From assembly GCA_017517745.1 (NCBI GenBank), contig JAFWYJ010000037.1:1-62602 (forward strand): a stretch of 62,602 nucleotides of DNA. The letters run 5' to 3'. The notes beneath the pieces were generated by a model. The model had not been told where the DNA came from. It made no database searches and worked only from the letters and a program-made list of their open reading frames with translations. The DNA comes from Clostridia bacterium. GTDB lineage: Bacteria; Bacillota; Clostridia; Oscillospirales; CAG-272. Positions 1 through 62,602 of this stretch are shown here, one piece after another; the stretch's first letter is position 1; each line of letters begins with the position of its first letter. The position numbers were made by a program, and so were the translations under genes.

Positions 1-176
1 TATCCCGCCACCATGATATCGCCTGCGGACACCTTGTGGACAAACTCCTTGTCAATGTCCTCCATGCAGTGCGTGGCAAGCTCCTTTTTGTCGATGGTGT
101 TCAGATAACGTGCGGGAATGATGACGTCGGTGTCGACGTTGTCACCGTATTTCAAAACCTTACCTTGAAAATTCAT
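1..176 (-). CDS. leuD: 3-isopropylmalate dehydratase small subunit (partial, cut by window edge)
   Basis: N-terminal 58 or so residues of LeuD, which with LeuC isomerises 2-isopropylmalate to 3-isopropylmalate in leucine synthesis. The start [19 protein letters not shown] is the typical LeuD opening with the (N)[12 protein letters not shown] motif. An AAGGAG ribosome site lies just upstream of the ATG at 176, and leuC ends 21 bases before, so it is the next gene of the operon. The C-terminal part lies outside the window. Confidence 0.95.
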
Positions 177-197
177 AACGGTACTCGACTCCTTTCC

Positions 198-1466
198 TTA
201 GTTTGCCATGATCTCGTTGGGATCGGCGATCTTGCCCGCGATCGCGCTTGCGGCGGCAACTGCGGGACTTGCGAGGTAGACCTCGGATTTGACGTCACCC
301 ATGCGTCCGACGAAGTTGCGGTTGGTTGTTGCAACGGCACGCTCGCCTGCCGCGAGAATGCCCATGTGACCGCCAAGACACGGACCGCAGGTGGGAGTGG
401 ATACGGCACAGCCGGCGTCAATGAAGATCTTGAGCAGACCGTTTTCCATTGCCTTGAGGTAAATATCCTGCGTTGCGGGAATGATGATGGCGCGCACGTG
501 GTCGGCAATTTTCTTGCCCTTGAGGATCTCAGCCGCCTCGGCAAGATCCTTATAGTGGCCGTTGGTGCAAGAGCCGATGACGATCTGGTCGATGCGAACC
601 TCGCCCACCTCGTCGATCGTGCGGGTGTTTTCGGGCAGATGCGGGAAGGCGACCGTCGACTTGACCGTCGAAAGATCGATCTCGTAGGTCTCGTCGTAGA
701 CCGCGTCGGGATCTGCCGCATAGACCGTATAGGGCTTTTGCGCCCGTTCCTTGACGTAGGCAACCGTCGCGTCATCGACCTCAAAGATGCCGTTCTTCGC
801 GCCCGCCTCAATCGCCATGTTGGAGATCGTCAAGCGGTCGAACACGCTCAGAGAAGCCACGCCCTCACCGACGAACTCCATCGACTTGTAAAGCGCGCCG
901 TCCACACCGATCATGCCGATGATGTGCAGGATCACGTCCTTGCCCGACACGTACTTGTTCAGCTTGCCCTTCAGCACGAATTTGATCGCCGAGGGGACCT
1001 TGAACCATGCCTTGCCGGTCGCCATGCCGCACGCCATGTCGGTCGAGCCGACGCCCGTCGAAAAGGCACCGATCGCGCCGTAGGTGCAGGTGTGAGAGTC
1101 GGCACCGATGACAACGTCACCCGGAACCACCAAGCCCTTTTCGGGGAGCAGCGCATGCTCGATGCCCATGCGTCCCACGTCATAGAAATTGGGAATTTCG
1201 TATTTTCCGCAGAACTCGCGGCACATCTTGCACTGCACCGCCGCCTTGATGTCCTTGTTGGGGGCGAAATGGTCCATGACCATCGTCACCTTTTCCTTAT
1301 CGTAAACATCCTCGGCACCGATCCGCTCGAACTCACGGATGGCGACGGGAGAGGTAATATCGTTACCCAGCACGCGATCCACGTTCACCAGGATCAGCTG
1401 TCCCGCCTCTACGTGCTCCAGCCCCGCGTGTGCCGCGAGGATCTTTTGTGTCATCGTCATTGCCAT
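198..1466 (-). CDS. leuC: 3-isopropylmalate dehydratase large subunit
   Basis: 422-residue aconitase-superfamily protein of the short (archaeal/clostridial) LeuC class. It binds the [4Fe-4S] cluster used in isopropylmalate isomerisation. The cluster cysteines are visible in GSCTNG (about residue 300) and [11 protein letters not shown] (about 360), and [10 protein letters not shown] (about 120) is the substrate-side signature. It is followed by leuD and preceded by ilvD with a 38-base gap, as part of the leftward ilv-leu operon. The start [10 protein letters not shown] has a GGGAAG site upstream. Confidence 0.96.
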
Positions 1467-1504
1467 ATGCTTGCTTCCCTTTCCAAAATCAGATTTCGTA
1501 CAAC

Positions 1505-3166
1505 TTACTTATTGATGATCGCGCCGCGGTCGGCAGAGCTGACCTGTGCGGCATAACGCTTGAGGTATCCCGTGATATTCTCTTTCTTCTTGATCGGCAT
1601 CTCGGCACGACGGGCAGCAAGCTCCTCGTCCGAGACCTTCAGCTCGATGGTGTATTCGGGAATGTTGATGGAAATGATATCCCCGTCCTTGACGTAAGCG
1701 ATCACGCCTCCGCTGACCGCCTCGGGAGAGACGTGGCCGATCGACGCGCCGCGCGTCGCGCCCGAGAAACGTCCGTCGGTGATCAGCGCAACGTCCTTGT
1801 CGAGTCCCATACCCGCGATCGCAGAGGTGGGAGAGAGCATCTCACGCATGCCCGGACCGCCTGCAGGGCCTTCGTAGCGAATGACCACGACGTCACCCTT
1901 GACGATCTTGCCGCCGTAGATCGCGGCGATGCACTCCTCCTCGCTCTCAAAGACCTTGGCGGGACCCTCGTGCACCAGCATCTCGGGAGCCACGGCGCTT
2001 CTCTTCACCACGCATCCGTCGGGCGCGAGATTTCCGCGCAGAACCGCGATGCCACCGGTTTTGCTGTAAGGATTTTCGACCGTACGGATAACGGTGTCAT
2101 CCATGTTGATCGCGTGTTCAATATTTTCACCCAGCGTCTTGCCCGTGCAGGTCATGACCGAGGTGTCGAGCAATCCGAGCTTCGTCAGCTCCTTGAGCAC
2201 CGCGTAAACTCCGCCCGCCTCGTTCAGATCCTCCATATAGGTCGGGCCTGCGGGTGCGAGGTGACAGAGGTTGGGGGTCTTTTCGCTGATGCGGTTGACC
2301 TCGTCCAGATCAAAGGCAACGCCGCACTCATTTGCAATTGCGGGCAGGTGCAGCATGCTGTTGGTCGAGCATCCAAGTGCCATGTCGGCAGTCACCGCGT
2401 TTTTGATGGCGGCAGCCGTCATGATGTCACGGGGACGGATATTCTTCTTGATCAACTCCATGACCTGCATGCCCGCGTGCTTTGCCAGCTCGATTCTCGC
2501 GGAATAGACCGCGGGGATCGTACCGTTGCCGCAGAGGCCCATGCCGAGCACCTCGGTCAGGCAGTTCATCGAGTTTGCAGTGTACATACCCGAGCAGGAG
2601 CCGCAGGTGGGACAGACCTTGCGCTCATATTCGCAAAGCTGCTCCTCGTTGATCTTGCCCGCGGTATAAGCGCCGACCGCCTCGAACATACTCGACAGAC
2701 TGCGCTTCTTGCCACCGACGTGACCGGCAAGCATCGGGCCTCCGCTGACGAACACGGTGGGGATATTCAGTCTTGCCGCCGCCATCAAAAGGCCGGGCAC
2801 GTTTTTGTCGCAGTTGGGGATCATGACCAATCCATCAAAGCCGTGTGCCATGACCATGGCCTCGGTGCTGTCGGCGATCAGATCGCGCGTGACGAGCGAA
2901 TATTTCATGCCCACGTGTCCCATGGCGATACCGTCGCAGACCGTGATCGCGGGGAACATGATCGGCGTTCCTCCCGCCATCGCGACACCGCGCTTGACCG
3001 CGTCGGTGATCTTGTCGAGATTCATGTGGCCGGGAACGATCTCGTTATACGAGCTGACAATGCCGATCAGAGGGCGCGAAAGCTCCTCGTCGGTCAGTCC
3101 CAGCGCGTGATAAAGCGAGCGGTGGGGGGCGTTCTGAAATCCATTTACAATCGTATCCTTAATCAT
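1505..3166 (-). CDS. ilvD: Dihydroxy-acid dehydratase
   Basis: 553 residues, normal length for IlvD, the [Fe-S] dehydratase that makes the 2-oxo acids of valine and isoleucine synthesis. Visible signatures are CDKNVPG (about residue 119), the cluster cysteine region [19 protein letters not shown] (about 185-205) and [10 protein letters not shown] near the C terminus. A GGAGC site precedes the ATG. It is separated from ilvC by 138 bases that hold three inverted repeats. Confidence 0.97.
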
Positions 3167-3207
3167 TTTCTTTTGCTCCTTATGTTACGTTTACACGGTA
3201 AGGAACA

Positions 3208-3283
3208 CGGTCTTGAGTCAAGACCGCATTGCTTGCCGCGCAAGCTTTTTGGGGAGCGTGAGAGCCTATCAAGGCTCTCACGC
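3208..3283 (-). repeat. Three hairpins in the ilvC-ilvD intergenic region
   Basis: Three successive inverted repeats: arms 3208-3216/3218-3226 (CGGTCTTGA), 3231-3235/3241-3245 (GCTTG), and a perfect 12-bp stem 3256-3267/3272-3283 (GCGTGAGAGCCT) with a 4-base loop. None is followed by a U-tract on the transcribed strand, so they are better read as mRNA-stability or processing structures inside the operon than as terminators. Confidence 0.6.
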
Positions 3284-3304
3284 GACAATTTTCAGCGGTT
3301 AGAA

Positions 3305-4381
<1,077 letters not shown>

Positions 4382-4888
4382 TCATTTGTTCAAAAGCGTG
4401 TTGCTGCCGCGCTCGAGCGCGACCACACCGGTACGGCACATCTCGATGATGATGTCGTAGAACTTCATCAGCTCGACGAAGGCGTCGATCTTGGAGGGAT
4501 CTCCCGTGATCTCGATGCACATCTCCTCCACCGTATAGTCGATGACCTTGGCGCGGTAGACGTCGACCGCCGCCAGCACCTCCTGACGGTAAGCAGGGCT
4601 GTTTTTGACCTTGATGAGCATCAGCTCGCGGCGGATGCAATCATCCTCGAGGACCTCGACCTTTTTGACGTTGTAGAGCTTGCGCAGCTGATTGATCAGC
4701 TGCTCGCGCGCATATCCGTCTCCGCTGAGGCAGATGGTGATGCGCGAATATTCGGGACACTCGGTCTCGCCGACGGTCAGGGCGTCGATGTTGAAGCCGC
4801 GTCGGGTGAACATGCTGGTCACGCGTGTCAGAACGCCGAACTTGTTGTCAACGTAGACGGCAATGACGAATTGATTTTTCTTTTCCAT
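4382..4888 (-). CDS. ilvN: Acetolactate synthase small (regulatory) subunit
   Basis: 168-residue regulatory partner of IlvB, with an N-terminal ACT domain (about residues 5-80, starting KNQFVIAVYVDNKFGVLTRV) and the C-terminal ALS_ss_C domain. It confers valine feedback sensitivity on the catalytic subunit. The ATG at 4888 was chosen over an in-frame GTG six bases upstream because GTGAGG sits 8 bases before it. It follows ilvB by 10 bases, so translation is probably coupled. Confidence 0.95.
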   Translation of the reverse strand: MEKKNQFVIAVYVDNKFGVLTRVTSMFTRRGFNIDALTVGETECPEYSRITICLSGDGYAREQLINQLRKLYNVKKVEVLEDDCIRRELMLIKVKNSPAYRQEVLAAVDVYRAKVIDYTVEEMCIEITGDPSKIDAFVELMKFYDIIIEMCRTGVVALERGSNTLLNK

Positions 4889-4898
4889 TCCCACCGCC

Positions 4899-6578
4899 TC
4901 ACTTTCTTACGATAATGTCCTCGATCGAGCCGCCGGGAGGCAACATGGGAAGCACGAATGCGTCCTCATCGATCGCGGTGTCGATCACCACGGGACCGTC
5001 CGTGCAAGCCAGCGCCGCGTCAAACGCCTCACCGAACTCCTCGGGAGTGGTCACGCGGTATGCCTTCGCGCCAAACGCCTCGGCAAGCTTGACGAAATCG
5101 GTCTTGCGGTCAAGCACGGTGTTGGAATAGCGCTTTCCGAAGAAGAGCGTCTGCCATTGACGAACCATGCCCAACACGCCGTTGTTCATCAGAACGATGA
5201 CCACGGGGATCCGATAGCTGACCGCGGTGGCAAGCTCGTTGAGGTTCATGCCGAAGCTTCCGTCACCGGTCACAAGCACCGTGCAGTCGCCCGTAGCGAC
5301 TCTCGCGCCGATCGCGGCACCGAGACCAAAGCCCATGGTTCCGAGTCCGCCGCTCGAAACGAAGCGACGCGTGTCGTCGAATTTCACGTACTGTGCCGTC
5401 CACATCTGATGCTGACCGACGTCGGTCGTGATGACGGTGCTCGCGGGCTTCTTCTCATTGATGATATCAAAAATACGCTTGGGTGTCAGCGGTGTGCGGC
5501 TCGCAGCCTCTGCCTCGGCGGTGAATCTCACCTCGTCCTTGCGCAGCGCGGCAACCTTTTCGCGCCATTCGGGATGCTTTCGCTCCGCCGCCCCCTGTGC
5601 GATGCGCGTGAAGGAATCGAACACGTCGCCGATGATGCCGACGTCAACGCAGACGTTCTTGTTGATCTCGGCGAAATCGGGGTCGAGCTGAATGATCTTC
5701 GCGCCCTTGGCGTATTTGGAGACGTTGCCCGTCGCGCGGTCGCTGAAGCGAACACCGATGGCAAAGATCAGATCGGCGTCCTTTTGTGCCATGGAGGATG
5801 CGTAATGTCCGTGCATACCCTGCATACCGAGGAATCGGTCACAGTCGGTATTGATCGCGGAGAGTCCCATGAAGGTACAGCCGATATAAGCGTCAATGCG
5901 CTCGGCAAGCTCGCGGATCGCGTCTCCCATACCAAGGCCTGCGGCACCGCCGCCGATGTAGATGTAGGGACGCTCCGCCGCGTTGAGCAGAGAGATCGCT
6001 TCGTCGATCTGCGTCTGCTTGGCAAGCGGCAACGGGATCTTTTCGACCACGCCCTGCGCCTCGTATTCGTAGGTCGCCATCTGCACGTCCTTCGGAACGT
6101 CGATCAGCACCGGTCCGGGTCTGCCCGACTTGGCGATCTGAAACGCCTCGCGGATGCTGTCGGCAAGGTCCTCAATGCGATGCACGAAATAGTTATGCTT
6201 TGTGATCGGCAACGTCACGCCGGTGATATCGATCTCCTGGAAGCTGTCCTTGCCAATGAGCGTCGAGGGCACATTTCCCGTGATCGCGACCATCGGGATC
6301 GAGTCCAGCATCGCGGTCGCGATGCCCGTGACGAGATTGGTCGCACCGGGACCCGAGGTGGCAATGCAAACGCCGACCTTACCCGTCGCTCTCGAATATC
6401 CGTCCGCCGCGTGCGAAGCACCCTGCTCGTGCGCGGTCAGATAGTGGTTGATCTCGTCCTTGTATTTGTATAATGCGTCGTAAATATTGATCGCCTGACC
6501 GCCGGGATAACCGAACACGTCGGTCACGCCCTGCTCAATCAGCGTTCTGACCAGAATTTCCGCTCCTGTTAATTTCAT
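4899..6578 (-). CDS. ilvB: Acetolactate synthase large (catalytic) subunit
   Basis: 559-residue thiamine diphosphate enzyme that condenses pyruvate (or pyruvate and 2-oxobutyrate). The N-terminal pyrimidine-binding domain has the catalytic glutamate in HEQGASHAADGY (about residue 50), followed by the conserved ATSGPGATNL. The C-terminal pyrophosphate domain has the GDGSFGMN...NN motif (about 435-465). Length and domain order are complete. Its start lies 27 bases from the leuA stop. Confidence 0.97.
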   Translation of the reverse strand: MKLTGAEILVRTLIEQGVTDVFGYPGGQAINIYDALYKYKDEINHYLTAHEQGASHAADGYSRATGKVGVCIATSGPGATNLVTGIATAMLDSIPMVAITGNVPSTLIGKDSFQEIDITGVTLPITKHNYFVHRIEDLADSIREAFQIAKSGRPGPVLIDVPKDVQMATYEYEAQGVVEKIPLPLAKQTQIDEAISLLNAAERPYIYIGGGAAGLGMGDAIRELAERIDAYIGCTFMGLSAINTDCDRFLGMQGMHGHYASSMAQKDADLIFAIGVRFSDRATGNVSKYAKGAKIIQLDPDFAEINKNVCVDVGIIGDVFDSFTRIAQGAAERKHPEWREKVAALRKDEVRFTAEAEAASRTPLTPKRIFDIINEKKPASTVITTDVGQHQMWTAQYVKFDDTRRFVSSGGLGTMGFGLGAAIGARVATGDCTVLVTGDGSFGMNLNELATAVSYRIPVVIVLMNNGVLGMVRQWQTLFFGKRYSNTVLDRKTDFVKLAEAFGAKAYRVTTPEEFGEAFDAALACTDGPVVIDTAIDEDAFVLPMLPPGGSIEDIIVRK

Positions 6579-6605
6579 ACGTTGATTTCCTCCAAGAAGA
6601 TTTGA

Positions 6606-8267
6606 TCAAGCGTCTGCCAACATCTTGTTGACTGCGCCGACCAATGCTTTGACAGAGGACGTGGTGATGTCACTGTCAATTCCCGCGCCCCAATAGGTGC
6701 GCGACTGATAGGTGATGCTGACGTAGGACGCCGCACGGGAGCTGGAACGCTCCTCAAGGGCGTGCTGTGCATAGGTCTCCAGCGAATATTCCTTGCCGAG
6801 CAACTGCTTGATCGCGTTGTTGACCGCGTTCAAACTTCCGTTTCCGGACGCCACCATCACACGCTCTTCGCCACGGTAAGAAACCGTGAGCGTTGCCTCC
6901 ACGATCTCGTCGGTCTCGCGGTAGGAGACCTTGGAGACGTTCAAAGGCTCGGAAAGATTGACAAAATCGCGAACGAAGATGTCGTAGACCTCCTTCGGCA
7001 TCAACTCGCGATGCTCGTGGTCGGAGATGCTCTTGACGTGGTAACCGAAGACCTCTCGCATCTTGGGCGGCAGAACGTGGTTGTATTGCGTCTCGAGAAT
7101 ATATCCGATGCCTCCCTTGCCCGACTGCGAGTTGATGCGAATGACGTCCGCCTCGTAAACCCTGCCGACGTCAGAGGGATCGATGGGAAGATAGGGCACG
7201 TTCCAGATGCCGCCGTGCGCCTCGCGCCACTTCATGCCCTTGGCGATCGCATCCTGATGCGAGCCGCTGAACGCCGCGAAGACCAGCTTGCCGCTGTAGG
7301 GCTGTCTTTCGTAGACATGCATTCCCGTCACGCGCTCGTAGACCTCGGTGATCGAAGAAAGATCGCTGAAATCCAACTCGGGATCGACGCCCTGCGCGAA
7401 CATATTGAGTGCCAGCGTGATGATGTCGACGTTTCCGGTGCGCTCGCCGTTTCCGAAAAGCGTACCCTCAATGCGATCACCGCCCGCCAAAAGTCCCATC
7501 TCGCTGTCCGCCACGGCACAGCCGCGGTCGTTGTGCGGATGCAGAGAAATGATCAGATTCTCTCTGTCGCGAAGGTTCTTGCACATATACTCAACCTGCG
7601 CGGCATACACGTGAGGCATGGAGTGCGACACGGTGACGGGAAGGTTGATGATCACCTTGTCCTCGGGCGTCGGCTCCCAGATCTTGATAACCTCGTTGCA
7701 AATCTCGGCGGCAAATTCGGGCTCGGTTCCGGTGAAGCTCTCGGGCGAATATTCAAACTGAATGTGTCCCTTTGCCTTCGCCTTATACTTTTTGCAAAGC
7801 TCCGCGCCGAATTTCGCGATCTCCACGATCTCCGCCTTTTCCTTGCGGAAGACCTGTTCTCTTTGTGCAACGGAGGTGGAATTGTAAAGATGTACGATGG
7901 CGTTCTTTGCACCGTCGATCGCCTCAAACGTCTTGGCGATGATGTGCTCTCTCGACTGCGTCAACACCTGAATGGTGACGTCATCGGGAATGAGGTTCTG
8001 CTCGATCAGCGTGCGGCAGAACTGATATTCGGTCTCGGACGCGGCGGGAAAGCCGATCTCGATCTCGCGGAAGCCCAGGACACAGAGATGCTTGAAAAAG
8101 TCCAGCTTTTCCTCCAGGCTCATCGGAATCACCAACGCCTGGTTTCCGTCGCGCAGATCGACACTGCACCAGATCGGTGCCTTTTCGATGCGATCCTTGC
8201 GCATCCAGTCCATCGTCACGCCCTCGGGGACGAAATACTGCCTTGTATATTTTTCGTAGTTCTTCAT
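6606..8267 (-). CDS. leuA: 2-isopropylmalate synthase, long (LeuA2) form
   Basis: 553 residues: an HMGL-like TIM barrel (about 30-320) with SVDLRDGNQAL at residue 35 and SLHPHNDRGCAVAD carrying the metal-ligand histidines, then a linker and the LeuA allosteric dimer domain (about 420-553). It commits 2-oxoisovalerate to leucine. It is the first gene of the operon behind the T-box. The AGGAG site is unusually far from the ATG (15 bases), so the start is slightly uncertain. Confidence 0.94.
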   Translation of the reverse strand: MKNYEKYTRQYFVPEGVTMDWMRKDRIEKAPIWCSVDLRDGNQALVIPMSLEEKLDFFKHLCVLGFREIEIGFPAASETEYQFCRTLIEQNLIPDDVTIQVLTQSREHIIAKTFEAIDGAKNAIVHLYNSTSVAQREQVFRKEKAEIVEIAKFGAELCKKYKAKAKGHIQFEYSPESFTGTEPEFAAEICNEVIKIWEPTPEDKVIINLPVTVSHSMPHVYAAQVEYMCKNLRDRENLIISLHPHNDRGCAVADSEMGLLAGGDRIEGTLFGNGERTGNVDIITLALNMFAQGVDPELDFSDLSSITEVYERVTGMHVYERQPYSGKLVFAAFSGSHQDAIAKGMKWREAHGGIWNVPYLPIDPSDVGRVYEADVIRINSQSGKGGIGYILETQYNHVLPPKMREVFGYHVKSISDHEHRELMPKEVYDIFVRDFVNLSEPLNVSKVSYRETDEIVEATLTVSYRGEERVMVASGNGSLNAVNNAIKQLLGKEYSLETYAQHALEERSSSRAASYVSITYQSRTYWGAGIDSDITTSSVKALVGAVNKMLADA

Positions 8268-8316
8268 TTCGGTTTGTCGTAGCTCCTTTCGATTTTAGGG
8301 TTGTCGCGTCAGGAGA

Positions 8317-8617
8317 TATAAAAAACAAAAAGCCCCTTTTACGCAACAGCAACATACTTTTGCATAAAAGAGACGAAGATTGATGCTCTCCGCGGTACCA
8401 CTCTGCTTGGTGACTCCACCCACTTTATGCCATATCTGACAATACGGCTTCTCGATAACGGGAGAACCCGTCCAATTCTACTCGGCTCACGCCTTTGGAT
8501 TGGAAGCTCGGGGATGAGTTATCGTCGATCTCATATATTGTCTCGCAGCCCCCGACAACTCTCTGAAATATCCGATCGACCTTGTTTCCCGTCACAGCCT
8601 ATAAATATAATAATTTG
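8317..8617 (-). promoter_or_regulatory. T-box leader, probably leucine-specific
   Basis: The 5' leader of leuA carries the T-box core GTGGTACCGCGG read on the minus strand (8389-8401). Its UGGU bulge (8400-8397) would pair with an ACCA tRNA end, that is discriminator A, as in tRNA-Leu. A candidate specifier codon CUC followed by A lies at 8518-8516, after the stem I sequence. A terminator follows. The leader senses uncharged tRNA-Leu and would switch on the whole operon. The specifier position is inferred by eye. Confidence 0.88.
8320..8374 (-). terminator. T-box attenuator terminator
   Basis: A 14-bp stem (arms 8361-8374 and 8332-8345, four of the pairs G-U) is followed on the minus strand by TTTTTGTTTTTT. 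It competes with the antiterminator formed by the T-box sequence just upstream. Confidence 0.9.
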
Positions 8618-8622
8618 ATAAT

Positions 8623-8651
8623 ATTATAGTACAAAATCGCGCCGGAGTCAA
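8623..8651 (-). promoter_or_regulatory. Promoter of the ilv-leu operon
   Basis: The minus strand reads TTGACT (8651-8646), 17 bases, TATAAT (8628-8623), placing the transcript start at about 8617, just before the T-box stem I. Confidence 0.85.
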
Positions 8652-8847
8652 GAAAAATTTTGTTCCAATCATCATTTTCTATCATAATGACAAAATCAAA
8701 AAGATTTTCGCGAAACTTTATGGCGTTTTCCGACAAAAAAATCTCACGCTCTCAAAAAAATTTTTCATAATTGTATTGTATCAAGGGAAATCGGATCATA
8801 TTCTTTTTATAATTGCCAATAACTTTTTTAAAAAAGCGTGAATACTA

Positions 8848-8876
8848 TTGACAATCGAGCGACCGTGTGGTATAAT
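8848..8876 (+). promoter_or_regulatory. Promoter of the first P-type ATPase
   Basis: TTGACA (8848-8853), 17-base spacer, TATAAT (8871-8876), 46 bases before the ATG and its AGGAGG site. Between this and the divergent leuA promoter lies about 200 bases of A/T-rich sequence in which I see no gene. Confidence 0.85.
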
Positions 8877-8921
8877 ATGGCAAGGTCGATCATGATATCG
8901 AATAAAATAGGAGGATTTTGA

Positions 8922-11618
8922 ATGAAATTTTATTGTGAAGACCGCGAAAAGGTTTTACAGGAGTTGGACAGCACCGAAAACGGCTTGACTGCCGCCGAGG
9001 CAGAAAAGCGATTGGAGGCAAACGGCAAAAACAAGCTTGCCGAGGGAAAGAAGGAATCTCTGATCCACCGTTTTCTCAAGCAGCTTGCCGAGCCGATGAC
9101 CATTATTCTGCTGGTGGCAGCCGCAATTTCCGCGGGCGTTGAGATCTTCAACGGCGTACAAAACGGTCATTGGGAATTCCCCACCGACGTTGTCATCATC
9201 ATGGCAGTGGTTCTCATCAACGCCATTTTGGGTGTGTTCCAGGAAAGCAAGGCTGAAAAAGCCATCGAAGCGCTGCAGGAAATGTCCAAAGCGCAAAGCA
9301 AGGTGATCCGTGACGGACACCTGATCTCCATTCCCAGCGAAGATCTTGTCATCGGTGACATCATCGTGCTGGAAGCAGGCGATGCCGTCCCCGCCGATGC
9401 CCGCATCATCGAGTGCGCCTCCCTGAAGATCGAGGAGGCCGCCCTGACGGGTGAGTCGGTTCCCGTTGACAAAAAAGTTGGTGCGCTGACCCCTGACGCC
9501 AACGGCAACGTGGCACTGGGCGACCGCAAGAACATGGTGTTCATGGGCTCCACCGTGGTTTACGGCCGCGGCAAGGCTGTGGTCACCGCAATCGGCATGG
9601 ATACCGAAATGGGCAAGATCGCCAATGCGCTGGCTCAGGCTGAGGAAGGCAAAACCCCTCTGCAGATCAAGCTGGCAGGTCTTTCCAAGATCCTGACCTA
9701 TCTGGTCGTTGGCATCTGTCTCATCATTTTCGGCGTTCAGTTGGGAAGTTCCTATTTCGCGACGGGCTCGATCACCTTTGAGCCGATTCTTGATTCCTTT
9801 ATGATCGCCATTTCCCTGGCGGTTGCCGCAATTCCCGAAGGACTTGCAACCGTTGTCACCATCGTGCTTTCGATCGGTGTCACCAACATGTCCCGCCGCA
9901 ACGCCATCATCCGCAAGCTGACCGCAGTGGAGACGCTGGGATGTACCCAGATCATCTGCTCCGACAAAACGGGTACCCTGACACAGAACAAGATGACCGT
10001 GGTCGATCACTACGGCGAGGATGAATCGCTGCTTGCCACCGTGATGTCTCTTTGCTCCGACGCCGAGTTCGATGTCAACGAAAACACCGCCGTGGGTGAA
10101 CCCACCGAGTGTGCGCTGGTCAACTACGCGCAAAAGCTGGGGCTGGATAAAAACGTTCAGAAGAACGAGCTGGTCCGCATCGGCGAGGTTCCCTTCGATT
10201 CCGGAAGAAAAATGATGTCCACCGTTCACAGAAGCGCCGACGGCAGTCTGGTACAGTTCACCAAGGGCGCACCCGACGAGGTTCTGAAGCGTTGCACCAA
10301 GGCGCTCATCGGCGGCACGGTCGTGGATCTGACCGACGCCATCCGTTCCGATATTCTTTCTGCAAACAAAGCGATGGCAGACCGCGCGCTTCGCGTGCTG
10401 ATGGCTGCCAAGAAGGAACTTTCCTCCGAGCCCGCGGAATATACCCCCGAGGCATTGGAAAACGATCTTTGCTTCGTTGGTCTGGCGGGCATGATCGACC
10501 CCGTCCGCCCCGAGGTCAAGCCCGCGATCGACGAGTGTCGCAACGCAGGTATTCGCCCCATCATGATCACGGGCGACCACAAGGATACCGCCGTTGCCAT
10601 TGCCATGCAGCTTGGCATCATCACCGACGCCTCTCAAGCCATCACGGGTGCCGAGTTGGATGAGATCTCCGACGAGGACTTTGAACGCTTGGTGGAAAAA
10701 TTCAGCGTATATGCGCGCGTTCAGCCCGAGCATAAGACTCGTATCGTCAACGCTTGGCGTAAAAAGGGCATGGTCACCGCAATGACGGGTGACGGTGTCA
10801 ACGACGCCCCCTCCATCAAGAATGCCGACATTGGAATCGGCATGGGCATTACGGGTACCGACGTCACCAAGAACGTCGCCGATATGATCCTGGCAGACGA
10901 CAACTTTGCCACCATCGTTTCCGCCGTTGGCGAGGGACGCCGCATTTACGACAACATTCGCAAGGCGATTCAATTCCTGCTCGCCTCCAACCTCTCCGAG
11001 GTGCTTTCCATCTTTTTTGCAACCCTCCTCGGCTTCTCCATCTTCCAGCCCGTCCACCTGTTGTGGATCAACCTGATCACCGACTGCTTCCCCGCGCTTG
11101 CTCTGGGTATGGAAAAGCCCGAAACCGACCTGATGAAGAGAAAGCCCCGCGATTCCAAAGAAGGAATCTTTGCGGGCGGCCTTGGCTTCGCGGTTGCTTA
11201 TCAGGGCTTGCTCGTCACCGCAATCACGCTGGCATCCTACTTCATCGGCAGATATTGGCTGGCTGACCTGCATCATGCGGCTGCCATCGCGGCAGGAACC
11301 TATTCCGCCGAGATGCTGGGTACCTCCATGGCGTTCCTCACCCTTTCGATCTGCGAGATCTGCCACGCCTTCAACATGCGTTCGCTTCACGGCTCCATCT
11401 TCACCATGAAGGGACAAAACAAGTGGCTGTGGGGCGCAGCGGTTCTCTCGCTGCTTCTGACCTCCGCCGTTGTGGAGATCGACTTCCTCTGCAACGCCTT
11501 CGAGCTGGCACACCTGGATCTGATGGAATACGGCATCGCCTTCGGTCTTGCCATTCTGATCATTCCGATCGTTGAGATCGTGAAGCTGATTCAAAGAACC
11601 GTGCAAAAAAAGAATTGA
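8922..11618 (+). CDS. Calcium-transporting P-type ATPase (P2A, SERCA-like)
   Basis: 898-residue P2-type cation pump that exports Ca2+ at the cost of ATP. The N-terminal cation-ATPase domain is followed by the actuator motif TGES (176-179), the phosphorylation motif DKTGTLTQ (Asp348) and the hinge TGDGVNDAPS. TM4 has PEGL, TM5 has NLSE with both the Asn and the Glu used in SERCA site I, TM6 has WINLITD, and a later segment has a Glu in ICEICHAFN. This ligand set is fuller than in its paralogue at 16 kb. Monocistronic, with a strong AGGAGG site. Confidence 0.93.
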   Translation: MKFYCEDREKVLQELDSTENGLTAAEAEKRLEANGKNKLAEGKKESLIHRFLKQLAEPMTIILLVAAAISAGVEIFNGVQNGHWEFPTDVVIIMAVVLINAILGVFQESKAEKAIEALQEMSKAQSKVIRDGHLISIPSEDLVIGDIIVLEAGDAVPADARIIECASLKIEEAALTGESVPVDKKVGALTPDANGNVALGDRKNMVFMGSTVVYGRGKAVVTAIGMDTEMGKIANALAQAEEGKTPLQIKLAGLSKILTYLVVGICLIIFGVQLGSSYFATGSITFEPILDSFMIAISLAVAAIPEGLATVVTIVLSIGVTNMSRRNAIIRKLTAVETLGCTQIICSDKTGTLTQNKMTVVDHYGEDESLLATVMSLCSDAEFDVNENTAVGEPTECALVNYAQKLGLDKNVQKNELVRIGEVPFDSGRKMMSTVHRSADGSLVQFTKGAPDEVLKRCTKALIGGTVVDLTDAIRSDILSANKAMADRALRVLMAAKKELSSEPAEYTPEALENDLCFVGLAGMIDPVRPEVKPAIDECRNAGIRPIMITGDHKDTAVAIAMQLGIITDASQAITGAELDEISDEDFERLVEKFSVYARVQPEHKTRIVNAWRKKGMVTAMTGDGVNDAPSIKNADIGIGMGITGTDVTKNVADMILADDNFATIVSAVGEGRRIYDNIRKAIQFLLASNLSEVLSIFFATLLGFSIFQPVHLLWINLITDCFPALALGMEKPETDLMKRKPRDSKEGIFAGGLGFAVAYQGLLVTAITLASYFIGRYWLADLHHAAAIAAGTYSAEMLGTSMAFLTLSICEICHAFNMRSLHGSIFTMKGQNKWLWGAAVLSLLLTSAVVEIDFLCNAFELAHLDLMEYGIAFGLAILIIPIVEIVKLIQRTVQKKN

Positions 11619-11633
11619 TGAAAAACATCATGT

Positions 11634-11678
11634 AAAAAAAACGAGCGGAGGGAATTTCGTCTTGAAATTCCCTCCGCT
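11634..11678. terminator. Bidirectional terminator between convergent genes
   Basis: A perfect 15-bp stem (11644-11658/11664-11678, AGCGGAGGGAATTTC) with a 5-base loop. On the minus strand it is followed by CGTTTTTTTT, on the plus strand by a weaker TTGAGTTTATTT. It serves the ATPase and the mannosidase that converge on it. Confidence 0.85.
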
Positions 11679-11729
11679 TGAGTTTATTTGAACTCATTGA
11701 CAGAATTGTTTACACCGTGCTGCAAAGAT

Positions 11730-14700
11730 TTATTTCGCCTTTACCTTCAGCGTATGGATCTCAAACGCACCGAAGGTCAGCGTCACGGAATTTTCGCAAA
11801 GCTCCAAGACCTCCAACTCGTTTTCCATCATGTCGCAAAGACTGACGCTTGCCACCTCAAAGCCGAACGTCAGCTTTGCGCGCGTCTTACTGTTGCCGTT
11901 TTCGTACAAACGCACAACCGTATCCTCACCGTCCTCTGCCTCCTTGACGACCTCGCAGACCACATTCTCTTTGTCACTCTGAATGACAGAATAAGCCGTG
12001 GGCAGGAGCGATCGCTCGCCGCTCGCGGGAAGTGCTTGCATGGGATTGTTCAGGGCGTATGCCATGGCAGAGATGCGCGGCAAATCAACCGCACCCATGT
12101 GCGGCACCAGCGCATAGGTACACTGCATTCTGCCAAGATCGGCATTGGGATCGGGATAGGTAGGCGAGCGCAACAAAGAAAGCACCATCTCGCCGTCGTG
12201 GATATCGTGTCCGTATTTGCAATCGTTGAGCAGTGCCACGCCGTAATTCCCTTCGGACAGATCGGCAAATTTGTGCGCACAGACCTCAAATTTCATCGCA
12301 TCCCAAGGCGTGTTTTTGTGCGTGGGACGCTCGACACTTCCATATTGGATCTCATAGGTCGCGCGGTCGGAGTTGACGTCCACGGGAAACGCCGCCTTCA
12401 CCATCTGATGCCTCTGCTTCCAATTCAAGTCGGTATCAAAATCAATGCGCTCAACGTCGTCGTAAAGCCAGAGCGTTTGCGTGACCGTGGAATCCATGTG
12501 ACGCCTTTCGATACGGATGCCCGCACGTGCGCCGTCCTGCACCGGAACACAACCCTGCAGATCGGTCAGCACTGTGTAGCCTGCCTCCAGCGTCGCCTCG
12601 GTCCAATCCCACGCCTCGCTTTTTGCTGGGAAATCGGCGTAAATACGAATCTCGTTGCCTCGCTTGCCTTCTCGCAAGACCTCGCGCTCGGCGCGCTTGT
12701 CGTAGATCGAGGAGAGGAGCATATCTCTATCAAACGTCAGGCGGTAGAAGCGATTTTCCAACATCCGCTCGCCCACGGTGACCGCGTTGCTGCACTTGGG
12801 AGACTTGACACAGGCATAGCCCTTGGCGGGAATCCTCTCCACATAACAGCAAACGCCGTCAATCGCGACTGTGCCGTTCCCCTCCGTGGCGTTTGGGTTG
12901 AAAACGACGTAGCCTTCATCTGCGGCAATTCCGCTCGCGATCGCGGTCTTGGCCTCGGACAATGCACCCTCTCCGATCTCTCGGATCTCGGCATAATCCC
13001 GATCACACTGATCGTAAACCGCGCCGATCGAAGATCCGGGAAGGATGTCGTGGAATTGGTTAGTCAAGATCATCTCCCAACCGCGGTGCAACTCCTCCTT
13101 TGGAAATTTTTTGCCGCAAAGCAGCTTGGAAACAGTTGCAAGCCACTCGGAATTCTGATACAAAAACTCACTGCGTCGGTTGTTCTTTTTGTTTTTGTGC
13201 ACCGAGGTATAGGTTCCGCGGTGATGCTCGAGATAAAGCTCACCTCGCCAAACCGGCAAGTGCGCTTCCTTTTCCATTTTCCCTTCCAGACGTGCGATAA
13301 AATCCCCCGCAAAACCGATCTCCGCCTTGGGCGTTCCCGGAATACCGTGGGAGAGACGGCGCGCCATTTCCAAATGCGATTTGGTCGGTCCTCCACCGCC
13401 GTCACCGTAACCAAAGGTCAAAAGTGCCTCGTTGTTCAAGGCTTTTTGCTGATAGCGTTCAAACGTACCCGCAACCATGGAGGGAGTGGGAAAGGCAACG
13501 TAGGTGGTATAACGCTTGGGCGGCCTACCGAGGACCTTGTCCTGTGCCGTGAGGAAATAGCTGTGCACGCGCGAGCCGTCAATACCCTGCCACTCAAAGG
13601 TGTCGTAGGGCATTTGGTTGCAATCGTTCCAACTGATCTTGGAGGTGACGAACCAATCCACGCCGCTCTTTCGCAGGATCTGCGGTAAAGCGGCAGAATA
13701 ACCGAACACGTCGGGCAACCACAAAATATGATGATCCAAGCCGAATTCCTTTTTGAAAAAGCGTTTTCCGTAAAGCACCTGTCGCACCAGACTCTCGCCC
13801 GAGGAAAGATTGCAGTCCGCCTCGACCCACATCGCACCCTCACACTCCCAGCGTCCCTCGCGGATCAATTCCTTCACACGCGCGTATTTTTCGGGGGCTT
13901 CCTCCTTAAGGAACTTGTATAAAAGTGCCTGCGAGGACATGAAGCGATATTCCGGATACCGATCCATCAGCTCGATCACCGTCGAAAAGCTGCGCTGTAC
14001 CTTCTCACGCGTTTGCTTGAGCGTCCAAAGCCACGCGCAGTCGATATGCGTGTGACCGATGCAGACCGTCGTCGGCGCATCGGGACGCTGACCGCAAACC
14101 TGTCCGTAAAAGACCTCGTCCATATAGCGGCTCGCATCCTCCAAGGATGCGTAAAACGCATCGCTTTCGCTGTCGAATTCCATCATGTTCAAGCAGTCAA
14201 GCGCAGTGTTGAGATGGGAGATCACCACCTGATATTCATTGCTGTACTCCTCCAGGTGCGCAAGGCTGTCAAACGGCACCTTGAGGTCATACCACAGCTT
14301 TTCCACACGGAGATCCAAGCCGATCAGCTTGGCGTAAAAATGCGCCCTTTCCACGGTCACGCCCGTGTTGGCGTAAAGATAGATGTCATGCTCGCAAGAG
14401 GGATCCAGAAAAAGATCCCGATGGTTGACGTCGAAGCCTTGACGCATCTCCCCGTCCACGTATGCAAGAAATTGCGGATTGTTTGCGTCCCAACCGTCGG
14501 TGCGGTCGGTGCAAACGTTCAAAAGCAACGTGCGTCTGCCAAGATTTCCCACCACAGGCGTCCGAAAATGAAACCACGCTTGCGTGTCCACTCCGTTCCC
14601 CCAAAGTGCTTCCTTTCCAAAAGGCTGAAAGGCTTCTGGCGGCGGCAGTTCGTTGGAATCCTTGTACTCACATGGCAAAATGCCGATCTCTTCGAGCTCC

Positions 14701-14777
14701 TCCAAACAAACGCGGCTTTTTCGCTCCAACAGGACCAGATAATACCGAAGCTTTTGCCACATGCTTTTCTGTTGCAT
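11730..14777 (-). CDS. GH38 alpha-mannosidase
   Basis: 1015-residue glycoside hydrolase family 38 enzyme cleaving alpha-mannosides with retention. The zinc-binding start of the catalytic domain is GHTHIDCAW (about 241-249) and the nucleophile Asp356 lies in LPDVFGYS. The middle and C-terminal beta domains (about 560-1015) are complete. No signal peptide, so it should act in the cytoplasm on imported oligosaccharides. The start was chosen at 14777 because AGGAG lies 8 bases before it; an upstream ATG adds 28 lysine/arginine-rich residues. Divergent from an AraC regulator, its likely controller. Confidence 0.93.
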   Translation of the reverse strand: MQQKSMWQKLRYYLVLLERKSRVCLEELEEIGILPCEYKDSNELPPPEAFQPFGKEALWGNGVDTQAWFHFRTPVVGNLGRRTLLLNVCTDRTDGWDANNPQFLAYVDGEMRQGFDVNHRDLFLDPSCEHDIYLYANTGVTVERAHFYAKLIGLDLRVEKLWYDLKVPFDSLAHLEEYSNEYQVVISHLNTALDCLNMMEFDSESDAFYASLEDASRYMDEVFYGQVCGQRPDAPTTVCIGHTHIDCAWLWTLKQTREKVQRSFSTVIELMDRYPEYRFMSSQALLYKFLKEEAPEKYARVKELIREGRWECEGAMWVEADCNLSSGESLVRQVLYGKRFFKKEFGLDHHILWLPDVFGYSAALPQILRKSGVDWFVTSKISWNDCNQMPYDTFEWQGIDGSRVHSYFLTAQDKVLGRPPKRYTTYVAFPTPSMVAGTFERYQQKALNNEALLTFGYGDGGGGPTKSHLEMARRLSHGIPGTPKAEIGFAGDFIARLEGKMEKEAHLPVWRGELYLEHHRGTYTSVHKNKKNNRRSEFLYQNSEWLATVSKLLCGKKFPKEELHRGWEMILTNQFHDILPGSSIGAVYDQCDRDYAEIREIGEGALSEAKTAIASGIAADEGYVVFNPNATEGNGTVAIDGVCCYVERIPAKGYACVKSPKCSNAVTVGERMLENRFYRLTFDRDMLLSSIYDKRAEREVLREGKRGNEIRIYADFPAKSEAWDWTEATLEAGYTVLTDLQGCVPVQDGARAGIRIERRHMDSTVTQTLWLYDDVERIDFDTDLNWKQRHQMVKAAFPVDVNSDRATYEIQYGSVERPTHKNTPWDAMKFEVCAHKFADLSEGNYGVALLNDCKYGHDIHDGEMVLSLLRSPTYPDPNADLGRMQCTYALVPHMGAVDLPRISAMAYALNNPMQALPASGERSLLPTAYSVIQSDKENVVCEVVKEAEDGEDTVVRLYENGNSKTRAKLTFGFEVASVSLCDMMENELEVLELCENSVTLTFGAFEIHTLKVKAK

Positions 14778-14863
14778 TTTTTCTCTCCTTTTCATTTTGT
14801 GTTTTTTCTTTTCGAAGGCCGATCCGCGCCAAAAAAACGCGCGGAATGACCTTTTCTGCAAAC

Positions 14864-14869
14864 ATTATA
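14864..14869 (-). promoter_or_regulatory. Extended -10 promoter of the mannosidase gene
   Basis: The minus strand reads TGC-TATAAT with no good -35 box 17 bases upstream. An extended -10 without a -35 fits a promoter that needs an activator such as the divergent AraC protein. Confidence 0.6.
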
Positions 14870-14913
14870 GCACATCGAAAAAATTTTTTACATAGGATTT
14901 TTTCGGGAATATG

Positions 14914-14942
14914 TTGCGTTTTTTTCGATTTTGTGATAAAAT
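14914..14942 (+). promoter_or_regulatory. Promoter of the araC-family gene
   Basis: TTGCGT (14914-14919), 17 bases, TAAAAT (14937-14942), 25 bases before the ATG. Confidence 0.6.
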
Positions 14943-14967
14943 AGCATCGCGAAAGAAGGTGATTTCT

Positions 14968-15765
14968 ATGCATATCCTCGACAAAAGGCAAGAGATTGCC
15001 GATGATTTTATCCGTGTGACCAGTAAAATCGTCAAACGCGGTGTTTCCGCACACGGTCACAATTTTTTCGAGATCGAATATTGCATCAAAGGTGACGGCA
15101 CGCACGAGGTCGACGGTGTCTCATACCCCATCCGCCCGAACTCGCTGTTTTTGCTCTCGCCCGCCGCTGTGCATAAGATCGTCTCCAACAACGTCGAGCT
15201 GATCACGGTCATGTTTCAATGCGAGCATGACGGCGAATTTTTCTCCTTTCCGCATCTCACCCCCGACCACTCACCCGTTTTTTATCTTGACGCAGAGAAC
15301 GCCGAGGTTTTGCCGCCGCTGTTGCACGAGCTGCTGAACGTCCACAAGACCGATCCCGGCTATGCCATGCTACTGTTGCGCTGTATTCTGCACAAGCTTT
15401 CCGCTCTGCGCAAGCCCCGCAGTAACGCACCGCTCCCCTTGATCCAAAACACGATTCTTTATCTTCTCGAAAACTTTCGCGGAGCAATCACGCTGGAGGG
15501 AACGGCGTCGCGGTTCGGCTTTTCCAAAGCCTATTTTTCAGACCTGTTTTTCCGTCAGACCGGCGTGCATTTCAAGGCATACCTCGACGATATCCGCTTT
15601 TCGCACGTCAAAAATCTGCTTACCTTCACCGATCTCCCCGTGGGCGACATCTATCTGCGCGCGGGCTTCCGCGATTATGCCAATTTCTCTCGTCGCTTCA
15701 AGAAAAAATACGGTCTGACGCCCACAGATTACCGCCTCAAGACCAGCGGACATTCGTTTTTATAA
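14968..15765 (+). CDS. AraC-family transcriptional regulator (mannosidase locus)
   Basis: 265 residues: an N-terminal cupin-like sensing domain (GHNFFEIEYCIKGDGTHEV, about 30-48) and a C-terminal double helix-turn-helix of the AraC type (about 165-265) with the closing motif FSRRFKKKYGLTPTDYR. The ATG at 14968 follows AAGGTG; an in-frame upstream start would lie within the promoter. Divergent from the GH38 gene, so probably its sugar-responsive activator. The effector is not visible. Confidence 0.9.
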   Translation: MHILDKRQEIADDFIRVTSKIVKRGVSAHGHNFFEIEYCIKGDGTHEVDGVSYPIRPNSLFLLSPAAVHKIVSNNVELITVMFQCEHDGEFFSFPHLTPDHSPVFYLDAENAEVLPPLLHELLNVHKTDPGYAMLLLRCILHKLSALRKPRSNAPLPLIQNTILYLLENFRGAITLEGTASRFGFSKAYFSDLFFRQTGVHFKAYLDDIRFSHVKNLLTFTDLPVGDIYLRAGFRDYANFSRRFKKKYGLTPTDYRLKTSGHSFL

Positions 15766-15767
15766 AA

Positions 15768-15905
15768 ATGGCTATGTCACAGCAAATGGATGACACCTTC
15801 GGTGTCCGGCAGGACGCTGTCGAAATCCGACCGCCGGGAGGATCAAACGCGAACGTTCGCGTTTGAATCTCGCCAAAAATCAGTTGTTTCATGTGACATA
15901 GCCAT
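15768..15905. repeat. 138-bp element with 14-bp inverted ends and internal hairpins
   Basis: It begins 3 bases after the araC stop. Perfect inverted ends ATGGCTATGTCACA (15768-15781) and its complement (15892-15905) enclose three smaller inverted repeats: ACACC-TTC-GGTGT, CCGGC...GCCGG, and a stem built around the palindrome AAACGCGAACGTTCGCGTTT. It could be a foldback MITE-like element or a structured RNA. No copy was noticed elsewhere in the window. Confidence 0.6.
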
Positions 15906-15917
15906 AAAAATGATGTA

Positions 15918-15958
15918 GGGGACTTCGCGTGCCTGCTCTGTAAGCGCGTACAGTCCCC
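15918..15958. repeat. Inverted repeat before the second P-type ATPase
   Basis: GGGGACT (15918-15924) and AGTCCCC (15952-15958) with an internal CGCG/CGCG pairing. It lies between the 138-bp element and the ATPase start and may be an operator or leader hairpin. Confidence 0.4.
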
Positions 15959-16026
15959 TCTGCATATTCCCCCCTCTGTTTTCATATAGTAGAAAAGACA
16001 AACTGTAATGCATGACGGAGGCAGAC

Positions 16027-18714
16027 ATGAATCAACCGACCAAGCAGAAAAGGACACCGCAAGCAGGGCTGAATGACCGAGAGGTCGAAGCATCGCGCCG
16101 TCAATACGGCGCGAACCTGCTGACCGAGCAAAAGGGGAAAAGCTTTTTGCGGCGATTTTTCTCGAATCTCAACGATCCCATCATTCGCATTCTGATCGCC
16201 GCGCTCGCCGTCAATCTTCTCCTGATGATCCGAAACGGAAGCGAAAATTGGCTGGAAAGCACCGGCATTGCCGTCGCGATCCTGCTCGCCACGCTGATCT
16301 CCACCCTCTCGGAGCACGGCTCGGCGCGCGCATTTGCCAAGCTCTCGCAAATGGGCGGACAGCAGAGGTGTCGGGTGCGAAGAAACGCCAACGTCCGCGA
16401 AATTCCGATCTCCGACGTGGTTGTTGGGGATCGGATTCTGCTGGGTGCAGGAGAAATGATTCCCGCCGACGGAATCCTTTTGGAGGGAGAATTGCGCAGT
16501 GATCAATCGGCAATGACGGGGGAGACACGGGAAATTCGAAAGATCCCCTCCCCCGACAACTCTCTCAAGCCGGATTCCCCCGCCGCGCTCTTCCGAGGCT
16601 GTACCGTCACCTCGGGCGGAGGTGAAATGGAGGCGCGTGCCGTGGGAGATGCTTCTGTCCTCGGTCAGATCTCCCACGAGATCCAGATCGAACAGCGCGA
16701 CAGTCCTCTCAAGCTCCGACTGTCCAAGCTGGCAAAGCAGATCAGCCGCTTGGGCTACGTTGCCGCAATCCTGGTGGCATTGGCGTATCTGTTCAATTCC
16801 TTCGTTTTGGACAGCGGAATGCAATGGGAACTGATCCGCATCAAGCTGACCGACGCGCCATATCTGCTCTCTCAGCTTCTTCACGCTTTCACACTCGGGC
16901 TGACCGTCATCGTGGTCGCCGTTCCCGAAGGGCTTCCCATGATGATCGCCGTGGTGCTTTCCTCCAATATCCGAAAAATGATCCGCGATCACGTTTTGGT
17001 GCGCAAGCCGGTCGGGATCGAGGCGGCGGGAAGCATGAATATCCTGTTCACAGACAAAACCGGAACGCTGACCGAAGGGAAAATGAAGGTTTCCGCCTTC
17101 CTCGGCGGCGATGGAACTGTTCAGCCGCTCCCCGCCCTCCTGCGGCGTGGCGGTCTGCTCGCCGAGCTTCTCGCGCTCGGTTTTCGCATGGGAAGTGACG
17201 CCACGGTCGGGACCGATGCCGCGGGAACCCCGCATGCTTTGGGAGGCAGCGCGACCGAGCGTGCTTTGCTCGAAAGCGTGCTTTCAACGCCCGCTCCAAA
17301 CGGCTACCGCATCGCCTCGCGTCTGCCGTTTGAAAGCTCGCGAAAATATTCTGCGGTCAGCCTTGCAGGCAAGCAGCGCATGACGCTGCTCCTCGGTGCG
17401 CCCGAGCGACTCCTGCCCTTGACAAAAAGTGCGGTTTGCGCCGACGGCTCGATCGGTTATTTTCCCCGCCTGCAGATCGAGCGGCAAATCCGATCCGCCG
17501 CCGCAAAGGGAGAGCGCGTGCTCATGCTCGCACTCTCTGAGGAAAACGTTCCCGCCACGGCACACGCAAGCGCGATTCGCGGAACTTTGATCTACGTCGG
17601 TGCGGTCTGCATCTCGGATCCGCTTCGCAAAGAAGCCTCCGCCGCGGTCAAGCAGCTGCAATCGGCGGGGATCCAGGTCGTGATGATCACGGGAGATAAC
17701 CGCGACACCGCACGCACGCTGGCAGATCGGTGCGGAATTCTGAACCAAGCGCAGGATCTGATCCTGACGGGCGAAGAGCTTGCGAAGCTCTCCGACGAGC
17801 GCGTCAAGGAGCTGCTCCCAAGAGTTGGCGTGATCGCACGCGCACTTCCCACCGACAAAAGCCGATTGGTACGTCTCTCCCAGGAGCTTGGGCTGGTGAC
17901 CGGCATGACGGGTGACGGCATCAACGATGCCCCCGCGCTCCGCCGCGCCGACATTGGATTTGCGATGGGAGGCGGGACGCAGGTGGCAAAGGAGGCGGGA
18001 GACATCATCATTCTCGACAACAACCTCGCCTCGATCGTCCGTGCCGTGCTTTACGGTCGGAATATCTTCAAAAGCATCCGCAAATTCATCACGCTTCAGC
18101 TCACCATGAATTTTTGCGCCGTCGGCGTGACGATGATCTGCCCCTTCCTCGGCATCGATTCTCCCGTTACGGTGATACAAATGCTGTGGATCAACATCAT
18201 CATGGACACGCTCGGAGGGCTTGCATTTGCGGGAGAAGCACCTCTCCCCGATTGCATGAAAGAGCCGCCCAAGCGACGCGACGAGCCGATCCTCAACCGC
18301 TATATGATCAACGAGATCCTCTGCCTCGGCGGCTTCACAGTCGCGCTCTATCTCTTCTTTCTCAAATCTCCCGCCGTATCGGCGATCTTCCGTCCCGCCG
18401 CCGACCGTATCTATCATCTCACCGCGTTCTTCGCGCTTTTCATCTTCTCCTCGGTCTTTAATTGCTTCAACGCGCGCACAGACCGACTCAAGATCAGCGC
18501 AGGCTTGCGCAAAAATCCCGTATTTTTGCTCATCATGAGCGCAATCCTGTTCATTCAGATCGCATTCGTCTATCTCGGCGGAAGCGTCCTGCGCACCGCT
18601 CCCCTCCTTCCGCGCGAACTTCTTCTCACCATGCTCCTCTCGCTCGCCGTATTCCCCGCCGACCTCATCCGCAAAGCTCTCCGCCGCCTTTTTGGGAAGA
18701 AAAATGGGTACTAA
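16027..18714 (+). CDS. Calcium-type P-type ATPase (P2B, PMCA-like)
   Basis: 895-residue P2-type pump. Actuator motif TGET (164-167; Thr where the other pump has Ser), DKTGTLTEGKM (Asp343), MITGDNRDTA, and hinge TGDGINDAPAL. TM4 has PEGLP and TM6 has WINIIMDT. TM5 reads NFCAVG, without the SERCA glutamate, and a late segment reads FNCFNAR, both as in plasma-membrane Ca-ATPases with one ion site. The ATG at 16027 follows GGAGG by 5 bases; an ATG 15 bases upstream lacks a site. I saw no strong promoter, so it may be read through from upstream. Confidence 0.9.
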   Translation: MNQPTKQKRTPQAGLNDREVEASRRQYGANLLTEQKGKSFLRRFFSNLNDPIIRILIAALAVNLLLMIRNGSENWLESTGIAVAILLATLISTLSEHGSARAFAKLSQMGGQQRCRVRRNANVREIPISDVVVGDRILLGAGEMIPADGILLEGELRSDQSAMTGETREIRKIPSPDNSLKPDSPAALFRGCTVTSGGGEMEARAVGDASVLGQISHEIQIEQRDSPLKLRLSKLAKQISRLGYVAAILVALAYLFNSFVLDSGMQWELIRIKLTDAPYLLSQLLHAFTLGLTVIVVAVPEGLPMMIAVVLSSNIRKMIRDHVLVRKPVGIEAAGSMNILFTDKTGTLTEGKMKVSAFLGGDGTVQPLPALLRRGGLLAELLALGFRMGSDATVGTDAAGTPHALGGSATERALLESVLSTPAPNGYRIASRLPFESSRKYSAVSLAGKQRMTLLLGAPERLLPLTKSAVCADGSIGYFPRLQIERQIRSAAAKGERVLMLALSEENVPATAHASAIRGTLIYVGAVCISDPLRKEASAAVKQLQSAGIQVVMITGDNRDTARTLADRCGILNQAQDLILTGEELAKLSDERVKELLPRVGVIARALPTDKSRLVRLSQELGLVTGMTGDGINDAPALRRADIGFAMGGGTQVAKEAGDIIILDNNLASIVRAVLYGRNIFKSIRKFITLQLTMNFCAVGVTMICPFLGIDSPVTVIQMLWINIIMDTLGGLAFAGEAPLPDCMKEPPKRRDEPILNRYMINEILCLGGFTVALYLFFLKSPAVSAIFRPAADRIYHLTAFFALFIFSSVFNCFNARTDRLKISAGLRKNPVFLLIMSAILFIQIAFVYLGGSVLRTAPLLPRELLLTMLLSLAVFPADLIRKALRRLFGKKNGY

Positions 18715-18719
18715 TAAAA

Positions 18720-18806
18720 ATACGGGGGAAGGAAAACTTCTTGAAAGAAGCTTTTCCTTCCCCCGCTCCCCCATCCTTTCAAGAACTTTTTTGAAAGAGG
18801 GGGATA
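18720..18806 (+). repeat. 3'-end hairpin element, copy 1 (divergent copy)
   Basis: It lies 6 bases after the ATPase stop: hairpin 18723-18765 (CGGGGGAAGG... stem with one bulged C), then CTCCCCC and a TTTCAAGAACTTTTTTGAAA inverted repeat. It shares layout and wording with the copies downstream of three other genes, but lacks their terminal box. Confidence 0.55.
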
Positions 18807-18812
18807 AAGTGA

Positions 18813-18848
18813 GAAAGCATTACCTGTGCGATGACAGATAATGCTTTC
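18813..18848. terminator. Hairpin, possible terminator
   Basis: Arms GAAAGCATTA (18813-18822) and TAATGCTTTC (18839-18848), followed by TTGTTGTTT. The stem wording resembles the hairpin after the NSS symporter at 57.5 kb. Confidence 0.5.
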
Positions 18849-18863
18849 TTGTTGTTTATAAGA

Positions 18864-18960
18864 GACGCACAGATAAATGATTACGTTTGTGCTATTTGTG
18901 CGAAAAGTTTTTGAGGGGGTGCGGGGGAATCTTTTTTCTAAAAAGTTCCCCCGCAAAAAA
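18864..18960 (-). repeat. 3'-end hairpin element, copy 2
   Basis: Directly after the stop of the minus-strand methyltransferase gene. In gene orientation: GCGGGGGAA-TTTTT/AAAAA-TTCCCCCGC hairpin, CACCCCC, CAAAAACTTTT, and the box AAACGTAAT..TTTATCTGTGCG. About 97 bases, matching copy 4 at 26.6 kb over its whole length. Confidence 0.7.
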
Positions 18961-20091
18961 TCATTCTTTCCTCACCGGCTTAAAATACTGATAGAGGTTG
19001 CACGGAATCATGCCGTTGTAAAGCTTGCGGATCTTGTCGGCGCGTCTGCCGTAGAAACGCTCGAACTGCGGATGTGAGGTGATGATGTAGATCTGCCACG
19101 GCGCAAGATCGGCGAAGGCGCGCCCCATGTCGCGGTAGAGCTGCTCTGCCTCTTGCGGTGTCATCAGACGCTCTCCGTAGGGCGGATTGCAGACCACCGT
19201 GCCGCGGCGATCCTCTTTTTTGATCCTTCTCACATCTGCCGCGAAAATATTCATGTGCTCCTCCACACCCGCACGCAATGCGTTTTCATAGACCACGTCG
19301 AGAATATCCTCGTCAATATCCGAGGCGTAGACCTCAAAGTGACTGTCGGTGCGAATTGCCGCGCTTGCCCGCTCACGCTCCTCCGCCCAAAGATGCGCGG
19401 GGATCTGCGGAAATTGCTCCGCGGCAAAGCTTCTGCCAAGTCCGGGCGCGCGATTGGCAAGAATGAGCGCCGCCTCGATGGCGATCGTTCCCGAGCCGCA
19501 CATCGGATCCCAGAACAGCACGTCCTCACGCGGTCTCGACGTCAAAGCCAACGCCGCCGCCAGCGTCTCACGCAAAGGCGCGGGACCCGCCGCAGGTCGG
19601 TAACCTCTCTTGTGGAGCGGCAGCCCCGAGGTGTCGATCATCAGCGCCACGGTGTCCTTGAACAGGAAAAATTCAACCTGATATTTCACCCCCGTCTCCG
19701 AGAATCGGCTGATGCCGTAGCACGCAGACAGGCGATCGACGATGGCTTTTTTGATGATGCTCTGACAGTCCGGCACCGAAAACAGCTTGCTTTTGATCGA
19801 GTGTCCCTTCACGGGAAAAGCGTCGTCACGTCCGATCCAATCCTCCCAGGGAAGCGCCTTGACGCCGTCAAACAGCTCCGCGAAGCTGTATGCAGGAAAT
19901 CGACCGAGACAAACGAACACGTGCTCCGCGCACCTCAGATGCAGATTGGCACGGACGATGTCCCGCTCGTCTCCCTCAAAGCGAATCCGTCCGTCGATTG
20001 TTTCAATCCGCTTCACGCCAAGCGCGTCAAGCTCCTCGCCCAGCAGCTTTTCCAAGCCAAACAAACAGGTGGCAACCAATTCCAATTTCAT
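18961..20091 (-). CDS. THUMP-domain rRNA (guanine-N2) methyltransferase, RlmL/YpsC type
   Basis: 376 residues. The N-terminal ferredoxin-like/THUMP RNA-binding region (about 1-155) is followed by a Rossmann methyltransferase domain with SAM motif DPMCGSGT (about 194-201) and catalytic NPPYGERL (about 300). It probably methylates a 23S rRNA guanine (G2445-type). Length fits the single-domain Firmicutes form. A promoter TTGACA-17-TATAAT lies upstream on the minus strand. Confidence 0.88.
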   Translation of the reverse strand: MKLELVATCLFGLEKLLGEELDALGVKRIETIDGRIRFEGDERDIVRANLHLRCAEHVFVCLGRFPAYSFAELFDGVKALPWEDWIGRDDAFPVKGHSIKSKLFSVPDCQSIIKKAIVDRLSACYGISRFSETGVKYQVEFFLFKDTVALMIDTSGLPLHKRGYRPAAGPAPLRETLAAALALTSRPREDVLFWDPMCGSGTIAIEAALILANRAPGLGRSFAAEQFPQIPAHLWAEERERASAAIRTDSHFEVYASDIDEDILDVVYENALRAGVEEHMNIFAADVRRIKKEDRRGTVVCNPPYGERLMTPQEAEQLYRDMGRAFADLAPWQIYIITSHPQFERFYGRRADKIRKLYNGMIPCNLYQYFKPVRKE

Positions 20092-20125
20092 AAAGTCCTC
20101 ACAAATTTCATTTTGTTGTCATTTA

Positions 20126-20190
20126 ATTATACTATCAAACGAAAAAAATGTCAAGAAACTATTGAAAAAACAAAATAAATATGTTATAAT
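20126..20190. promoter_or_regulatory. Two divergent promoters (methyltransferase and asd)
   Basis: Minus strand: TTGACA (20154-20149), 17 bases, TATAAT (20131-20126) for the methyltransferase. Plus strand: TTGAAA (20162-20167), 17 bases, TATAAT (20185-20190) for asd. Confidence 0.8.
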
Positions 20191-20254
20191 AAATTAATTA
20201 TTTTTATTTCCGTCGCACACCCGCGACGTACAGGTAAGAAAGGACTTCCCAATC

Positions 20255-21331
20255 ATGAACAAAATGAAGGTCGGCGTCATCGGCGCCACAGGTATGGTCG
20301 GTCAGCGTTTTCTGACCCTTTTGGAGAATCACCCCTATTTTGAGGTCACCACCCTCGCGGCATCGGCTCGCTCGGCAGGCAAAACCTACGAAGAAGCAGT
20401 CGGCGCACGCTGGAAGATGACCACGCCCATGCCCGAAAAATACAAGAGCATGACCGTCCTCGATGCGGCAAACATCGAAGAGGTCGGCAAGAACTGCGCG
20501 TTCGTTTTCTGCGCGGTCGATATGAAGAAGGACGAAATCCGCGCACTTGAGGAGGCGTATGCCAAAGCAGAGATCCCCGTGGTCTCCAACAACTCGGCAC
20601 ACCGCTGGACGCCCGACGTTCCCATGGTCATCCCGGAAATCAACGACGCGCATCTTGAGGTCATTGCCGCTCAAAGAAAGAGACTCGGCACCAAGCGCGG
20701 CTTCATCGCCGTCAAGCCCAACTGCTCGATCCAATCCTACGTTCCCGCTCTGACGCCTCTGCGCAAGTTTGGCATCAAGGAAGTCGTTGCCACCACCTAC
20801 CAGGCAATCTCCGGCGCGGGCAAGACCTTCAAGGAATGGCCCGAAATGATCGACAACGTCATCCCCTACATCGGCGGTGAGGAAGAAAAGAGCGAGCAGG
20901 AGCCTCTGCGCGTTTGGGGTAAGGTCGAGAACGGCGAGATCGTCAAGGCAGACGCGCCCCTCATCACCACCCAATGCATCCGCGTTCCCGTGACCGACGG
21001 TCACACCGCAGCCGTGTTCGTACGCTTCGAGAACAAGCCCACCAAGGAGGAGATCCTGGAGGCTTGGAAGAATTTCTCGGGCAAGCCGCAGGAGCTCAAG
21101 CTCCCCCACGCTCCCGAGCAGTTCATCACCTACTTCGAGGAAGACAACCGTCCTCAAGCAAAGCTCGACCGCGATATTTACGGCGGCATGGGCGTGACGG
21201 TCGGACGTCTGCGCGAGGATACGTTGTTTGACTACAAGTTCGTCGGACTCTCCCACAACACCCTGCGCGGTGCTGCCGGCGGCGCGGTTCTGATCGCAGA
21301 GCTGCTCTACAGAGAGGGATATTTCAACTAA
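20255..21331 (+). CDS. asd: Aspartate-semialdehyde dehydrogenase (archaeal/fungal-type)
   Basis: 358-residue NADP-dependent enzyme reducing aspartyl phosphate to the semialdehyde for lysine, threonine and methionine synthesis. The N-terminal GATGMVGQRF binds NADP, the catalytic cysteine is in KPNCSIQSYVPAL (about residue 153), and the active-site histidine is in PVTDGHTAAV. These motifs are of the archaeal/fungal branch rather than the E. coli branch. Monocistronic, with its own promoter and terminator. Confidence 0.93.
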   Translation: MNKMKVGVIGATGMVGQRFLTLLENHPYFEVTTLAASARSAGKTYEEAVGARWKMTTPMPEKYKSMTVLDAANIEEVGKNCAFVFCAVDMKKDEIRALEEAYAKAEIPVVSNNSAHRWTPDVPMVIPEINDAHLEVIAAQRKRLGTKRGFIAVKPNCSIQSYVPALTPLRKFGIKEVVATTYQAISGAGKTFKEWPEMIDNVIPYIGGEEEKSEQEPLRVWGKVENGEIVKADAPLITTQCIRVPVTDGHTAAVFVRFENKPTKEEILEAWKNFSGKPQELKLPHAPEQFITYFEEDNRPQAKLDRDIYGGMGVTVGRLREDTLFDYKFVGLSHNTLRGAAGGAVLIAELLYREGYFN

Positions 21332-21338
21332 AAAACAC

Positions 21339-21373
21339 AAGCACGGTGCTTCAAATGAAGCACCGTGCTTTTT
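21339..21373. terminator. Bidirectional terminator after asd
   Basis: 14-bp perfect stem AAGCACGGTGCTTC (21339-21352/21357-21370). It is followed by TTT on the plus strand and by TGTGTTTTTT on the minus strand, so it can stop both asd and the converging groEL transcript. Confidence 0.85.
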
Positions 21374-21390
21374 GAATCAATCACACGCAA

Positions 21391-21425
21391 GGGGGAGGAT
21401 GCCGTGGCATCCTCCCCCGTTTTTT
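21391..21425 (+). terminator. Second terminator between asd and groEL
   Basis: GGGGGAGGATGCC stem (21391-21403/21406-21418) with a 2-base loop, followed on the plus strand by GTTTTTT. A backup terminator for asd; the minus strand has no U-tract. Confidence 0.75.
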
Positions 21426-21437
21426 GATGCGATTTGA

Positions 21438-23084
<1,647 letters not shown>

Positions 23085-23087
23085 CTA

Positions 23088-23375
23088 TTATTCTACGATT
23101 GCAAGGATGTCGCCCTGCTTCACAATGGTGTATTCGGTGCCGTCCATTTTGACCTCGGTACCCGAATATTTTCCGGTGATGACCTTGTCGCCAACCTTGA
23201 CCTCCATGGGGATCAGCTTGCCGTTATCGTCACGCGCACCGGGGCCAACGGCAACCACCTCGGCCACCTGGGGCTTTTCCTGCGCAGATGCGGTCAAAAA
23301 AATGCCGGTTTTGGTTTTTTCCTCAGCCTCGACGAGTTTGACTACAACTCTGTCGGAAAGCGGTTTGATGTTCAT
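23088..23375 (-). CDS. groES: Co-chaperonin GroES
   Basis: 95-residue heptameric lid of GroEL. The start MNIKPLSDRVVVK and the mobile loop segment TKTGIFLTASAQEKPQ are typical. It is the first gene of the groESL operon, preceded by an AGGAGG-type site and CIRCE. Confidence 0.98.
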   Translation of the reverse strand: MNIKPLSDRVVVKLVEAEEKTKTGIFLTASAQEKPQVAEVVAVGPGARDDNGKLIPMEVKVGDKVITGKYSGTEVKMDGTEYTIVKQGDILAIVE

Positions 23376-23428
23376 AGTTCAGAGTCCTCCTCATTGATTG
23401 ATCTCAAAATATCATTTTTCTTGCGAAT

Positions 23429-23455
23429 TTAGCACTCAAACCTTGCGAGTGCTAA
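23429..23455. promoter_or_regulatory. CIRCE operator (HrcA site)
   Basis: A perfect TTAGCACTC-N9-GAGTGCTAA inverted repeat, the HrcA heat-shock operator, lying between the groES promoter and its start codon. Confidence 0.97.
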
Positions 23456-23466
23456 CTCTTGCTATT

Positions 23467-23494
23467 ATTCTAAACCTTTTTTTGGAAAAATCAA
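23467..23494 (-). promoter_or_regulatory. Promoter of groESL
   Basis: The minus strand reads TTGATT (23494-23489), 16 bases, TAGAAT (23472-23467), just upstream of CIRCE. Confidence 0.65.
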
Positions 23495-23650
23495 GCCCTT
23501 TTTCGTAATATTCACATTCTTTTTACAATTTTATTGCTTTCAAAAGCGGTTCGGTGCTAAAATGTGACATCCTTCGTGTCGGAATATTAAAAAAAGCCGC
23601 AGCATACAATAAATACGAAATCAAATGGCAAAAAGCGGGAGGAATTCGGT

Positions 23651-24970
23651 TTGTTGAAATGGGTGATGACGGGCGGCTTGGTGCTGCCGCTTCTGATGAT
23701 TTGCGGCATGTTTTTTCTCTTCTATCTCCGCTTTCTTCCCTTTCGCTCCCCCCAAAAAATGTGGCTTGCCATGCGCACGCCCGCACCGGAGGGGTCCGTG
23801 TCTCCCTTCCGCGCGGTGATGCTGGCGTTGGCGGGTACGCTCGGCGTGGGAAACATCGTCGGCGTGGCGAGCGCCATTCACATCGGCGGCGCGGGAGCGA
23901 TCCTCTGGATGTGGATCGCGGCATTGATTGCCATGATCCTCAAATACGCCGAGATCCTCTTGGCTGTGGCACATCGCCGCGAGGGAAAAAATGGATTCTT
24001 TGGCGGGGCGTATTATTATATAAAGGATTATTTTGCAAGCCGCAACCTGCATCGGGTTGCGATCGCGGCATCCGCGCTCTTTGCCGTCCTGATGGTCGTC
24101 GAGGCATTGGGAATGGGATGCGTCATACAGGTCAACGCCATTTCCTCAACTTTTGAGGGGGTATGGCAAGTACCAAAATGGATCACGGGTATCCTTCTCG
24201 CCCTCTTGACGCTCCCCATCATTCTGCGCGGAACAAAAAGCATTTCGTCGCTCACCGAGCTGCTGGTACCGATCATGACGGGAGGCTATCTGATCCTCTC
24301 GATCGCCGTGCTCATTCTGCGCCGTGATGCCGTGGGAGATGCTTTTTCGTCGATCTTCCGCGAAGCATTCTCACCCGAAAGCCTGGGCGGCGGGATCCTC
24401 GGCTTTCTGACCTCACGCGCGCTCCGCCTTGGAACGATGCGCGGACTGCTTTCCAACGAAGCCGGATGCGGAACCGCACCCACGGCGCACGCGGCGGCAC
24501 ACACCGTCTCGCCCGCAGCGCAAGGCGTTTGGGGCATCTTCGAGGTGTTTGTCGATACGATCCTGCTTTGCACCGTCACGGCGTTGGTGATCCTCGTCGG
24601 ATTTCCGAACGCAGAGCTTTTTGAGAACGACGCCATCATGACCGCCATCCGCGCCTATTCCTCGGTGCTGGGCGGTTGGTCGGATTGGTTTTTCTGCATT
24701 GCCATTTTCTGCTTCGGCTTTGCCACGGTGCTCTGCTGGGCAAACTACGGCTTGGAATCGCTTTCCTTTCTTTCGCGCCGCCCGCTTCCGCGTTTGCTCT
24801 ACCTTTTCGTCTTCGGGCTCTGCTGCTTCCTTGGATCCGTCTCCACCCCCGAAAACGTCTGGATGCTCTCCGACTCCTCGCTCGCCATTCTGACAACCCT
24901 CAACCTCCTCATGCTTCTCCTGATGCGAAAAGAGATCAAGCAAGAAACGCTTGCCTTCTTTCAAGGCTGA
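23651..24970 (+). CDS. Alanine/glycine:cation symporter (AGCS family)
   Basis: 439-residue inner-membrane sodium- or proton-coupled amino acid carrier. The AGCS signature GTLGVGNIVGVASAIHIGG lies at about 58-76, and RGLLSNEAGCGTAPTAHAA lies near residue 260. About ten or eleven hydrophobic segments. The start appears to be TTG at 23651 because GGGAGG lies 8 bases before it; no ATG fits as well. Its 3' end is followed by a copy of the hairpin element. Confidence 0.9.
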   Translation: MLKWVMTGGLVLPLLMICGMFFLFYLRFLPFRSPQKMWLAMRTPAPEGSVSPFRAVMLALAGTLGVGNIVGVASAIHIGGAGAILWMWIAALIAMILKYAEILLAVAHRREGKNGFFGGAYYYIKDYFASRNLHRVAIAASALFAVLMVVEALGMGCVIQVNAISSTFEGVWQVPKWITGILLALLTLPIILRGTKSISSLTELLVPIMTGGYLILSIAVLILRRDAVGDAFSSIFREAFSPESLGGGILGFLTSRALRLGTMRGLLSNEAGCGTAPTAHAAAHTVSPAAQGVWGIFEVFVDTILLCTVTALVILVGFPNAELFENDAIMTAIRAYSSVLGGWSDWFFCIAIFCFGFATVLCWANYGLESLSFLSRRPLPRLLYLFVFGLCCFLGSVSTPENVWMLSDSSLAILTTLNLLMLLLMRKEIKQETLAFFQG

Positions 24971-24984
24971 ATTTGCGAAAGACG

Positions 24985-25075
24985 TGTTTTGTGGAGGTGC
25001 TTTTGAAAAAGCCACCTCACCCCCCGCAAAACTTTTTGAGGAAGGAAAAAAGGAACTCCTTTATCCGTACGCTCT
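24985..25075 (+). repeat. 3'-end hairpin element, copy 3
   Basis: 14 bases after the symporter stop. In gene orientation: GTGGAGGTGCTTTT/AAAAGCCACCTCAC hairpin, CCCCCGC, AAAACTTTTTG, then the box TTTATCCGTACGCTC (25060-25074). The stem bases differ from copies 2 and 4 while pairing is largely kept. Confidence 0.65.
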
Positions 25076-25129
25076 GAATGAGCAATCGCTCCCGCGGCAT
25101 TTTGATTCCTCCCCATAAACAATAAATAC

Positions 25130-25157
25130 AGGGCTGTCGAAGCATGACAGCCCTTTG
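25130..25157. terminator. Terminator between converging genes
   Basis: AGGGCTGTC stem (25130-25138/25146-25154) with a 7-base loop, followed by TTGTTATG on the plus strand and GTATTTATTG on the minus strand. Confidence 0.65.
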
Positions 25158-25172
25158 TTATGTATTCGATAT

Positions 25173-25817
25173 TTAAAAAAGCTTAGATTTTACATTTGAG
25201 AATTCTTCTTCGGTAATGATCCCCTGATCGCAGAGTGCTTTCCAGTTTTTCAACTCTTCCAAAGAATTGGCGCGAGGCTTGAAATCATGGAAAAGCTTGC
25301 TCTTGAGTGCAACAAACTCGTCTGCCGTAATGATTGCATTTTCCTCCATTTGTTTATACTGCTTCAACAACGTCGACGTATCCGATACACTGGTTGCCCC
25401 GGCTTTTACAAAGCCAAAAAAATTCAACATTTTGGAAACCAAATAGATAACGGCGGCAATCAACATCAAAATCATGCCCAACGAGGAAATGATCAACATA
25501 TACTTTCCGCTCGGAAACATCACGATGCAAAAAATACCCGCAATCGCACCCAAAAGATAGCCCATATTTACAAAGCTCTGATTCTTGGAAAGCGCGAAGG
25601 CACAAGCGATTGCAACAAAAAGACAATCTCCCAAGGCAGTGCCACTAATAAGAGCTCCGCTGCCATTCCGCATCGAATCAGCCCGATAAGCATAGCCGTA
25701 ATCGTATTTAGAAAGCTCGTCCGCATCAATTTTATTGACCAATCCATCAAGCAAAAAGCCAAGCAAAACAACGATCAATCCAATGACGATCAAGATTTTG
25801 GAAATTTCTTTTTTCAT
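25173..25817 (-). CDS. Membrane protein with two C-terminal SHOCT-like segments
   Basis: 214 residues, function unknown. Four hydrophobic segments (about 7-26, 63-78, 83-103, 107-128) are followed by a cytoplasmic tail with two tandem short helical SHOCT-type motifs, each ending in EEF/DEF..(L/V)KSKLF (about 150-176 and 188-214). SHOCT motifs are common at the ends of small bacterial membrane proteins and may mediate oligomerisation. The base composition is AT-richer than in neighbours, suggesting acquisition. Divergent from an HTH gene. Confidence 0.75.
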   Translation of the reverse strand: MKKEISKILIVIGLIVVLLGFLLDGLVNKIDADELSKYDYGYAYRADSMRNGSGALISGTALGDCLFVAIACAFALSKNQSFVNMGYLLGAIAGIFCIVMFPSGKYMLIISSLGMILMLIAAVIYLVSKMLNFFGFVKAGATSVSDTSTLLKQYKQMEENAIITADEFVALKSKLFHDFKPRANSLEELKNWKALCDQGIITEEEFSNVKSKLF

Positions 25818-25864
25818 TTTTTGTATCCTCTTTTCTGTTTTTTCGGCAGAATGATGCCAATTTT

Positions 25865-25944
25865 ATTATACGCTTTTTCATCTGTTTTGTCAAGTGCTAT
25901 TTATCAAAAAAGATAATTATAAATCGTTTTTGATAAGCTATAAT
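25865..25944. promoter_or_regulatory. Divergent promoters with a 10-bp inverted repeat
   Basis: Minus strand: TTGACA (25893-25888), 17 bases, TATAAT (25870-25865) for the SHOCT gene. Plus strand: TATAAT (25939-25944) for the HTH gene. The inverted repeat TTATCAAAAA (25901-25910) / TTTTTGATAA (25927-25936) lies between them and is a candidate operator for the HTH protein. Confidence 0.7.
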
Positions 25945-25977
25945 GATATTAGTAAAAAAGAAAAAGAGGTAAATACC

Positions 25978-26268
25978 ATGATTTTGCATATTGCGGATAG
26001 GATTCGATATTTACGGGATAAAATGGGGATGACACAAACCGATCTTGCGAAAAAGCTGGGCATTTCCAGAAGTGCGGTCAATTCTTGGGAAATGTCACTC
26101 TCTTCCCCGTCACTCTCAAACATCATCGAAATGTCTCAGATCTTTCACGTGAATATCGACTATCTTCTCTCGCTCTCCGACAAAACCATGGTCGACATCT
26201 CCAATCTGACGAACGATCAAAAGGAATTGGTTTTTCGACTGGTCAATTGCTTGGAAAAGAAAAATTAG
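25978..26268 (+). CDS. XRE/Cro-type HTH regulator
   Basis: 96-residue DNA-binding protein with an N-terminal HTH_3 domain (about 3-58; MTQTDLAKKLGISRSAVNSWE) and a short C-terminal helix. The ATG at 25978 follows AGAGGT; the upstream in-frame extension runs through the promoter. It probably represses itself and the divergent SHOCT membrane protein gene. Confidence 0.85.
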   Translation: MILHIADRIRYLRDKMGMTQTDLAKKLGISRSAVNSWEMSLSSPSLSNIIEMSQIFHVNIDYLLSLSDKTMVDISNLTNDQKELVFRLVNCLEKKN

Positions 26269-26280
26269 TCAACGCTATCA

Positions 26281-26320
26281 GAAAAAGGAGTCTCGGATGA
26301 AAATCCGAGACTCCTTTTTC
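26281..26320 (+). terminator. Terminator of the HTH gene
   Basis: An 18-bp perfect stem (26281-26298/26303-26320, core GGAGTCTCGGAT) with a 4-base loop, whose 3' arm itself ends in TTTTTC. Confidence 0.85.
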
Positions 26321-26392
26321 ATGATCGTTGTTTGAATTTGTTTTTTGTGCTTCAAATTTTGATTTGTCGCACACTTTGTTCGCACAAGCCTT

Positions 26393-26420
26393 GTAGGGGC
26401 GATTCACGAATCGCCCCTAC
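26393..26420. repeat. Hairpin of the GTAGGGGCGATTC type
   Basis: 13-bp perfect stem GTAGGGGCGATTC (26393-26405/26408-26420) with a 2-base loop, in the gene-free stretch 26269-26666. This wording is familiar as a dispersed repeat in clostridial genomes; only one copy is present here. The rest of the stretch holds a GCTGTTTTG/CAAAACAGC hairpin near 26510-26536 and the element below, and no convincing gene. Confidence 0.6.
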
Positions 26421-26556
26421 GTTGTTTCGTTCATTTGTTCGTTAAAATGAGACACCGATAAATCCCCATTTTGCGCACCCTTTCCGTGGGCAAAACAAAT
26501 ATAAAAGCTGTTTTGGGTGGTGGTACCAAAACAGCCGCGAGAGCTATTGAAGGGGT

Positions 26557-26652
26557 GACGCGCACAGATAAAAAATTACGTTTCCACCCCTGCAATAAAA
26601 GTTTTTGCGGGGGTGTGGGGGAGCTTTTCTCAAAAAGCTTCCCCACAAAAAA
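26557..26652 (-). repeat. 3'-end hairpin element, copy 4
   Basis: 14 bases after the stop of the minus-strand CofE-like gene. In gene orientation: GTGGGGAAGCTTTTT/AAAAGCTCCCCCAC hairpin, ACCCCC, GCAAAAACTTTT, and the box AAACGTAAT..TTTATCTGTGCG. Best match is copy 2 at 18.9 kb. Confidence 0.7.
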
Positions 26653-26666
26653 CATATTCAACCTTA

Positions 26667-27869
26667 TCAGGTGGTATAGTTATCGAAATAGCCCTGAATG
26701 AAGACGACGGGAGTACCCTTGTCACCAGAGCCGCTGGTCAGGTCGCAGAGCGACCCAATGAGGTCGGTGAGCTGACGCGGAGTGGTTCCCTGTGCCGCCA
26801 TGTTTCCGACGAGAGATCCACTCTTGGCGCGGATGCTTGCCGAAATGGCTTCCTTCAGTTCCTCGCCCGACAGATCCTTGTAGTCATTGTCCGCGAGATA
26901 CTTGAGCTTGAGCTCGTTGGGCGTACCCACGAGTCCGTCGGTAAACGCGGGAGAAACAACCGGGTCTGCAAGTTCCCAGATCTTTCCCTTGGGATCCTTG
27001 AACGCGCCGTCGCCGTAGACCATGACCTCAACGTGCTTGCCGGTTGCCTTCAAAACGCGCGCCTGAATATCCAGCACGAGATCCTGACACTCGCGCGGGA
27101 AAAGCTTGACCGTGGTCTCGGTCGACTTGTTCGAGCCGAGCAGACCGTACTTTTCATTGCAACCGCTTCCGTTGACGGGAGCATTCAAAATATCGTCCAA
27201 ACCGCAAACCACCTTCGCGCCCGCAGCCTTGAGGATCCTCTTGGTGCGCGCACGGGTATGAATGTCGCAGGTCAAAACACAATCGGTATAATCCAGGATC
27301 GCCTTTGCCTGATTGGCAAAGATCACCTCGACCTCGGCACCGCAGGAACGAATGAGATCCGAATAATAGTTGATATAATCCACGCCGGTAAACTCGAGCT
27401 TGGTCTCCTCGCCGAACAGTTCGCGATAACGCTCCAGCGTCAGCACGTCACTGTAAGGATTGATGCCCGCCGCATCGATCTGATCCAGCGTGATCAGCGA
27501 GTTTCCAACCTCGTCGGAGGGATAGCTGAGCATCAGAACGATCTTCTTGACGCCCATCGCGATTCCGCGCAGACAGATGGCAAAGCGGTTGCGAGACAGA
27601 ATCGGGAACAGGACACCGACAGTCTCTCCGCCAAGTTTTGCACGCACGTCTTGGGCGATGTCCTCAACAGATGCGTAGTTACCCTGTGAACGAGCCACGA
27701 TTGACTCGGTCACCGAAATAATGTCGCGATCGCGAATCTCAAAGCCCTCGCACGCCGCAGCCTCCAGCACGCTGTCGGTCACGATGGCAGCAAGGTCGTC
27801 TCCCTTGCGGATGATGGGGCAACGAATGCCTCGGGATACGGTACCCACTCTACGTTCTTTCATAGCCAT
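26667..27869 (-). CDS. CofE-like (F420-0:gamma-glutamyl ligase family) protein
   Basis: 400 residues resembling coenzyme F420-0:L-glutamate ligase: N-terminal R-C-P-I-I..G-D region, RDRDIISVTESIVARSQGN (about 46-64), LSRNRFAICLRG, and a metal-binding GVDYINYYSDLI. No other F420 gene is in the window, and clostridia of this type usually lack F420, so the true glutamylation substrate is unknown. Own promoter, and followed by copy 4 of the hairpin element. Confidence 0.75.
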   Translation of the reverse strand: MAMKERRVGTVSRGIRCPIIRKGDDLAAIVTDSVLEAAACEGFEIRDRDIISVTESIVARSQGNYASVEDIAQDVRAKLGGETVGVLFPILSRNRFAICLRGIAMGVKKIVLMLSYPSDEVGNSLITLDQIDAAGINPYSDVLTLERYRELFGEETKLEFTGVDYINYYSDLIRSCGAEVEVIFANQAKAILDYTDCVLTCDIHTRARTKRILKAAGAKVVCGLDDILNAPVNGSGCNEKYGLLGSNKSTETTVKLFPRECQDLVLDIQARVLKATGKHVEVMVYGDGAFKDPKGKIWELADPVVSPAFTDGLVGTPNELKLKYLADNDYKDLSGEELKEAISASIRAKSGSLVGNMAAQGTTPRQLTDLIGSLCDLTSGSGDKGTPVVFIQGYFDNYTT

Positions 27870-27970
27870 TGTTTTTCAAGCCCTTTCTTTGCGGACGCCG
27901 TCAAGCGAAAAAATCCGCACAAAACCGACGCCGTCACCCAAAAAATGAATGATTTATTTTTTACCCTAAT

Positions 27971-27999
27971 ATTATAAACTTTTTTTTGCGAATTGTCAA
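27971..27999 (-). promoter_or_regulatory. Promoter of the CofE-like gene
   Basis: The minus strand reads TTGACA (27999-27994), 17 bases, TATAAT (27976-27971). Confidence 0.8.
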
Positions 28000-28037
28000 G
28001 TCAAATTTGATCGAAATATGTGATTTATTTGAAGATA

Positions 28038-28622
28038 TTACACCAATTCGAATTCAGCGAAAAATTCGGGGCGGTGATAATCGGGCTCCGGCCAGTCGAC
28101 GTTGGCAAAGCAACCGTAATGCGGATGGTCGGTCAAGTCGCCGCATTTGTAGAAATTGCCGCGCAACACGCTTCCCTTTCCGTGCTTGTAAGTGGGGATA
28201 TGCTTTTGAATATATGCCTTAGGAACCGTCAGCTCAAGCTCCCAACGATCGTCAAAGATCATCGGCTTCACACCCAGCATCGCGGTGTCGGCGGGATCGA
28301 TCCTCTGTGAGCGCGCACGGTCATAGCGCACGGCGTTGTAGACCGCGCCGTTGGGATTGATCTCGAGGTTGATATATCTCTCGTCGGTTGCGGGAGCATA
28401 CTGCATAAAGACCTCCATACAGCTGTCCTGACAGACCGGCGCGTTGTGCTCGGTCTCGACCGCACGCAGATTCGTTTCATAGGAAACGAGATGATATTTG
28501 ATCGCATCGTCGTCATAGGAGACGGTCACGGTCGTTTTCGGGGTGGCGGGAAAGTCCTTTGTCCACGGGAAATTGGCAATTTCGAAGGTCGTTCCCTCTT
28601 TGGAAATGGTATATCTACTCAT
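28038..28622 (-). CDS. CBM9-like carbohydrate-binding domain protein
   Basis: 194 residues, a single beta-sandwich of the family 9 carbohydrate-binding type (VSYDDDAIKYHLVSYE, CQDSCMEVFMQ, INLEINPNGAVYNA, WELELTVPKAYI, GNFYKCGD). No signal peptide or enzymatic domain, so its role is unclear; cytoplasmic proteins of this kind are widespread in clostridia. The ATG at 28622 follows GAGGAG; the longer reading frame starts inside the promoter region. Confidence 0.75.
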   Translation of the reverse strand: MSRYTISKEGTTFEIANFPWTKDFPATPKTTVTVSYDDDAIKYHLVSYETNLRAVETEHNAPVCQDSCMEVFMQYAPATDERYINLEINPNGAVYNAVRYDRARSQRIDPADTAMLGVKPMIFDDRWELELTVPKAYIQKHIPTYKHGKGSVLRGNFYKCGDLTDHPHYGCFANVDWPEPDYHRPEFFAEFELV

Positions 28623-28673
28623 CGTCTTCTCTCCTCGGATGTAAAAATTACGGAAATCTCCGCATCTGTTTTT

Positions 28674-28702
28674 ATTATACCCCAAAACAGAAAAAAAGTC
28701 AA
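28674..28702 (-). promoter_or_regulatory. Promoter of the CBM9-like gene
   Basis: The minus strand reads TTGACT (28702-28697), 17 bases, TATAAT (28679-28674). Confidence 0.75.
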
Positions 28703-28712
28703 GAAAAAAGAA

Positions 28713-28757
28713 AAAAACTGCTCCTCAAGCTTCAAAAAAGCGTGAAAAGCAGTTTTT
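28713..28757 (-). terminator. Terminator of the liv operon
   Basis: AAAAACTGCT / AGCAGTTTTT arms (28748-28757 and 28713-28722) with T-rich flanks, immediately after livF. Confidence 0.65.
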
Positions 28758-28775
28758 GATTGCATCTTTTCGGGA

Positions 28776-29486
28776 TCAGCCGCCCAGATAAGCGTCTCTC
28801 ACCTTTTCGCTTGCGGCAAGTTCGGCACCCGTACCCGACAGCGAGATCAAACCCGTCTCCATGACGTAAGCACGATCGGCAATCGAAAGTGCCTTCTCGG
28901 CGTTTTGCTCGACCAAAAGGATGGTCGTTCCGGTTTCGTTCAAATGCTTGATCATATCAAAAACCTGAGAAACCAAAATCGGCGCCAAGCCCATCGAAGG
29001 CTCGTCAAGCATCAGAAGCTTGGGATGGCTCATCAGCGCGCGTCCCATGGCAAGCATCTGTTGCTCACCGCCCGAAAGCATGCCCGCCATCTGCGTCTTG
29101 CGCTCCTCAAGGCGCGGGAAGAGCGTGTAGATCTCCTCCAGGTCGCGCTTGATCTGCGCACGGTCGTGGGAGGTATAAGCTCCCATGATCAGATTTTCAT
29201 AAACGTTCAGCTCAGCAAAGATGCGGCGTCCCTCGGGTACCTGTGTCAGACCGCGGCGCATGATCTTGTGCGTGGGCTGACCGACGATGTTCTCTCCGTT
29301 GTAGAGAATTTCTCCCGACTTGGGATGAATAAAGCCCATGATGCTCTGCATCGTGGTGGTTTTTCCGGCACCGTTTGCGCCGATCAGCGTCACGATCTCA
29401 CCCTCATTGACCTCAAACGAGATGTCCTTGAGCGCGTTGATGACGCCGTAATAAACCTTTAAATTTTTTACTTCAAGCAATGCCAT
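28776..29486 (-). CDS. livF: Branched-chain amino acid ABC transporter ATP-binding protein LivF
   Basis: 236-residue ATPase of a high-affinity branched-chain amino acid importer. Walker A GANGAGKTT (about 34-42), signature LSGGEQQMLAMGRALM (about 135-150), Walker B LLMLDEPSMGLAP. It is the last gene of livKHMGF and lies 9 bases from livG. Confidence 0.95.
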   Translation of the reverse strand: MALLEVKNLKVYYGVINALKDISFEVNEGEIVTLIGANGAGKTTTMQSIMGFIHPKSGEILYNGENIVGQPTHKIMRRGLTQVPEGRRIFAELNVYENLIMGAYTSHDRAQIKRDLEEIYTLFPRLEERKTQMAGMLSGGEQQMLAMGRALMSHPKLLMLDEPSMGLAPILVSQVFDMIKHLNETGTTILLVEQNAEKALSIADRAYVMETGLISLSGTGAELAASEKVRDAYLGG

Positions 29487-29495
29487 TCCGCGTCC

Positions 29496-30266
29496 TCACT
29501 TTCCGATATACGCCTTGATGACCTCGGGATCGCTCAAAGCCTCTTTCGTCGTTCCCTGCGCGATCACGGTGCCGAAATTGAGCACGGTGATGCGATCGCA
29601 AATACCCGACACAAACTTCAGGTCGTGCTCGATCAAAAGGATGGTCACGTCAAACTGTTCTCTCAAAAGCTCGACCGTGCGGCGCAGATCCTCGGTCTCG
29701 TGAGGATTCATACCGGCAGCAGGCTCGTCGAGCAACAAAAGCTTCGGATCGGTAGCCAGCGCACGCGCGATCTCGAGCTTGCGCTGCTTTCCGTAAGGCA
29801 GATTGCAGGCGAGCGTACCGCTCTCCTCATGCAGATCAAAGATCTTCAGGATCTCAAGCGCACGCGCCTTCATCTCCTTTTCCACGCGGAAATGACGCGG
29901 CAGACGCAAAAGGCTTTCTGCCATCGAGCAACGAAACTCCTCGCGGTTGTGCAATCCAACCATGACGTTTCGAAGCACCGTCATGTTGTTAAACAAACGA
30001 ATGTTCTGGAAGGTACGTGCAATTCCCTCGTGGTTGATGCGCTCTTGCGACATGCGGCGCAGCTCCTTGCCGTTGAGGAAAAAGGTTCCCTCGGTGGGCT
30101 GATAAACGCCCGTGAGCAGATTGAAGATCGTGGTCTTTCCCGCACCGTTCGGACCGATGAGACCGTAGATCTCACCTTTCTTGATCTGCAAATTCACACC
30201 GCTTGCCGCACGGAGTCCGCCAAAGGAGATGCCGAGATTTTGGGTTTCCAATACAAATTCACTCAT
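29496..30266 (-). CDS. livG: Branched-chain amino acid ABC transporter ATP-binding protein LivG
   Basis: 256-residue second ATPase of the importer, with Walker A GPNGAGKTT, the long LivG insert (RTFQNIRLFNNMTVLRNVMVG), and LLLLDEPAAGMNP. The ATG at 30266 was chosen because GGGGG lies 9 bases before it; the alternative ATG at 30275 touches that site. It overlaps the livM stop by 8 bases, indicating translational coupling. Confidence 0.95.
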   Translation of the reverse strand: MSEFVLETQNLGISFGGLRAASGVNLQIKKGEIYGLIGPNGAGKTTIFNLLTGVYQPTEGTFFLNGKELRRMSQERINHEGIARTFQNIRLFNNMTVLRNVMVGLHNREEFRCSMAESLLRLPRHFRVEKEMKARALEILKIFDLHEESGTLACNLPYGKQRKLEIARALATDPKLLLLDEPAAGMNPHETEDLRRTVELLREQFDVTILLIEHDLKFVSGICDRITVLNFGTVIAQGTTKEALSDPEVIKAYIGK

Positions 30267-31401
30267 GGCTGTCATCCCCCTTCGGTTGATCGGGTTTGAT
30301 ATCGTTCACAACGAAATCGGTGGAAAGCAAAGCATCCATTTTGATCTTGGTCGGAACCACGTCCCAACGTCCCGTGTCGTCTGCCTCATGCTTGGAAAAG
30401 CGATTTTTGGTGATTTTCGCAAATAGGTTCTTGAAATTGTAGCGCTCGCGGAATGCCGCCAGCTTCGGAGAGTTGTTGTAAATGACGATCATGATCAGAA
30501 TCAGCGCATAGATCAGATCCTTCAGCACGGCAAGATTGCCGGTGAGGACGGTTGCCAGCTTGTTGTTGAGGAAGGTGACCGCCGTCGCAGCAACGATCGA
30601 GCCGTTGATGCTTCCCATGCCGCCAAGCACCACCATGACGAGGATCTCGATCGAATAGTTGTAGTCAAACGTCGCGCTGGAAACGTTGCTCTGCGTATAG
30701 CTGAACAGCACGCCCGCAAAGCCCGCGAAGACTGCCGCCACGATAAAGCCGATCAGCTTGTATCGCGTGACGTTGACTCCGGTCGCCTTTGCCGCGATCT
30801 CATTGTCACGGATCGCCGTAATCGCACGGCCGTGCTTACTGTAGATCAGGTTTTGAATGACGGCAAGCGTCACCAGAACCAAAACGAAACAAATGATGAA
30901 GAAATATTTCTGATTGAATCGGGGCGTCGCAAGACCGATCGCACCGCCAAAGGTCTCGTCGGAGGTGTTCTGGAAGATGGTCCTGACGATCTCACCAAAC
31001 GCCAGCGTGGTGATGGCAAGATAGTCGCCCTTCAGGCGCAAGGCGGGCAGACCGATGATGAATCCGCAAATTCCCGCGCAAATTCCGCCGATCAAAAGAG
31101 AAATGAAAAACGTAAGGATCCCGTTTCCAAGCGAATCGACCAACAGTGCCGACACCTTTCCTCCAAGATACGCACCCACGCACATAAAGCCGGCGTGTCC
31201 CAAAGAAAGCTCGCCCAAAAAGCCAACGACAAGGCTCAGGGATACCGCCAGAATGATGCTGATGGCGATCTTTTCCAGATTGAAGGTTGTCGACTTCGGA
31301 AGCCCTCCTGTCAAAGTCATCACGGAGAAGACGATCAATATCACAGCGATTACCGTATAGTTGAGGTAACGCTTCCATTTGAAGTGTTTCAGCTTATTCA
31401 T
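30259..31401 (-). CDS. livM: Branched-chain amino acid ABC transporter permease LivM
   Basis: 380-residue inner-membrane permease with about nine hydrophobic segments and the family motif GxxGAxxGAxxGxxALRLKGDYLAI (here GLPALRLKGDYLAITTLAFGE). A 50-residue cytoplasmic tail follows the last segment. Start codon and livH stop share one base. Confidence 0.94.
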   Translation of the reverse strand: MNKLKHFKWKRYLNYTVIAVILIVFSVMTLTGGLPKSTTFNLEKIAISIILAVSLSLVVGFLGELSLGHAGFMCVGAYLGGKVSALLVDSLGNGILTFFISLLIGGICAGICGFIIGLPALRLKGDYLAITTLAFGEIVRTIFQNTSDETFGGAIGLATPRFNQKYFFIICFVLVLVTLAVIQNLIYSKHGRAITAIRDNEIAAKATGVNVTRYKLIGFIVAAVFAGFAGVLFSYTQSNVSSATFDYNYSIEILVMVVLGGMGSINGSIVAATAVTFLNNKLATVLTGNLAVLKDLIYALILIMIVIYNNSPKLAAFRERYNFKNLFAKITKNRFSKHEADDTGRWDVVPTKIKMDALLSTDFVVNDIKPDQPKGDDSHE

Positions 31402-32267
31402 CAGACCTTCTCCCTTCTCTTCTTACCGAGCAAGCCGGTGGGCTTGACGAGAAGAATGACGATCAGAATCGAAAACTCGATGGCATCGGTATAAGGCGCG
31501 ATCGCGGGGATCGATTGGGCAAAGCACTCAATGATGCCCAACAAAAGACCGCCGATCATCGCACCGGGGATCGAGCCGATACCGCCGATGACGGCAGCGG
31601 TGAACGCTTTGATGCCGGGAAGAGCGCCGAAGGTCGGCGTGATGGTCGGAGCCTTGAGCAAGAAGAAAAGTCCCGCCAAAGACGCCAGTGCCGAACCGAT
31701 GGCGAAGGTGATCATGATGATCGAGTTGACGTTGATGCCCATCAGCTGTGCCGCGCCCTTATCCTCGGAAACGGCAATCATCGCGCGTCCCGTCTTGGTG
31801 AACTTGACGAACAGATTCAATCCGATCATCACCACCAAGGAACAAGCCAGCGTGATGATGGTGGAATATCCAACCGCGAGCTCTCCGAGCTTCAACGTTC
31901 CGAGATTGGCAATCACCACAAACTTGGGCGCCGATCCAAACGCCATTTGCGCGATGCTCTGCAACAGATAGCTGACACCGATGGCAGTGATCAGCACCGC
32001 CAAGGGAGATGCCCCGCGCAGGGGCTTGTAGGCGACCTTTTCGATCACGATGCCCATCATCATACAAAAGACCACCGACGCCAGGATGGCAAGCCAGGGG
32101 TTGATGGCGAGAAACACCAAAATGGTATAACCGCCCACCATGATGATGTCACCGTGTGCGAAGTTCAACATTTTTGCAATGCCGTAAACCATCGTATATC
32201 CCAGCGCGATCATCGCATAGATGCCGCCCAGGCTCAGACCGTTTACAAACGTAATTAAAAAATCCAT
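31401..32267 (-). CDS. livH: Branched-chain amino acid ABC transporter permease LivH
   Basis: 288-residue permease, partner of LivM. GLSLGGIYAMIALGYTMVYG at the N terminus and GIGSIPGAMIGGLLLG near the C terminus are family signatures. It follows livK after a hairpin that may lower downstream expression. Confidence 0.94.
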   Translation of the reverse strand: MDFLITFVNGLSLGGIYAMIALGYTMVYGIAKMLNFAHGDIIMVGGYTILVFLAINPWLAILASVVFCMMMGIVIEKVAYKPLRGASPLAVLITAIGVSYLLQSIAQMAFGSAPKFVVIANLGTLKLGELAVGYSTIITLACSLVVMIGLNLFVKFTKTGRAMIAVSEDKGAAQLMGINVNSIIMITFAIGSALASLAGLFFLLKAPTITPTFGALPGIKAFTAAVIGGIGSIPGAMIGGLLLGIIECFAQSIPAIAPYTDAIEFSILIVILLVKPTGLLGKKRREKV

Positions 32268-32297
32268 ATTGCTTCCTTACTCTTTCATGTAACAAAC

Positions 32298-32325
32298 AAT
32301 TGCTGACGCGTTTGCGTCAGCAATT
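32298..32325 (-). terminator. Intra-operon hairpin between livK and livH
   Basis: 12-bp perfect stem AATTGCTGACGC (32298-32309/32314-32325) with a 4-base loop, followed on the minus strand by GTTTGTT. Probably a partial terminator or 3'-end stabiliser that lets the binding protein be made in excess. Confidence 0.6.
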
Positions 32326-32353
32326 ATTTTGATTTGTGTGTTCAGAAAAGGGA

Positions 32354-33553
32354 TCAGCCCTGGGTATTTTCCTTAACGATGTACTTGATTGCTTCCTTCT
32401 GAACCGTACCGTCATCGCTCCAGCTGATGTGAGATTTCTCATTGCCCTCACACTTACCGGTGATGCCGCGGAACTCGAAGTCGCCGTTGAAGACAGCGGT
32501 CAGAGCGTCACACATATCGGAAGCCGACGTTGTGGCAGTGATCTCCACGCCGTTCTTCTTCGCAACCTTCAGAGCCTCGAAGATCGCATATACGCAGTCG
32601 TAAGCAGCCGCACCGAACTGGTTCAAGGGCTCCTTGGATTCGTCATACTTGTCATTGTACTTCTTGATGAACTCTGCAGCAGGACCTTCGGTTGCGGTAG
32701 AGTTGAAGTGAGACAGGTAGGAAACCTCCTGCTTGATGGTGTTGATGTCGAAGTTCTCGATGGCATCGATGCCGTCAAAGCCGTCACAGCCGTAGTAAAC
32801 CTTGATCGAGTTCTCCACGCTGTTCGCCTGGGTCATGAACTGAGAAGCGGGGGTGTAGTAGATGGGCATGAAGACGATCTCACAATCCTTGAGAAGCTGG
32901 ATCTGAGAATCGAAGGTGGAAGCTTCACCCTGGAACTTTGCCTCGACAAGCGCGAAGGATGCATCGAGGTTTGCCTTGAAGTTCTTGTAGATACCGTCGG
33001 AATACTCGTCGTCGGACTTGTAGAACACGCCGACCTTCTTGCCCTTGTAGTTCTCGTTGAAGAACTTTGCTGCAGCAGTACCCTGATTGGAGTCTGCGAA
33101 GCACATCTGATAGCCGTTGGAGTTTGCGGGGATCTTGTCACCGGTTGCCGAAGGCGTCAGGAAGAACACGTTGTCCTCTTTGGAAAGGCTCGAGAACTCG
33201 AGACCGGGCTTGGTGGTAACGGTACCCAGAGAAACCTGCATACCCTTCTCGTAAAGGTCTGCATACAGGGTGGGAACGTTGGTGGCGTCGTGCTTGTCAT
33301 CGAGCATAACCAACTCGAACTCGATGCCGTCAAGTCCGCCTGCGGCGTTGATCTCATCAACTGCGATCTGCGCGGAGTTGCGAACCGCAACACCGTAAAT
33401 CGCTGCGCTACCGGTCAAAGGACCGGTCAAGCCGATTTTGATCTTAGTGTTGTTCTCTGCGGGGTTGGCACCCGAGCAGGAGGCAAGTGCCAAGGTGCCG
33501 AGCACCATGACCAATGCCAATGCAATTGTCAAAAGTCTCTTGGAAAGTTTCAT
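32354..33553 (-). CDS. livK: Branched-chain amino acid-binding lipoprotein
   Basis: 399-residue solute-binding protein (Peripla_BP_6 family). Signal peptide with lipobox LALASC (Cys at about residue 26), then IKIGLTGPLTGSAAIYG and NSAQIAVDEINAAGG. It delivers leucine, isoleucine or valine to LivHMGF. First gene of the operon behind a TTGACA-17-TATAAT promoter. Confidence 0.94.
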   Translation of the reverse strand: MKLSKRLLTIALALVMVLGTLALASCSGANPAENNTKIKIGLTGPLTGSAAIYGVAVRNSAQIAVDEINAAGGLDGIEFELVMLDDKHDATNVPTLYADLYEKGMQVSLGTVTTKPGLEFSSLSKEDNVFFLTPSATGDKIPANSNGYQMCFADSNQGTAAAKFFNENYKGKKVGVFYKSDDEYSDGIYKNFKANLDASFALVEAKFQGEASTFDSQIQLLKDCEIVFMPIYYTPASQFMTQANSVENSIKVYYGCDGFDGIDAIENFDINTIKQEVSYLSHFNSTATEGPAAEFIKKYNDKYDESKEPLNQFGAAAYDCVYAIFEALKVAKKNGVEITATTSASDMCDALTAVFNGDFEFRGITGKCEGNEKSHISWSDDGTVQKEAIKYIVKENTQG

Positions 33554-33573
33554 GATAATGATTCTCCTTCAAT

Positions 33574-33591
33574 AATTTAGCAAACTAAATT
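33574..33591. promoter_or_regulatory. Dyad in the liv 5' leader
   Basis: AATTTAG-CAAA-CTAAATT palindrome between the liv promoter and the livK start. Either an operator for a repressor or a 5' mRNA hairpin. Confidence 0.4.
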
Positions 33592-33601
33592 GCTTTCATA
33601 T

Positions 33602-33630
33602 ATTATACACACTTTCAACGCGTTTGTCAA
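33602..33630 (-). promoter_or_regulatory. Promoter of the liv operon
   Basis: The minus strand reads TTGACA (33630-33625), 17 bases, TATAAT (33607-33602). Confidence 0.85.
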
Positions 33631-33773
33631 CAGTTTTTCGCTTTTTTTTCATGTTTTTTGAATATTTTTTCATCTTTTTTTGATAAAGTTGAAATCCCGT
33701 ACCAAAAATGACGTGATACGGTTGTTTTTTCAAAATCGTCCCCACGAAAACCATTCCCGACAAATCAAAAATG

Positions 33774-33817
33774 GAAAAAGCAAACGGAACCGATACGGAC
33801 TCATCCGCATCGGTTCC
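33774..33817 (-). terminator. Terminator of the TRAP operon
   Basis: Stem GGAACCGAT-CGGA / TCCG-ATCGGTTCC (33786-33817, one mismatch, 4-base loop). On the minus strand it is followed by GTTTGCTTTTT. Confidence 0.75.
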
Positions 33818-33823
33818 GGCTTG

Positions 33824-35989
33824 TCAATTGGTTTCTTCCTCTTCGTCAACCGCTTCAGTCACGGGAGCCGGAGGCGCTTGCTTTTTTCTTTTTTCGGAAA
33901 GGATCTGATAAACGATCACTCCCGCGATCAACACGATGCCGACGATGTCGGTGATCGTTTCGGGGATGATCAACATCAATCCCGCCGCAAGCAGAAGAAT
34001 GCGTTCTACCCAGCTTGCATGCCGCACAACGTAACCCTCAAGTCCGGCAGAGATGCCGAAAATGCCAAAGAGCGCGGTGCAAGCGATCTGCACGATCTTC
34101 CAAGGATTGGTCACGCCGACGATCAGCATCTCGGGGCTGAGCGCGAAAATGTAAGGCACGATGAACGCCGCGATGGCGAGCTTCGTGGCTGTGATTCCCG
34201 TCTTGAGCGGATTGGATTTCGCAATGGCAGAGCCGGCGTATGCCGCCAGAGCAACGGGAGGCGTGATGTCGGCAACGATGCCGAAATAGAAGACGAACAT
34301 GTGTGCCGCCAACATCGGGATTCCCATGTTGATCAGGATCGGAGCCGTGATGGTCGCCATGATGACGTAGTTCGCCGTGGTGGGAACGCCCATTCCGAGC
34401 ACGATGCAGCAAAGCATGGTCAGGAAGAGTGCCAAAAAGATCGAATTGCCCGCCAAGGGAACGATCCACGCGATGAGAAGCGATCCCAATCCCGTGGTGG
34501 CAACACATCCCGAAATGATGCCCGCCATGCCGCAGGCAACCGCAACGCCGACGGTACTGTTTGCACCGCCCTCAAAGCCCGCAATCACCGTTTTGGGGGT
34601 GAGCGGAGCCTTTTTGGAAAAGAACGAGCAAAGCACCGCAACGCCGATTCCGAGGAAGAGCGCTTGACCGGTCTGCAGGAAAAGTGCCGCAACGAAATAG
34701 GATGCAATGGGAATTGCCATTAAACCAACACCCCAAAGTGCCGTCAGAATCTTCGATTTATCTTTCGAGAAAAGATCGTCGATGACGTTTTCATCCATGA
34801 GGCTGATCGCCATCGCAAACAGGATGGCGTGGCTTGCCGACATTGCGGGAGTGAAGGACTCCATGCAGATCACAAGCACGACAATGGGTACAAGAAGATA
34901 GCCCTTCTTGAGAATCAGCTTGAAGAAATTGGGGAGAGAGTTCTTGGGAAGTCCCTTGAGTCCGAGTCTCTTCGCCTCGAAGTGTACCATGAGGAAGATG
35001 CCGGCGAAATAAAGCACTGCGGGAAGAATGGCGGCGATGACGATCGTGGCATACGAAATGCCGGTGATCTCTGCCATCAAAAACGCAGCCGCACCCATGA
35101 TGGGAGGCATAATCTGTCCGCCCGTGGAGGCTGCCGCCTCAACTGCCGCGGCAAATTCGGGCTTATAGCCCGTGCGCTTCATGGTCGGAATGGTCACCGC
35201 ACCCGAGCCGACGGTGTTTGCCACCGAAGAGCCCGAATACATTCCCTCAAGCGCCGAGGAAATGACGGCAACCTTCGCAGGGCCTCCCGAGGAAGCACCC
35301 GCGATCGAATTGGCAAGATCCACGAAAAAGGTTCCGATGCCGGTCTTCTCCAGGAACGAGCCGAACACGATGAAGATGACGATAAAGCCGCTGCAGACCG
35401 CAATGGGAGATGCAAACACGCCGTTATCGAGGTTGTAAAAGAGGTCCCAGATCAATCGCATGGGAATGGTGGAGGGGTTGCGCGAATAGAGCACGTAGAC
35501 CGTGTAAGCCACGAATGCGCCGACCACCACCAAAAGCGGGATTCCGACCGCGCGGCGGCAGACCTCTGCCAGAAGCAGAATGCCCACAATGCCGATGGCG
35601 ATCATGTCCCAGCCGATCAATCCGCCCGTCGCGATGACGTGGCTCTGCATGACAACGTAGTAAAGATAGACACCCAGAGAAAGAAATGCCAACACAACGT
35701 CATACCACGGGATGTAATTGACGCGAACAGCGTGCTTTTTGCACGCGGGAAATTTAAGATATCCGACAAACAGGACGAGACCGACGAACAGGGGGAGCTT
35801 GGTATGAAGCGTTTGACCGTTCATCAAAAGCGCCGAAACGATCGCATAGACGGCAAACGCCACCAAAATCGTGCGGTAGGCATACAACAACCAGCCGGTC
35901 AATTCGCGCGACTTGCTGTCCGCATCCAGCTCCTTGAGCACCTTTTGGGCGTCCTGCTCTGCCTGGATTTGCATTTGGTCGATATTCAA
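33824..35989 (-). CDS. TRAP transporter fused permease (DctQM, TAXI type)
   Basis: 721-residue membrane protein joining the small (DctQ-like, about 30-150) and large (DctM, about 160-680) TRAP subunits, with about 17 or more hydrophobic segments. GSGAVTIPTMKRTGY, ASTGGQIMPPIMGAAAFLMAE and LGMGVPTTANYVIMA are DctM signatures. The tail is acidic (DEEEETN). It follows the TAXI binding protein by 21 bases. Substrate unknown; TAXI systems often carry dicarboxylates or glutamate-like acids with sodium. Confidence 0.93.
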   Translation of the reverse strand: MNIDQMQIQAEQDAQKVLKELDADSKSRELTGWLLYAYRTILVAFAVYAIVSALLMNGQTLHTKLPLFVGLVLFVGYLKFPACKKHAVRVNYIPWYDVVLAFLSLGVYLYYVVMQSHVIATGGLIGWDMIAIGIVGILLLAEVCRRAVGIPLLVVVGAFVAYTVYVLYSRNPSTIPMRLIWDLFYNLDNGVFASPIAVCSGFIVIFIVFGSFLEKTGIGTFFVDLANSIAGASSGGPAKVAVISSALEGMYSGSSVANTVGSGAVTIPTMKRTGYKPEFAAAVEAAASTGGQIMPPIMGAAAFLMAEITGISYATIVIAAILPAVLYFAGIFLMVHFEAKRLGLKGLPKNSLPNFFKLILKKGYLLVPIVVLVICMESFTPAMSASHAILFAMAISLMDENVIDDLFSKDKSKILTALWGVGLMAIPIASYFVAALFLQTGQALFLGIGVAVLCSFFSKKAPLTPKTVIAGFEGGANSTVGVAVACGMAGIISGCVATTGLGSLLIAWIVPLAGNSIFLALFLTMLCCIVLGMGVPTTANYVIMATITAPILINMGIPMLAAHMFVFYFGIVADITPPVALAAYAGSAIAKSNPLKTGITATKLAIAAFIVPYIFALSPEMLIVGVTNPWKIVQIACTALFGIFGISAGLEGYVVRHASWVERILLLAAGLMLIIPETITDIVGIVLIAGVIVYQILSEKRKKQAPPAPVTEAVDEEEETN

Positions 35990-36010
35990 TTGAAGCTACT
36001 CCTTGGGGAA

Positions 36011-37075
36011 TTATTTGCTGAGGTCAGCCACGTTCTCAACGGTCTGACCGAGCTCGCGGTAGTATTTTGCGGCACCGGGATGCACCGGAACGTTACCTAC
36101 CGTGGTGAAAGCACGCTCCACGTTCATGTTCGAGGAGATGCTGTGTGCGGACAGAAGTGCTTCTCTGCTCTCCCAGAGTGCCTTGGTGAGATTGTAAACA
36201 ACTTCCTCACTCAGATCGTTGGAAACGATGTAGGTCGCGGTAACGCCGATCGTCTTGACGCTCTGACCTTCGGGAATGAAGTCATACTGTGCGTGCGTGA
36301 TAGTCTGCTTTGCGAAGACGTCGAATTTGCCGTCGATCTTGTTCTCGTTGATGAACTCCTCCATGACGGCGTCGTCAAGGCTGAGCATGTAAGCATTCTT
36401 GGGGTTGCCGTTTGCGGCAAGCTCGGTGATCGAGGTTGCGGGAGCACCGGAGGTGAAGAAGAAGACGTCAAGCGCATCATCCTTGAGCGCGTCTGCGGAT
36501 TTTGCAACCGAGAGGTTACGGATCTTGATGTCATCGGACGTCCATGCGCCGCCTGCATCCTTGGTGAAGGTCAGGCCGTACTTCTGCATCAGCGCGATGG
36601 CGTTTGCCTCAACGCCCGAACCCATGTCACCGATGGAAACGGTGAGTCCGGAGCCCTTGAGGTCTCCGAGAGAGTTGATCTTGCCCGCGTTTCTGCCGTG
36701 GCAAACGATCTGCACGACCTCGGGATAAACGTGCGCGAGAACCGAGAAATTGGTGATGGCGCCGTCCTTGAAGTTGTCGGTCAGACCGTTGTAGGCGTTG
36801 ACCATGGTGTCGTTCTGCACGATCGCCATGTTGCAGTCGCCGACCTTGATGGACTTCAAACTGTCAACCGAACCGCCCGAAGGGAGAACCGTGCAGGTGT
36901 AGCCGGTCTTCTCGCCCAGCATGGGAGCTGCGGCGTTGGTGAATGCATAGTAGGTTCCTCCCGTACCGCCGGTCTTGATGGTGACGGTGACCGCGTTGGG
37001 GTTACAGGAAGTGACGGACAGCATGCAGGCGCAAAGCATCACGACTGCAAGCGCAAGAGTGAGAATTTTTTTCAT
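36011..37075 (-). CDS. TAXI-family TRAP solute-binding protein
   Basis: 354 residues with a lipoprotein signal (LSVTSC, Cys about 24) and the TAXI signature GGTGGTYYAF near residue 36. The mature domain contains the AIVQNDTM and GSGVEANA segments. It feeds the fused permease encoded next, and a TTGAAC-17-TATAAT promoter and AGGAGG site precede it. Confidence 0.92.
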   Translation of the reverse strand: MKKILTLALAVVMLCACMLSVTSCNPNAVTVTIKTGGTGGTYYAFTNAAAPMLGEKTGYTCTVLPSGGSVDSLKSIKVGDCNMAIVQNDTMVNAYNGLTDNFKDGAITNFSVLAHVYPEVVQIVCHGRNAGKINSLGDLKGSGLTVSIGDMGSGVEANAIALMQKYGLTFTKDAGGAWTSDDIKIRNLSVAKSADALKDDALDVFFFTSGAPATSITELAANGNPKNAYMLSLDDAVMEEFINENKIDGKFDVFAKQTITHAQYDFIPEGQSVKTIGVTATYIVSNDLSEEVVYNLTKALWESREALLSAHSISSNMNVERAFTTVGNVPVHPGAAKYYRELGQTVENVADLSK

Positions 37076-37107
37076 TTTATTATTCCTCCTAAAAAATGAT
37101 ATGGTTC

Positions 37108-37136
37108 ATTATACCACAAAATCTTCCTCCGTTCAA
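37108..37136 (-). promoter_or_regulatory. Promoter of the TRAP operon
   Basis: The minus strand reads TTGAAC (37136-37131), 17 bases, TATAAT (37113-37108). Confidence 0.75.
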
Positions 37137-37188
37137 GTCTTTCTTGACATTTTCTCAGAAGATTTTGAAATTTCGAAAACACGATCCG

Positions 37189-38151
37189 TCATTCAAGGGT
37201 CATTTTGACGTCTCCCGTATTGGTGGTGATCCGGCATTTCCCACCGTTTCCGCTCTCGGGAACACGAACGCTTCCCGTGTTTGATTTGGCTATAAAAAGC
37301 TTCTCCGAGCGCAAGGTACCGCTCACGTCACCCGTGGTCGTTTTGACGGTAATCTCGGCGGCATCGCAAGACTCAAATTTGACGTCGCCCGTGCTTCTCT
37401 CAATCGAAAGGCTTCCCTCCGCCAGCACGTTTCGAAGAGACACATCCCCCGTGCTACCGGTTGAGGTGAGCGCTTGACACTTGAGATCGGACAGTTTCGT
37501 CCGTCCCGTAGAAACAGCAAGCTTGACCTCTCCCTCGCAAACGATGTTCGAAGCGGTGATCCTGCCTGTGGTGACCGAAAGAGAAAGCGATCCTGCGGAA
37601 AGATGTTCCGCCAAAACGTCACCCGTGTCGGTTGCGATCTTCAAATTGCCGCTTGCCGAGGCATAGCACTTCACGTCACCCGTGCTCTGTGAAATCGCAA
37701 TGCTTTCAAATTCGAAATCCTTGGAAATCTCCACGCGTCCCGTGCTCGACTTGATCTGCAAATCGCCATATTTGCCGGAAGGAACCGAAACGGTGACCGT
37801 CGGCGTCGAGAAAGAAATGCCGATATGCTCATACCACTTCCTCGAGTCAACGCTCTTGATGACCAACACGCCGTCCTCTACCTCAACCGAATGTTTTTGA
37901 TTTTTCTGCTCGTAACAAACCACCGAGCAGGCTTCGTTTTCGGAAGGAACAAGCACGATATGAGCGGTTTCTCCCGCGATCGAAATTCCTCGGAAGTCTT
38001 CCTTGATCTCATGCACGTTCGTTTCAAATTGATTCGTTGATAATTTCGTAAAATCCCATTTGAGCACTGTCATCACGCCGCCCAAAATCACGATGCCAAG
38101 CAAGAGCGCAATTCCTGCCGCAAGCATCCATATTTTCATCCCCTTATTCAT
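37189..38151 (-). CDS. DUF4097 beta-strand-repeat membrane protein
   Basis: 320 residues with one N-terminal membrane anchor (about 7-28) and an extracytoplasmic domain built of about ten repeats of an (S/T)TG(D/R/S)(V/I/T) core (STGRV, STGDV, DTGDV, TTGRI, STGRT, STGDV, STGDV, TTGDV, NTGSV, NTGDV), spaced roughly 17-22 residues, typical of the DUF4097 beta-solenoid. The start at 38151 overlaps the DUF1700 stop by one base (TGATG); the longer reading frame is a shadow. Probable envelope-stress sensor. Confidence 0.88.
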   Translation of the reverse strand: MNKGMKIWMLAAGIALLLGIVILGGVMTVLKWDFTKLSTNQFETNVHEIKEDFRGISIAGETAHIVLVPSENEACSVVCYEQKNQKHSVEVEDGVLVIKSVDSRKWYEHIGISFSTPTVTVSVPSGKYGDLQIKSSTGRVEISKDFEFESIAISQSTGDVKCYASASGNLKIATDTGDVLAEHLSAGSLSLSVTTGRITASNIVCEGEVKLAVSTGRTKLSDLKCQALTSTGSTGDVSLRNVLAEGSLSIERSTGDVKFESCDAAEITVKTTTGDVSGTLRSEKLFIAKSNTGSVRVPESGNGGKCRITTNTGDVKMTLE

Positions 38152-38753
38152 CACACGCCCTCCCTTTTCGCAAAGCATTTTTTGATTCCGACAATGACAC
38201 CTCGCGCAAGGATCAAAGTTCCCTTCGTCGCCGCCTTGCATCCAAAATAGAGAAAGACGGAGAGACCCGCGCAAATCAATGCCGCACCGATCATCGCCGC
38301 ACCAACGTAACCGCTTCCTTGACAGAAGAAAACAACGCTTGCCCCCACGCCGCTGACCGCGACGCCAATCAAGGAACCGAAAACAGACCACGCCGCAATC
38401 ACCAAAGACCACAGCACGGCGTAAAGCGAAAGCAATACGGAAAACGCCGCAACACCAAGCGAAAGCCAGATCGGCGCGCCGAGACACAGCAACACGATCT
38501 CCCACGTCGAAAGCCGTTTTGGGACCTTGATTTTTTCTGTTGTCACGATTTTGCCAAGCGATTTCTCGGCAAGGATCTGCGCCGCGATCTCCTCCACAGA
38601 TCCGATCTGTGCAACCGCCTCTTCTTCGTCGCAGCCTTCCTCCATGCGATCCTCGATCATTTCAGCGTAGAATCGCATCCGTTCTTCGACGTCATACCGA
38701 GGCAGATCCGCGATCCTCCGCTCAAGCGCGTCAAGAAATTCTTGCTTATTCAT
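38151..38753 (-). CDS. DUF1700 (HAAS domain) membrane protein
   Basis: 200 residues. The N-terminal helical HAAS domain (about 1-75; FLDALERRIADLP...EERMRFYAEMIEDRMEEG) is followed by about three to four hydrophobic segments. HAAS proteins pair with PadR regulators and DUF4097 proteins in Firmicutes. The ATG at 38753 follows AAGGAGG by 9 bases and overlaps the padR stop by 8 bases; an ATG 9 bases earlier abuts the site. Confidence 0.88.
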   Translation of the reverse strand: MNKQEFLDALERRIADLPRYDVEERMRFYAEMIEDRMEEGCDEEEAVAQIGSVEEIAAQILAEKSLGKIVTTEKIKVPKRLSTWEIVLLCLGAPIWLSLGVAAFSVLLSLYAVLWSLVIAAWSVFGSLIGVAVSGVGASVVFFCQGSGYVGAAMIGAALICAGLSVFLYFGCKAATKGTLILARGVIVGIKKCFAKREGV

Positions 38754-39066
38754 GCTCCTCATCCTCCTTGATTACAAATTGATAGATCGCCATCACCTCG
38801 CGCCACTCGTCCTTGAAATCCTCGATGCGACCGAGTCCCGCTTTTGTGATCCGATAATATTTCCTGAGCCTGCCGCCGTGCTCCGCCGTACGTACCGTCA
38901 ACATATCGGCAAGCTCAAGACGCTTCAAAATGGTATAGAGAGTCGACTCCGACATGTCGATGCAGGGCTTCAGATCCTTGATGATCTTGTAGCCGTAGGA
39001 CTCCCCGTTTTTGATCGCGGCAAGGACACAAACGTCGAGCAGCCCTCGTTTGAGTTGAATATCCAT
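38746..39066 (-). CDS. PadR-family transcriptional regulator
   Basis: 106-residue winged-helix repressor (QLKRGLLDVCVLAAIKNG, YGYKI, STLYTILKRLE, RKYYRITKAG). First gene of the padR-DUF1700-DUF4097 operon; it is expected to repress its own promoter and release on envelope stress or an antimicrobial ligand. Confidence 0.93.
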   Translation of the reverse strand: MDIQLKRGLLDVCVLAAIKNGESYGYKIIKDLKPCIDMSESTLYTILKRLELADMLTVRTAEHGGRLRKYYRITKAGLGRIEDFKDEWREVMAIYQFVIKEDEEHE

Positions 39067-39090
39067 ATCATACCTCCCATCACATAATAC

Positions 39091-39119
39091 ATCATATCAC
39101 GAGGTATCGATTTTGTCAA
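39091..39119 (-). promoter_or_regulatory. Promoter of the padR operon
   Basis: The minus strand reads TTGACA (39119-39114), 17 bases, TATGAT (39096-39091). Confidence 0.75.
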
Positions 39120-39128
39120 TAGTTTTGT

Positions 39129-39167
39129 AAAAAAAGCCTTGCAGAATCATCTTCTACAAGACTTTTT
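39129..39167 (-). terminator. Terminator of the zinc-ribbon gene
   Basis: Imperfect stem AAAAAAG-CTTG-AGAA / TTCT-CAAG-CTTTTTT spanning the end of the gene, with a U-tract on the minus strand. Confidence 0.6.
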
Positions 39168-39422
39168 TCTATATCTGTTCAGCTGTTCCACCGTAAAACG
39201 TTTTTTACAAACGGGACATTCGAATTCATACCAATAAATTTTGACATCCCCCGTCATAGCATGGCTATGAATATGAAAACTATAATTTTTCGCTTCTTCA
39301 GATTTTGTATTGATAATTTTCGAAAGCTTTTTTCGGTTGATTTTCACCTTGCAATCAGCACATTTATATTTTTTGAAAAACGTACCCAAAATATCATTGC
39401 AAATAAGCATCTTACCGCCCAT
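39147..39422 (-). CDS. Small double-CxxC zinc-ribbon protein
   Basis: 91 residues, unrecognised. Two CxxC pairs (CADCK about residue 21, CPVCK about residue 70) frame a central stretch with HIHSHAM, suggesting one zinc site. The ATG at 39422 follows GGAGG by 6 bases. It is AT-rich and lies just outside the left repeat of the guaA insert. The 329 bases between it and the next gene hold the left attachment repeat and the left paired repeats of that insert. Confidence 0.6.
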   Translation of the reverse strand: MGGKMLICNDILGTFFKKYKCADCKVKINRKKLSKIINTKSEEAKNYSFHIHSHAMTGDVKIYWYEFECPVCKKRFTVEQLNRYRKKSCRR

Positions 39423-39479
39423 ATAATACCTCCAACGAAAAAAGATATCAGCCATTTAAAATGGATCAAAGCTGGCCCC

Positions 39480-39533
39480 CCGAAAACCCTTGTAAAATCA
39501 AGGCTTTCGGGGGGGTGTGTATTATTCCCACTC
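39480..39533. repeat. Left direct repeat (attachment-site-like) of the guaA insert
   Basis: 54 bases of the same length as 41850-41903, identical over the first 13 (CCGAAAACCCTTG) and the last 14 (TATTATTCCCACTC), roughly 70 percent overall. The last 14 reproduce the 3' end of guaA including its stop codon. Confidence 0.75.
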
Positions 39534-39751
39534 GCTTAAATTAGCATTATATTGAGTGAATTTAGGTCTTTCGAGGGTGTTTTACAGGGGATTTGACCGC
39601 TATTTTCCGCTTCGTCTATGGTGTCTATGAAAAAACGGTATCAGAATGGTATCAATGATACCGACTGAAAATCACATTATTCCCAACAATTCATTATACC
39701 ATAAAAGCGGAATAATTACAAGAGGTTTCAGCAATATTATCAAACGTACAT

Positions 39752-41053
39752 TTAACAATCTGATATACTTATTACACAGAAATAATATCCGTCTATTTCA
39801 TAATAATATAGCGTATCCTTCGGAATATTACGCTCCTTTTCTGTTAAAATAAATTCTACTTTTTTTGGTGTAAAATATATCTCATATTCATACAGCGTAT
39901 CTACTTGAATATCTTTTACGTCCAAAATGTTTTTGTATTCTCCATTTAATATGTACGGAGTATGTAAATCAAGGCTTCCGTTTGATTCAACCAAAAACAG
40001 GGAATCAACTCTCATAGTATAGGTTTCATCAGCATAATCAGTATAAATATTGAAATATCCTAAAATCTGATACTCTTCATAATCATCTTTAATCGAGCTT
40101 TCAATTTGAGCAATATAGTCAGGATCCTTGTTCTCTTGCTTGGGAGCGTCTAATTTTCCCATAATTGTTGCGAAAATTGCAAAAAAACAGCATACGCAGA
40201 AGATTATAATGATTATACGGAGCAGAATGCGGCTTGCTTTGTTGGCTTTCAGGGGATATTTTTCTGTGATTTCCAATTTGCTCGGTGCTACTTCTTCAAG
40301 CGTTCCGAAAATGATTTCCAGTTGTTTTTGAGATAAAGAAGAAAAGACAAGCTTGGGGGCTTTGCTTTTGATTGCTTCGAAAAGCGAAGCTGCCTCATCC
40401 AGATCGCCCTTCATTCGTTTTGTAACGGCTAATTGATATTGGCGCATCAAGACAAAATAATCACAGTTTTTCTTTTTTGAGTATTTATCAATACCTTTTT
40501 CCGCGATAGCGCAGGCAGAGGTATAGTCGGCATTGGAAAATGCACAGTAAAACTCATATGCCGCCTTATTCGGTTTTGAAAGTTTTAACGTCGGATTGTA
40601 TTTGTGATAGTTATCAATTTGAGCGAGATTATCTTTGATTCCTTCATAATCTCCTCGCTCAAAACAAACACGGCAGAGAAGCAAATGTCCGTAAACTCTT
40701 TGATTGACGTTCTTGTGTTGCAACAACACAGAATTTATAATATTGTGCGCGTTTTGGTAGTTACCCGTTGCGAAATCTAAATTCAGCTTGTAGGAATAAT
40801 TAGCCAGAAAAGGCTTGGCGTTTATGATTGCAGCATATTTTTCAGCATCAAGCTCTTTCCATAGTGAAGGCATAATCGTTATTCTGACGGCGAATGATAC
40901 AGCTATTCTCGTATATACAAAAAAGCATAAAAAATAGATCATAACGCCAATAGGCTCGTCAATACACCAAATCGGTATAAGCAACGGAAGCGTTAGAAGA
41001 AGGGATAAAATATAGTATGAGGCAATCGCTTTTTTTGCAGCTGTGTTTTTCAT
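39752..41053 (-). CDS. Unknown three-segment membrane protein, partner of the type III toxin
   Basis: 433 residues, no family recognised. Two N-terminal membrane segments (about 12-30 and 34-56), a cytoplasmic helical region that looks TPR-like (about 84-255; repeated A/Y/G-D/N-Y patterns such as FATGNYQNAHNII and FERGDYEGIKDNL), a third segment (about 276-298) and an extracytoplasmic domain of about 135 residues. The ATG at 41053 follows GGGGG. It starts 11 bases after the toxin stop, so both genes share a transcript. AT-rich codons. Confidence 0.7.
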   Translation of the reverse strand: MKNTAAKKAIASYYILSLLLTLPLLIPIWCIDEPIGVMIYFLCFFVYTRIAVSFAVRITIMPSLWKELDAEKYAAIINAKPFLANYSYKLNLDFATGNYQNAHNIINSVLLQHKNVNQRVYGHLLLCRVCFERGDYEGIKDNLAQIDNYHKYNPTLKLSKPNKAAYEFYCAFSNADYTSACAIAEKGIDKYSKKKNCDYFVLMRQYQLAVTKRMKGDLDEAASLFEAIKSKAPKLVFSSLSQKQLEIIFGTLEEVAPSKLEITEKYPLKANKASRILLRIIIIIFCVCCFFAIFATIMGKLDAPKQENKDPDYIAQIESSIKDDYEEYQILGYFNIYTDYADETYTMRVDSLFLVESNGSLDLHTPYILNGEYKNILDVKDIQVDTLYEYEIYFTPKKVEFILTEKERNIPKDTLYYYEIDGYYFCVISISDC

Positions 41054-41064
41054 ATTGACCCCCT

Positions 41065-41550
41065 TTATCTGTAATTTTTGCACGCCTTCTCGAGCAGAAG
41101 AAAATCGTTGCAGCGCTTGGCGAGGGATGAAGCATCGCCCTCCTTGATTTTAATCTTATAAACGTTCTGCGCGTTCTTCCAAATCTTCTCCTGAATGGAC
41201 TTGATATAACGGTACTCGGCGAGAAGCAAAGCGCGGTAGTGCGGATCACGCTCGCTTCTAATGTCAACGTACTTGGCTTCGCTCAGCGGCACGGGGAACA
41301 TATTGTTCAGATTGATAACGGCATAGTCCTTGATCTTAATAAAATCAAGTCCTTCCTTCATAAGCTTGTGCTTGTCCTTAAACGAGGAAAGCGGCGCGAA
41401 GTAATCAAAACCGTTGATTTGCAAAACGATACCTATATACTTTCTCTCATTCTTCTGCCCGGATTTCTTGTTTTGAAACAGATGCGGAGCATACGCCGAG
41501 AGATATGTAATATAACTTACGTTAATTTCGTAAAGCTTAAGATTGTCCAT
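41065..41550 (-). CDS. Type III toxin-antitoxin toxin, ToxN/AbiQ family endoribonuclease
   Basis: 161 residues with the ToxN/AbiQ pattern: LKLYEINVSYITYL start, RKYIGIVLQINGFDYFAPL (37-54), the active-site stretch APLSSFKDKH (52-61), and INLNNMFPVP (79-88). Family members are RNases that cut mRNA and their own antitoxin repeats and often block phage growth. The ATG at 41550 follows GGAGG by 5 bases and lies after the antitoxin terminator. The longer reading frame runs through the antitoxin repeats and is not real. Confidence 0.9.
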   Translation of the reverse strand: MDNLKLYEINVSYITYLSAYAPHLFQNKKSGQKNERKYIGIVLQINGFDYFAPLSSFKDKHKLMKEGLDFIKIKDYAVINLNNMFPVPLSEAKYVDIRSERDPHYRALLLAEYRYIKSIQEKIWKNAQNVYKIKIKEGDASSLAKRCNDFLLLEKACKNYR

Positions 41551-41570
41551 TGAGTCCTCCAAAATAGCAA

Positions 41571-41709
41571 ATGAGGGCAAGTGTGCCTTGCCCTCATCAC
41601 ATAACTTTCGCATTCTGAGTAGCGAAACACTCACTTGTAACTTTCTTGAAAGAACCAAGAGAAGTTCGCTTAGTAAGTTTCTCACTTAGGGCTGAGATAC
41701 ACCCGCATT
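41571..41709 (-). ncRNA. Type III antitoxin RNA with 36-nt repeats
   Basis: On the minus strand, between promoter and toxin, there are imperfect units exactly 36 bases apart, each ending GAAASTTA (plus-strand TAASTTTC at 41602, 41638 and 41674). A strong terminator follows: ATGAGGGCAAG / CTTGCCCTCAT (41571-41581/41587-41597), then TTGCTATTTT. Promoter, tandem repeats, leaky terminator, toxin is the ToxIN layout, and 36 bases is the ToxI unit length. Confidence 0.88.
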
Positions 41710-41712
41710 TAT

Positions 41713-41741
41713 ATTATATCCTTTTTCTGCTGTTTTGTCAA
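41713..41741 (-). promoter_or_regulatory. Promoter of the type III toxin-antitoxin operon
   Basis: The minus strand reads TTGACA (41741-41736), 17 bases, TATAAT (41718-41713); the transcript start falls at the first antitoxin repeat. Confidence 0.88.
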
Positions 41742-41849
41742 TACAAAAAGGATAATTTCTATAAATCAACGGCAAGAAATTTTCACCTTCCTGCCGTTGT
41801 TTATTATTCTCTTTGGTATCAAAACGGTATCAAAAATCCGTTTTAAGTG

Positions 41850-41903
41850 CCGAAAACCCTTGATATATAAGGCTTTTTCGACTTGCGTTTATTATTCCCA
41901 CTC
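41850..41903. repeat. Right direct repeat (attachment-site-like), overlapping guaA 3' end
   Basis: 54-base partner of 39480-39533; its last 12 bases are the final codons and stop of guaA. The paired GGTATCA repeats lie 18-35 bases upstream. Confidence 0.75.
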
Positions 41904-42893
41904 AATCGTTCCCACCGGCTTCGGCGTAAGGTCCATCAGGACACGGTTGATGCCCTCGACCTCGGAGGTGATGCGAGCGGTGATCTTGTGCAGAACGGGG
42001 TACGGAATCTCCTCGATGGTGGCGCTCATCGCGTCTTTGGTGTTGACGGCGCGGATGATCGCGGGCCAGCCCTCGTAGCGGCTCTCGTCCTTCACGCCGA
42101 CGCTCTTGATGTCGGGGATGACCACGAAATACTGCCAAACCTTCTCTGCAAGTCCGTTCTTGTCAAATTCCTCGCGCAGGATCGCGTCTGCCTCGCGCAG
42201 GGCGTGGAGACGGTCGCGCGTGATGGCACCCAAGCAACGAACACCGAGTCCGGGGCCGGGGAACGGCTGACGGTAGACCATCGCATGCGGAAGTCCCAGT
42301 GCCTCTCCGACCACGCGAACCTCATCCTTGAACAGCAGCTTCAGGGGTTCGACCAGCTCAAACTGCAGATCCTCGGGGAGTCCGCCCACGTTGTGGTGCG
42401 ACTTGACTGCCTTTTTGCCCTCTGCCTGCTTGATGCTCTCCAGAATATCGGGATAGATAGTTCCCTGTGCAAGATAGGAAACGCCGTCCAACTTGCGTGC
42501 CTCGTCGGCAAACACGTTGATGAACTCCTTGCCGATGATCTTTCTCTTTTGCTCGGGATCGGAAACGCCTGCGAGAAGATTGAGGAAACGGTCGGTCGCG
42601 TCAACGTAGATCAAATTCGCATCGAGCTGATTGCGGAAGATCTCCACCACGTTTTCCGATTCATTCTTGCGCATCAGACCGTGATTGACGTGCACACAGA
42701 CCAGCTGCTTGCCGATCGCCTTGATGAGAAGTGCCGCCACAACGGAGGAATCCACGCCTCCGGAAAGTGCCAGAAGCACCTTTTTGTCGCCAACCTGCGC
42801 GCGAACCTCGCGCACCTGCTCCTCAATGAAGGCATCCGCCAATGCTTTTGTCGTGATGCGTTCCATGCTTTCGGGTCTTACGTTGTTTTGCAT
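41892..42893 (-). CDS. guaA: GMP synthase, ATP-pyrophosphatase/dimerisation subunit without amidotransferase domain
   Basis: 333 residues matching only the C-terminal two-thirds of a bacterial GuaA: PP-loop ALSGGVDSS (42-50), HVNHGLMRKNE, the XMP-binding YRQPFPGPGLGVRCLG, and the end PKPVGTIEWE. The class I glutamine amidotransferase domain is absent and is not encoded nearby, so this is a split GMP synthase using a separate glutaminase subunit or ammonia. The 3' end carries the mobile insert but is intact. Promoter TTGAAA-17-TATAAT at 42985-42957. Confidence 0.9.
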   Translation of the reverse strand: MQNNVRPESMERITTKALADAFIEEQVREVRAQVGDKKVLLALSGGVDSSVVAALLIKAIGKQLVCVHVNHGLMRKNESENVVEIFRNQLDANLIYVDATDRFLNLLAGVSDPEQKRKIIGKEFINVFADEARKLDGVSYLAQGTIYPDILESIKQAEGKKAVKSHHNVGGLPEDLQFELVEPLKLLFKDEVRVVGEALGLPHAMVYRQPFPGPGLGVRCLGAITRDRLHALREADAILREEFDKNGLAEKVWQYFVVIPDIKSVGVKDESRYEGWPAIIRAVNTKDAMSATIEEIPYPVLHKITARITSEVEGINRVLMDLTPKPVGTIEWE

Positions 42894-42956
42894 AAAATCA
42901 AATCCCCCTGTTTTCCTCTCCGCCGCCGACGGGTGGCGGAATGATTTGTTTTTTCC

Positions 42957-42985
42957 ATTATACCAAAATTCGATGAAAATTTCAA
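42957..42985 (-). promoter_or_regulatory. Promoter of guaA
   Basis: The minus strand reads TTGAAA (42985-42980), 17 bases, TATAAT (42962-42957). A CCGCC/GGCGG hairpin (42920-42939) lies in the leader. Confidence 0.75.
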
Positions 42986-43140
42986 TAGCTTATCAAATAT
43001 TTTTTATCTTCAATTTGACAGTTTTTGTAAAAAATCGACCTTGTTTTTTCGGTAATTTTTTGCAAAATCTCACCGTCACGACAAAATTGCAAAAAGATCA
43101 GCCGCGTGAAATGGTATTCCCCCCAGTCATGGGATAAACC

Positions 43141-43989
43141 TCATACAAAACGCGGTACGCAATCCTCCGCTTGAAAATCGGCAGATAGGATCGCGTCGCG
43201 CACCCGCATGACTTCCAGCGTCTGTGACGGATCCACAGGAGCATCTCCCGTTTCAAAAAATTGCAGAATCGTACGCATCAAGCAGCGGAAGAAATCCGAT
43301 TTTACGGCGGCGTAGGTCATTTTCGCATCGCTGCTTTCACTCTCCAGAATGAACGGCATGCGGGGAGTGAAGATCAGAGTCGCGTTCTTGCCCCTCTCGG
43401 TCAACAGGCGGAACAGACGCTGTCTGCCCTGCGGGATGGCCGTGACCTGCGACACGCGATCCTGCAGGAGAATGAGCGCCAGCTCGACCATATGAATCAC
43501 ATATTCCTCCAAATTGCTTCCGCCGCCCGTAACGATCAGGTTTTGCACGTCCGCAAACTTTTTCAGCTCCTCGGCAAAGCGCAAAGCCGAGGTAGAAAAG
43601 ATGGGAGTATCGTGCTGCCTGGCAAGCTCGAAAATTTTGCTTGCAATCTCCTCGTTAGGGGCAAAGGTCTTGTCAATGTAGGTCGGCTTTCCAAAGGGGA
43701 GCACCGCCTCGGCATAACGCAGATGTGTTTCGGGATTTGAGGGAGCGAGCACGATGATCGCGTCGCTTTTCTCACACAGCTCTGCAATCGTCTCGCACTG
43801 CGCCACTCCCATATTTGCGCACCACTGTGCAGTCGTCACGCCATCAAGAGGCGAGGTTTCAAGCTCCGCCCACGCATAGGCAACCTCAAATTCACCGCCA
43901 CTCTGCCCGCTGATCTCGCGGATCCATGTCGGGTAATTGTTCGCATGCCACTCGCTGACGTAATAGTCAACCAATCCAATTTTCTTCAT
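43141..43989 (-). CDS. Gfo/Idh/MocA-family oxidoreductase (second gene)
   Basis: 282 residues with a Rossmann N-terminal domain (MKKIGLVDYYVSEWHANNYP), DAIIVLAPSNPETHLRYAEAVLPFGKPTYIDKTF in the NAD-binding half, where YIDKT stands in place of the usual EKP, and a shortened C-terminal domain. It begins one base after the stop of the partner gene, so the two form an operon. Probably a sugar or polyol dehydrogenase-like protein with an altered active site; substrate unknown. Confidence 0.75.
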   Translation of the reverse strand: MKKIGLVDYYVSEWHANNYPTWIREISGQSGGEFEVAYAWAELETSPLDGVTTAQWCANMGVAQCETIAELCEKSDAIIVLAPSNPETHLRYAEAVLPFGKPTYIDKTFAPNEEIASKIFELARQHDTPIFSTSALRFAEELKKFADVQNLIVTGGGSNLEEYVIHMVELALILLQDRVSQVTAIPQGRQRLFRLLTERGKNATLIFTPRMPFILESESSDAKMTYAAVKSDFFRCLMRTILQFFETGDAPVDPSQTLEVMRVRDAILSADFQAEDCVPRFV

Positions 43990-43990
43990 A

Positions 43991-45058
43991 TCAAAGAACA
44001 ACCTCTGCTTTCTTCTCTGCAGATTCATAGAGTGCCTCCAACAGCTTGGCACTCTCGAGAATGTTTTCGATGTGATTGCGATTCTTCTCGCCCGTCTTGA
44101 TTGATTCGATAAACGCCTCGTCCTCGCAAAGATACATGTCGGGAATCTCGTATTCGGGCTTCTCGGTCTCCAACGTCTCTCCGTTATAAAATTCAAAATG
44201 TCCACCGTAAGAGAGTCGCGCGCCTCCCTTGTCACCCAAAAAATCGATAAACATATCCGATTTGTGAATATTCTGTGCCCACGCGCCGTTGAAGGAAATG
44301 CTTGCTTTGTCGGTGCGGATGTGTCCCGTGATAAAGTCGTCTACGTCGTTGGTTCCGTTTTCAACGTCGGCAGTATCCTCCGCCCACATCGACGTGTAAC
44401 GATAGGACGTCATATCCTTTGCCATCTCACAATAGGCGTCACAGGTCAGGGTTTGCAGCTTGGCATCACCGAGAATATAGAGAATGAGATCAAGAAAATG
44501 TACGCCCCAGTCGATCAGAACGCCGCCGCCTGACTGCGCCTTGGTGGTAAACGCGCCGCCGAGGCCGGGGATCGAACGGAACGAGCGGAAAGAGCAATAA
44601 ACGTGGTAGATCTTTCCGAATTTTCCATCTCGATTCATCGCTTCCAACATCTCCACCGAGCGGTGATAACGATTGCAAACGCCGATGTTAAGCATTTTAC
44701 CCTGCTTTTCCGCCTCCTGTGCCATCTCACAAGAAAGTGCGTAATTGACAGTAATCGGCTTTTCGCAAAATACGTGCTTGCCCGCACGAAGCGCATCCAT
44801 GGTGACGGTATAGTGCGCATAGTTGGGCGTGAGAATCCAGACCGCATCAACCTCGGGATCCGCAAGCGCCATGTGATAGTCGGTAATCACCTGCTCCACA
44901 AGCACGGGGTACTTCTCCTTCATACTTTCTGCCTTTTCTATAATCAGATCGCACGCGTATTTGATACGGATGTTCTCCATTTTTTCAAACGCAGGAAAAT
45001 GCGCGTTTTTCGCGATTCTTCCACAGCCGATGACTGCGATGACAGTATTTGTTTTCAT
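43991..45058 (-). CDS. Gfo/Idh/MocA-family oxidoreductase (first gene)
   Basis: 355 residues. NAD(P)-binding VIAVIGCGRIAKNAHFPAF, the conserved EKP in AGKHVFCEKPITVN (about 93-106), and a C-terminal alpha/beta domain with GGGVLIDWGVHFLDLILY (about 173-190; the aspartate and histidine expected in catalysis). A sugar or cyclitol oxidoreductase. Divergent from an AraC regulator that likely controls it. Confidence 0.85.
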   Translation of the reverse strand: MKTNTVIAVIGCGRIAKNAHFPAFEKMENIRIKYACDLIIEKAESMKEKYPVLVEQVITDYHMALADPEVDAVWILTPNYAHYTVTMDALRAGKHVFCEKPITVNYALSCEMAQEAEKQGKMLNIGVCNRYHRSVEMLEAMNRDGKFGKIYHVYCSFRSFRSIPGLGGAFTTKAQSGGGVLIDWGVHFLDLILYILGDAKLQTLTCDAYCEMAKDMTSYRYTSMWAEDTADVENGTNDVDDFITGHIRTDKASISFNGAWAQNIHKSDMFIDFLGDKGGARLSYGGHFEFYNGETLETEKPEYEIPDMYLCEDEAFIESIKTGEKNRNHIENILESAKLLEALYESAEKKAEVVL

Positions 45059-45121
45059 AGGTGCTCTCCCTTGTTTTGATTTTTGTAAAAGCTCATAAAA
45101 TGCAGACCTTTCGTCTCTTTT

Positions 45122-45150
45122 ATTATACTCTATCTCGCCTTGCCTTGTAA
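45122..45150 (-). promoter_or_regulatory. Promoter of the Gfo/Idh/MocA operon
   Basis: The minus strand reads TTACAA (45150-45145), 17 bases, TATAAT (45127-45122). The weak -35 fits activator control. Confidence 0.65.
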
Positions 45151-45234
45151 ATGTTATAACTTGTTCTGTTTTTTGTCATTTTTTTAGATATCATCAAAAT
45201 AATCTGTTTTTTTGAGAAAAATAATGTCTTTTTA

Positions 45235-45263
45235 TTGACAAACGCAGGAATGGCAATTATAAT
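45235..45263 (+). promoter_or_regulatory. Promoter of the divergent araC-family gene
   Basis: TTGACA (45235-45240), 17 bases, TATAAT (45258-45263). Confidence 0.8.
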
Positions 45264-45285
45264 AGTTAAAAAGGGAGGTGATGAA

Positions 45286-46149
45286 ATGTCCTATCACTAT
45301 CATCTGAACAAGGTCTTTATGCGGGAGCCTTTGAAATTCGAGGACACCCGCTTGTTTCAGATTGGCCGACTCTACTGCAAAAGCAACAGCGTGATCGAGC
45401 CGCACGTCCACGGCAATCTATTCGAGATCACCGTGGTTACTGACGGTGCCGGGAAGATCACAACCAACGGGCAAACGCAACCGGTGGGACGTGGGGACAT
45501 CTATCTTTCCTTTCCGTGTGATACCCATAGCATCGCATCAGATGCACAAAAGCCGCTCAAATACGATTTTTTTGCGTTTGCCAGTGATCATAAGGAGTTA
45601 CACAACGATCTCGAGAAGATCATGCTGGATTTTCACTCCCCCATGCAACGTGTCATCCGAGACGCGCGCATCCTCCCCCTTTTGGGGAATGCGATTGCGG
45701 AGATCGACGGCGAACGCATTTATTCCGAGGCACTTCTCTCAGCAATCTTTCGTCAGATCATCATCTATCTGGTCCGCTGCTTTCAGGAAAGTGATCATCG
45801 GCAGGTCTTTCACACCGCAACACCAAAGGACGCGTTGTGCTACCGCTTGATGAATTACGTGGATACACACGTCTTTTCTCTCCGTTCGCTAAACGAGCTT
45901 TCCTCTCAAATGGGCTACAGTTATGCCTATCTCTCCACCGTCTTCAAGCAAACGACCGATCAGTCGCTTTCCTCCTATTACCGAAAAAAGAAGATGGAGA
46001 TTGCCGCCATCCTGATCAAGGAAAACCGCATGACGGTAAGCGAGATTGCAGAGCTTTTGGGATACTCCTCGGTCTACGCCTTCAGCAAGGCTTTTACCAA
46101 CGGCTTCGGCTGCTCGCCATTGGCGTATCGAAAAAAGATCGAGCAATAA
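45286..46149 (+). CDS. AraC-family regulator (oxidoreductase locus)
   Basis: 287 residues: N-terminal cupin (PHVHGNLFEITVVTDGAGKI, GRGDIYLSFPCDTHSI) and a C-terminal AraC double HTH (about 185-287; LSSQMGYSYAYLSTVFKQ, EIAELLGYSSVYAFSKAF, GCSPLAYRKK). The ATG at 45286 follows GGGAGGTG; the longer frame reads back through the promoter. Likely activates the two divergent oxidoreductase genes. Confidence 0.9.
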   Translation: MSYHYHLNKVFMREPLKFEDTRLFQIGRLYCKSNSVIEPHVHGNLFEITVVTDGAGKITTNGQTQPVGRGDIYLSFPCDTHSIASDAQKPLKYDFFAFASDHKELHNDLEKIMLDFHSPMQRVIRDARILPLLGNAIAEIDGERIYSEALLSAIFRQIIIYLVRCFQESDHRQVFHTATPKDALCYRLMNYVDTHVFSLRSLNELSSQMGYSYAYLSTVFKQTTDQSLSSYYRKKKMEIAAILIKENRMTVSEIAELLGYSSVYAFSKAFTNGFGCSPLAYRKKIEQ

Positions 46150-46157
46150 AAAGATAA

Positions 46158-46199
46158 AAAGCATACGGGAAAAGCTTTTCGGCTTTTCCCGTATGCTTT
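46158..46199. terminator. Terminator between araC and rpsU
   Basis: 18-bp perfect stem (46158-46175/46182-46199, core GCATACGGGAAAAGC) with a 6-base loop; T-rich 3' arm on the plus strand, usable in both directions. Confidence 0.85.
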
Positions 46200-46215
46200 C
46201 ATTCAGCGCAGTCAA

Positions 46216-46392
46216 TTATTTGTACTTGCGCTTTCTGGCTGCTTCAGATTTCTTCTTGCGTTTCACGCTCGGCTTCTCATAGTGTTCTCTCTTGCGAAGC
46301 TCGGTGAGGACGCCGGAACGGGCGGTTGCACGCTTAAAGCGACGAAGAGCGCTGTCCAGAGACTCGCCTTCCTTGACTCTGATTTCTGCCAT
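46216..46392 (-). CDS. rpsU: 30S ribosomal protein S21
   Basis: 58-residue basic protein [20 protein letters not shown] with the arginine/lysine-rich C terminus of S21. The ATG at 46392 follows GGAGGG. Its own promoter is TTGACA-17-TATAAT. Confidence 0.97.
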
Positions 46393-46466
46393 TTGATATC
46401 CCTCCCTCCACCGGTAACAAGAGATAATATGTCGGAATTTTTCCCAAAACAAAATTATCTTCCCAT

Positions 46467-46495
46467 ATTATACACGATTTTCGCCTCGTTGTCAA
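46467..46495 (-). promoter_or_regulatory. Promoter of rpsU
   Basis: The minus strand reads TTGACA (46495-46490), 17 bases, TATAAT (46472-46467). Confidence 0.85.
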
Positions 46496-46528
46496 GTGTT
46501 TTTTTCGGATTTTCGGAAATTTCTTTTT

Positions 46529-47563
46529 TCAAGCGTCCAAGCCGCCGTCCTGCCGCTCTTTTATCTTCGCAAAAACCGCACGCACCTCGTCCAAGGTCTC
46601 GGTCTGCATGACCTCGTCGCGTGCCGCTGCAGCACCGCGTACGCCGTGCAGATACCACGCCATGTGCTTGCGCGATTCGGCAAGCCCCGCGCGCTCCCCT
46701 TTTTCACGCACCAGCATTTCGGCATGCTCGATCGCAACGGAGAAGCGCTCCTCCGTCGTGGGAGGAACGTAGGGACGCCCCTCCAAGCACGCGGTCAGCT
46801 CGGCAAAGATCCAAGGATTGCCCTGCGCGCCCCGTGCCACCATCACGCCGTCGCACCCGGTCTCTTCGATCATGCGAAGCGCATCGTCGGCGCAAAAAAT
46901 ATCGCCGTTTCCGACCACGGGGATGTCCACCGCCTGCTTGACGTCTCGGATCACCGACCAATCGGCGTGGGGGGCATACATCTGCTCACGCGTTCTTCCG
47001 TGTACGCAGATCATGGCGGCGCCCGCCTGCTCCAGACGCTTTGCCATTTCGACCGCGTTGACGCTGTTCCGATCCCAGCCCGCACGGATCTTGACGGTCA
47101 CGGGAAGCCTGACCGCGTCGACCATCGCGCGCACGATCTGCTCGGCACGTGCGGGATTCTTCATCAAAGCACTTCCCTCACCGTTGGAAACGATCTTTGC
47201 CATCGGGCATCCCATGTTGACGTCGATCGCCGCGGGCGGGATCTCGCCGCAGGCACCGCGATAGTCGCCGCTCTCCAGCATTCTCGCCGCCTCTGCCATG
47301 AAATCGGGTTCGGCACCGAAAAGCTGCACCGCCATCGGATATTCCTCTCGCATCACGGCGGCAAGCGGCGCGGTGCGGACACGCACCTCGGTCACGGGGC
47401 GGTGGCTTCGTTGCTCGTAGCAAAGCGCCTTCGCCGAAACCATCTCGCTGGTGGTATATTCCGCTCCGTATCGTCTCGCCAAGCGGCGGAAGGTACGGTC
47501 GCTCACTCCCGCAAGCGGTGCCAGAAACAGCCCGTGCGGAATTTGAATCTCGGATATGGTCAT
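46529..47563 (-). CDS. dusB: tRNA-dihydrouridine synthase
   Basis: 344-residue FMN-dependent enzyme reducing uridines in tRNA. N-terminal TIM barrel with LAPLAGVSDRTFRRL, the catalytic cysteine in NMGCPMAKI (about 115-123), and VHGRTREQMY; C-terminal helical RNA-binding domain (HMAWYLHGVRGAAAAR). Own promoter. Confidence 0.95.
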   Translation of the reverse strand: MTISEIQIPHGLFLAPLAGVSDRTFRRLARRYGAEYTTSEMVSAKALCYEQRSHRPVTEVRVRTAPLAAVMREEYPMAVQLFGAEPDFMAEAARMLESGDYRGACGEIPPAAIDVNMGCPMAKIVSNGEGSALMKNPARAEQIVRAMVDAVRLPVTVKIRAGWDRNSVNAVEMAKRLEQAGAAMICVHGRTREQMYAPHADWSVIRDVKQAVDIPVVGNGDIFCADDALRMIEETGCDGVMVARGAQGNPWIFAELTACLEGRPYVPPTTEERFSVAIEHAEMLVREKGERAGLAESRKHMAWYLHGVRGAAAARDEVMQTETLDEVRAVFAKIKERQDGGLDA

Positions 47564-47595
47564 CTTCTGCTTCCCTTCTGCTTTTCTCGGTTGTT

Positions 47596-47624
47596 ATTGT
47601 ACCACAAACCGCCCCAAAAGTCAA
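47596..47624 (-). promoter_or_regulatory. Promoter of dusB
   Basis: The minus strand reads TTGACT (47624-47619), 17 bases, TACAAT (47601-47596). Confidence 0.7.
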
Positions 47625-47749
47625 GTATGCAAAAAATCATTCGTCCAAAAGGCGCATCTCCCCCCTTTTTCCGTCGGCAATCCGCCAAAAACGCCGGCAA
47701 AAGAGCGGCTCTGTGTTTCTTCTTGTCACTTTCTCGGTCACGCTTTTTC

Positions 47750-47778
47750 TTGACGAAGTCTGCATGCTGTGACATAAT
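47750..47778 (+). promoter_or_regulatory. Promoter of the leucine-rich-repeat gene
   Basis: TTGACG (47750-47755), 17 bases, CATAAT (47773-47778). The rest of 47564-47828 holds no gene I can support. Confidence 0.6.
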
Positions 47779-47828
47779 AAAGATGAAAGATCCAATCAAG
47801 GAAGAACCAAAAAAGGAAGGAAAGCAAC

Positions 47829-48533
47829 ATGAGGCCTCATCCGAAAACCATCATCATCACGCTTGCCATCGGCATCGCAATGGCGTTTGCTTTCGCAGTG
47901 GCACTCCTATGTGTTCCCCAACTCAACAAGGAACCCCCACACGAGGACACCACCGCGCGCTTCACCTCGGAAACTGCCGACACCGCCCCGCCCTCGATCG
48001 AATCCGAAACCGCCCCGCCTCCCATGGGAAACGGGCTTCGTTTTTCCAGCAACGGGGACGGCACCTGTGTGCTGTCCGGCATCGGAGACTGTACCGACGC
48101 AAGCATCGTCATTCCCGAATTTTCTCCCGCCGGAGAGCGCGTCACCGAGATCGCGACGATGGCGTTTTACCGCTGTGAAACCGTCACCGCCGTTCAGATC
48201 CCTCCCTCCATCACCGCCATCGGGAGGCTTGCCTTTGCCGACTGCAAAAATCTCGCCTACATAGCCGTCAACACCGCAAACAGCGTCTATCGCGACGTGG
48301 ACGGTGTGCTCTATTCCGCCGATCTGACCGCGCTCTATCTCTATCCTCCCATGCGTGCCGGCACGGGCGCGACCATCCCCGTCCTCACGAAACGGATCGA
48401 CGACATGGCATTCTACCGTTGCGCCAACCTCTCCCACGTCACCTACGAGGGAACTCCCGAGCAATGGGAATCGATCTCGATCGGCTCGCAAAATTACAGT
48501 CTCACCGCCGCCTCGAAAAGCTTTCAGGAATAG
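47829..48533 (+). CDS. Membrane-anchored BspA-type leucine-rich-repeat protein
   Basis: 234 residues. One N-terminal hydrophobic segment (about 8-29) works as signal or anchor, then a threonine/proline-rich linker (about 35-68) and LRR_5 repeats of BspA type (VTEIATMAFYRCETVTAVQIP, ITAIGRLAFADCKNLAYI, IDDMAFYRCANLSHV). Such surface proteins usually bind host or polymer ligands. Short for the family. Confidence 0.8.
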   Translation: MRPHPKTIIITLAIGIAMAFAFAVALLCVPQLNKEPPHEDTTARFTSETADTAPPSIESETAPPPMGNGLRFSSNGDGTCVLSGIGDCTDASIVIPEFSPAGERVTEIATMAFYRCETVTAVQIPPSITAIGRLAFADCKNLAYIAVNTANSVYRDVDGVLYSADLTALYLYPPMRAGTGATIPVLTKRIDDMAFYRCANLSHVTYEGTPEQWESISIGSQNYSLTAASKSFQE

Positions 48534-48569
48534 CCGAAAGGGGCAATTTCAAAAGACGCTTTGCAAAAG

Positions 48570-48605
48570 AAGGCAATCTCATTCCAATCGGTTTGAGATT
48601 GCCTT
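48570..48605. terminator. Terminator, copy 1 of an identical pair
   Basis: AAGGCAATCTCA / TGAGATTGCCTT stem with a 12-base loop, between the LRR gene and a converging araC gene. The same 35 bases, loop included, recur at 51981-52015. Confidence 0.8.
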
Positions 48606-48619
48606 TCTTTCGTTCGGTT

Positions 48620-49483
48620 CTATTTCAGAACGGATTTTCTGTATGCCCCGGGTGTCATACCCGCATGTTTCTTAAAAAACGAATTGAAGTAATATTCATT
48701 TGCAAATCCCATTCGTTCGCTGATCTCCCTGAGAGACACCGTTGGATCCGAAAGCATTTTTTCGATCTGCCGACAGCGTTTTTGCCAAACGAACTGCATC
48801 ACCGTGCAGCCGACTTGCTTCAAAAAAAGCCGTTCCAGCTGTTTTTCGCCAAGACAGCAATAGGATGCAAGCTCGGAAACCGTGACGTTTCGGCAAACGT
48901 TGTCCTCGACGTATTGCTTGCTCAGCAAAATGCGAGGATCTTCTCCTGCGAAAGCCTCGTTACACGGCACAGCGTCTCTCACTTCGAGCAATCTGAGCAG
49001 GTGCAGGATGCATTCCAGAATCCGATTTTCCACAAACACCCGATAAAAAGGCTTCTGCTCCGCAAGCTCTGCCAATATCCGTTGAAGATTTTCATTCAAT
49101 ACGCCCGGTGTTTCCAAAAGCACAAAGGGAGTCGGCTGTCGAAGCGTCGCGGCGAGGCAGCTGTTTTCATTCAGCGAAAAGGTGAGCGCGATCTTTTCGG
49201 TGTGCGGATCCTCCCCGTCGGCGACGTGCGTCACAAACGGTGGTATGATCAGAAGCATTCCTTCCGCGACACAAACGCGCTCCGATTCAAACGCATAGCT
49301 CTGAAATCCCTTTTGGATCAGATGGATCTCAAAGTTCGTATGATAATGTCTTTTTTGAGTAATGCTTTTTCTGTCCTTCTCAAAGGAGAGCTTTTTCAGA
49401 AATACATCCTCGATCCCAAGGGTATTCAACGCAGAACAAGGGCTTGATTCCCTGCTTGCATTTTGTCGGAACAAAAAGGTCAT
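48620..49483 (-). CDS. AraC-family regulator (aldolase/sialidase locus)
   Basis: 287 residues with a cupin sensing half (HYHTNFEIHLIQKGFQSY, LLIIPPFVTHVADG) and an AraC HTH half (about 185-287; VTVSELASYCCLGEKQLERLF, MGFANEYYFNSFFKKHAGMTPGAYRK). Divergent from the two-gene operon at 49.6-52 kb, its likely target. GGAGG site before the ATG. Confidence 0.9.
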   Translation of the reverse strand: MTFLFRQNASRESSPCSALNTLGIEDVFLKKLSFEKDRKSITQKRHYHTNFEIHLIQKGFQSYAFESERVCVAEGMLLIIPPFVTHVADGEDPHTEKIALTFSLNENSCLAATLRQPTPFVLLETPGVLNENLQRILAELAEQKPFYRVFVENRILECILHLLRLLEVRDAVPCNEAFAGEDPRILLSKQYVEDNVCRNVTVSELASYCCLGEKQLERLFLKQVGCTVMQFVWQKRCRQIEKMLSDPTVSLREISERMGFANEYYFNSFFKKHAGMTPGAYRKSVLK

Positions 49484-49515
49484 GATGCCGCCTCCGTTTT
49501 TTCGGTTATGGAAAT

Positions 49516-49544
49516 ATTATAGCATAAGCAGTCCGATTGTGCAA
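49516..49544 (-). promoter_or_regulatory. Promoter of this araC gene
   Basis: The minus strand reads TTGCAC (49544-49539), 17 bases, TATAAT (49521-49516), with an extended -10 TGC. Confidence 0.75.
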
Positions 49545-49586
49545 CACAAATGTCCGAATTTTATAATTTTTTGTCTGTGCATCACA

Positions 49587-49615
49587 TTGAAAAAAAACAC
49601 CTTTCGTGTTATAAT
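49587..49615 (+). promoter_or_regulatory. Promoter of the aldolase/sialidase operon
   Basis: TTGAAA (49587-49592), 17 bases, TATAAT (49610-49615). Confidence 0.75.
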
Positions 49616-49645
49616 TTTGACATCAAGACACAACAGGAGGTCAAA

Positions 49646-50590
49646 ATGCACACCTTTCCAACCATGATCACACCTTATACCAAAAGCGGTGAGGTCGATC
49701 TTGCAACGGCAGAGCGTTACGTCGACTGGTACTTTGAGAACGAACAGAGCGGAATTTTTGCCATCTGTCAGTCCAGTGAGATCTTTTGGCTGGACTTGGA
49801 GGAACGCGTGAGGTTGAATCGCACCGTTTACAATCGAGCCAAGGCGCTCGAAAAAAGCAGTGGCAGAAGCTTCACGGTCGTCTCATCCGGACACGTCGGA
49901 GATACCCTCGCACAGCAGGCGATTGAACTGAACGCTGTCTGGGAAAGCGGCACCGACGCGCTCATTCTCATCACAAACCGTCTGGCGCGTGCAGATGAGA
50001 GCGATGACGTCTGGATCGACAACTGCAAGCAGCTCTTGCGCGAATTGCCGAGCAGGGCAAGACTCGGACTTTATGAATGTCCATATCCCTACAAGCGCCT
50101 TTTGACGCCAAAGCTTCTGGATTTCTGTCTTTCCACCGATCGGTTTGATTATATGAAGGACACCTGCTGTGACGCCGCGATGATCAAGGAACGCCTCAAG
50201 CAGAGCAAGGGAAGCTGCCTGCAGCTTTTGAACGCCAACTGTCAGACGCTTCTGGAATCGCTACGAGACGGCGCTCACGGCTACTGCGGGATCATGTCCA
50301 ATTTCCATCCTCGACTTTACGCATGGTTGGTGGAGAATTTTGAAAAGGAGCCGCGCTTGGCAGAGCAGGTGCAGGCTTTGATCGGAACCTTTGGATTTAC
50401 CGAAGTGGGTCTTCCCTACCCTTTGACCGCAAAATATCACATGAATCTCTGCGGCATTCCCACCGAAACCCTTGCAAGGAACAGAAAAAATGAGGAGTTG
50501 ACCGATTACGGCAGATCCTGCATGAAGCAAATGAAGCTTGCAACCGATCTGATCGAAAGCAAGCTCCTTCAAAAAGGAGGAACAAGATGA
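49646..50590 (+). CDS. Dihydrodipicolinate synthase / N-acetylneuraminate lyase family aldolase
   Basis: 314-residue class I aldolase-type TIM barrel. Schiff-base Lys171 in YMKDTC and Tyr143 in YECPYP are kept. The substrate loop reads QSSEIFWLD (42-50) instead of the usual GSTGE of DapA/NanA, so the natural substrate is probably a different 2-oxo acid. The ATG at 49646 follows AGGAGG. It overlaps the next gene by 4 bases (ATGA). Confidence 0.82.
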   Translation: MHTFPTMITPYTKSGEVDLATAERYVDWYFENEQSGIFAICQSSEIFWLDLEERVRLNRTVYNRAKALEKSSGRSFTVVSSGHVGDTLAQQAIELNAVWESGTDALILITNRLARADESDDVWIDNCKQLLRELPSRARLGLYECPYPYKRLLTPKLLDFCLSTDRFDYMKDTCCDAAMIKERLKQSKGSCLQLLNANCQTLLESLRDGAHGYCGIMSNFHPRLYAWLVENFEKEPRLAEQVQALIGTFGFTEVGLPYPLTAKYHMNLCGIPTETLARNRKNEELTDYGRSCMKQMKLATDLIESKLLQKGGTR

Positions 50591-51969
50591 AAGGGATCAA
50601 CACCTGGAGCTACCACCCCTACCGTCCGCTTTTGACGGAGGTCGGTGAAATCTATATTTGTCGGATCGTACCCCACACGGACAAAATTCACTTTGAATGG
50701 CTGCCGATCTCGGAGAAATCCTATTCGGTCTACTATCGAAAGCGTTACGAAACGAAGTTCGTCTGTTGGGGAAGCACGCCCAACACCTCCTGTGACATTG
50801 AAGGGCTGATGAATGAGACCGATTATGAATTTTACGTCGAGGCGAACGGCAACAAAAGCCGCACACGTCTTGCCCGTTGCGGCGAATCGGTGGGGACGGT
50901 GGTCAATTATCTGCACCCCGACGACCGCGCTTACGCCTTTTCGGGACAATATCTTTGCTCCCCCTCACTCGTCCGTCATCCCGACGGCTATCTGCTTGCC
51001 TCCATGGATCTGTTTGCTGGCGGCACGCCTCAGAATCTCACGCTCATCTATCGCTCCGATGACGGCGGAGAAACGTGGTCATACGTCAGCGAGCTGATGC
51101 CCTGCTTTTGGGGAAAGCTCTTTCTTCACCGTGGGGAGCTTTATATGCTTGCCTGCTCCACCGAGTACGGCGATCTTCTGATCGGCAAATCCACCGACGG
51201 CGGCAAAAGCTTTTCGGCTCCCGTTTGCCTTTTGCGAGGCTCGGGGGGCAAGGGAGGGAACATCGGCGTCCACAAAAACCCGCAAAGCGTCTTCCGTCAC
51301 AACGGCAGAATCTACGAAACACTGGAATGGGGCTCGTGGAGCAACAAGGAGTTTTGCCACGCCGCGATGGTGATGTCCTGCGACGAAAACGACGATCTGC
51401 TTGATCCCTGCAATTGGAGCTTCACCGAGCCGCGCAAATTTGCGCACTTTGATCCCATCCTCGCCGATCTGCCACTGTGTTCCCAAACCATTGAGGGTGC
51501 GCTGACACTGTCTCCGGACGGAAGGCTTCTCAACGTCATGCGCTTCTCAAAGCAGAGGCACGCCCTCGTTTACGAGGTAAATACCGAGGATCACGACGCC
51601 CCCCTCACCTACTCGCATCTGATGGAATTCCCCTCCAATCTTTCCAAGTTTGTCATCAAAAAGGATCCTGTATCGGGGATATATTATTCGGTCGTCACCC
51701 GTGCGTACAACGCGAACAAAAGCGCGCGCAACCTCCTTTCTCTGGTGCGCTCCGAGGATCTCGTCACGTGGGAGACCGTTTGCGACCTGATCGATTACCG
51801 CGATCGAGACGCCAAATATTATGGTTTTCAATACGTGGATTTTGAATTTGACGGAGACGATCTCATTTTCCTCTGCCGCACCGCAATCAACGGGGCGAAC
51901 AGCTTTCACAATGCAAACTATTCCACCTTCCATCGAATCAAAAGCTTCCGAAGCCGCCCTCAATCCTAA
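50587..51969 (+). CDS. Sialidase-fold (BNR/Asp-box) protein, possible exo-glycosidase
   Basis: 460 residues without a signal peptide. An N-terminal region (about 1-100) resembling a fibronectin-type fold is followed by a beta-propeller with Asp boxes SDDGGETW (157-164) and STDGGKSF (202-209). Translationally coupled to the aldolase-family gene. A cytoplasmic sialidase-like hydrolase next to a lyase suggests breakdown of an imported sialic-acid-like or other keto-sugar conjugate, but the specificity is not visible. Confidence 0.75.
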   Translation: MKGINTWSYHPYRPLLTEVGEIYICRIVPHTDKIHFEWLPISEKSYSVYYRKRYETKFVCWGSTPNTSCDIEGLMNETDYEFYVEANGNKSRTRLARCGESVGTVVNYLHPDDRAYAFSGQYLCSPSLVRHPDGYLLASMDLFAGGTPQNLTLIYRSDDGGETWSYVSELMPCFWGKLFLHRGELYMLACSTEYGDLLIGKSTDGGKSFSAPVCLLRGSGGKGGNIGVHKNPQSVFRHNGRIYETLEWGSWSNKEFCHAAMVMSCDENDDLLDPCNWSFTEPRKFAHFDPILADLPLCSQTIEGALTLSPDGRLLNVMRFSKQRHALVYEVNTEDHDAPLTYSHLMEFPSNLSKFVIKKDPVSGIYYSVVTRAYNANKSARNLLSLVRSEDLVTWETVCDLIDYRDRDAKYYGFQYVDFEFDGDDLIFLCRTAINGANSFHNANYSTFHRIKSFRSRPQS

Positions 51970-51980
51970 AAGAAACAACA

Positions 51981-52020
51981 AAGGCAATCTCATTCCAATC
52001 GGTTTGAGATTGCCTGTTTT
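51981..52020. terminator. Terminator, copy 2 of an identical pair
   Basis: The same 35 bases as 48570-48604, here followed by GTTTTT. It ends the aldolase/sialidase operon and faces the converging reductase operon. Confidence 0.85.
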
Positions 52021-52027
52021 TCATTTT

Positions 52028-53011
52028 TCAATTGACGGTCAAAACGACCTTGCCCACGTTTTTGCCCCGGTAGAGGATGTCGTGTGCCGCCTCCGCCTCC
52101 CTGATGGGAAGCACGGCGTGGATGGTCGGCTTGACAAGCCCCGCCTCGATCTTGGGATAGACGTCGCGCACGATGCCGGCAAGGATCTCCGCCTTGACCT
52201 CGGGCGTCCGCGAGCGCAGAGTCGAGCCGATGATGCGGACGTTTCGGACGTAAATATTCTTCAGATCGATCTCTGTTTTCGTTCCCGCCAGTGCGGCGAT
52301 CATGATCCAACGCGCGCCGTGGGTGAGATAATGGATGCATTTGCCCATGATCTCACCGCCGAGACAATCGATGGCAACGTCGACAGAGTGCCCCGCCTCC
52401 AGCTCCTCCCGGAGCACCTGCGAAATATCCTCTCTCGCCGTGACCACCACGCGATCGGCGCCGAGGTGTGTGATCCTTTGGGCGATCTCATCGGTCAGGA
52501 CCGTCGTGATGACGCGCACACCGAATGCCTTTGCCATCGGGATGATGACGCTGGCAAGTCCCGACGCGCCCGCATTCATCAAAAGGGTGTTGCCCTCCCG
52601 GATCTTTCCCTCGATGAAGAGGTTGAGATATGCCGTGGCAAACGCCTCGGGGATCGCCGCCGCCTCAACCATCGAGCAGTTCTTCGGTACGGGCATGAGC
52701 ATATCGTGCTTCACGGCAACGTATTCGGCATATCCGCCGCCACCGAGCAGCGCGCAGACCTTGTCGCCAAGCTTCCAGTCCGACGCTTCTCTCGCGCCGT
52801 CTCCCATCTCCACGATCTCGCCCGCAATCTCCAGCCCCATCCATTCGGGACACCCCGCCGGGGGCGGATAATCGCCCTCTCTTTGCATCAGATCGGCGCG
52901 GTTGAGTGCCGCCGCCTCGATCTTGACCAGCACCTCGTCGCTTTTCATGACGGGATCGGGGACGTTGTCCCAGCGCAAGCTTTTATCTTCATTCACAAGA
53001 ATTGCTTTCAT
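52028..53011 (-). CDS. Zinc-independent quinone-oxidoreductase-type MDR reductase
   Basis: 327-residue medium-chain reductase: N-terminal GroES-like domain (ALNRADLMQREGDYPPP, typical of QOR/PIG3), Rossmann part with MNAGASGLASVIIPMAKAFG, and no structural-zinc cysteines. Uses NADPH on a quinone or enone. The ATG at 53011 follows AGGTGG; an in-frame GTG lies 9 bases earlier. Last gene of a four-gene overlapping operon. Confidence 0.85.
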   Translation of the reverse strand: MKAILVNEDKSLRWDNVPDPVMKSDEVLVKIEAAALNRADLMQREGDYPPPAGCPEWMGLEIAGEIVEMGDGAREASDWKLGDKVCALLGGGGYAEYVAVKHDMLMPVPKNCSMVEAAAIPEAFATAYLNLFIEGKIREGNTLLMNAGASGLASVIIPMAKAFGVRVITTVLTDEIAQRITHLGADRVVVTAREDISQVLREELEAGHSVDVAIDCLGGEIMGKCIHYLTHGARWIMIAALAGTKTEIDLKNIYVRNVRIIGSTLRSRTPEVKAEILAGIVRDVYPKIEAGLVKPTIHAVLPIREAEAAHDILYRGKNVGKVVLTVN

Positions 53012-53020
53012 GTTTTCCAC

Positions 53021-53623
53021 CTATATTTTAACGTATGTCGCGCAATCGCGCAAGGCGCGGATCACGTTTTCCCGCCCGCGGATCGCGTCGGTGTTCCAGG
53101 GCTCGTACGCGTGCGAAAGCAAGAGATTTTCAACGCGTCCGTCCGCTTCGATGTTTTTCAGCGTTTCGAGATACGCCGTCGGCCGCTTGAGGTAGCAACG
53201 GTATTTGTCGACACCCGCTCCCTGCAAGCCGTCTCCCGTGATCAGCGTGCGCGTACGCTCGTCCAAGACGCCGATCATGTCTTCGGTGTGTCCCGGCAAG
53301 GGATAGGTCGAGATGCCATCCCAAAGCGGTCGCACGTCGGTGATCACCGCAAGACTCGGTGCGTGCTGCAGCAGGCATGGAAGCCCGCCCGCATGATCCT
53401 CGTGCCGATGTGTCAGCACGACCGACGAGAGATCGATGGGCGCATAGCCCCGTGCCGCCAACGCGGGAAGGATCCAATCCTCGACGTCCGCGTCGGTCGT
53501 GGCGCAATCGACCAAAATCACACCCGCATCGGTTTCCAATAAAAACACCGAGGTATCGATCCCCTCAAACGGTACTCTGAGGCGAAAGACGCCTTCCGTC
53601 TCCCTTTCAAACGCGCGTCGCAT
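53021..53623 (-). CDS. MBL-fold metallo-hydrolase
   Basis: 200 residues with the metal motif THRHEDHAGG (His72, His74, Asp76, His77), PGHTEDMIGVL and the bridging GDGL aspartate. Substrate unknown, perhaps a thioester or lactone intermediate of this pathway. The ATG at 53623 shares a base with the SDR stop (TGATG); a TTG 18 bases upstream has no ribosome site. Confidence 0.85.
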   Translation of the reverse strand: MRRAFERETEGVFRLRVPFEGIDTSVFLLETDAGVILVDCATTDADVEDWILPALAARGYAPIDLSSVVLTHRHEDHAGGLPCLLQHAPSLAVITDVRPLWDGISTYPLPGHTEDMIGVLDERTRTLITGDGLQGAGVDKYRCYLKRPTAYLETLKNIEADGRVENLLLSHAYEPWNTDAIRGRENVIRALRDCATYVKI

Positions 53624-54360
53624 CAGATCGTTCTTCTGCAACCGTCGATCTGAATATTCTGCCCCGAAATATAGCTTGCCTCATCGCTCGCCAAAAAGCA
53701 GATCAGATCGGCGTTTTCCATGGTGGAGCCGGTGCGCCTCATATAGTTCGCGCTGCTTTCCTGGTGGGTATAATAGTCCATCTTCTCGGCGGGCGTCACC
53801 GTTCCGGGAGAGACCGCGTTGACCGTCACGCCCTTGTCGGCAACCTCCTTCGCCAGCGCCTGTGTCATCGAAAGAACCGCACCCTTGGTCGCCGAATAAG
53901 GCACCATTTTGGCATTGCCGTAAACCCCCGCCACCGAGGCGACGTTGACGATCCTTCCCCACCCCGACTCGAGCATATCGGGCAGCGCCGCACGCGTGCA
54001 ATACACCATGCTCATCACGTTGACGTTGAAAAGCTTCATCCAATGCTCGGTGGTGACGTCCAGAAAGTTGTCAAAATAACGCCAAAGCCCCGCGTTGTTC
54101 ACCAAAATATCGATCCTTCCAAAACGCGCCCTTGCCGCCTCAAATGCGGATTGGACAGCCGCCTCGTCCGACACGTCGCAGACCAGCGTCAAAATCTCGC
54201 CCTTTTGGTCGGTGATCTCCCGACGCAAGGTGTTCAACTGCTCCTCGTTAAGGTCGATCGCGACGACCTTCGCTCCCTCAGCTGCAAATTTCACCGTGCT
54301 CGCGCGTCCGATGCCGACCGCCGCTCCCGTAATCACTACCGTTTTTCCCGAAAATTTCAT
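53623..54360 (-). CDS. Short-chain dehydrogenase/reductase
   Basis: 245-residue classical SDR: TGAAVGIG (11-18), NNAG (88-91), catalytic Ser142, Tyr155 and Lys159 (YSATK), and the C-terminal SGQNIQIDGC. An NAD(P)-dependent oxidoreductase. Its start overlaps the AroD-like stop by 4 bases. Confidence 0.9.
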   Translation of the reverse strand: MKFSGKTVVITGAAVGIGRASTVKFAAEGAKVVAIDLNEEQLNTLRREITDQKGEILTLVCDVSDEAAVQSAFEAARARFGRIDILVNNAGLWRYFDNFLDVTTEHWMKLFNVNVMSMVYCTRAALPDMLESGWGRIVNVASVAGVYGNAKMVPYSATKGAVLSMTQALAKEVADKGVTVNAVSPGTVTPAEKMDYYTHQESSANYMRRTGSTMENADLICFLASDEASYISGQNIQIDGCRRTI

Positions 54361-55127
54361 ACTTCGCTTCCTTTCATATCATCACGTATCCGCTTCATAT
54401 CCTTCAAGAGCGGCTGAACCTTCGTCGCGACCGCGTCGTATTCATGCACGCAGAGCGACATGCAGTTCCCGAGCGTACCGCCCACACGGCGCAAAAGGTG
54501 ACACTCCCCTCCGCAAAGGAACAAAAACGGGATCTTCAATTCTCTTTTGAGCAGGTCGATGATGCGCAGATTTTCGATCTGCTCCGCCATACTCGACGCT
54601 CCCGTCACGATCTTGCAAATGTCCGCACCACGCCGCTGATGCTCAAAAGCGATCTCCAGCACCCGCTCGGCGGGAAGGAACTTCAGGACGTGCGAGGACA
54701 TCAAAACCTCCGCACCGCGCGCGTGAATCGCGTCGATCAGCCTCCTTTGCTTTTCCACGGCGGCTTCGTTCAGTGTCAATTCGCCCTCGCAAGGATCAAA
54801 GCAATCGCCCATCACGTCGCAAAGCGTCGCGCCGCACTCGGCAAGCTCCAAAAGCTCCTCGGCAAGCACGTCATCACTTTTGACACCCGCGTTTTCGCAG
54901 GCGCGATAATTGGTGACGTAGGTCGGAAGCGGTGAAACGAACTCAAAAAGCTCGCGATAGACCTCCCGCCGCCGATATTGCGGCTTCATGCGGCAAAACT
55001 GCATGCCAAACGCCTCCGCCCCCTCCGGCAAAGAGTGCTCGACCAGCTCCTTGATCCTGTCGGGATTGTCCGCCTGCACCATGCAGGTCAGCAGCGGCTT
55101 TTCACGGTTCAAAAATGTTTTCTTCAT
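54357..55127 (-). CDS. Class I 3-dehydroquinate dehydratase-like (AroD-type) protein
   Basis: 256-residue TIM barrel. The class I DHQase pair appears conserved: His146 in MSSHVLKFLP and Schiff-base Lys172 in GADICKIVTG, 26 apart (27 in E. coli AroD). The C-terminal lid is unlike biosynthetic AroD, and the operon context (SDR, MBL, reductase) points to a catabolic role on a quinate- or shikimate-like acid. The ATG at 55127 follows GGAGG; first gene of the operon. Confidence 0.72.
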   Translation of the reverse strand: MKKTFLNREKPLLTCMVQADNPDRIKELVEHSLPEGAEAFGMQFCRMKPQYRRREVYRELFEFVSPLPTYVTNYRACENAGVKSDDVLAEELLELAECGATLCDVMGDCFDPCEGELTLNEAAVEKQRRLIDAIHARGAEVLMSSHVLKFLPAERVLEIAFEHQRRGADICKIVTGASSMAEQIENLRIIDLLKRELKIPFLFLCGGECHLLRRVGGTLGNCMSLCVHEYDAVATKVQPLLKDMKRIRDDMKGSEV

Positions 55128-55158
55128 GTTTCGCCTCCTTCTTCCGTTTTCCGATATC

Positions 55159-55198
55159 ATTATACCATCTTGACAATTCGGATTCAATATGATATACT
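55159..55198. promoter_or_regulatory. Overlapping divergent promoters
   Basis: Plus strand: TTGACA (55170-55175), 17 bases, TATACT (55193-55198) for araC. Minus strand: TTGAAT (55187-55182), 17 bases, TATAAT (55164-55159) for the AroD-like operon. Each -35 box lies in the spacer of the other, so polymerase cannot use both at once. Confidence 0.75.
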
Positions 55199-55237
55199 GT
55201 AAAAAAAGTAATTATTCTGCAAATCGAGGTAAAAAAT

Positions 55238-55996
55238 ATGCAAAACAGCGGCATTTTCGTGTCCGAGCTCTCCACGGCAAAGCACGCTTTTCAAAGCTAT
55301 CATTTTTGTCGCGGCAACAGCAACAAGCGCAAAACACGGATCGGCATCATCCAAAAAGGACGCGGCACTTATATCTATCTCAACAAAAAGCTCAACGTCG
55401 CCGAGGGGGACGTCGTTGTCATTCCCGAAAATATCTATTGCTACTCCGAATGGCACGGAGATCCCTCCATCGAGGTGCTGTATCTGAGTTGTTTTCTGCA
55501 TTACGAGGGCTTTCGCTACGAGCCGCAGATCCTCGATGTCGGCAAGGAAGAGCGGGAAGGCATCGAACGGATCGCCCGCCTGCTGTCCGGCGGACAAAGC
55601 GAGATGCTTGAGGCGTATGCCCTGTTTTACCGCCTTTTGCAGACCGTTTTGCCGCAAATGAAACCGAGCAACGTCGCCTTTGACAAAACGCTGCAAGCCG
55701 CCGTGGAATACGTCACCACCAATTGGGATCGCCCCTTTTCGGTCGCCGCGCTTGCAAAGGCGTGCTGTGTCAGCGAGTCCACGGTCTATCATCTCTTTCG
55801 CCGCGAGCTGGGGCAAACGCCGATCAACTTTCTCAACTCGATCCGCATCAACGTTGCCATCGACTATCTCGAAAACACCAATTACGCGATCTCCACCGTC
55901 AGCAATCTCGTCGGCTTTCCTTCCGAGAATCACTTTCGACGGATCTTCGCAAACCTGACCGGAACAACGCCGCTGAAATACCGAAAAAATCGCTGA
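55238..55996 (+). CDS. AraC-family regulator (AroD-like locus)
   Basis: 252 residues. Short cupin half (RIGIIQKGRGTYIYLNKKLNVAEGDVVVIP) and AraC double HTH (about 150-252; PFSVAALAKACCVSESTVYHLF, VGFPSENHFRRIFANLTGTTPLKYRK). Divergent from the AroD-like operon through overlapping promoters and most likely the switch for it. Confidence 0.9.
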   Translation: MQNSGIFVSELSTAKHAFQSYHFCRGNSNKRKTRIGIIQKGRGTYIYLNKKLNVAEGDVVVIPENIYCYSEWHGDPSIEVLYLSCFLHYEGFRYEPQILDVGKEEREGIERIARLLSGGQSEMLEAYALFYRLLQTVLPQMKPSNVAFDKTLQAAVEYVTTNWDRPFSVAALAKACCVSESTVYHLFRRELGQTPINFLNSIRINVAIDYLENTNYAISTVSNLVGFPSENHFRRIFANLTGTTPLKYRKNR

Positions 55997-56026
55997 CCGA
56001 TTTTCCCCACCAATTCTATTTATTGC

Positions 56027-56055
56027 TTGACAATCGGTTTGATTTGTGTTATACT
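56027..56055 (+). promoter_or_regulatory. Promoter of the NSS symporter gene
   Basis: TTGACA (56027-56032), 17 bases, TATACT (56050-56055). Confidence 0.8.
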
Positions 56056-56109
56056 AATAGCGTTGTTTTGCAAAAAGCAATCGAAAAGTATCGAAAAGCG
56101 GAGAAACTC

Positions 56110-57468
56110 ATGAACGAAAAAAGAAGCTCCTTCACGGGAAAAATCGGATTTGTACTTGCCGCGGCAGGCTCTGCCGTCGGTCTTGGAAATATTTGGCGAT
56201 TCCCCTATCTTGCGGCGAAATACGGCGGCGGAATCTTTCTGTTGGTCTATCTCGCCCTGGCGGTCACCTTCGGCTTTACGCTGATGGTTGCCGAGATCAC
56301 CATCGGCAGAAAGACCGGATTGAGCGCCATCGGTGCATTCAAAAAGCTTGACCGTCGCTTTGGATTTGTCGGCGTCCTTGCCGCAATCGTTCCCGCCATC
56401 ATTCTGCCCTACTATTCGGTCATCGGCGGCTGGGTGACGAAATATATTTTCGGCTTTGTGTCGGGAAGTGGCTCTGCGATGGCGCAGGACACCTATTTTT
56501 CAAATTATATCGGCACGACGGGAGAACCGCTGCTTTGGTTTGCGCTCTTTGTCGGCATCACCGCGATCATCGTGTTTTGCGGTGTCGAAAAGGGTGTGGA
56601 AAAGGTCAGCAAGTGGATGATGCCGCTGCTGGTGGTGCTGATCATTTTCGTCATCGTTTACACCCTGGTCACCCTGGACGGTGCATGGGAGGGTGTGCTT
56701 TACTATATCAAGCCCGATTTCTCCAAGCTGACCGGCATGACCTTCGTTGCCGCCATGGGACAGCTCTTCTATTCCATGTCGCTCGCAATGGGCATCATGA
56801 TCACCTTCGGCTCTTACACCAAGAAGGACATCAGCATCGAAAAATCGACGCATCAGATCGAGATTTTTGACACGGGAATCGCCTTTTTGTCGGGACTTTT
56901 GATCGTTCCCGCGGTCTTCGCCTTCTCGGGCGGCGACGAATCGGCGCTCGGTCAAGGCCCCGGTTTGATGTTCGTCACGCTTCCCAAAATCTTCGAGTCG
57001 ATGCCGGGAGGTTCTTTCATCGGCGCGGCATTCTTCATCATGGTCTTCTTCGCGGCACTGACGTCAGCCATCTCGCTGATGGAGACTGTGGTATCCATTC
57101 TCTGCGACAAGCTCCACATCGGCAGAAAGCCCTGCTGTCTGATCATTCTGTGCGGTGTTCTTCTGCTCGGCATTCCCTCCTCGCTCGGATACAGCGCATG
57201 GAGCGGTGTCACGATCATCGGCATGCAGATCCTCGACTTCTTCGACTTCATCAGCAACAGCGTCCTGATGCCCATGGTGGCACTCCTGACCTGCATCTTC
57301 ATCGGTTATTTTCTCAAGCCGCAATCCTTGATCGACGAGATCGAAGAGACCGCCCCCTTCAAGCAGAAAAAATTCTTCTCGCTGGCGATCCGTTATATCG
57401 CCCCCGTCTGCATCCTGCTCATCCTGATCTCCTCCGTGCTGAGCGCATTCGGTGTGATCAAAATTTAA
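56110..57468 (+). CDS. Sodium:neurotransmitter symporter (NSS/SNF) family transporter
   Basis: 452-residue LeuT-fold carrier with 11-12 hydrophobic segments. The TM1 sodium/substrate motif AAAGSAVGLGNIWRFPYL lies at about 17-34. Bacterial members import amino acids such as leucine, tryptophan or tyrosine with Na+. The ATG at 56110 follows a GGAG site; the longer frame reads through the upstream araC gene. Confidence 0.93.
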   Translation: MNEKRSSFTGKIGFVLAAAGSAVGLGNIWRFPYLAAKYGGGIFLLVYLALAVTFGFTLMVAEITIGRKTGLSAIGAFKKLDRRFGFVGVLAAIVPAIILPYYSVIGGWVTKYIFGFVSGSGSAMAQDTYFSNYIGTTGEPLLWFALFVGITAIIVFCGVEKGVEKVSKWMMPLLVVLIIFVIVYTLVTLDGAWEGVLYYIKPDFSKLTGMTFVAAMGQLFYSMSLAMGIMITFGSYTKKDISIEKSTHQIEIFDTGIAFLSGLLIVPAVFAFSGGDESALGQGPGLMFVTLPKIFESMPGGSFIGAAFFIMVFFAALTSAISLMETVVSILCDKLHIGRKPCCLIILCGVLLLGIPSSLGYSAWSGVTIIGMQILDFFDFISNSVLMPMVALLTCIFIGYFLKPQSLIDEIEETAPFKQKKFFSLAIRYIAPVCILLILISSVLSAFGVIKI

Positions 57469-57520
57469 GACCGTCATATCTCCCCTCCTCTTTGAAACCT
57501 TCCCTAAAGGCGGGGGAATG

Positions 57521-57560
57521 AAAAAGCATTGCCTGTTCGCTTGAGCAATGCTTTTTCTCT
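57521..57560 (+). terminator. Terminator of the NSS gene
   Basis: AAAAAGCATTGC / GCAATGCTTTTT stem (57521-57532/57545-57556) with a 12-base loop, then CTCTTTT. Confidence 0.85.
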
Positions 57561-57628
57561 TTTAGCAAGGAGGCGGAAAGGCGTAATTTCTGATCAATCA
57601 AATCGCTTTTCGAAAAAAAGCAAAAGCC

Positions 57629-57657
57629 TTGACATTCCATCTTTCGCATGGTATAAT
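57629..57657 (+). promoter_or_regulatory. Promoter of the rhamnosidase gene
   Basis: TTGACA (57629-57634), 17 bases, TATAAT (57652-57657). Confidence 0.85.
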
Positions 57658-57693
57658 TGAGGACAACAAAAACGAGTGCTTTGGAGGTACAAC

Positions 57694-60258
57694 ATGGTCG
57701 CTTCGAAATTAAAAACCAACCGTCTGTCCCATCCGATGGGAATTGATCCCGGGCAGGTGGTTCTGTCTTGGGTTCCCGTCAAGGGCAGCTATCAAACCGC
57801 ATTTCGCGTCACGCTTGCGTATGACGGAGCGGTCGTGTTTGACAGCGGCAAGTGCGTGTCTTCCAAAACAGAATATCAACCCGAGATGCAAATCCCCTCG
57901 AAAACGCGAGTGACTTGGACGGTCACGCTTTGGGATGAGGCGGATCTTCCGGGAGACGCCGTCAGCGCGGAATTTGAAACCGGCTTGCTTGAGAGAGACT
58001 GGACGGCGCAGTGGATCGATCCCGAGCCGATTCGTCCCGAATTCAGCGAGCGCGCCAGACTCGGCGCCCCCCTCAACCCCGCGAGCTATCTGAGAAAAGA
58101 ATTTGAGCTTGCGGATTTTGAAAAAGCAAGACTGTATATCTCCGCCCACGGCGTATATGACGCGTGGATCAACGGTCAGCACGTGGACGGTTATTATATG
58201 GCACCGGGAACCTCGCACTACGACAAACGCCTGCAGGTGCAGACCTATGACGTCGGTTGCTATCTGCGCCCGGGTCACAACGAGATCCTGGTCACCATCG
58301 GAGAAGGATGGCGGCGCGGAAGCCACGGCTGGAGCATGTACCGTTATTGCTACGGCACCGATCTGGCTCTGTTGTGTCAACTGGAAATCGACGGAAAGGC
58401 CGCAGTTGTCTCCGACACCACGTGGCAAGCCAGCCAGAACGGCCCGTTGCAGGAAAATGATACGATGCGGCTTGAGCGTTATGACGCGCGTCGGGAGATC
58501 ACCGATTGGCACGGCGTCAAGCAGGAGGATTTCGGCTATGAAACCTTGATCGGCACCTGCCTCCCCATCACCCCTCACGAGCAGTTCCGCGCGCGGCTGT
58601 TTACCACACCCGCCGGTCAAAAGGTGCTTGATTTCGGACAGAATTTCGCGGGCTACGTACAATTGGATCTCGTGGCAAAGGGCGGCGAAAAGATCGTAAT
58701 GACTCACGGCGAGGTCCTGGACATGGATGGGAATTTCCAAAACGACAATTTCCAAAATCCGGATTCGCCGCTTTGCAGACAGGTGATCGAATACACCTGC
58801 CGCCCCGGCAGAAACGTATATCATCAGACCAAGTGCTATTACGGCTTCCGTTACGTATTGTTGGAAACCGAAATGGAACTGACGGGCGAGGAATTCGTGG
58901 GTGTCGCGCTCTATTCCGACATGGAACAGACCGCCTTCTTTACATGCGGCAATCACGAGATCAACCGATTGTTCCAAAATATCCTTTGGAGCATGAAAAG
59001 TAATTTTGTGGACGTTCCCACCGACTGTCCCCACCGTGAAAAGTTGGCGTTCACCGGAGACAACCAGGTCTTTTCGGAGGCGGCGATGTATCTGATGGAT
59101 TCCTATCCCGTGCTGGAGCGTTGGCTTCGCGAGGTGGCGTCGGCGCAATATCACAACGGATGTATTCCTTACGTCGTTCCCAAGAAAGACTCCAGAAAAA
59201 CCGACGAGCCGATCGGCTTTGACGGCTCGGCAGGATTTTGTGACGGATTCCAGATCGTTCCTTACCGCATGATGAAGCGCCTCAACTCCACCCGCTTGGT
59301 AGAGGAGCTGTATCCCGCGATCAAGCGTTGGATGCTGTTTAACGTGGAGCGCGCAAAGCAAAAGCGCCCCGAAAACGAAAATCTTCCGGCGGAATATCGG
59401 GATTACGTTCTGGATTGTGCCACCAACTGGGGCGAGTGGAACGAGCCGGGCAGAACCTCGGCGGATTATGCCAAAGAAAGTGACGAGACGGGACACGCGG
59501 AGATCGCGACCGCGTTCTTGGCGCAGGGATGCCTGTTGATGCAAGAAATGGCAGAGCGCCTGGGCAAGCGTGAGGATGCGGAATTTTTCCGTGATGCTTA
59601 CGAAAAAGCACGGGCGGCATACCGCTATCTCTACGTAAAAGACGGCAGAATCGACTCCGACCGTCAATGCCTCTACGTGCGTCCGATCGCCCACGAGCTG
59701 CTTTCCGAGGAGGAAAAGAAGCTTGCCGTCGGGGATCTGGTGAAGCTGATCCGCAAAAACCGAAATCAGATCGGCACCGGCTTTATGACCACCGGCTATT
59801 TGTGCAACGTTCTGACCGATTTCGGTTATGCGTCGGTTGCCTACGATCTGTTCCTGCAAACCGAGCAGCCTTCCTGGCTGTACGAGGTCCGTCAGGGCGC
59901 GACCACCATTTGGGAAGGCTGGTACGGCATCCAAAAAGACGGATCTCGCAGCGGTTCGCACAATCACTATTCACTGGGCGTGATCAGCGAGTGGATGATG
60001 AGCCGCGTTTTGGGCATCGTCGTATCGGACGGAAGCCTGACCGTGCGTCCCTATCCCGACCGTCGCTTGGGCTTTGCGGAAGGCTCTTACGATTCTCCCT
60101 TGGGCAAGATCAAATCTGCTTGGCGATATGAGGGAGAAGAGATTCTTTATACCGTTGAGATTCCTTGCAACAGCGATGCAACCGTCATTCTTCCCGACGG
60201 ACAGACTTGCAAAGCGGCTCCCGGCATTCATCATTTCCGCACCAAGGCAGTCGACTGA
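57694..60258 (+). CDS. GH78 alpha-L-rhamnosidase
   Basis: 854-residue inverting glycosidase. N-terminal beta domains (about 1-320), then the (alpha/alpha)6 barrel with PTDCPHREKLAFTGDNQ (about 441-458), WGEWNEPG, WEGWYG (about 739) and SGSHNHYSLG, and a C-terminal beta sandwich. It removes terminal rhamnose from plant or bacterial glycosides. No signal peptide, so cytoplasmic. The ATG at 57694 follows GGAGG. No transporter or regulator adjoins it. Confidence 0.94.
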   Translation: MVASKLKTNRLSHPMGIDPGQVVLSWVPVKGSYQTAFRVTLAYDGAVVFDSGKCVSSKTEYQPEMQIPSKTRVTWTVTLWDEADLPGDAVSAEFETGLLERDWTAQWIDPEPIRPEFSERARLGAPLNPASYLRKEFELADFEKARLYISAHGVYDAWINGQHVDGYYMAPGTSHYDKRLQVQTYDVGCYLRPGHNEILVTIGEGWRRGSHGWSMYRYCYGTDLALLCQLEIDGKAAVVSDTTWQASQNGPLQENDTMRLERYDARREITDWHGVKQEDFGYETLIGTCLPITPHEQFRARLFTTPAGQKVLDFGQNFAGYVQLDLVAKGGEKIVMTHGEVLDMDGNFQNDNFQNPDSPLCRQVIEYTCRPGRNVYHQTKCYYGFRYVLLETEMELTGEEFVGVALYSDMEQTAFFTCGNHEINRLFQNILWSMKSNFVDVPTDCPHREKLAFTGDNQVFSEAAMYLMDSYPVLERWLREVASAQYHNGCIPYVVPKKDSRKTDEPIGFDGSAGFCDGFQIVPYRMMKRLNSTRLVEELYPAIKRWMLFNVERAKQKRPENENLPAEYRDYVLDCATNWGEWNEPGRTSADYAKESDETGHAEIATAFLAQGCLLMQEMAERLGKREDAEFFRDAYEKARAAYRYLYVKDGRIDSDRQCLYVRPIAHELLSEEEKKLAVGDLVKLIRKNRNQIGTGFMTTGYLCNVLTDFGYASVAYDLFLQTEQPSWLYEVRQGATTIWEGWYGIQKDGSRSGSHNHYSLGVISEWMMSRVLGIVVSDGSLTVRPYPDRRLGFAEGSYDSPLGKIKSAWRYEGEEILYTVEIPCNSDATVILPDGQTCKAAPGIHHFRTKAVD

Positions 60259-60290
60259 GATCCCGATCTCAAAATTTTCCCGTTTTTCTC

Positions 60291-60319
60291 TTGCAAAAAA
60301 GTCGAAAATATGCTATAAT
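60291..60319 (+). promoter_or_regulatory. Promoter of the structured RNA unit
   Basis: TTGCAA (60291-60296), 17 bases, TATAAT (60314-60319), extended by TGC before the -10. Confidence 0.75.
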
Positions 60320-60325
60320 ATAGGT

Positions 60326-60492
60326 AATGAAAGTCCTATCAAGAGAGCGACGTAGCCTATTCGCCCATCGGCGTTTGAACTCTATGTTTCGCTCGATCCT
60401 CTCTGTGTGACGGTTCTCGGATCATGCACCGTGAGGAGATGCAAGGACAAAAGCAGAGCCGTCCGAAGTCTCGGACGGCTCTGTTATTTTTT
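60326..60492 (+). ncRNA. Independent structured RNA, 6S-like or regulatory leader
   Basis: A transcript of about 167 bases with its own promoter and a 13-bp terminator (CAGAGCCGTCCGA, 60454-60466/60471-60483, then TTATTTTTT). Inside, GTCCT/AGGAC closes the ends; one hairpin uses GAGCGA/TCGCTC, a second TCCTC/GAGGA with ACGGT/ACCGT. No reading frame fits. Size and closed ends recall 6S RNA, but I cannot identify the family; since a small gene follows 19 bases after the T-run, a terminator-type leader is equally possible. Confidence 0.55.
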
Positions 60493-60510
60493 GGAAGGCA
60501 GGAACAGCAA

Positions 60511-60783
60511 ATGAAAACCATCGAATCGATCAAGAGCCAAATACAAAGGCTCTATGAAACCAATCCCAACGTCCACGTCAATATCAAAATGACACACCCG
60601 CGGATCAGCGTAAAGGATACCGCCGCCGTGATCACAGGCGTTTACCGCAACCTGTTCCGCATCGTGGAGCACGACTGCGGATACGCGCGGACTCATTCGA
60701 TCCAATATGCCGAGGTTTTGATCGGTCAGGTCGTGATCGCGGAATTGGAGCTCGATGCTCCCGAAAATCCGCCGACGCTCTAA
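60511..60783 (+). CDS. Small conserved-looking protein of unknown function
   Basis: 90 residues, unrecognised: MKTIESIKSQIQRLYETNPN start, HVNIKMTHPRIS, then a predicted helical/strand mix, no cysteine cluster or membrane segment. The ATG follows AGGA by 8 bases. It starts right after the terminator of the structured RNA, so it may be expressed by readthrough. It converges on manA with a 15-base gap. Confidence 0.6.
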   Translation: MKTIESIKSQIQRLYETNPNVHVNIKMTHPRISVKDTAAVITGVYRNLFRIVEHDCGYARTHSIQYAEVLIGQVVIAELELDAPENPPTL

Positions 60784-60798
60784 AGCGTCAAAGCCGAT

Positions 60799-61767
60799 TC
60801 ATCCCACCGAAGAGATCAGCAACGTCGCGTCACCCTCAACCGTCACACCGCTGAGCGTGGCGGGCAGAAGCCAACTCTCGCCCTTGGCGATGACGTAGGC
60901 TGCCCCGTCGCAGCAAAGCCGCAGTTCCCCCGAAAGGCAGAGCAGATGCCGCATACCGCCGTCGGGAATCGACACGGCGTCATTTTCGACCGTCAGCTTT
61001 TCGACGCGGAAGAACTCACAGTGCGCCAAAAGACGCGCGCGCTCAAAGTCGGAGCTTGCTTTTGCATAGCGGATCGCTTCGATCTCGGCATCGGTGAACG
61101 GACGGATGACGTCGAGTGCCTTCTCAACGTGCAACTCGCGCAGACTTCCGTCGGGCTGACGGCGGTCGTAATCGTAAACGCGATAGGTACGGTCGCAGTT
61201 CTGCTGGATCTCGGCGATCAAAATGCCCTTTCCGATGGCGTGCGGAAGCCCTGCAGGAATGAAATAGGTCTCTCCCACCGCGACCTTCTGCCGCTTGAGC
61301 GCCGACATCACGTCCCCCGCCTTGACAGCCTTGGCATAGTCCTCGCGCGTCACGCCGTCGGCAAGTCCGCAGATCAGCTCTGCGCCCTCGGCGGCGTCCA
61401 CGACGTACCACATCTCGGTCTTTCCGCGATCGTTCTCCACGCGCGCGGCATAGGCATCGTCGGGATGTACCTGCACAGACAGATCGTCCTCGGCGTCGAT
61501 CAGCTTGATCAGAAGCGGAAAATCGTCCGCGCCGAAGCCGCCGCCCGTGATGGCGTCGCCAAAGAGCGCGATCGCCTCGTCGAGCGTCTTGCCGCACAGG
61601 TCTCCATTTTCGATCACACATTTTTCCTTCTCGCGCACGGTCAATTCCCAGCTCTCGCCCACCGTTTCGGCGTCTGACGACTTGTTCCAATCGCGAATGA
61701 GGCGCGTTCCGCCCCAGATCGGGGATTTGGTCACGCCGCACAGATGAAGAGGATATAACTTGCTCAT
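60799..61767 (-). CDS. manA: Mannose-6-phosphate isomerase, class I
   Basis: 322-residue zinc cupin converting mannose 6-phosphate and fructose 6-phosphate. Zinc ligands in QVHPDD (about 98-103) and KTEMWYV, IPAGLPHAIG, and EIQQNCDRTYRVYDYDR near residue 190. With the GH38 mannosidase it would feed mannose into glycolysis. Promoter TTGACA-17-TAAAAT at 61829-61801. Confidence 0.94.
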   Translation of the reverse strand: MSKLYPLHLCGVTKSPIWGGTRLIRDWNKSSDAETVGESWELTVREKEKCVIENGDLCGKTLDEAIALFGDAITGGGFGADDFPLLIKLIDAEDDLSVQVHPDDAYAARVENDRGKTEMWYVVDAAEGAELICGLADGVTREDYAKAVKAGDVMSALKRQKVAVGETYFIPAGLPHAIGKGILIAEIQQNCDRTYRVYDYDRRQPDGSLRELHVEKALDVIRPFTDAEIEAIRYAKASSDFERARLLAHCEFFRVEKLTVENDAVSIPDGGMRHLLCLSGELRLCCDGAAYVIAKGESWLLPATLSGVTVEGDATLLISSVG

Positions 61768-61800
61768 AAAAGCTCCTTCGTTTTGGTTTTCTTTCCTCTT

Positions 61801-61829
61801 ATTTTACATCCAAACACCCGTTTTGTCAA
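61801..61829 (-). promoter_or_regulatory. Promoter of manA
   Basis: The minus strand reads TTGACA (61829-61824), 17 bases, TAAAAT (61806-61801). Confidence 0.7.
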
Positions 61830-61962
61830 GGACTTCTCCTGTTTCCGTGTGTTTTTTCCTTCAAAAGCCCCTTTTTCATTCGCAAAATGCACACAGACGA
61901 GCGGTTATTTTTGTATAATTTGAAATGTTTTTTACAAAATTGATAAATTTTCGTCAAAGGTC

Positions 61963-62020
61963 TTGTATATTTGCGGAAAATGAGTTAAAATATTAGAGTA
62001 TGGAAAGATTTTCTTTCCAT
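61963..62020 (+). promoter_or_regulatory. Promoter and 5' hairpin of gapA
   Basis: TTGTAT (61963-61968), 17 bases, TAAAAT (61986-61991). A 9-bp hairpin ATGGAAAGA/TCTTTCCAT (62000-62020) sits right at the predicted transcript start, a position that often protects mRNA. Confidence 0.65.
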
Positions 62021-62064
62021 GATCCCGTAAAAAAATTTATTATATAAAACGGAGGATTATTCCA

Positions 62065-62602
62065 ATGGCAAACGTAAAAGTTGCGATCAACGGTTTCGGT
62101 CGTATCGGCCGTCTGGCTTTCCGTCAGATGTTCGGTGCAGAGGGTTATGAGGTAGTTGCAATCAACGACCTGACCAGCCCCAAGATGCTCGCTCATCTTC
62201 TCAAGTATGACTCTGCACAGGGCAGATACGCTCTGGCTGACACCGTCTCCGCAGATGACGACAGCATCACCGTAAACGGCAAGAACATCAAGATCTACGC
62301 AGAGAAGGACGCTGCAAACTGCCCTTGGGGCGCTCTGGGTGTTGACGTTGTTCTCGAGTGCACCGGTTTCTACTGCTCCACCGAGAAGTCCATGGCTCAC
62401 ATCAACGCAGGCGCTAAGAAGGTTGTTATCTCTGCTCCCGCAGGCAACGATCTGCCCACCATCGTTTACTCCGTAAACGAAAACACCCTTACTCCCGATG
62501 ACAAGATCATCTCCGCAGCTTCCTGCACCACCAACTGCCTGGCTCCCATGGCAAAGGCTCTGAACGACCTGGCTACCATCGAGTCCGGCATTATGTGCAC
62601 CA
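62065..62602 (+). CDS. gapA: Glyceraldehyde-3-phosphate dehydrogenase, type I (partial, cut by window edge)
   Basis: N-terminal 179 residues of NAD-dependent [19 protein letters not shown] and the catalytic cysteine in [15 protein letters not shown] (Cys about 152). GGAGG precedes the ATG. Codons are visibly biased toward GCT, GCA and GTT compared with the surrounding genes, as expected for very high expression. Confidence 0.97.

Follow-up and report, generated by a model that had tools for sequence, protein, structure and literature searches.

A predicted ToxIN-type module with three mutually diverged antitoxin units in a Clostridia bacterium

Type III toxin–antitoxin systems, in which an RNA antitoxin holds a toxin in check and which are known as phage-defence modules, are validated by tandem repeats upstream of the ToxN gene (PMC5086642 section 7; PMC8860590, extract). 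The locus described here lies in a window of 62,602 nucleotides (the whole stretch of DNA analysed) and raises the question of whether a module with hardly recognisable repeats still belongs to the ToxIN systems, and what its dissimilar units might mean. The module comprises the following features:

41713..41741, minus strand: sigma-70-type promoter, TTGACA-17 nt-TATAAT, adjoining antitoxin unit 1 with no leader
41674..41708, minus strand: antitoxin unit 1 (U1), H-type pseudoknot, first stem (S1) GGGT/GCCC, second stem (S2) TCTCA/TGAGA; nearest to ordinary ToxI
41638..41672, minus strand: antitoxin unit 2 (U2), H-type pseudoknot, S1 GAAC/GTTC, S2 TCTTG/CAAGA; richest in two-sided stem changes across the relatives
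41602..41636, minus strand: antitoxin unit 3 (U3), H-type pseudoknot, S1 GAGT/ACTC, S2 TCGC/GCGA; weak ToxI-model match
41570..41598, minus strand: intrinsic-terminator-like hairpin between antitoxin and toxin, from a consensus scan and a perfect 11-bp inverted repeat
41065..41550, minus strand: ToxN/AbiQ-family endoribonuclease toxin, 161 aa, GGAGG upstream; Pfam, PADLOC and PDB matches

On the minus strand these elements run from the promoter through the antitoxin array (41708-41602), the hairpin and the GGAGG site to the toxin, which is the canonical ToxIN order. The TTGACA-17-TATAAT promoter that the earlier note had claimed is present at 41741-41713 with a 12/12 match; promoter-like sites in the module region number four against 2.2 expected in shuffles, and relatives of the module carry similar promoters. 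The claimed GGAGG site likewise lies before the toxin ATG at 41550. The terminator scan call is by itself no evidence because one site was found against 1.1 expected, which is chance level, and the assignment depends on the 11-bp hairpin that the note had also reported, a perfect inverted repeat (41571-41581/41587-41597). The 161-aa ORF contains both motifs cited earlier for a ToxN/AbiQ-like toxin, APLSSFKDKH and INLNNMFPVP, and the profile search proposed as a check agrees with that reading: the ORF matches Pfam PF13958 (ToxN_toxin) with E=1.1e-46 and 159.3 bits (cut-off 25; profile positions 1-159 of 159) and the PADLOC AbiQ profile with 1.3e-37. With a ToxN profile match far over its cut-off and all elements in canonical order, the suggested full ToxIN architecture holds, and the window locus is, on sequence evidence, a true ToxIN-type module that is ordinary in its parts and their order.

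PDB chains matching the toxin were 4ATO (best, 2.7e-20), 7D8O (which we take to be E. coli ToxIN), 2XD0 and 4GLK, with values ranging to 2.3e-9, and the toxin is also homologous by sequence to 2XDD (ToxIN_Pa). It is the sole PF13958 match in the window's assembly (62 contigs, 97% complete); an NCBIfam search at E up to 0.01 returned no family, and its relatives in phage and plasmid collections (E up to 1e-5) are all below 60% identity. The active-site residues of ToxN_Pa are Tyr29, Lys33, Thr52, Ser53 and Lys55 (PMC5086642 section 6). Mapped through the gap-free start of the PDB-chain alignment, with conservation taken from 48 aligned rows, Ser53 and Lys55 correspond to the invariant S56 and K58 of the window toxin, and Thr52 to the nearly invariant S55. 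The active site differs from that of ToxN_Pa at Lys33, where the window has an invariant R36 (the 4ATO chain likewise has R), and at Tyr29, where it has a nearly invariant Q32. Membership in CptIN, and more tentatively in TenpIN, was rejected: only ToxN and AbiQ chains, and no CptN chain, appeared among the PDB matches (E up to 1), PF13958 was the sole Pfam match up to E=0.1, and the units measure 35-36 nt against 45 nt for CptI. Several genomes of the same class as the window (G579, G763, G600, G745 and G513) carry ToxN matches that are split or interrupted by stops and are apparently decayed copies.

The antitoxin is the unusual part. Its period is exactly 36, with unit ends at 41674, 41638 and 41602 and three full units, and ungapped identity is 11/35 between U1 and U2 (shuffled U1 against U2: mean 9.0 matches, 95th percentile 13), 22/35 between U1 and U3, and 13/35 between U2 and U3. 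Neither Tandem Repeats Finder (TRF) at a minimum score of 30 nor a direct-repeat search detected an array in this region. Because sequence-based repeat finding gave no array, a pseudoknot test was used, which revealed that the three units have in common a pseudoknot of two interleaved stems (4 and 4-5 bp) with unit-specific stem sequences; three such pseudoknots in register occurred in 0/100,000 dinucleotide shuffles of the array. The antitoxin therefore has the form expected of ToxIN, an array of about 34-39-nt units that are each an H-type pseudoknot of ToxI topology, and we class the module as a ToxIN variant because its units are not recognisable as nucleotide repeats, the property examined by TRF in PMC8860590 (extract). 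Rfam gave no gathering-level match over the antitoxin, and two sub-threshold matches (E-value 0.99 and 3.3) were taken as chance. The sole gathering-level Rfam match of the window is a T-box leader (8366-8604, minus strand; 105.6 bits).

Kinship with ordinary ToxI was assessed using 18 individual units taken from ToxN loci of lower relatedness, located on plasmids of Lactococcus, Fusobacterium, Lactobacillus and E. coli, in a Clostridioides phage and in genomes of the window's class (21 candidates were typed, of which L095 and L097 went unused and L126 could not be placed). The two-stem topology is borne out in this set: pairing reaches 91.4% across 140 cells where shuffles give 82.1%, and 16 cells show two-sided changes against 5.2 (0/500 shuffles as high in either case); the number of changed pairs was reached by 90/500 shuffles and the number of pair types by 36/500. 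The top match of R1, a covariance model of these 18 units, in the 62.6-kb window is unit 1 (32.7 bits, E=6.1e-5), and unit 3 ranks third (11.9 bits, E=1.6, or E=0.0062 in a search confined to the locus). A second ToxI model, R2 (other stem), gave 29.6 bits for unit 1 and 14.3 bits for unit 3, and neither model matched unit 2. In 32 relatives chosen from 82, the ToxI model gave 32 matches up to E=0.5, of which 28 fell on unit 1 or a unit-1-like element, two on unit 3 and two elsewhere; L059, L068, L074 and L087 gave no match up to this value. Because the ordinary-ToxI model finds unit 1 and the units share the ToxI pseudoknot topology, the antitoxin is, as judged by model match and predicted fold, ToxI, with unit 1 nearest the common form. 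The earlier description of imperfect 36-base repeats was thus exact in its period, but the sequence barely repeats. Its suggestion of a possibly new antitoxin type is right only in part: R1 matches unit 1, which makes the antitoxin ToxI, and what is new is the divergence of the units from one another with their order kept among the aligned relatives.

Is this divergence a peculiarity of one locus? Relatives numbered 82 loci (80 kept of 108 from genome contigs, and two from viral contigs). Three units were located in 56 of them, representing 50 distinct arrays, and 48 of these were aligned with the window in 49 rows (L017 and L063 were left out, the start of L071 was corrected, and the window row is 4 bases short at its end). 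Standard pairs form in 99.8% of 1274 stem cells, a percentage that is favoured because the aligned rows were chosen for having or resembling all three units; with the partner slid by 1-3 columns as a control, pairing was 36.5-53.2%. Two-sided changes, which are less affected by row choice although many rows are near relatives, were found at 7/26 pairs in 53 cells, against 14.7 cells in shuffles (0/500 as high). Further pair types were not in excess: 13 were counted where shuffles averaged 13.9, and 496/500 shuffles reached that count. S1 of unit 2 alone accounts for 37 two-sided change cells with none broken, and its second stem has one broken cell.

Identity is organised by position. Across 48 loci (window row out), units at the same position average 88% (U1), 82% (U2) and 79% (U3) identity between loci, against 55-62% for different positions inside one array, and for 110/144 units even the least similar same-position unit elsewhere is closer than the most similar unit of the same array. 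The U1-U2-U3 order is kept in the 49 aligned arrays, which were selected for all three units. Since position-wise identity exceeds identity within arrays, the three units probably diverged before the aligned lineages split and would thereafter have evolved as separate elements.

A wider comparison began from 125 loci, 123 of which have at least 200 nt upstream and were used (L062, whose start lies off the contig, and L096 were left out), with 400 nt upstream scanned. Ninety-three loci share at least 50% toxin identity with the window (the window and duplicate genome records included; 81 distinct upstream stretches), and the 30 outside loci, below 50%, are a mixed sample and no survey. TRF found an array in 0/93 clade loci against 23/30 outside at score 30, and in 0/93 against 20/30 at score 50. 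In a toxin tree of 104 rows (of the 125 loci, 10 were excluded because of their length and 11 duplicate another row), a branch of 76 rows with SH-aLRT 98 contains 70 divergent, five intermediate and no uniform arrays, and one row without data; outside it lie all 18 uniform arrays together with four divergent and six intermediate ones. Array classes were taken from 240 nt upstream, which clips a few arrays such as L051, and the exact clade border is unsure because the tree was built quickly and its outside branches are long. Clade members belong to Clostridia, Erysipelotrichaceae, a Selenomonas and Spirochaetota.

Unit number is largely constant as well. A strict geometric rule counts exactly three in-register knots at 66/93 clade loci and four at 6/93 (0.2% of shuffles have at least three); in those six the fourth knot begins past the array, inside the terminator hairpin, which gives three array units in 72/93. 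The remaining 21/93 score 0-2 knots, although L055, L056 and L073 are three-unit arrays with one knot missed. The same rule puts 29/30 outside loci at three or fewer, yet misses many of their knots. Also among these 21, four Spirochaetota loci of Treponema type (L087, L088, L090 and L091) have a seemingly single pseudoknot unit before ToxN, and one-unit ToxI may exist; in L075, L084, L085 and L086, one clear ToxI unit is followed by a seemingly unrelated hairpin and a longer gap to the toxin start. What appears from these sequences to be new is that repeats are replaced by diverged, order-keeping units across a toxin clade extending from Clostridia to spirochaetes. A literature search for divergent or non-identical ToxI units gave no description among the papers listed; the 2012 survey by Blower, reportedly the founding one, may include clade members.

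How might such an array work? In the window, the -10 box adjoins unit 1, and for this reason the 5' end of unit 1 is probably set by the transcription start. Among relatives, TA[AG]CA precedes unit 1 in 19/24 with the -10 box at least 12 nt upstream, against 1/40 with it adjoining (the counts omit nine loci whose promoter could not be placed and 21 in which unit 1 was not located, and are uncorrected for kinship). A looser leader motif gave 16/18 against 15/54, and UUA or UAA follows unit 3 in 64/72. These border motifs fit what processing at unit borders would be expected to leave. In published ToxIN systems, the toxin cleaves its antitoxin precursor into single units, with which it closes a three-plus-three ring, and the terminator keeps the antitoxin in excess (PMC5086642 sections 2-4; PMC8860590, extract). 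For the window module we infer a similar course of expression, cleavage, ring formation and defence. Transcription would begin at or just before unit 1; most transcripts would end at the hairpin and supply antitoxin, and read-through would provide toxin mRNA. Each unit would fold into its H-type pseudoknot, ToxN would cleave the precursor at the junctions of the units, and an inactive ring of three toxins and three RNAs would form, as known for ToxIN. If the supply of antitoxin stopped, for example upon phage infection, free ToxN would cut RNA and halt the cell. The module departs from the published mechanism solely in the non-identity of its units.

A reason for this departure may lie in the instability of ordinary repeats. 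The repeat number of ordinary ToxI changes readily, with PCR products of 2.5 to 5.5 copies and slippage suggested (PMC3475682, extract); in AbiQ, phage resistance falls when one antiQ unit is added or taken away (PMC5086642 section 3); and phage PhiTE escapes with expanded or captured ToxI repeats (PMC3475682, extract). With unit stems diverged and the fold kept, the identity needed for slippage or for recombination with phage copies would be lost, and unit number would be fixed at one ring's worth. Because identity between units is removed, divergence would hinder changes in number, the cost of gaining or losing a unit, and phage escape. This locking of unit number is the reason we prefer, as a rationale whose chances we regard as evenly balanced. 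Taken as a whole, the reading as a type III (ToxIN) toxin–antitoxin with a diverged three-unit antitoxin, which likely forms an ordinary ring and may have its unit number fixed by divergence, is one we hold with good confidence.

The constancy of order and number could also be taken to mean that the units are not interchangeable, each RNA having a defined place in an ordered hetero-ring made from one transcript. A kept U1-U2-U3 order in the selected arrays, an own stem sequence for every position, and the coincidence of three units in most clade loci with the ToxIN ring size of three (PMC5086642 section 6) would all suit such a specialised ring. However, the toxin is one protein, which in known structures touches the tails and pseudoknot ends (PMC5086642; PMC8860590, extract), the tails of the three window units look alike, and some relatives seemingly manage with one or two units. 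We regard this ring as possible though rather unlikely, and are equally tentative about the broader proposal that the repeat antitoxin has become, in one branch of ToxIN, a fixed trio of different RNAs from a single transcript that must be arranged in order round three toxins; if true, type III antitoxins would not have to be repeats. It is doubtful, too, that the module is plain ToxIN with imperfect repeats whose divergence is a by-product of toxin–antitoxin coevolution. Antitoxin repeats of type III systems do vary widely between groups (PMC5086642), and four tree rows outside the clade also scored divergent, but the TRF contrast between clade and outside loci and the difference of ToxI_Pa repeats at one base (PMC3475682, extract) speak against it.

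The ToxI match, by far best for unit 1, weak for unit 3 and absent for unit 2, might instead reflect decay, in which unit 1 alone, or units 1 and 3, would work and unit 2 would have drifted since one good unit is enough; in CptIN one repeat neutralises the toxin (PMC4627078, extract). The 82% mean identity of unit 2 between loci and the many two-sided changes in its S1 with no pair broken are the opposite of drift, which makes decay quite improbable. Least credible of all is that no toxin–antitoxin exists and that the structured leader instead regulates an RNase-like gene in cis: the leader does lie directly 5' of the gene and has a terminator-like hairpin, but it lacks a gathering-level Rfam match, and the ToxI model match, the ToxN profile and the ToxIN order concur.

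The module is located in a small island at the 3' end of guaA, with these features:

39520..41903, minus strand: integrase-less island of 2.37 kb at the guaA 3' end, between two GAGTGGGAATAATA copies, with the module and a 435-aa TPR-like ORF
39752..41059, minus strand: second cargo ORF, 435 aa, with weak, sub-cut-off matches to TPR; related islands carry other ORFs at this place

The guaA end GAGTGGGAATAATA occurs exactly twice in the window's assembly (41890-41903 and 39520-39533), as part of a 54-nt imperfect repeat, and the insertion at the guaA 3' end is flanked by direct repeats holding GAGTGGGA. No integrase is encoded by the island's two long minus-strand ORFs, which are ToxN and the TPR-like protein. 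The layout recurs in L004/L018, where 2,089 bp separate the cores, and in L015, where 2,358 bp do; L015 aligns with the window across the island, and L004 has other ORFs past the toxin. L142, from a same-genus genome, has an empty site with a downstream side matching L004 and L018, and a ToxN search of this 72% complete genome gave no match, which leaves absence unproven. The right end of the island (39525-39730) matches 46/395 family genomes, weaker matches covering 30-60 nt only; guaA and the right-end core are separated by 0.7-4.0 kb with other ORFs between in 7/18 fetched regions, and in eight aligned right ends strong conservation ends at the core. Nine cargo ORFs scanned from seven islands encode sigma factors, an isomerase, a glycosidase-like domain or nothing recognised, and no recombinase. 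Small guaA 3'-end islands (window 39520-41903, L004, L015, L018, L176, L182-L184, L186, L187, L193 and L194; L181 is left out as its left end is unplaceable) share the right end and often the left end, differ in cargo, and are cassette-like, with tandem copies in L186 and L178/L194. Downstream of the window island, genes for a PadR regulator, a HAAS-domain protein and a DUF4097 protein follow one another (37189-39066, minus strand).

When 14 downstream stretches were searched against ORFs from the integrase matches of the window's genome, one integrase was found, a tyrosine integrase with an arm-binding domain beside a right-end guaA-type core (L197:367-1512, minus strand), which is a candidate helper for the integrase-less islands; ORFs near it resemble, by eye, what is presumably an AbiE pair. 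The guaA gene is a known island site at GAGTGGGA (PMC9376610, extract; guaA also PMC4701971, extract). GIsul2 and the CR2-sul2 unit likewise insert there at the guaA 3' end, and a unit sharing the att sites of GIsul2 was moved by its integrase (PMC9376610, extract). Different from GIsul2, the window island is only 2.37 kb, lacks an integrase, and has other ends and cargo.

The clade shows that repeats can diverge past detection by a repeat finder while pseudoknots and usually unit number persist. Clade loci would fail tandem-repeat validation because the repeat finder detects nothing in them. The clade also makes it testable why ToxI consists of repeats and whether the ring needs identical RNAs, as well as whether non-identical units keep their number fixed or prevent phages from mimicking the antitoxin.

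Compared with known systems, the window module is most similar in solved toxin structure to ToxIN_Bt of Bacillus thuringiensis pAW63 (PDB 4ATO), the best match at 2.7e-20, which also has R at the Lys33 position, the same promoter-antitoxin-terminator-toxin order, and roughly three units of comparable size (34 nt x 2.9; PMC5086642 section 3); the toxin is a distant homologue, and the window units, compared among themselves, differ in their stems. Likeness to AbiQ/antiQ of Lactococcus lactis is found in the PADLOC AbiQ match, in a Lactococcus plasmid toxin that is 44% identical, and in the ToxI pattern shared by window unit 1 and the unit of that plasmid, whose units are nearly identical (TRF 3.1 copies, 96% matches), in contrast to the window array. 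ToxIN_Pa of Pectobacterium atrosepticum (2XDD) and E. coli ToxIN (7D8O) have homologous toxins with the Ser53 and Lys55 equivalents kept, and their units are H-type pseudoknots, 36 nt long in ToxIN_Pa. Their antitoxins differ, with 5.5 near-identical repeats in ToxIN_Pa (PMC5086642; PMC3475682, extract) and 4.6 repeats in the E. coli cluster-1 representative (PMC8860590, extract), whereas the window module has three dissimilar units.
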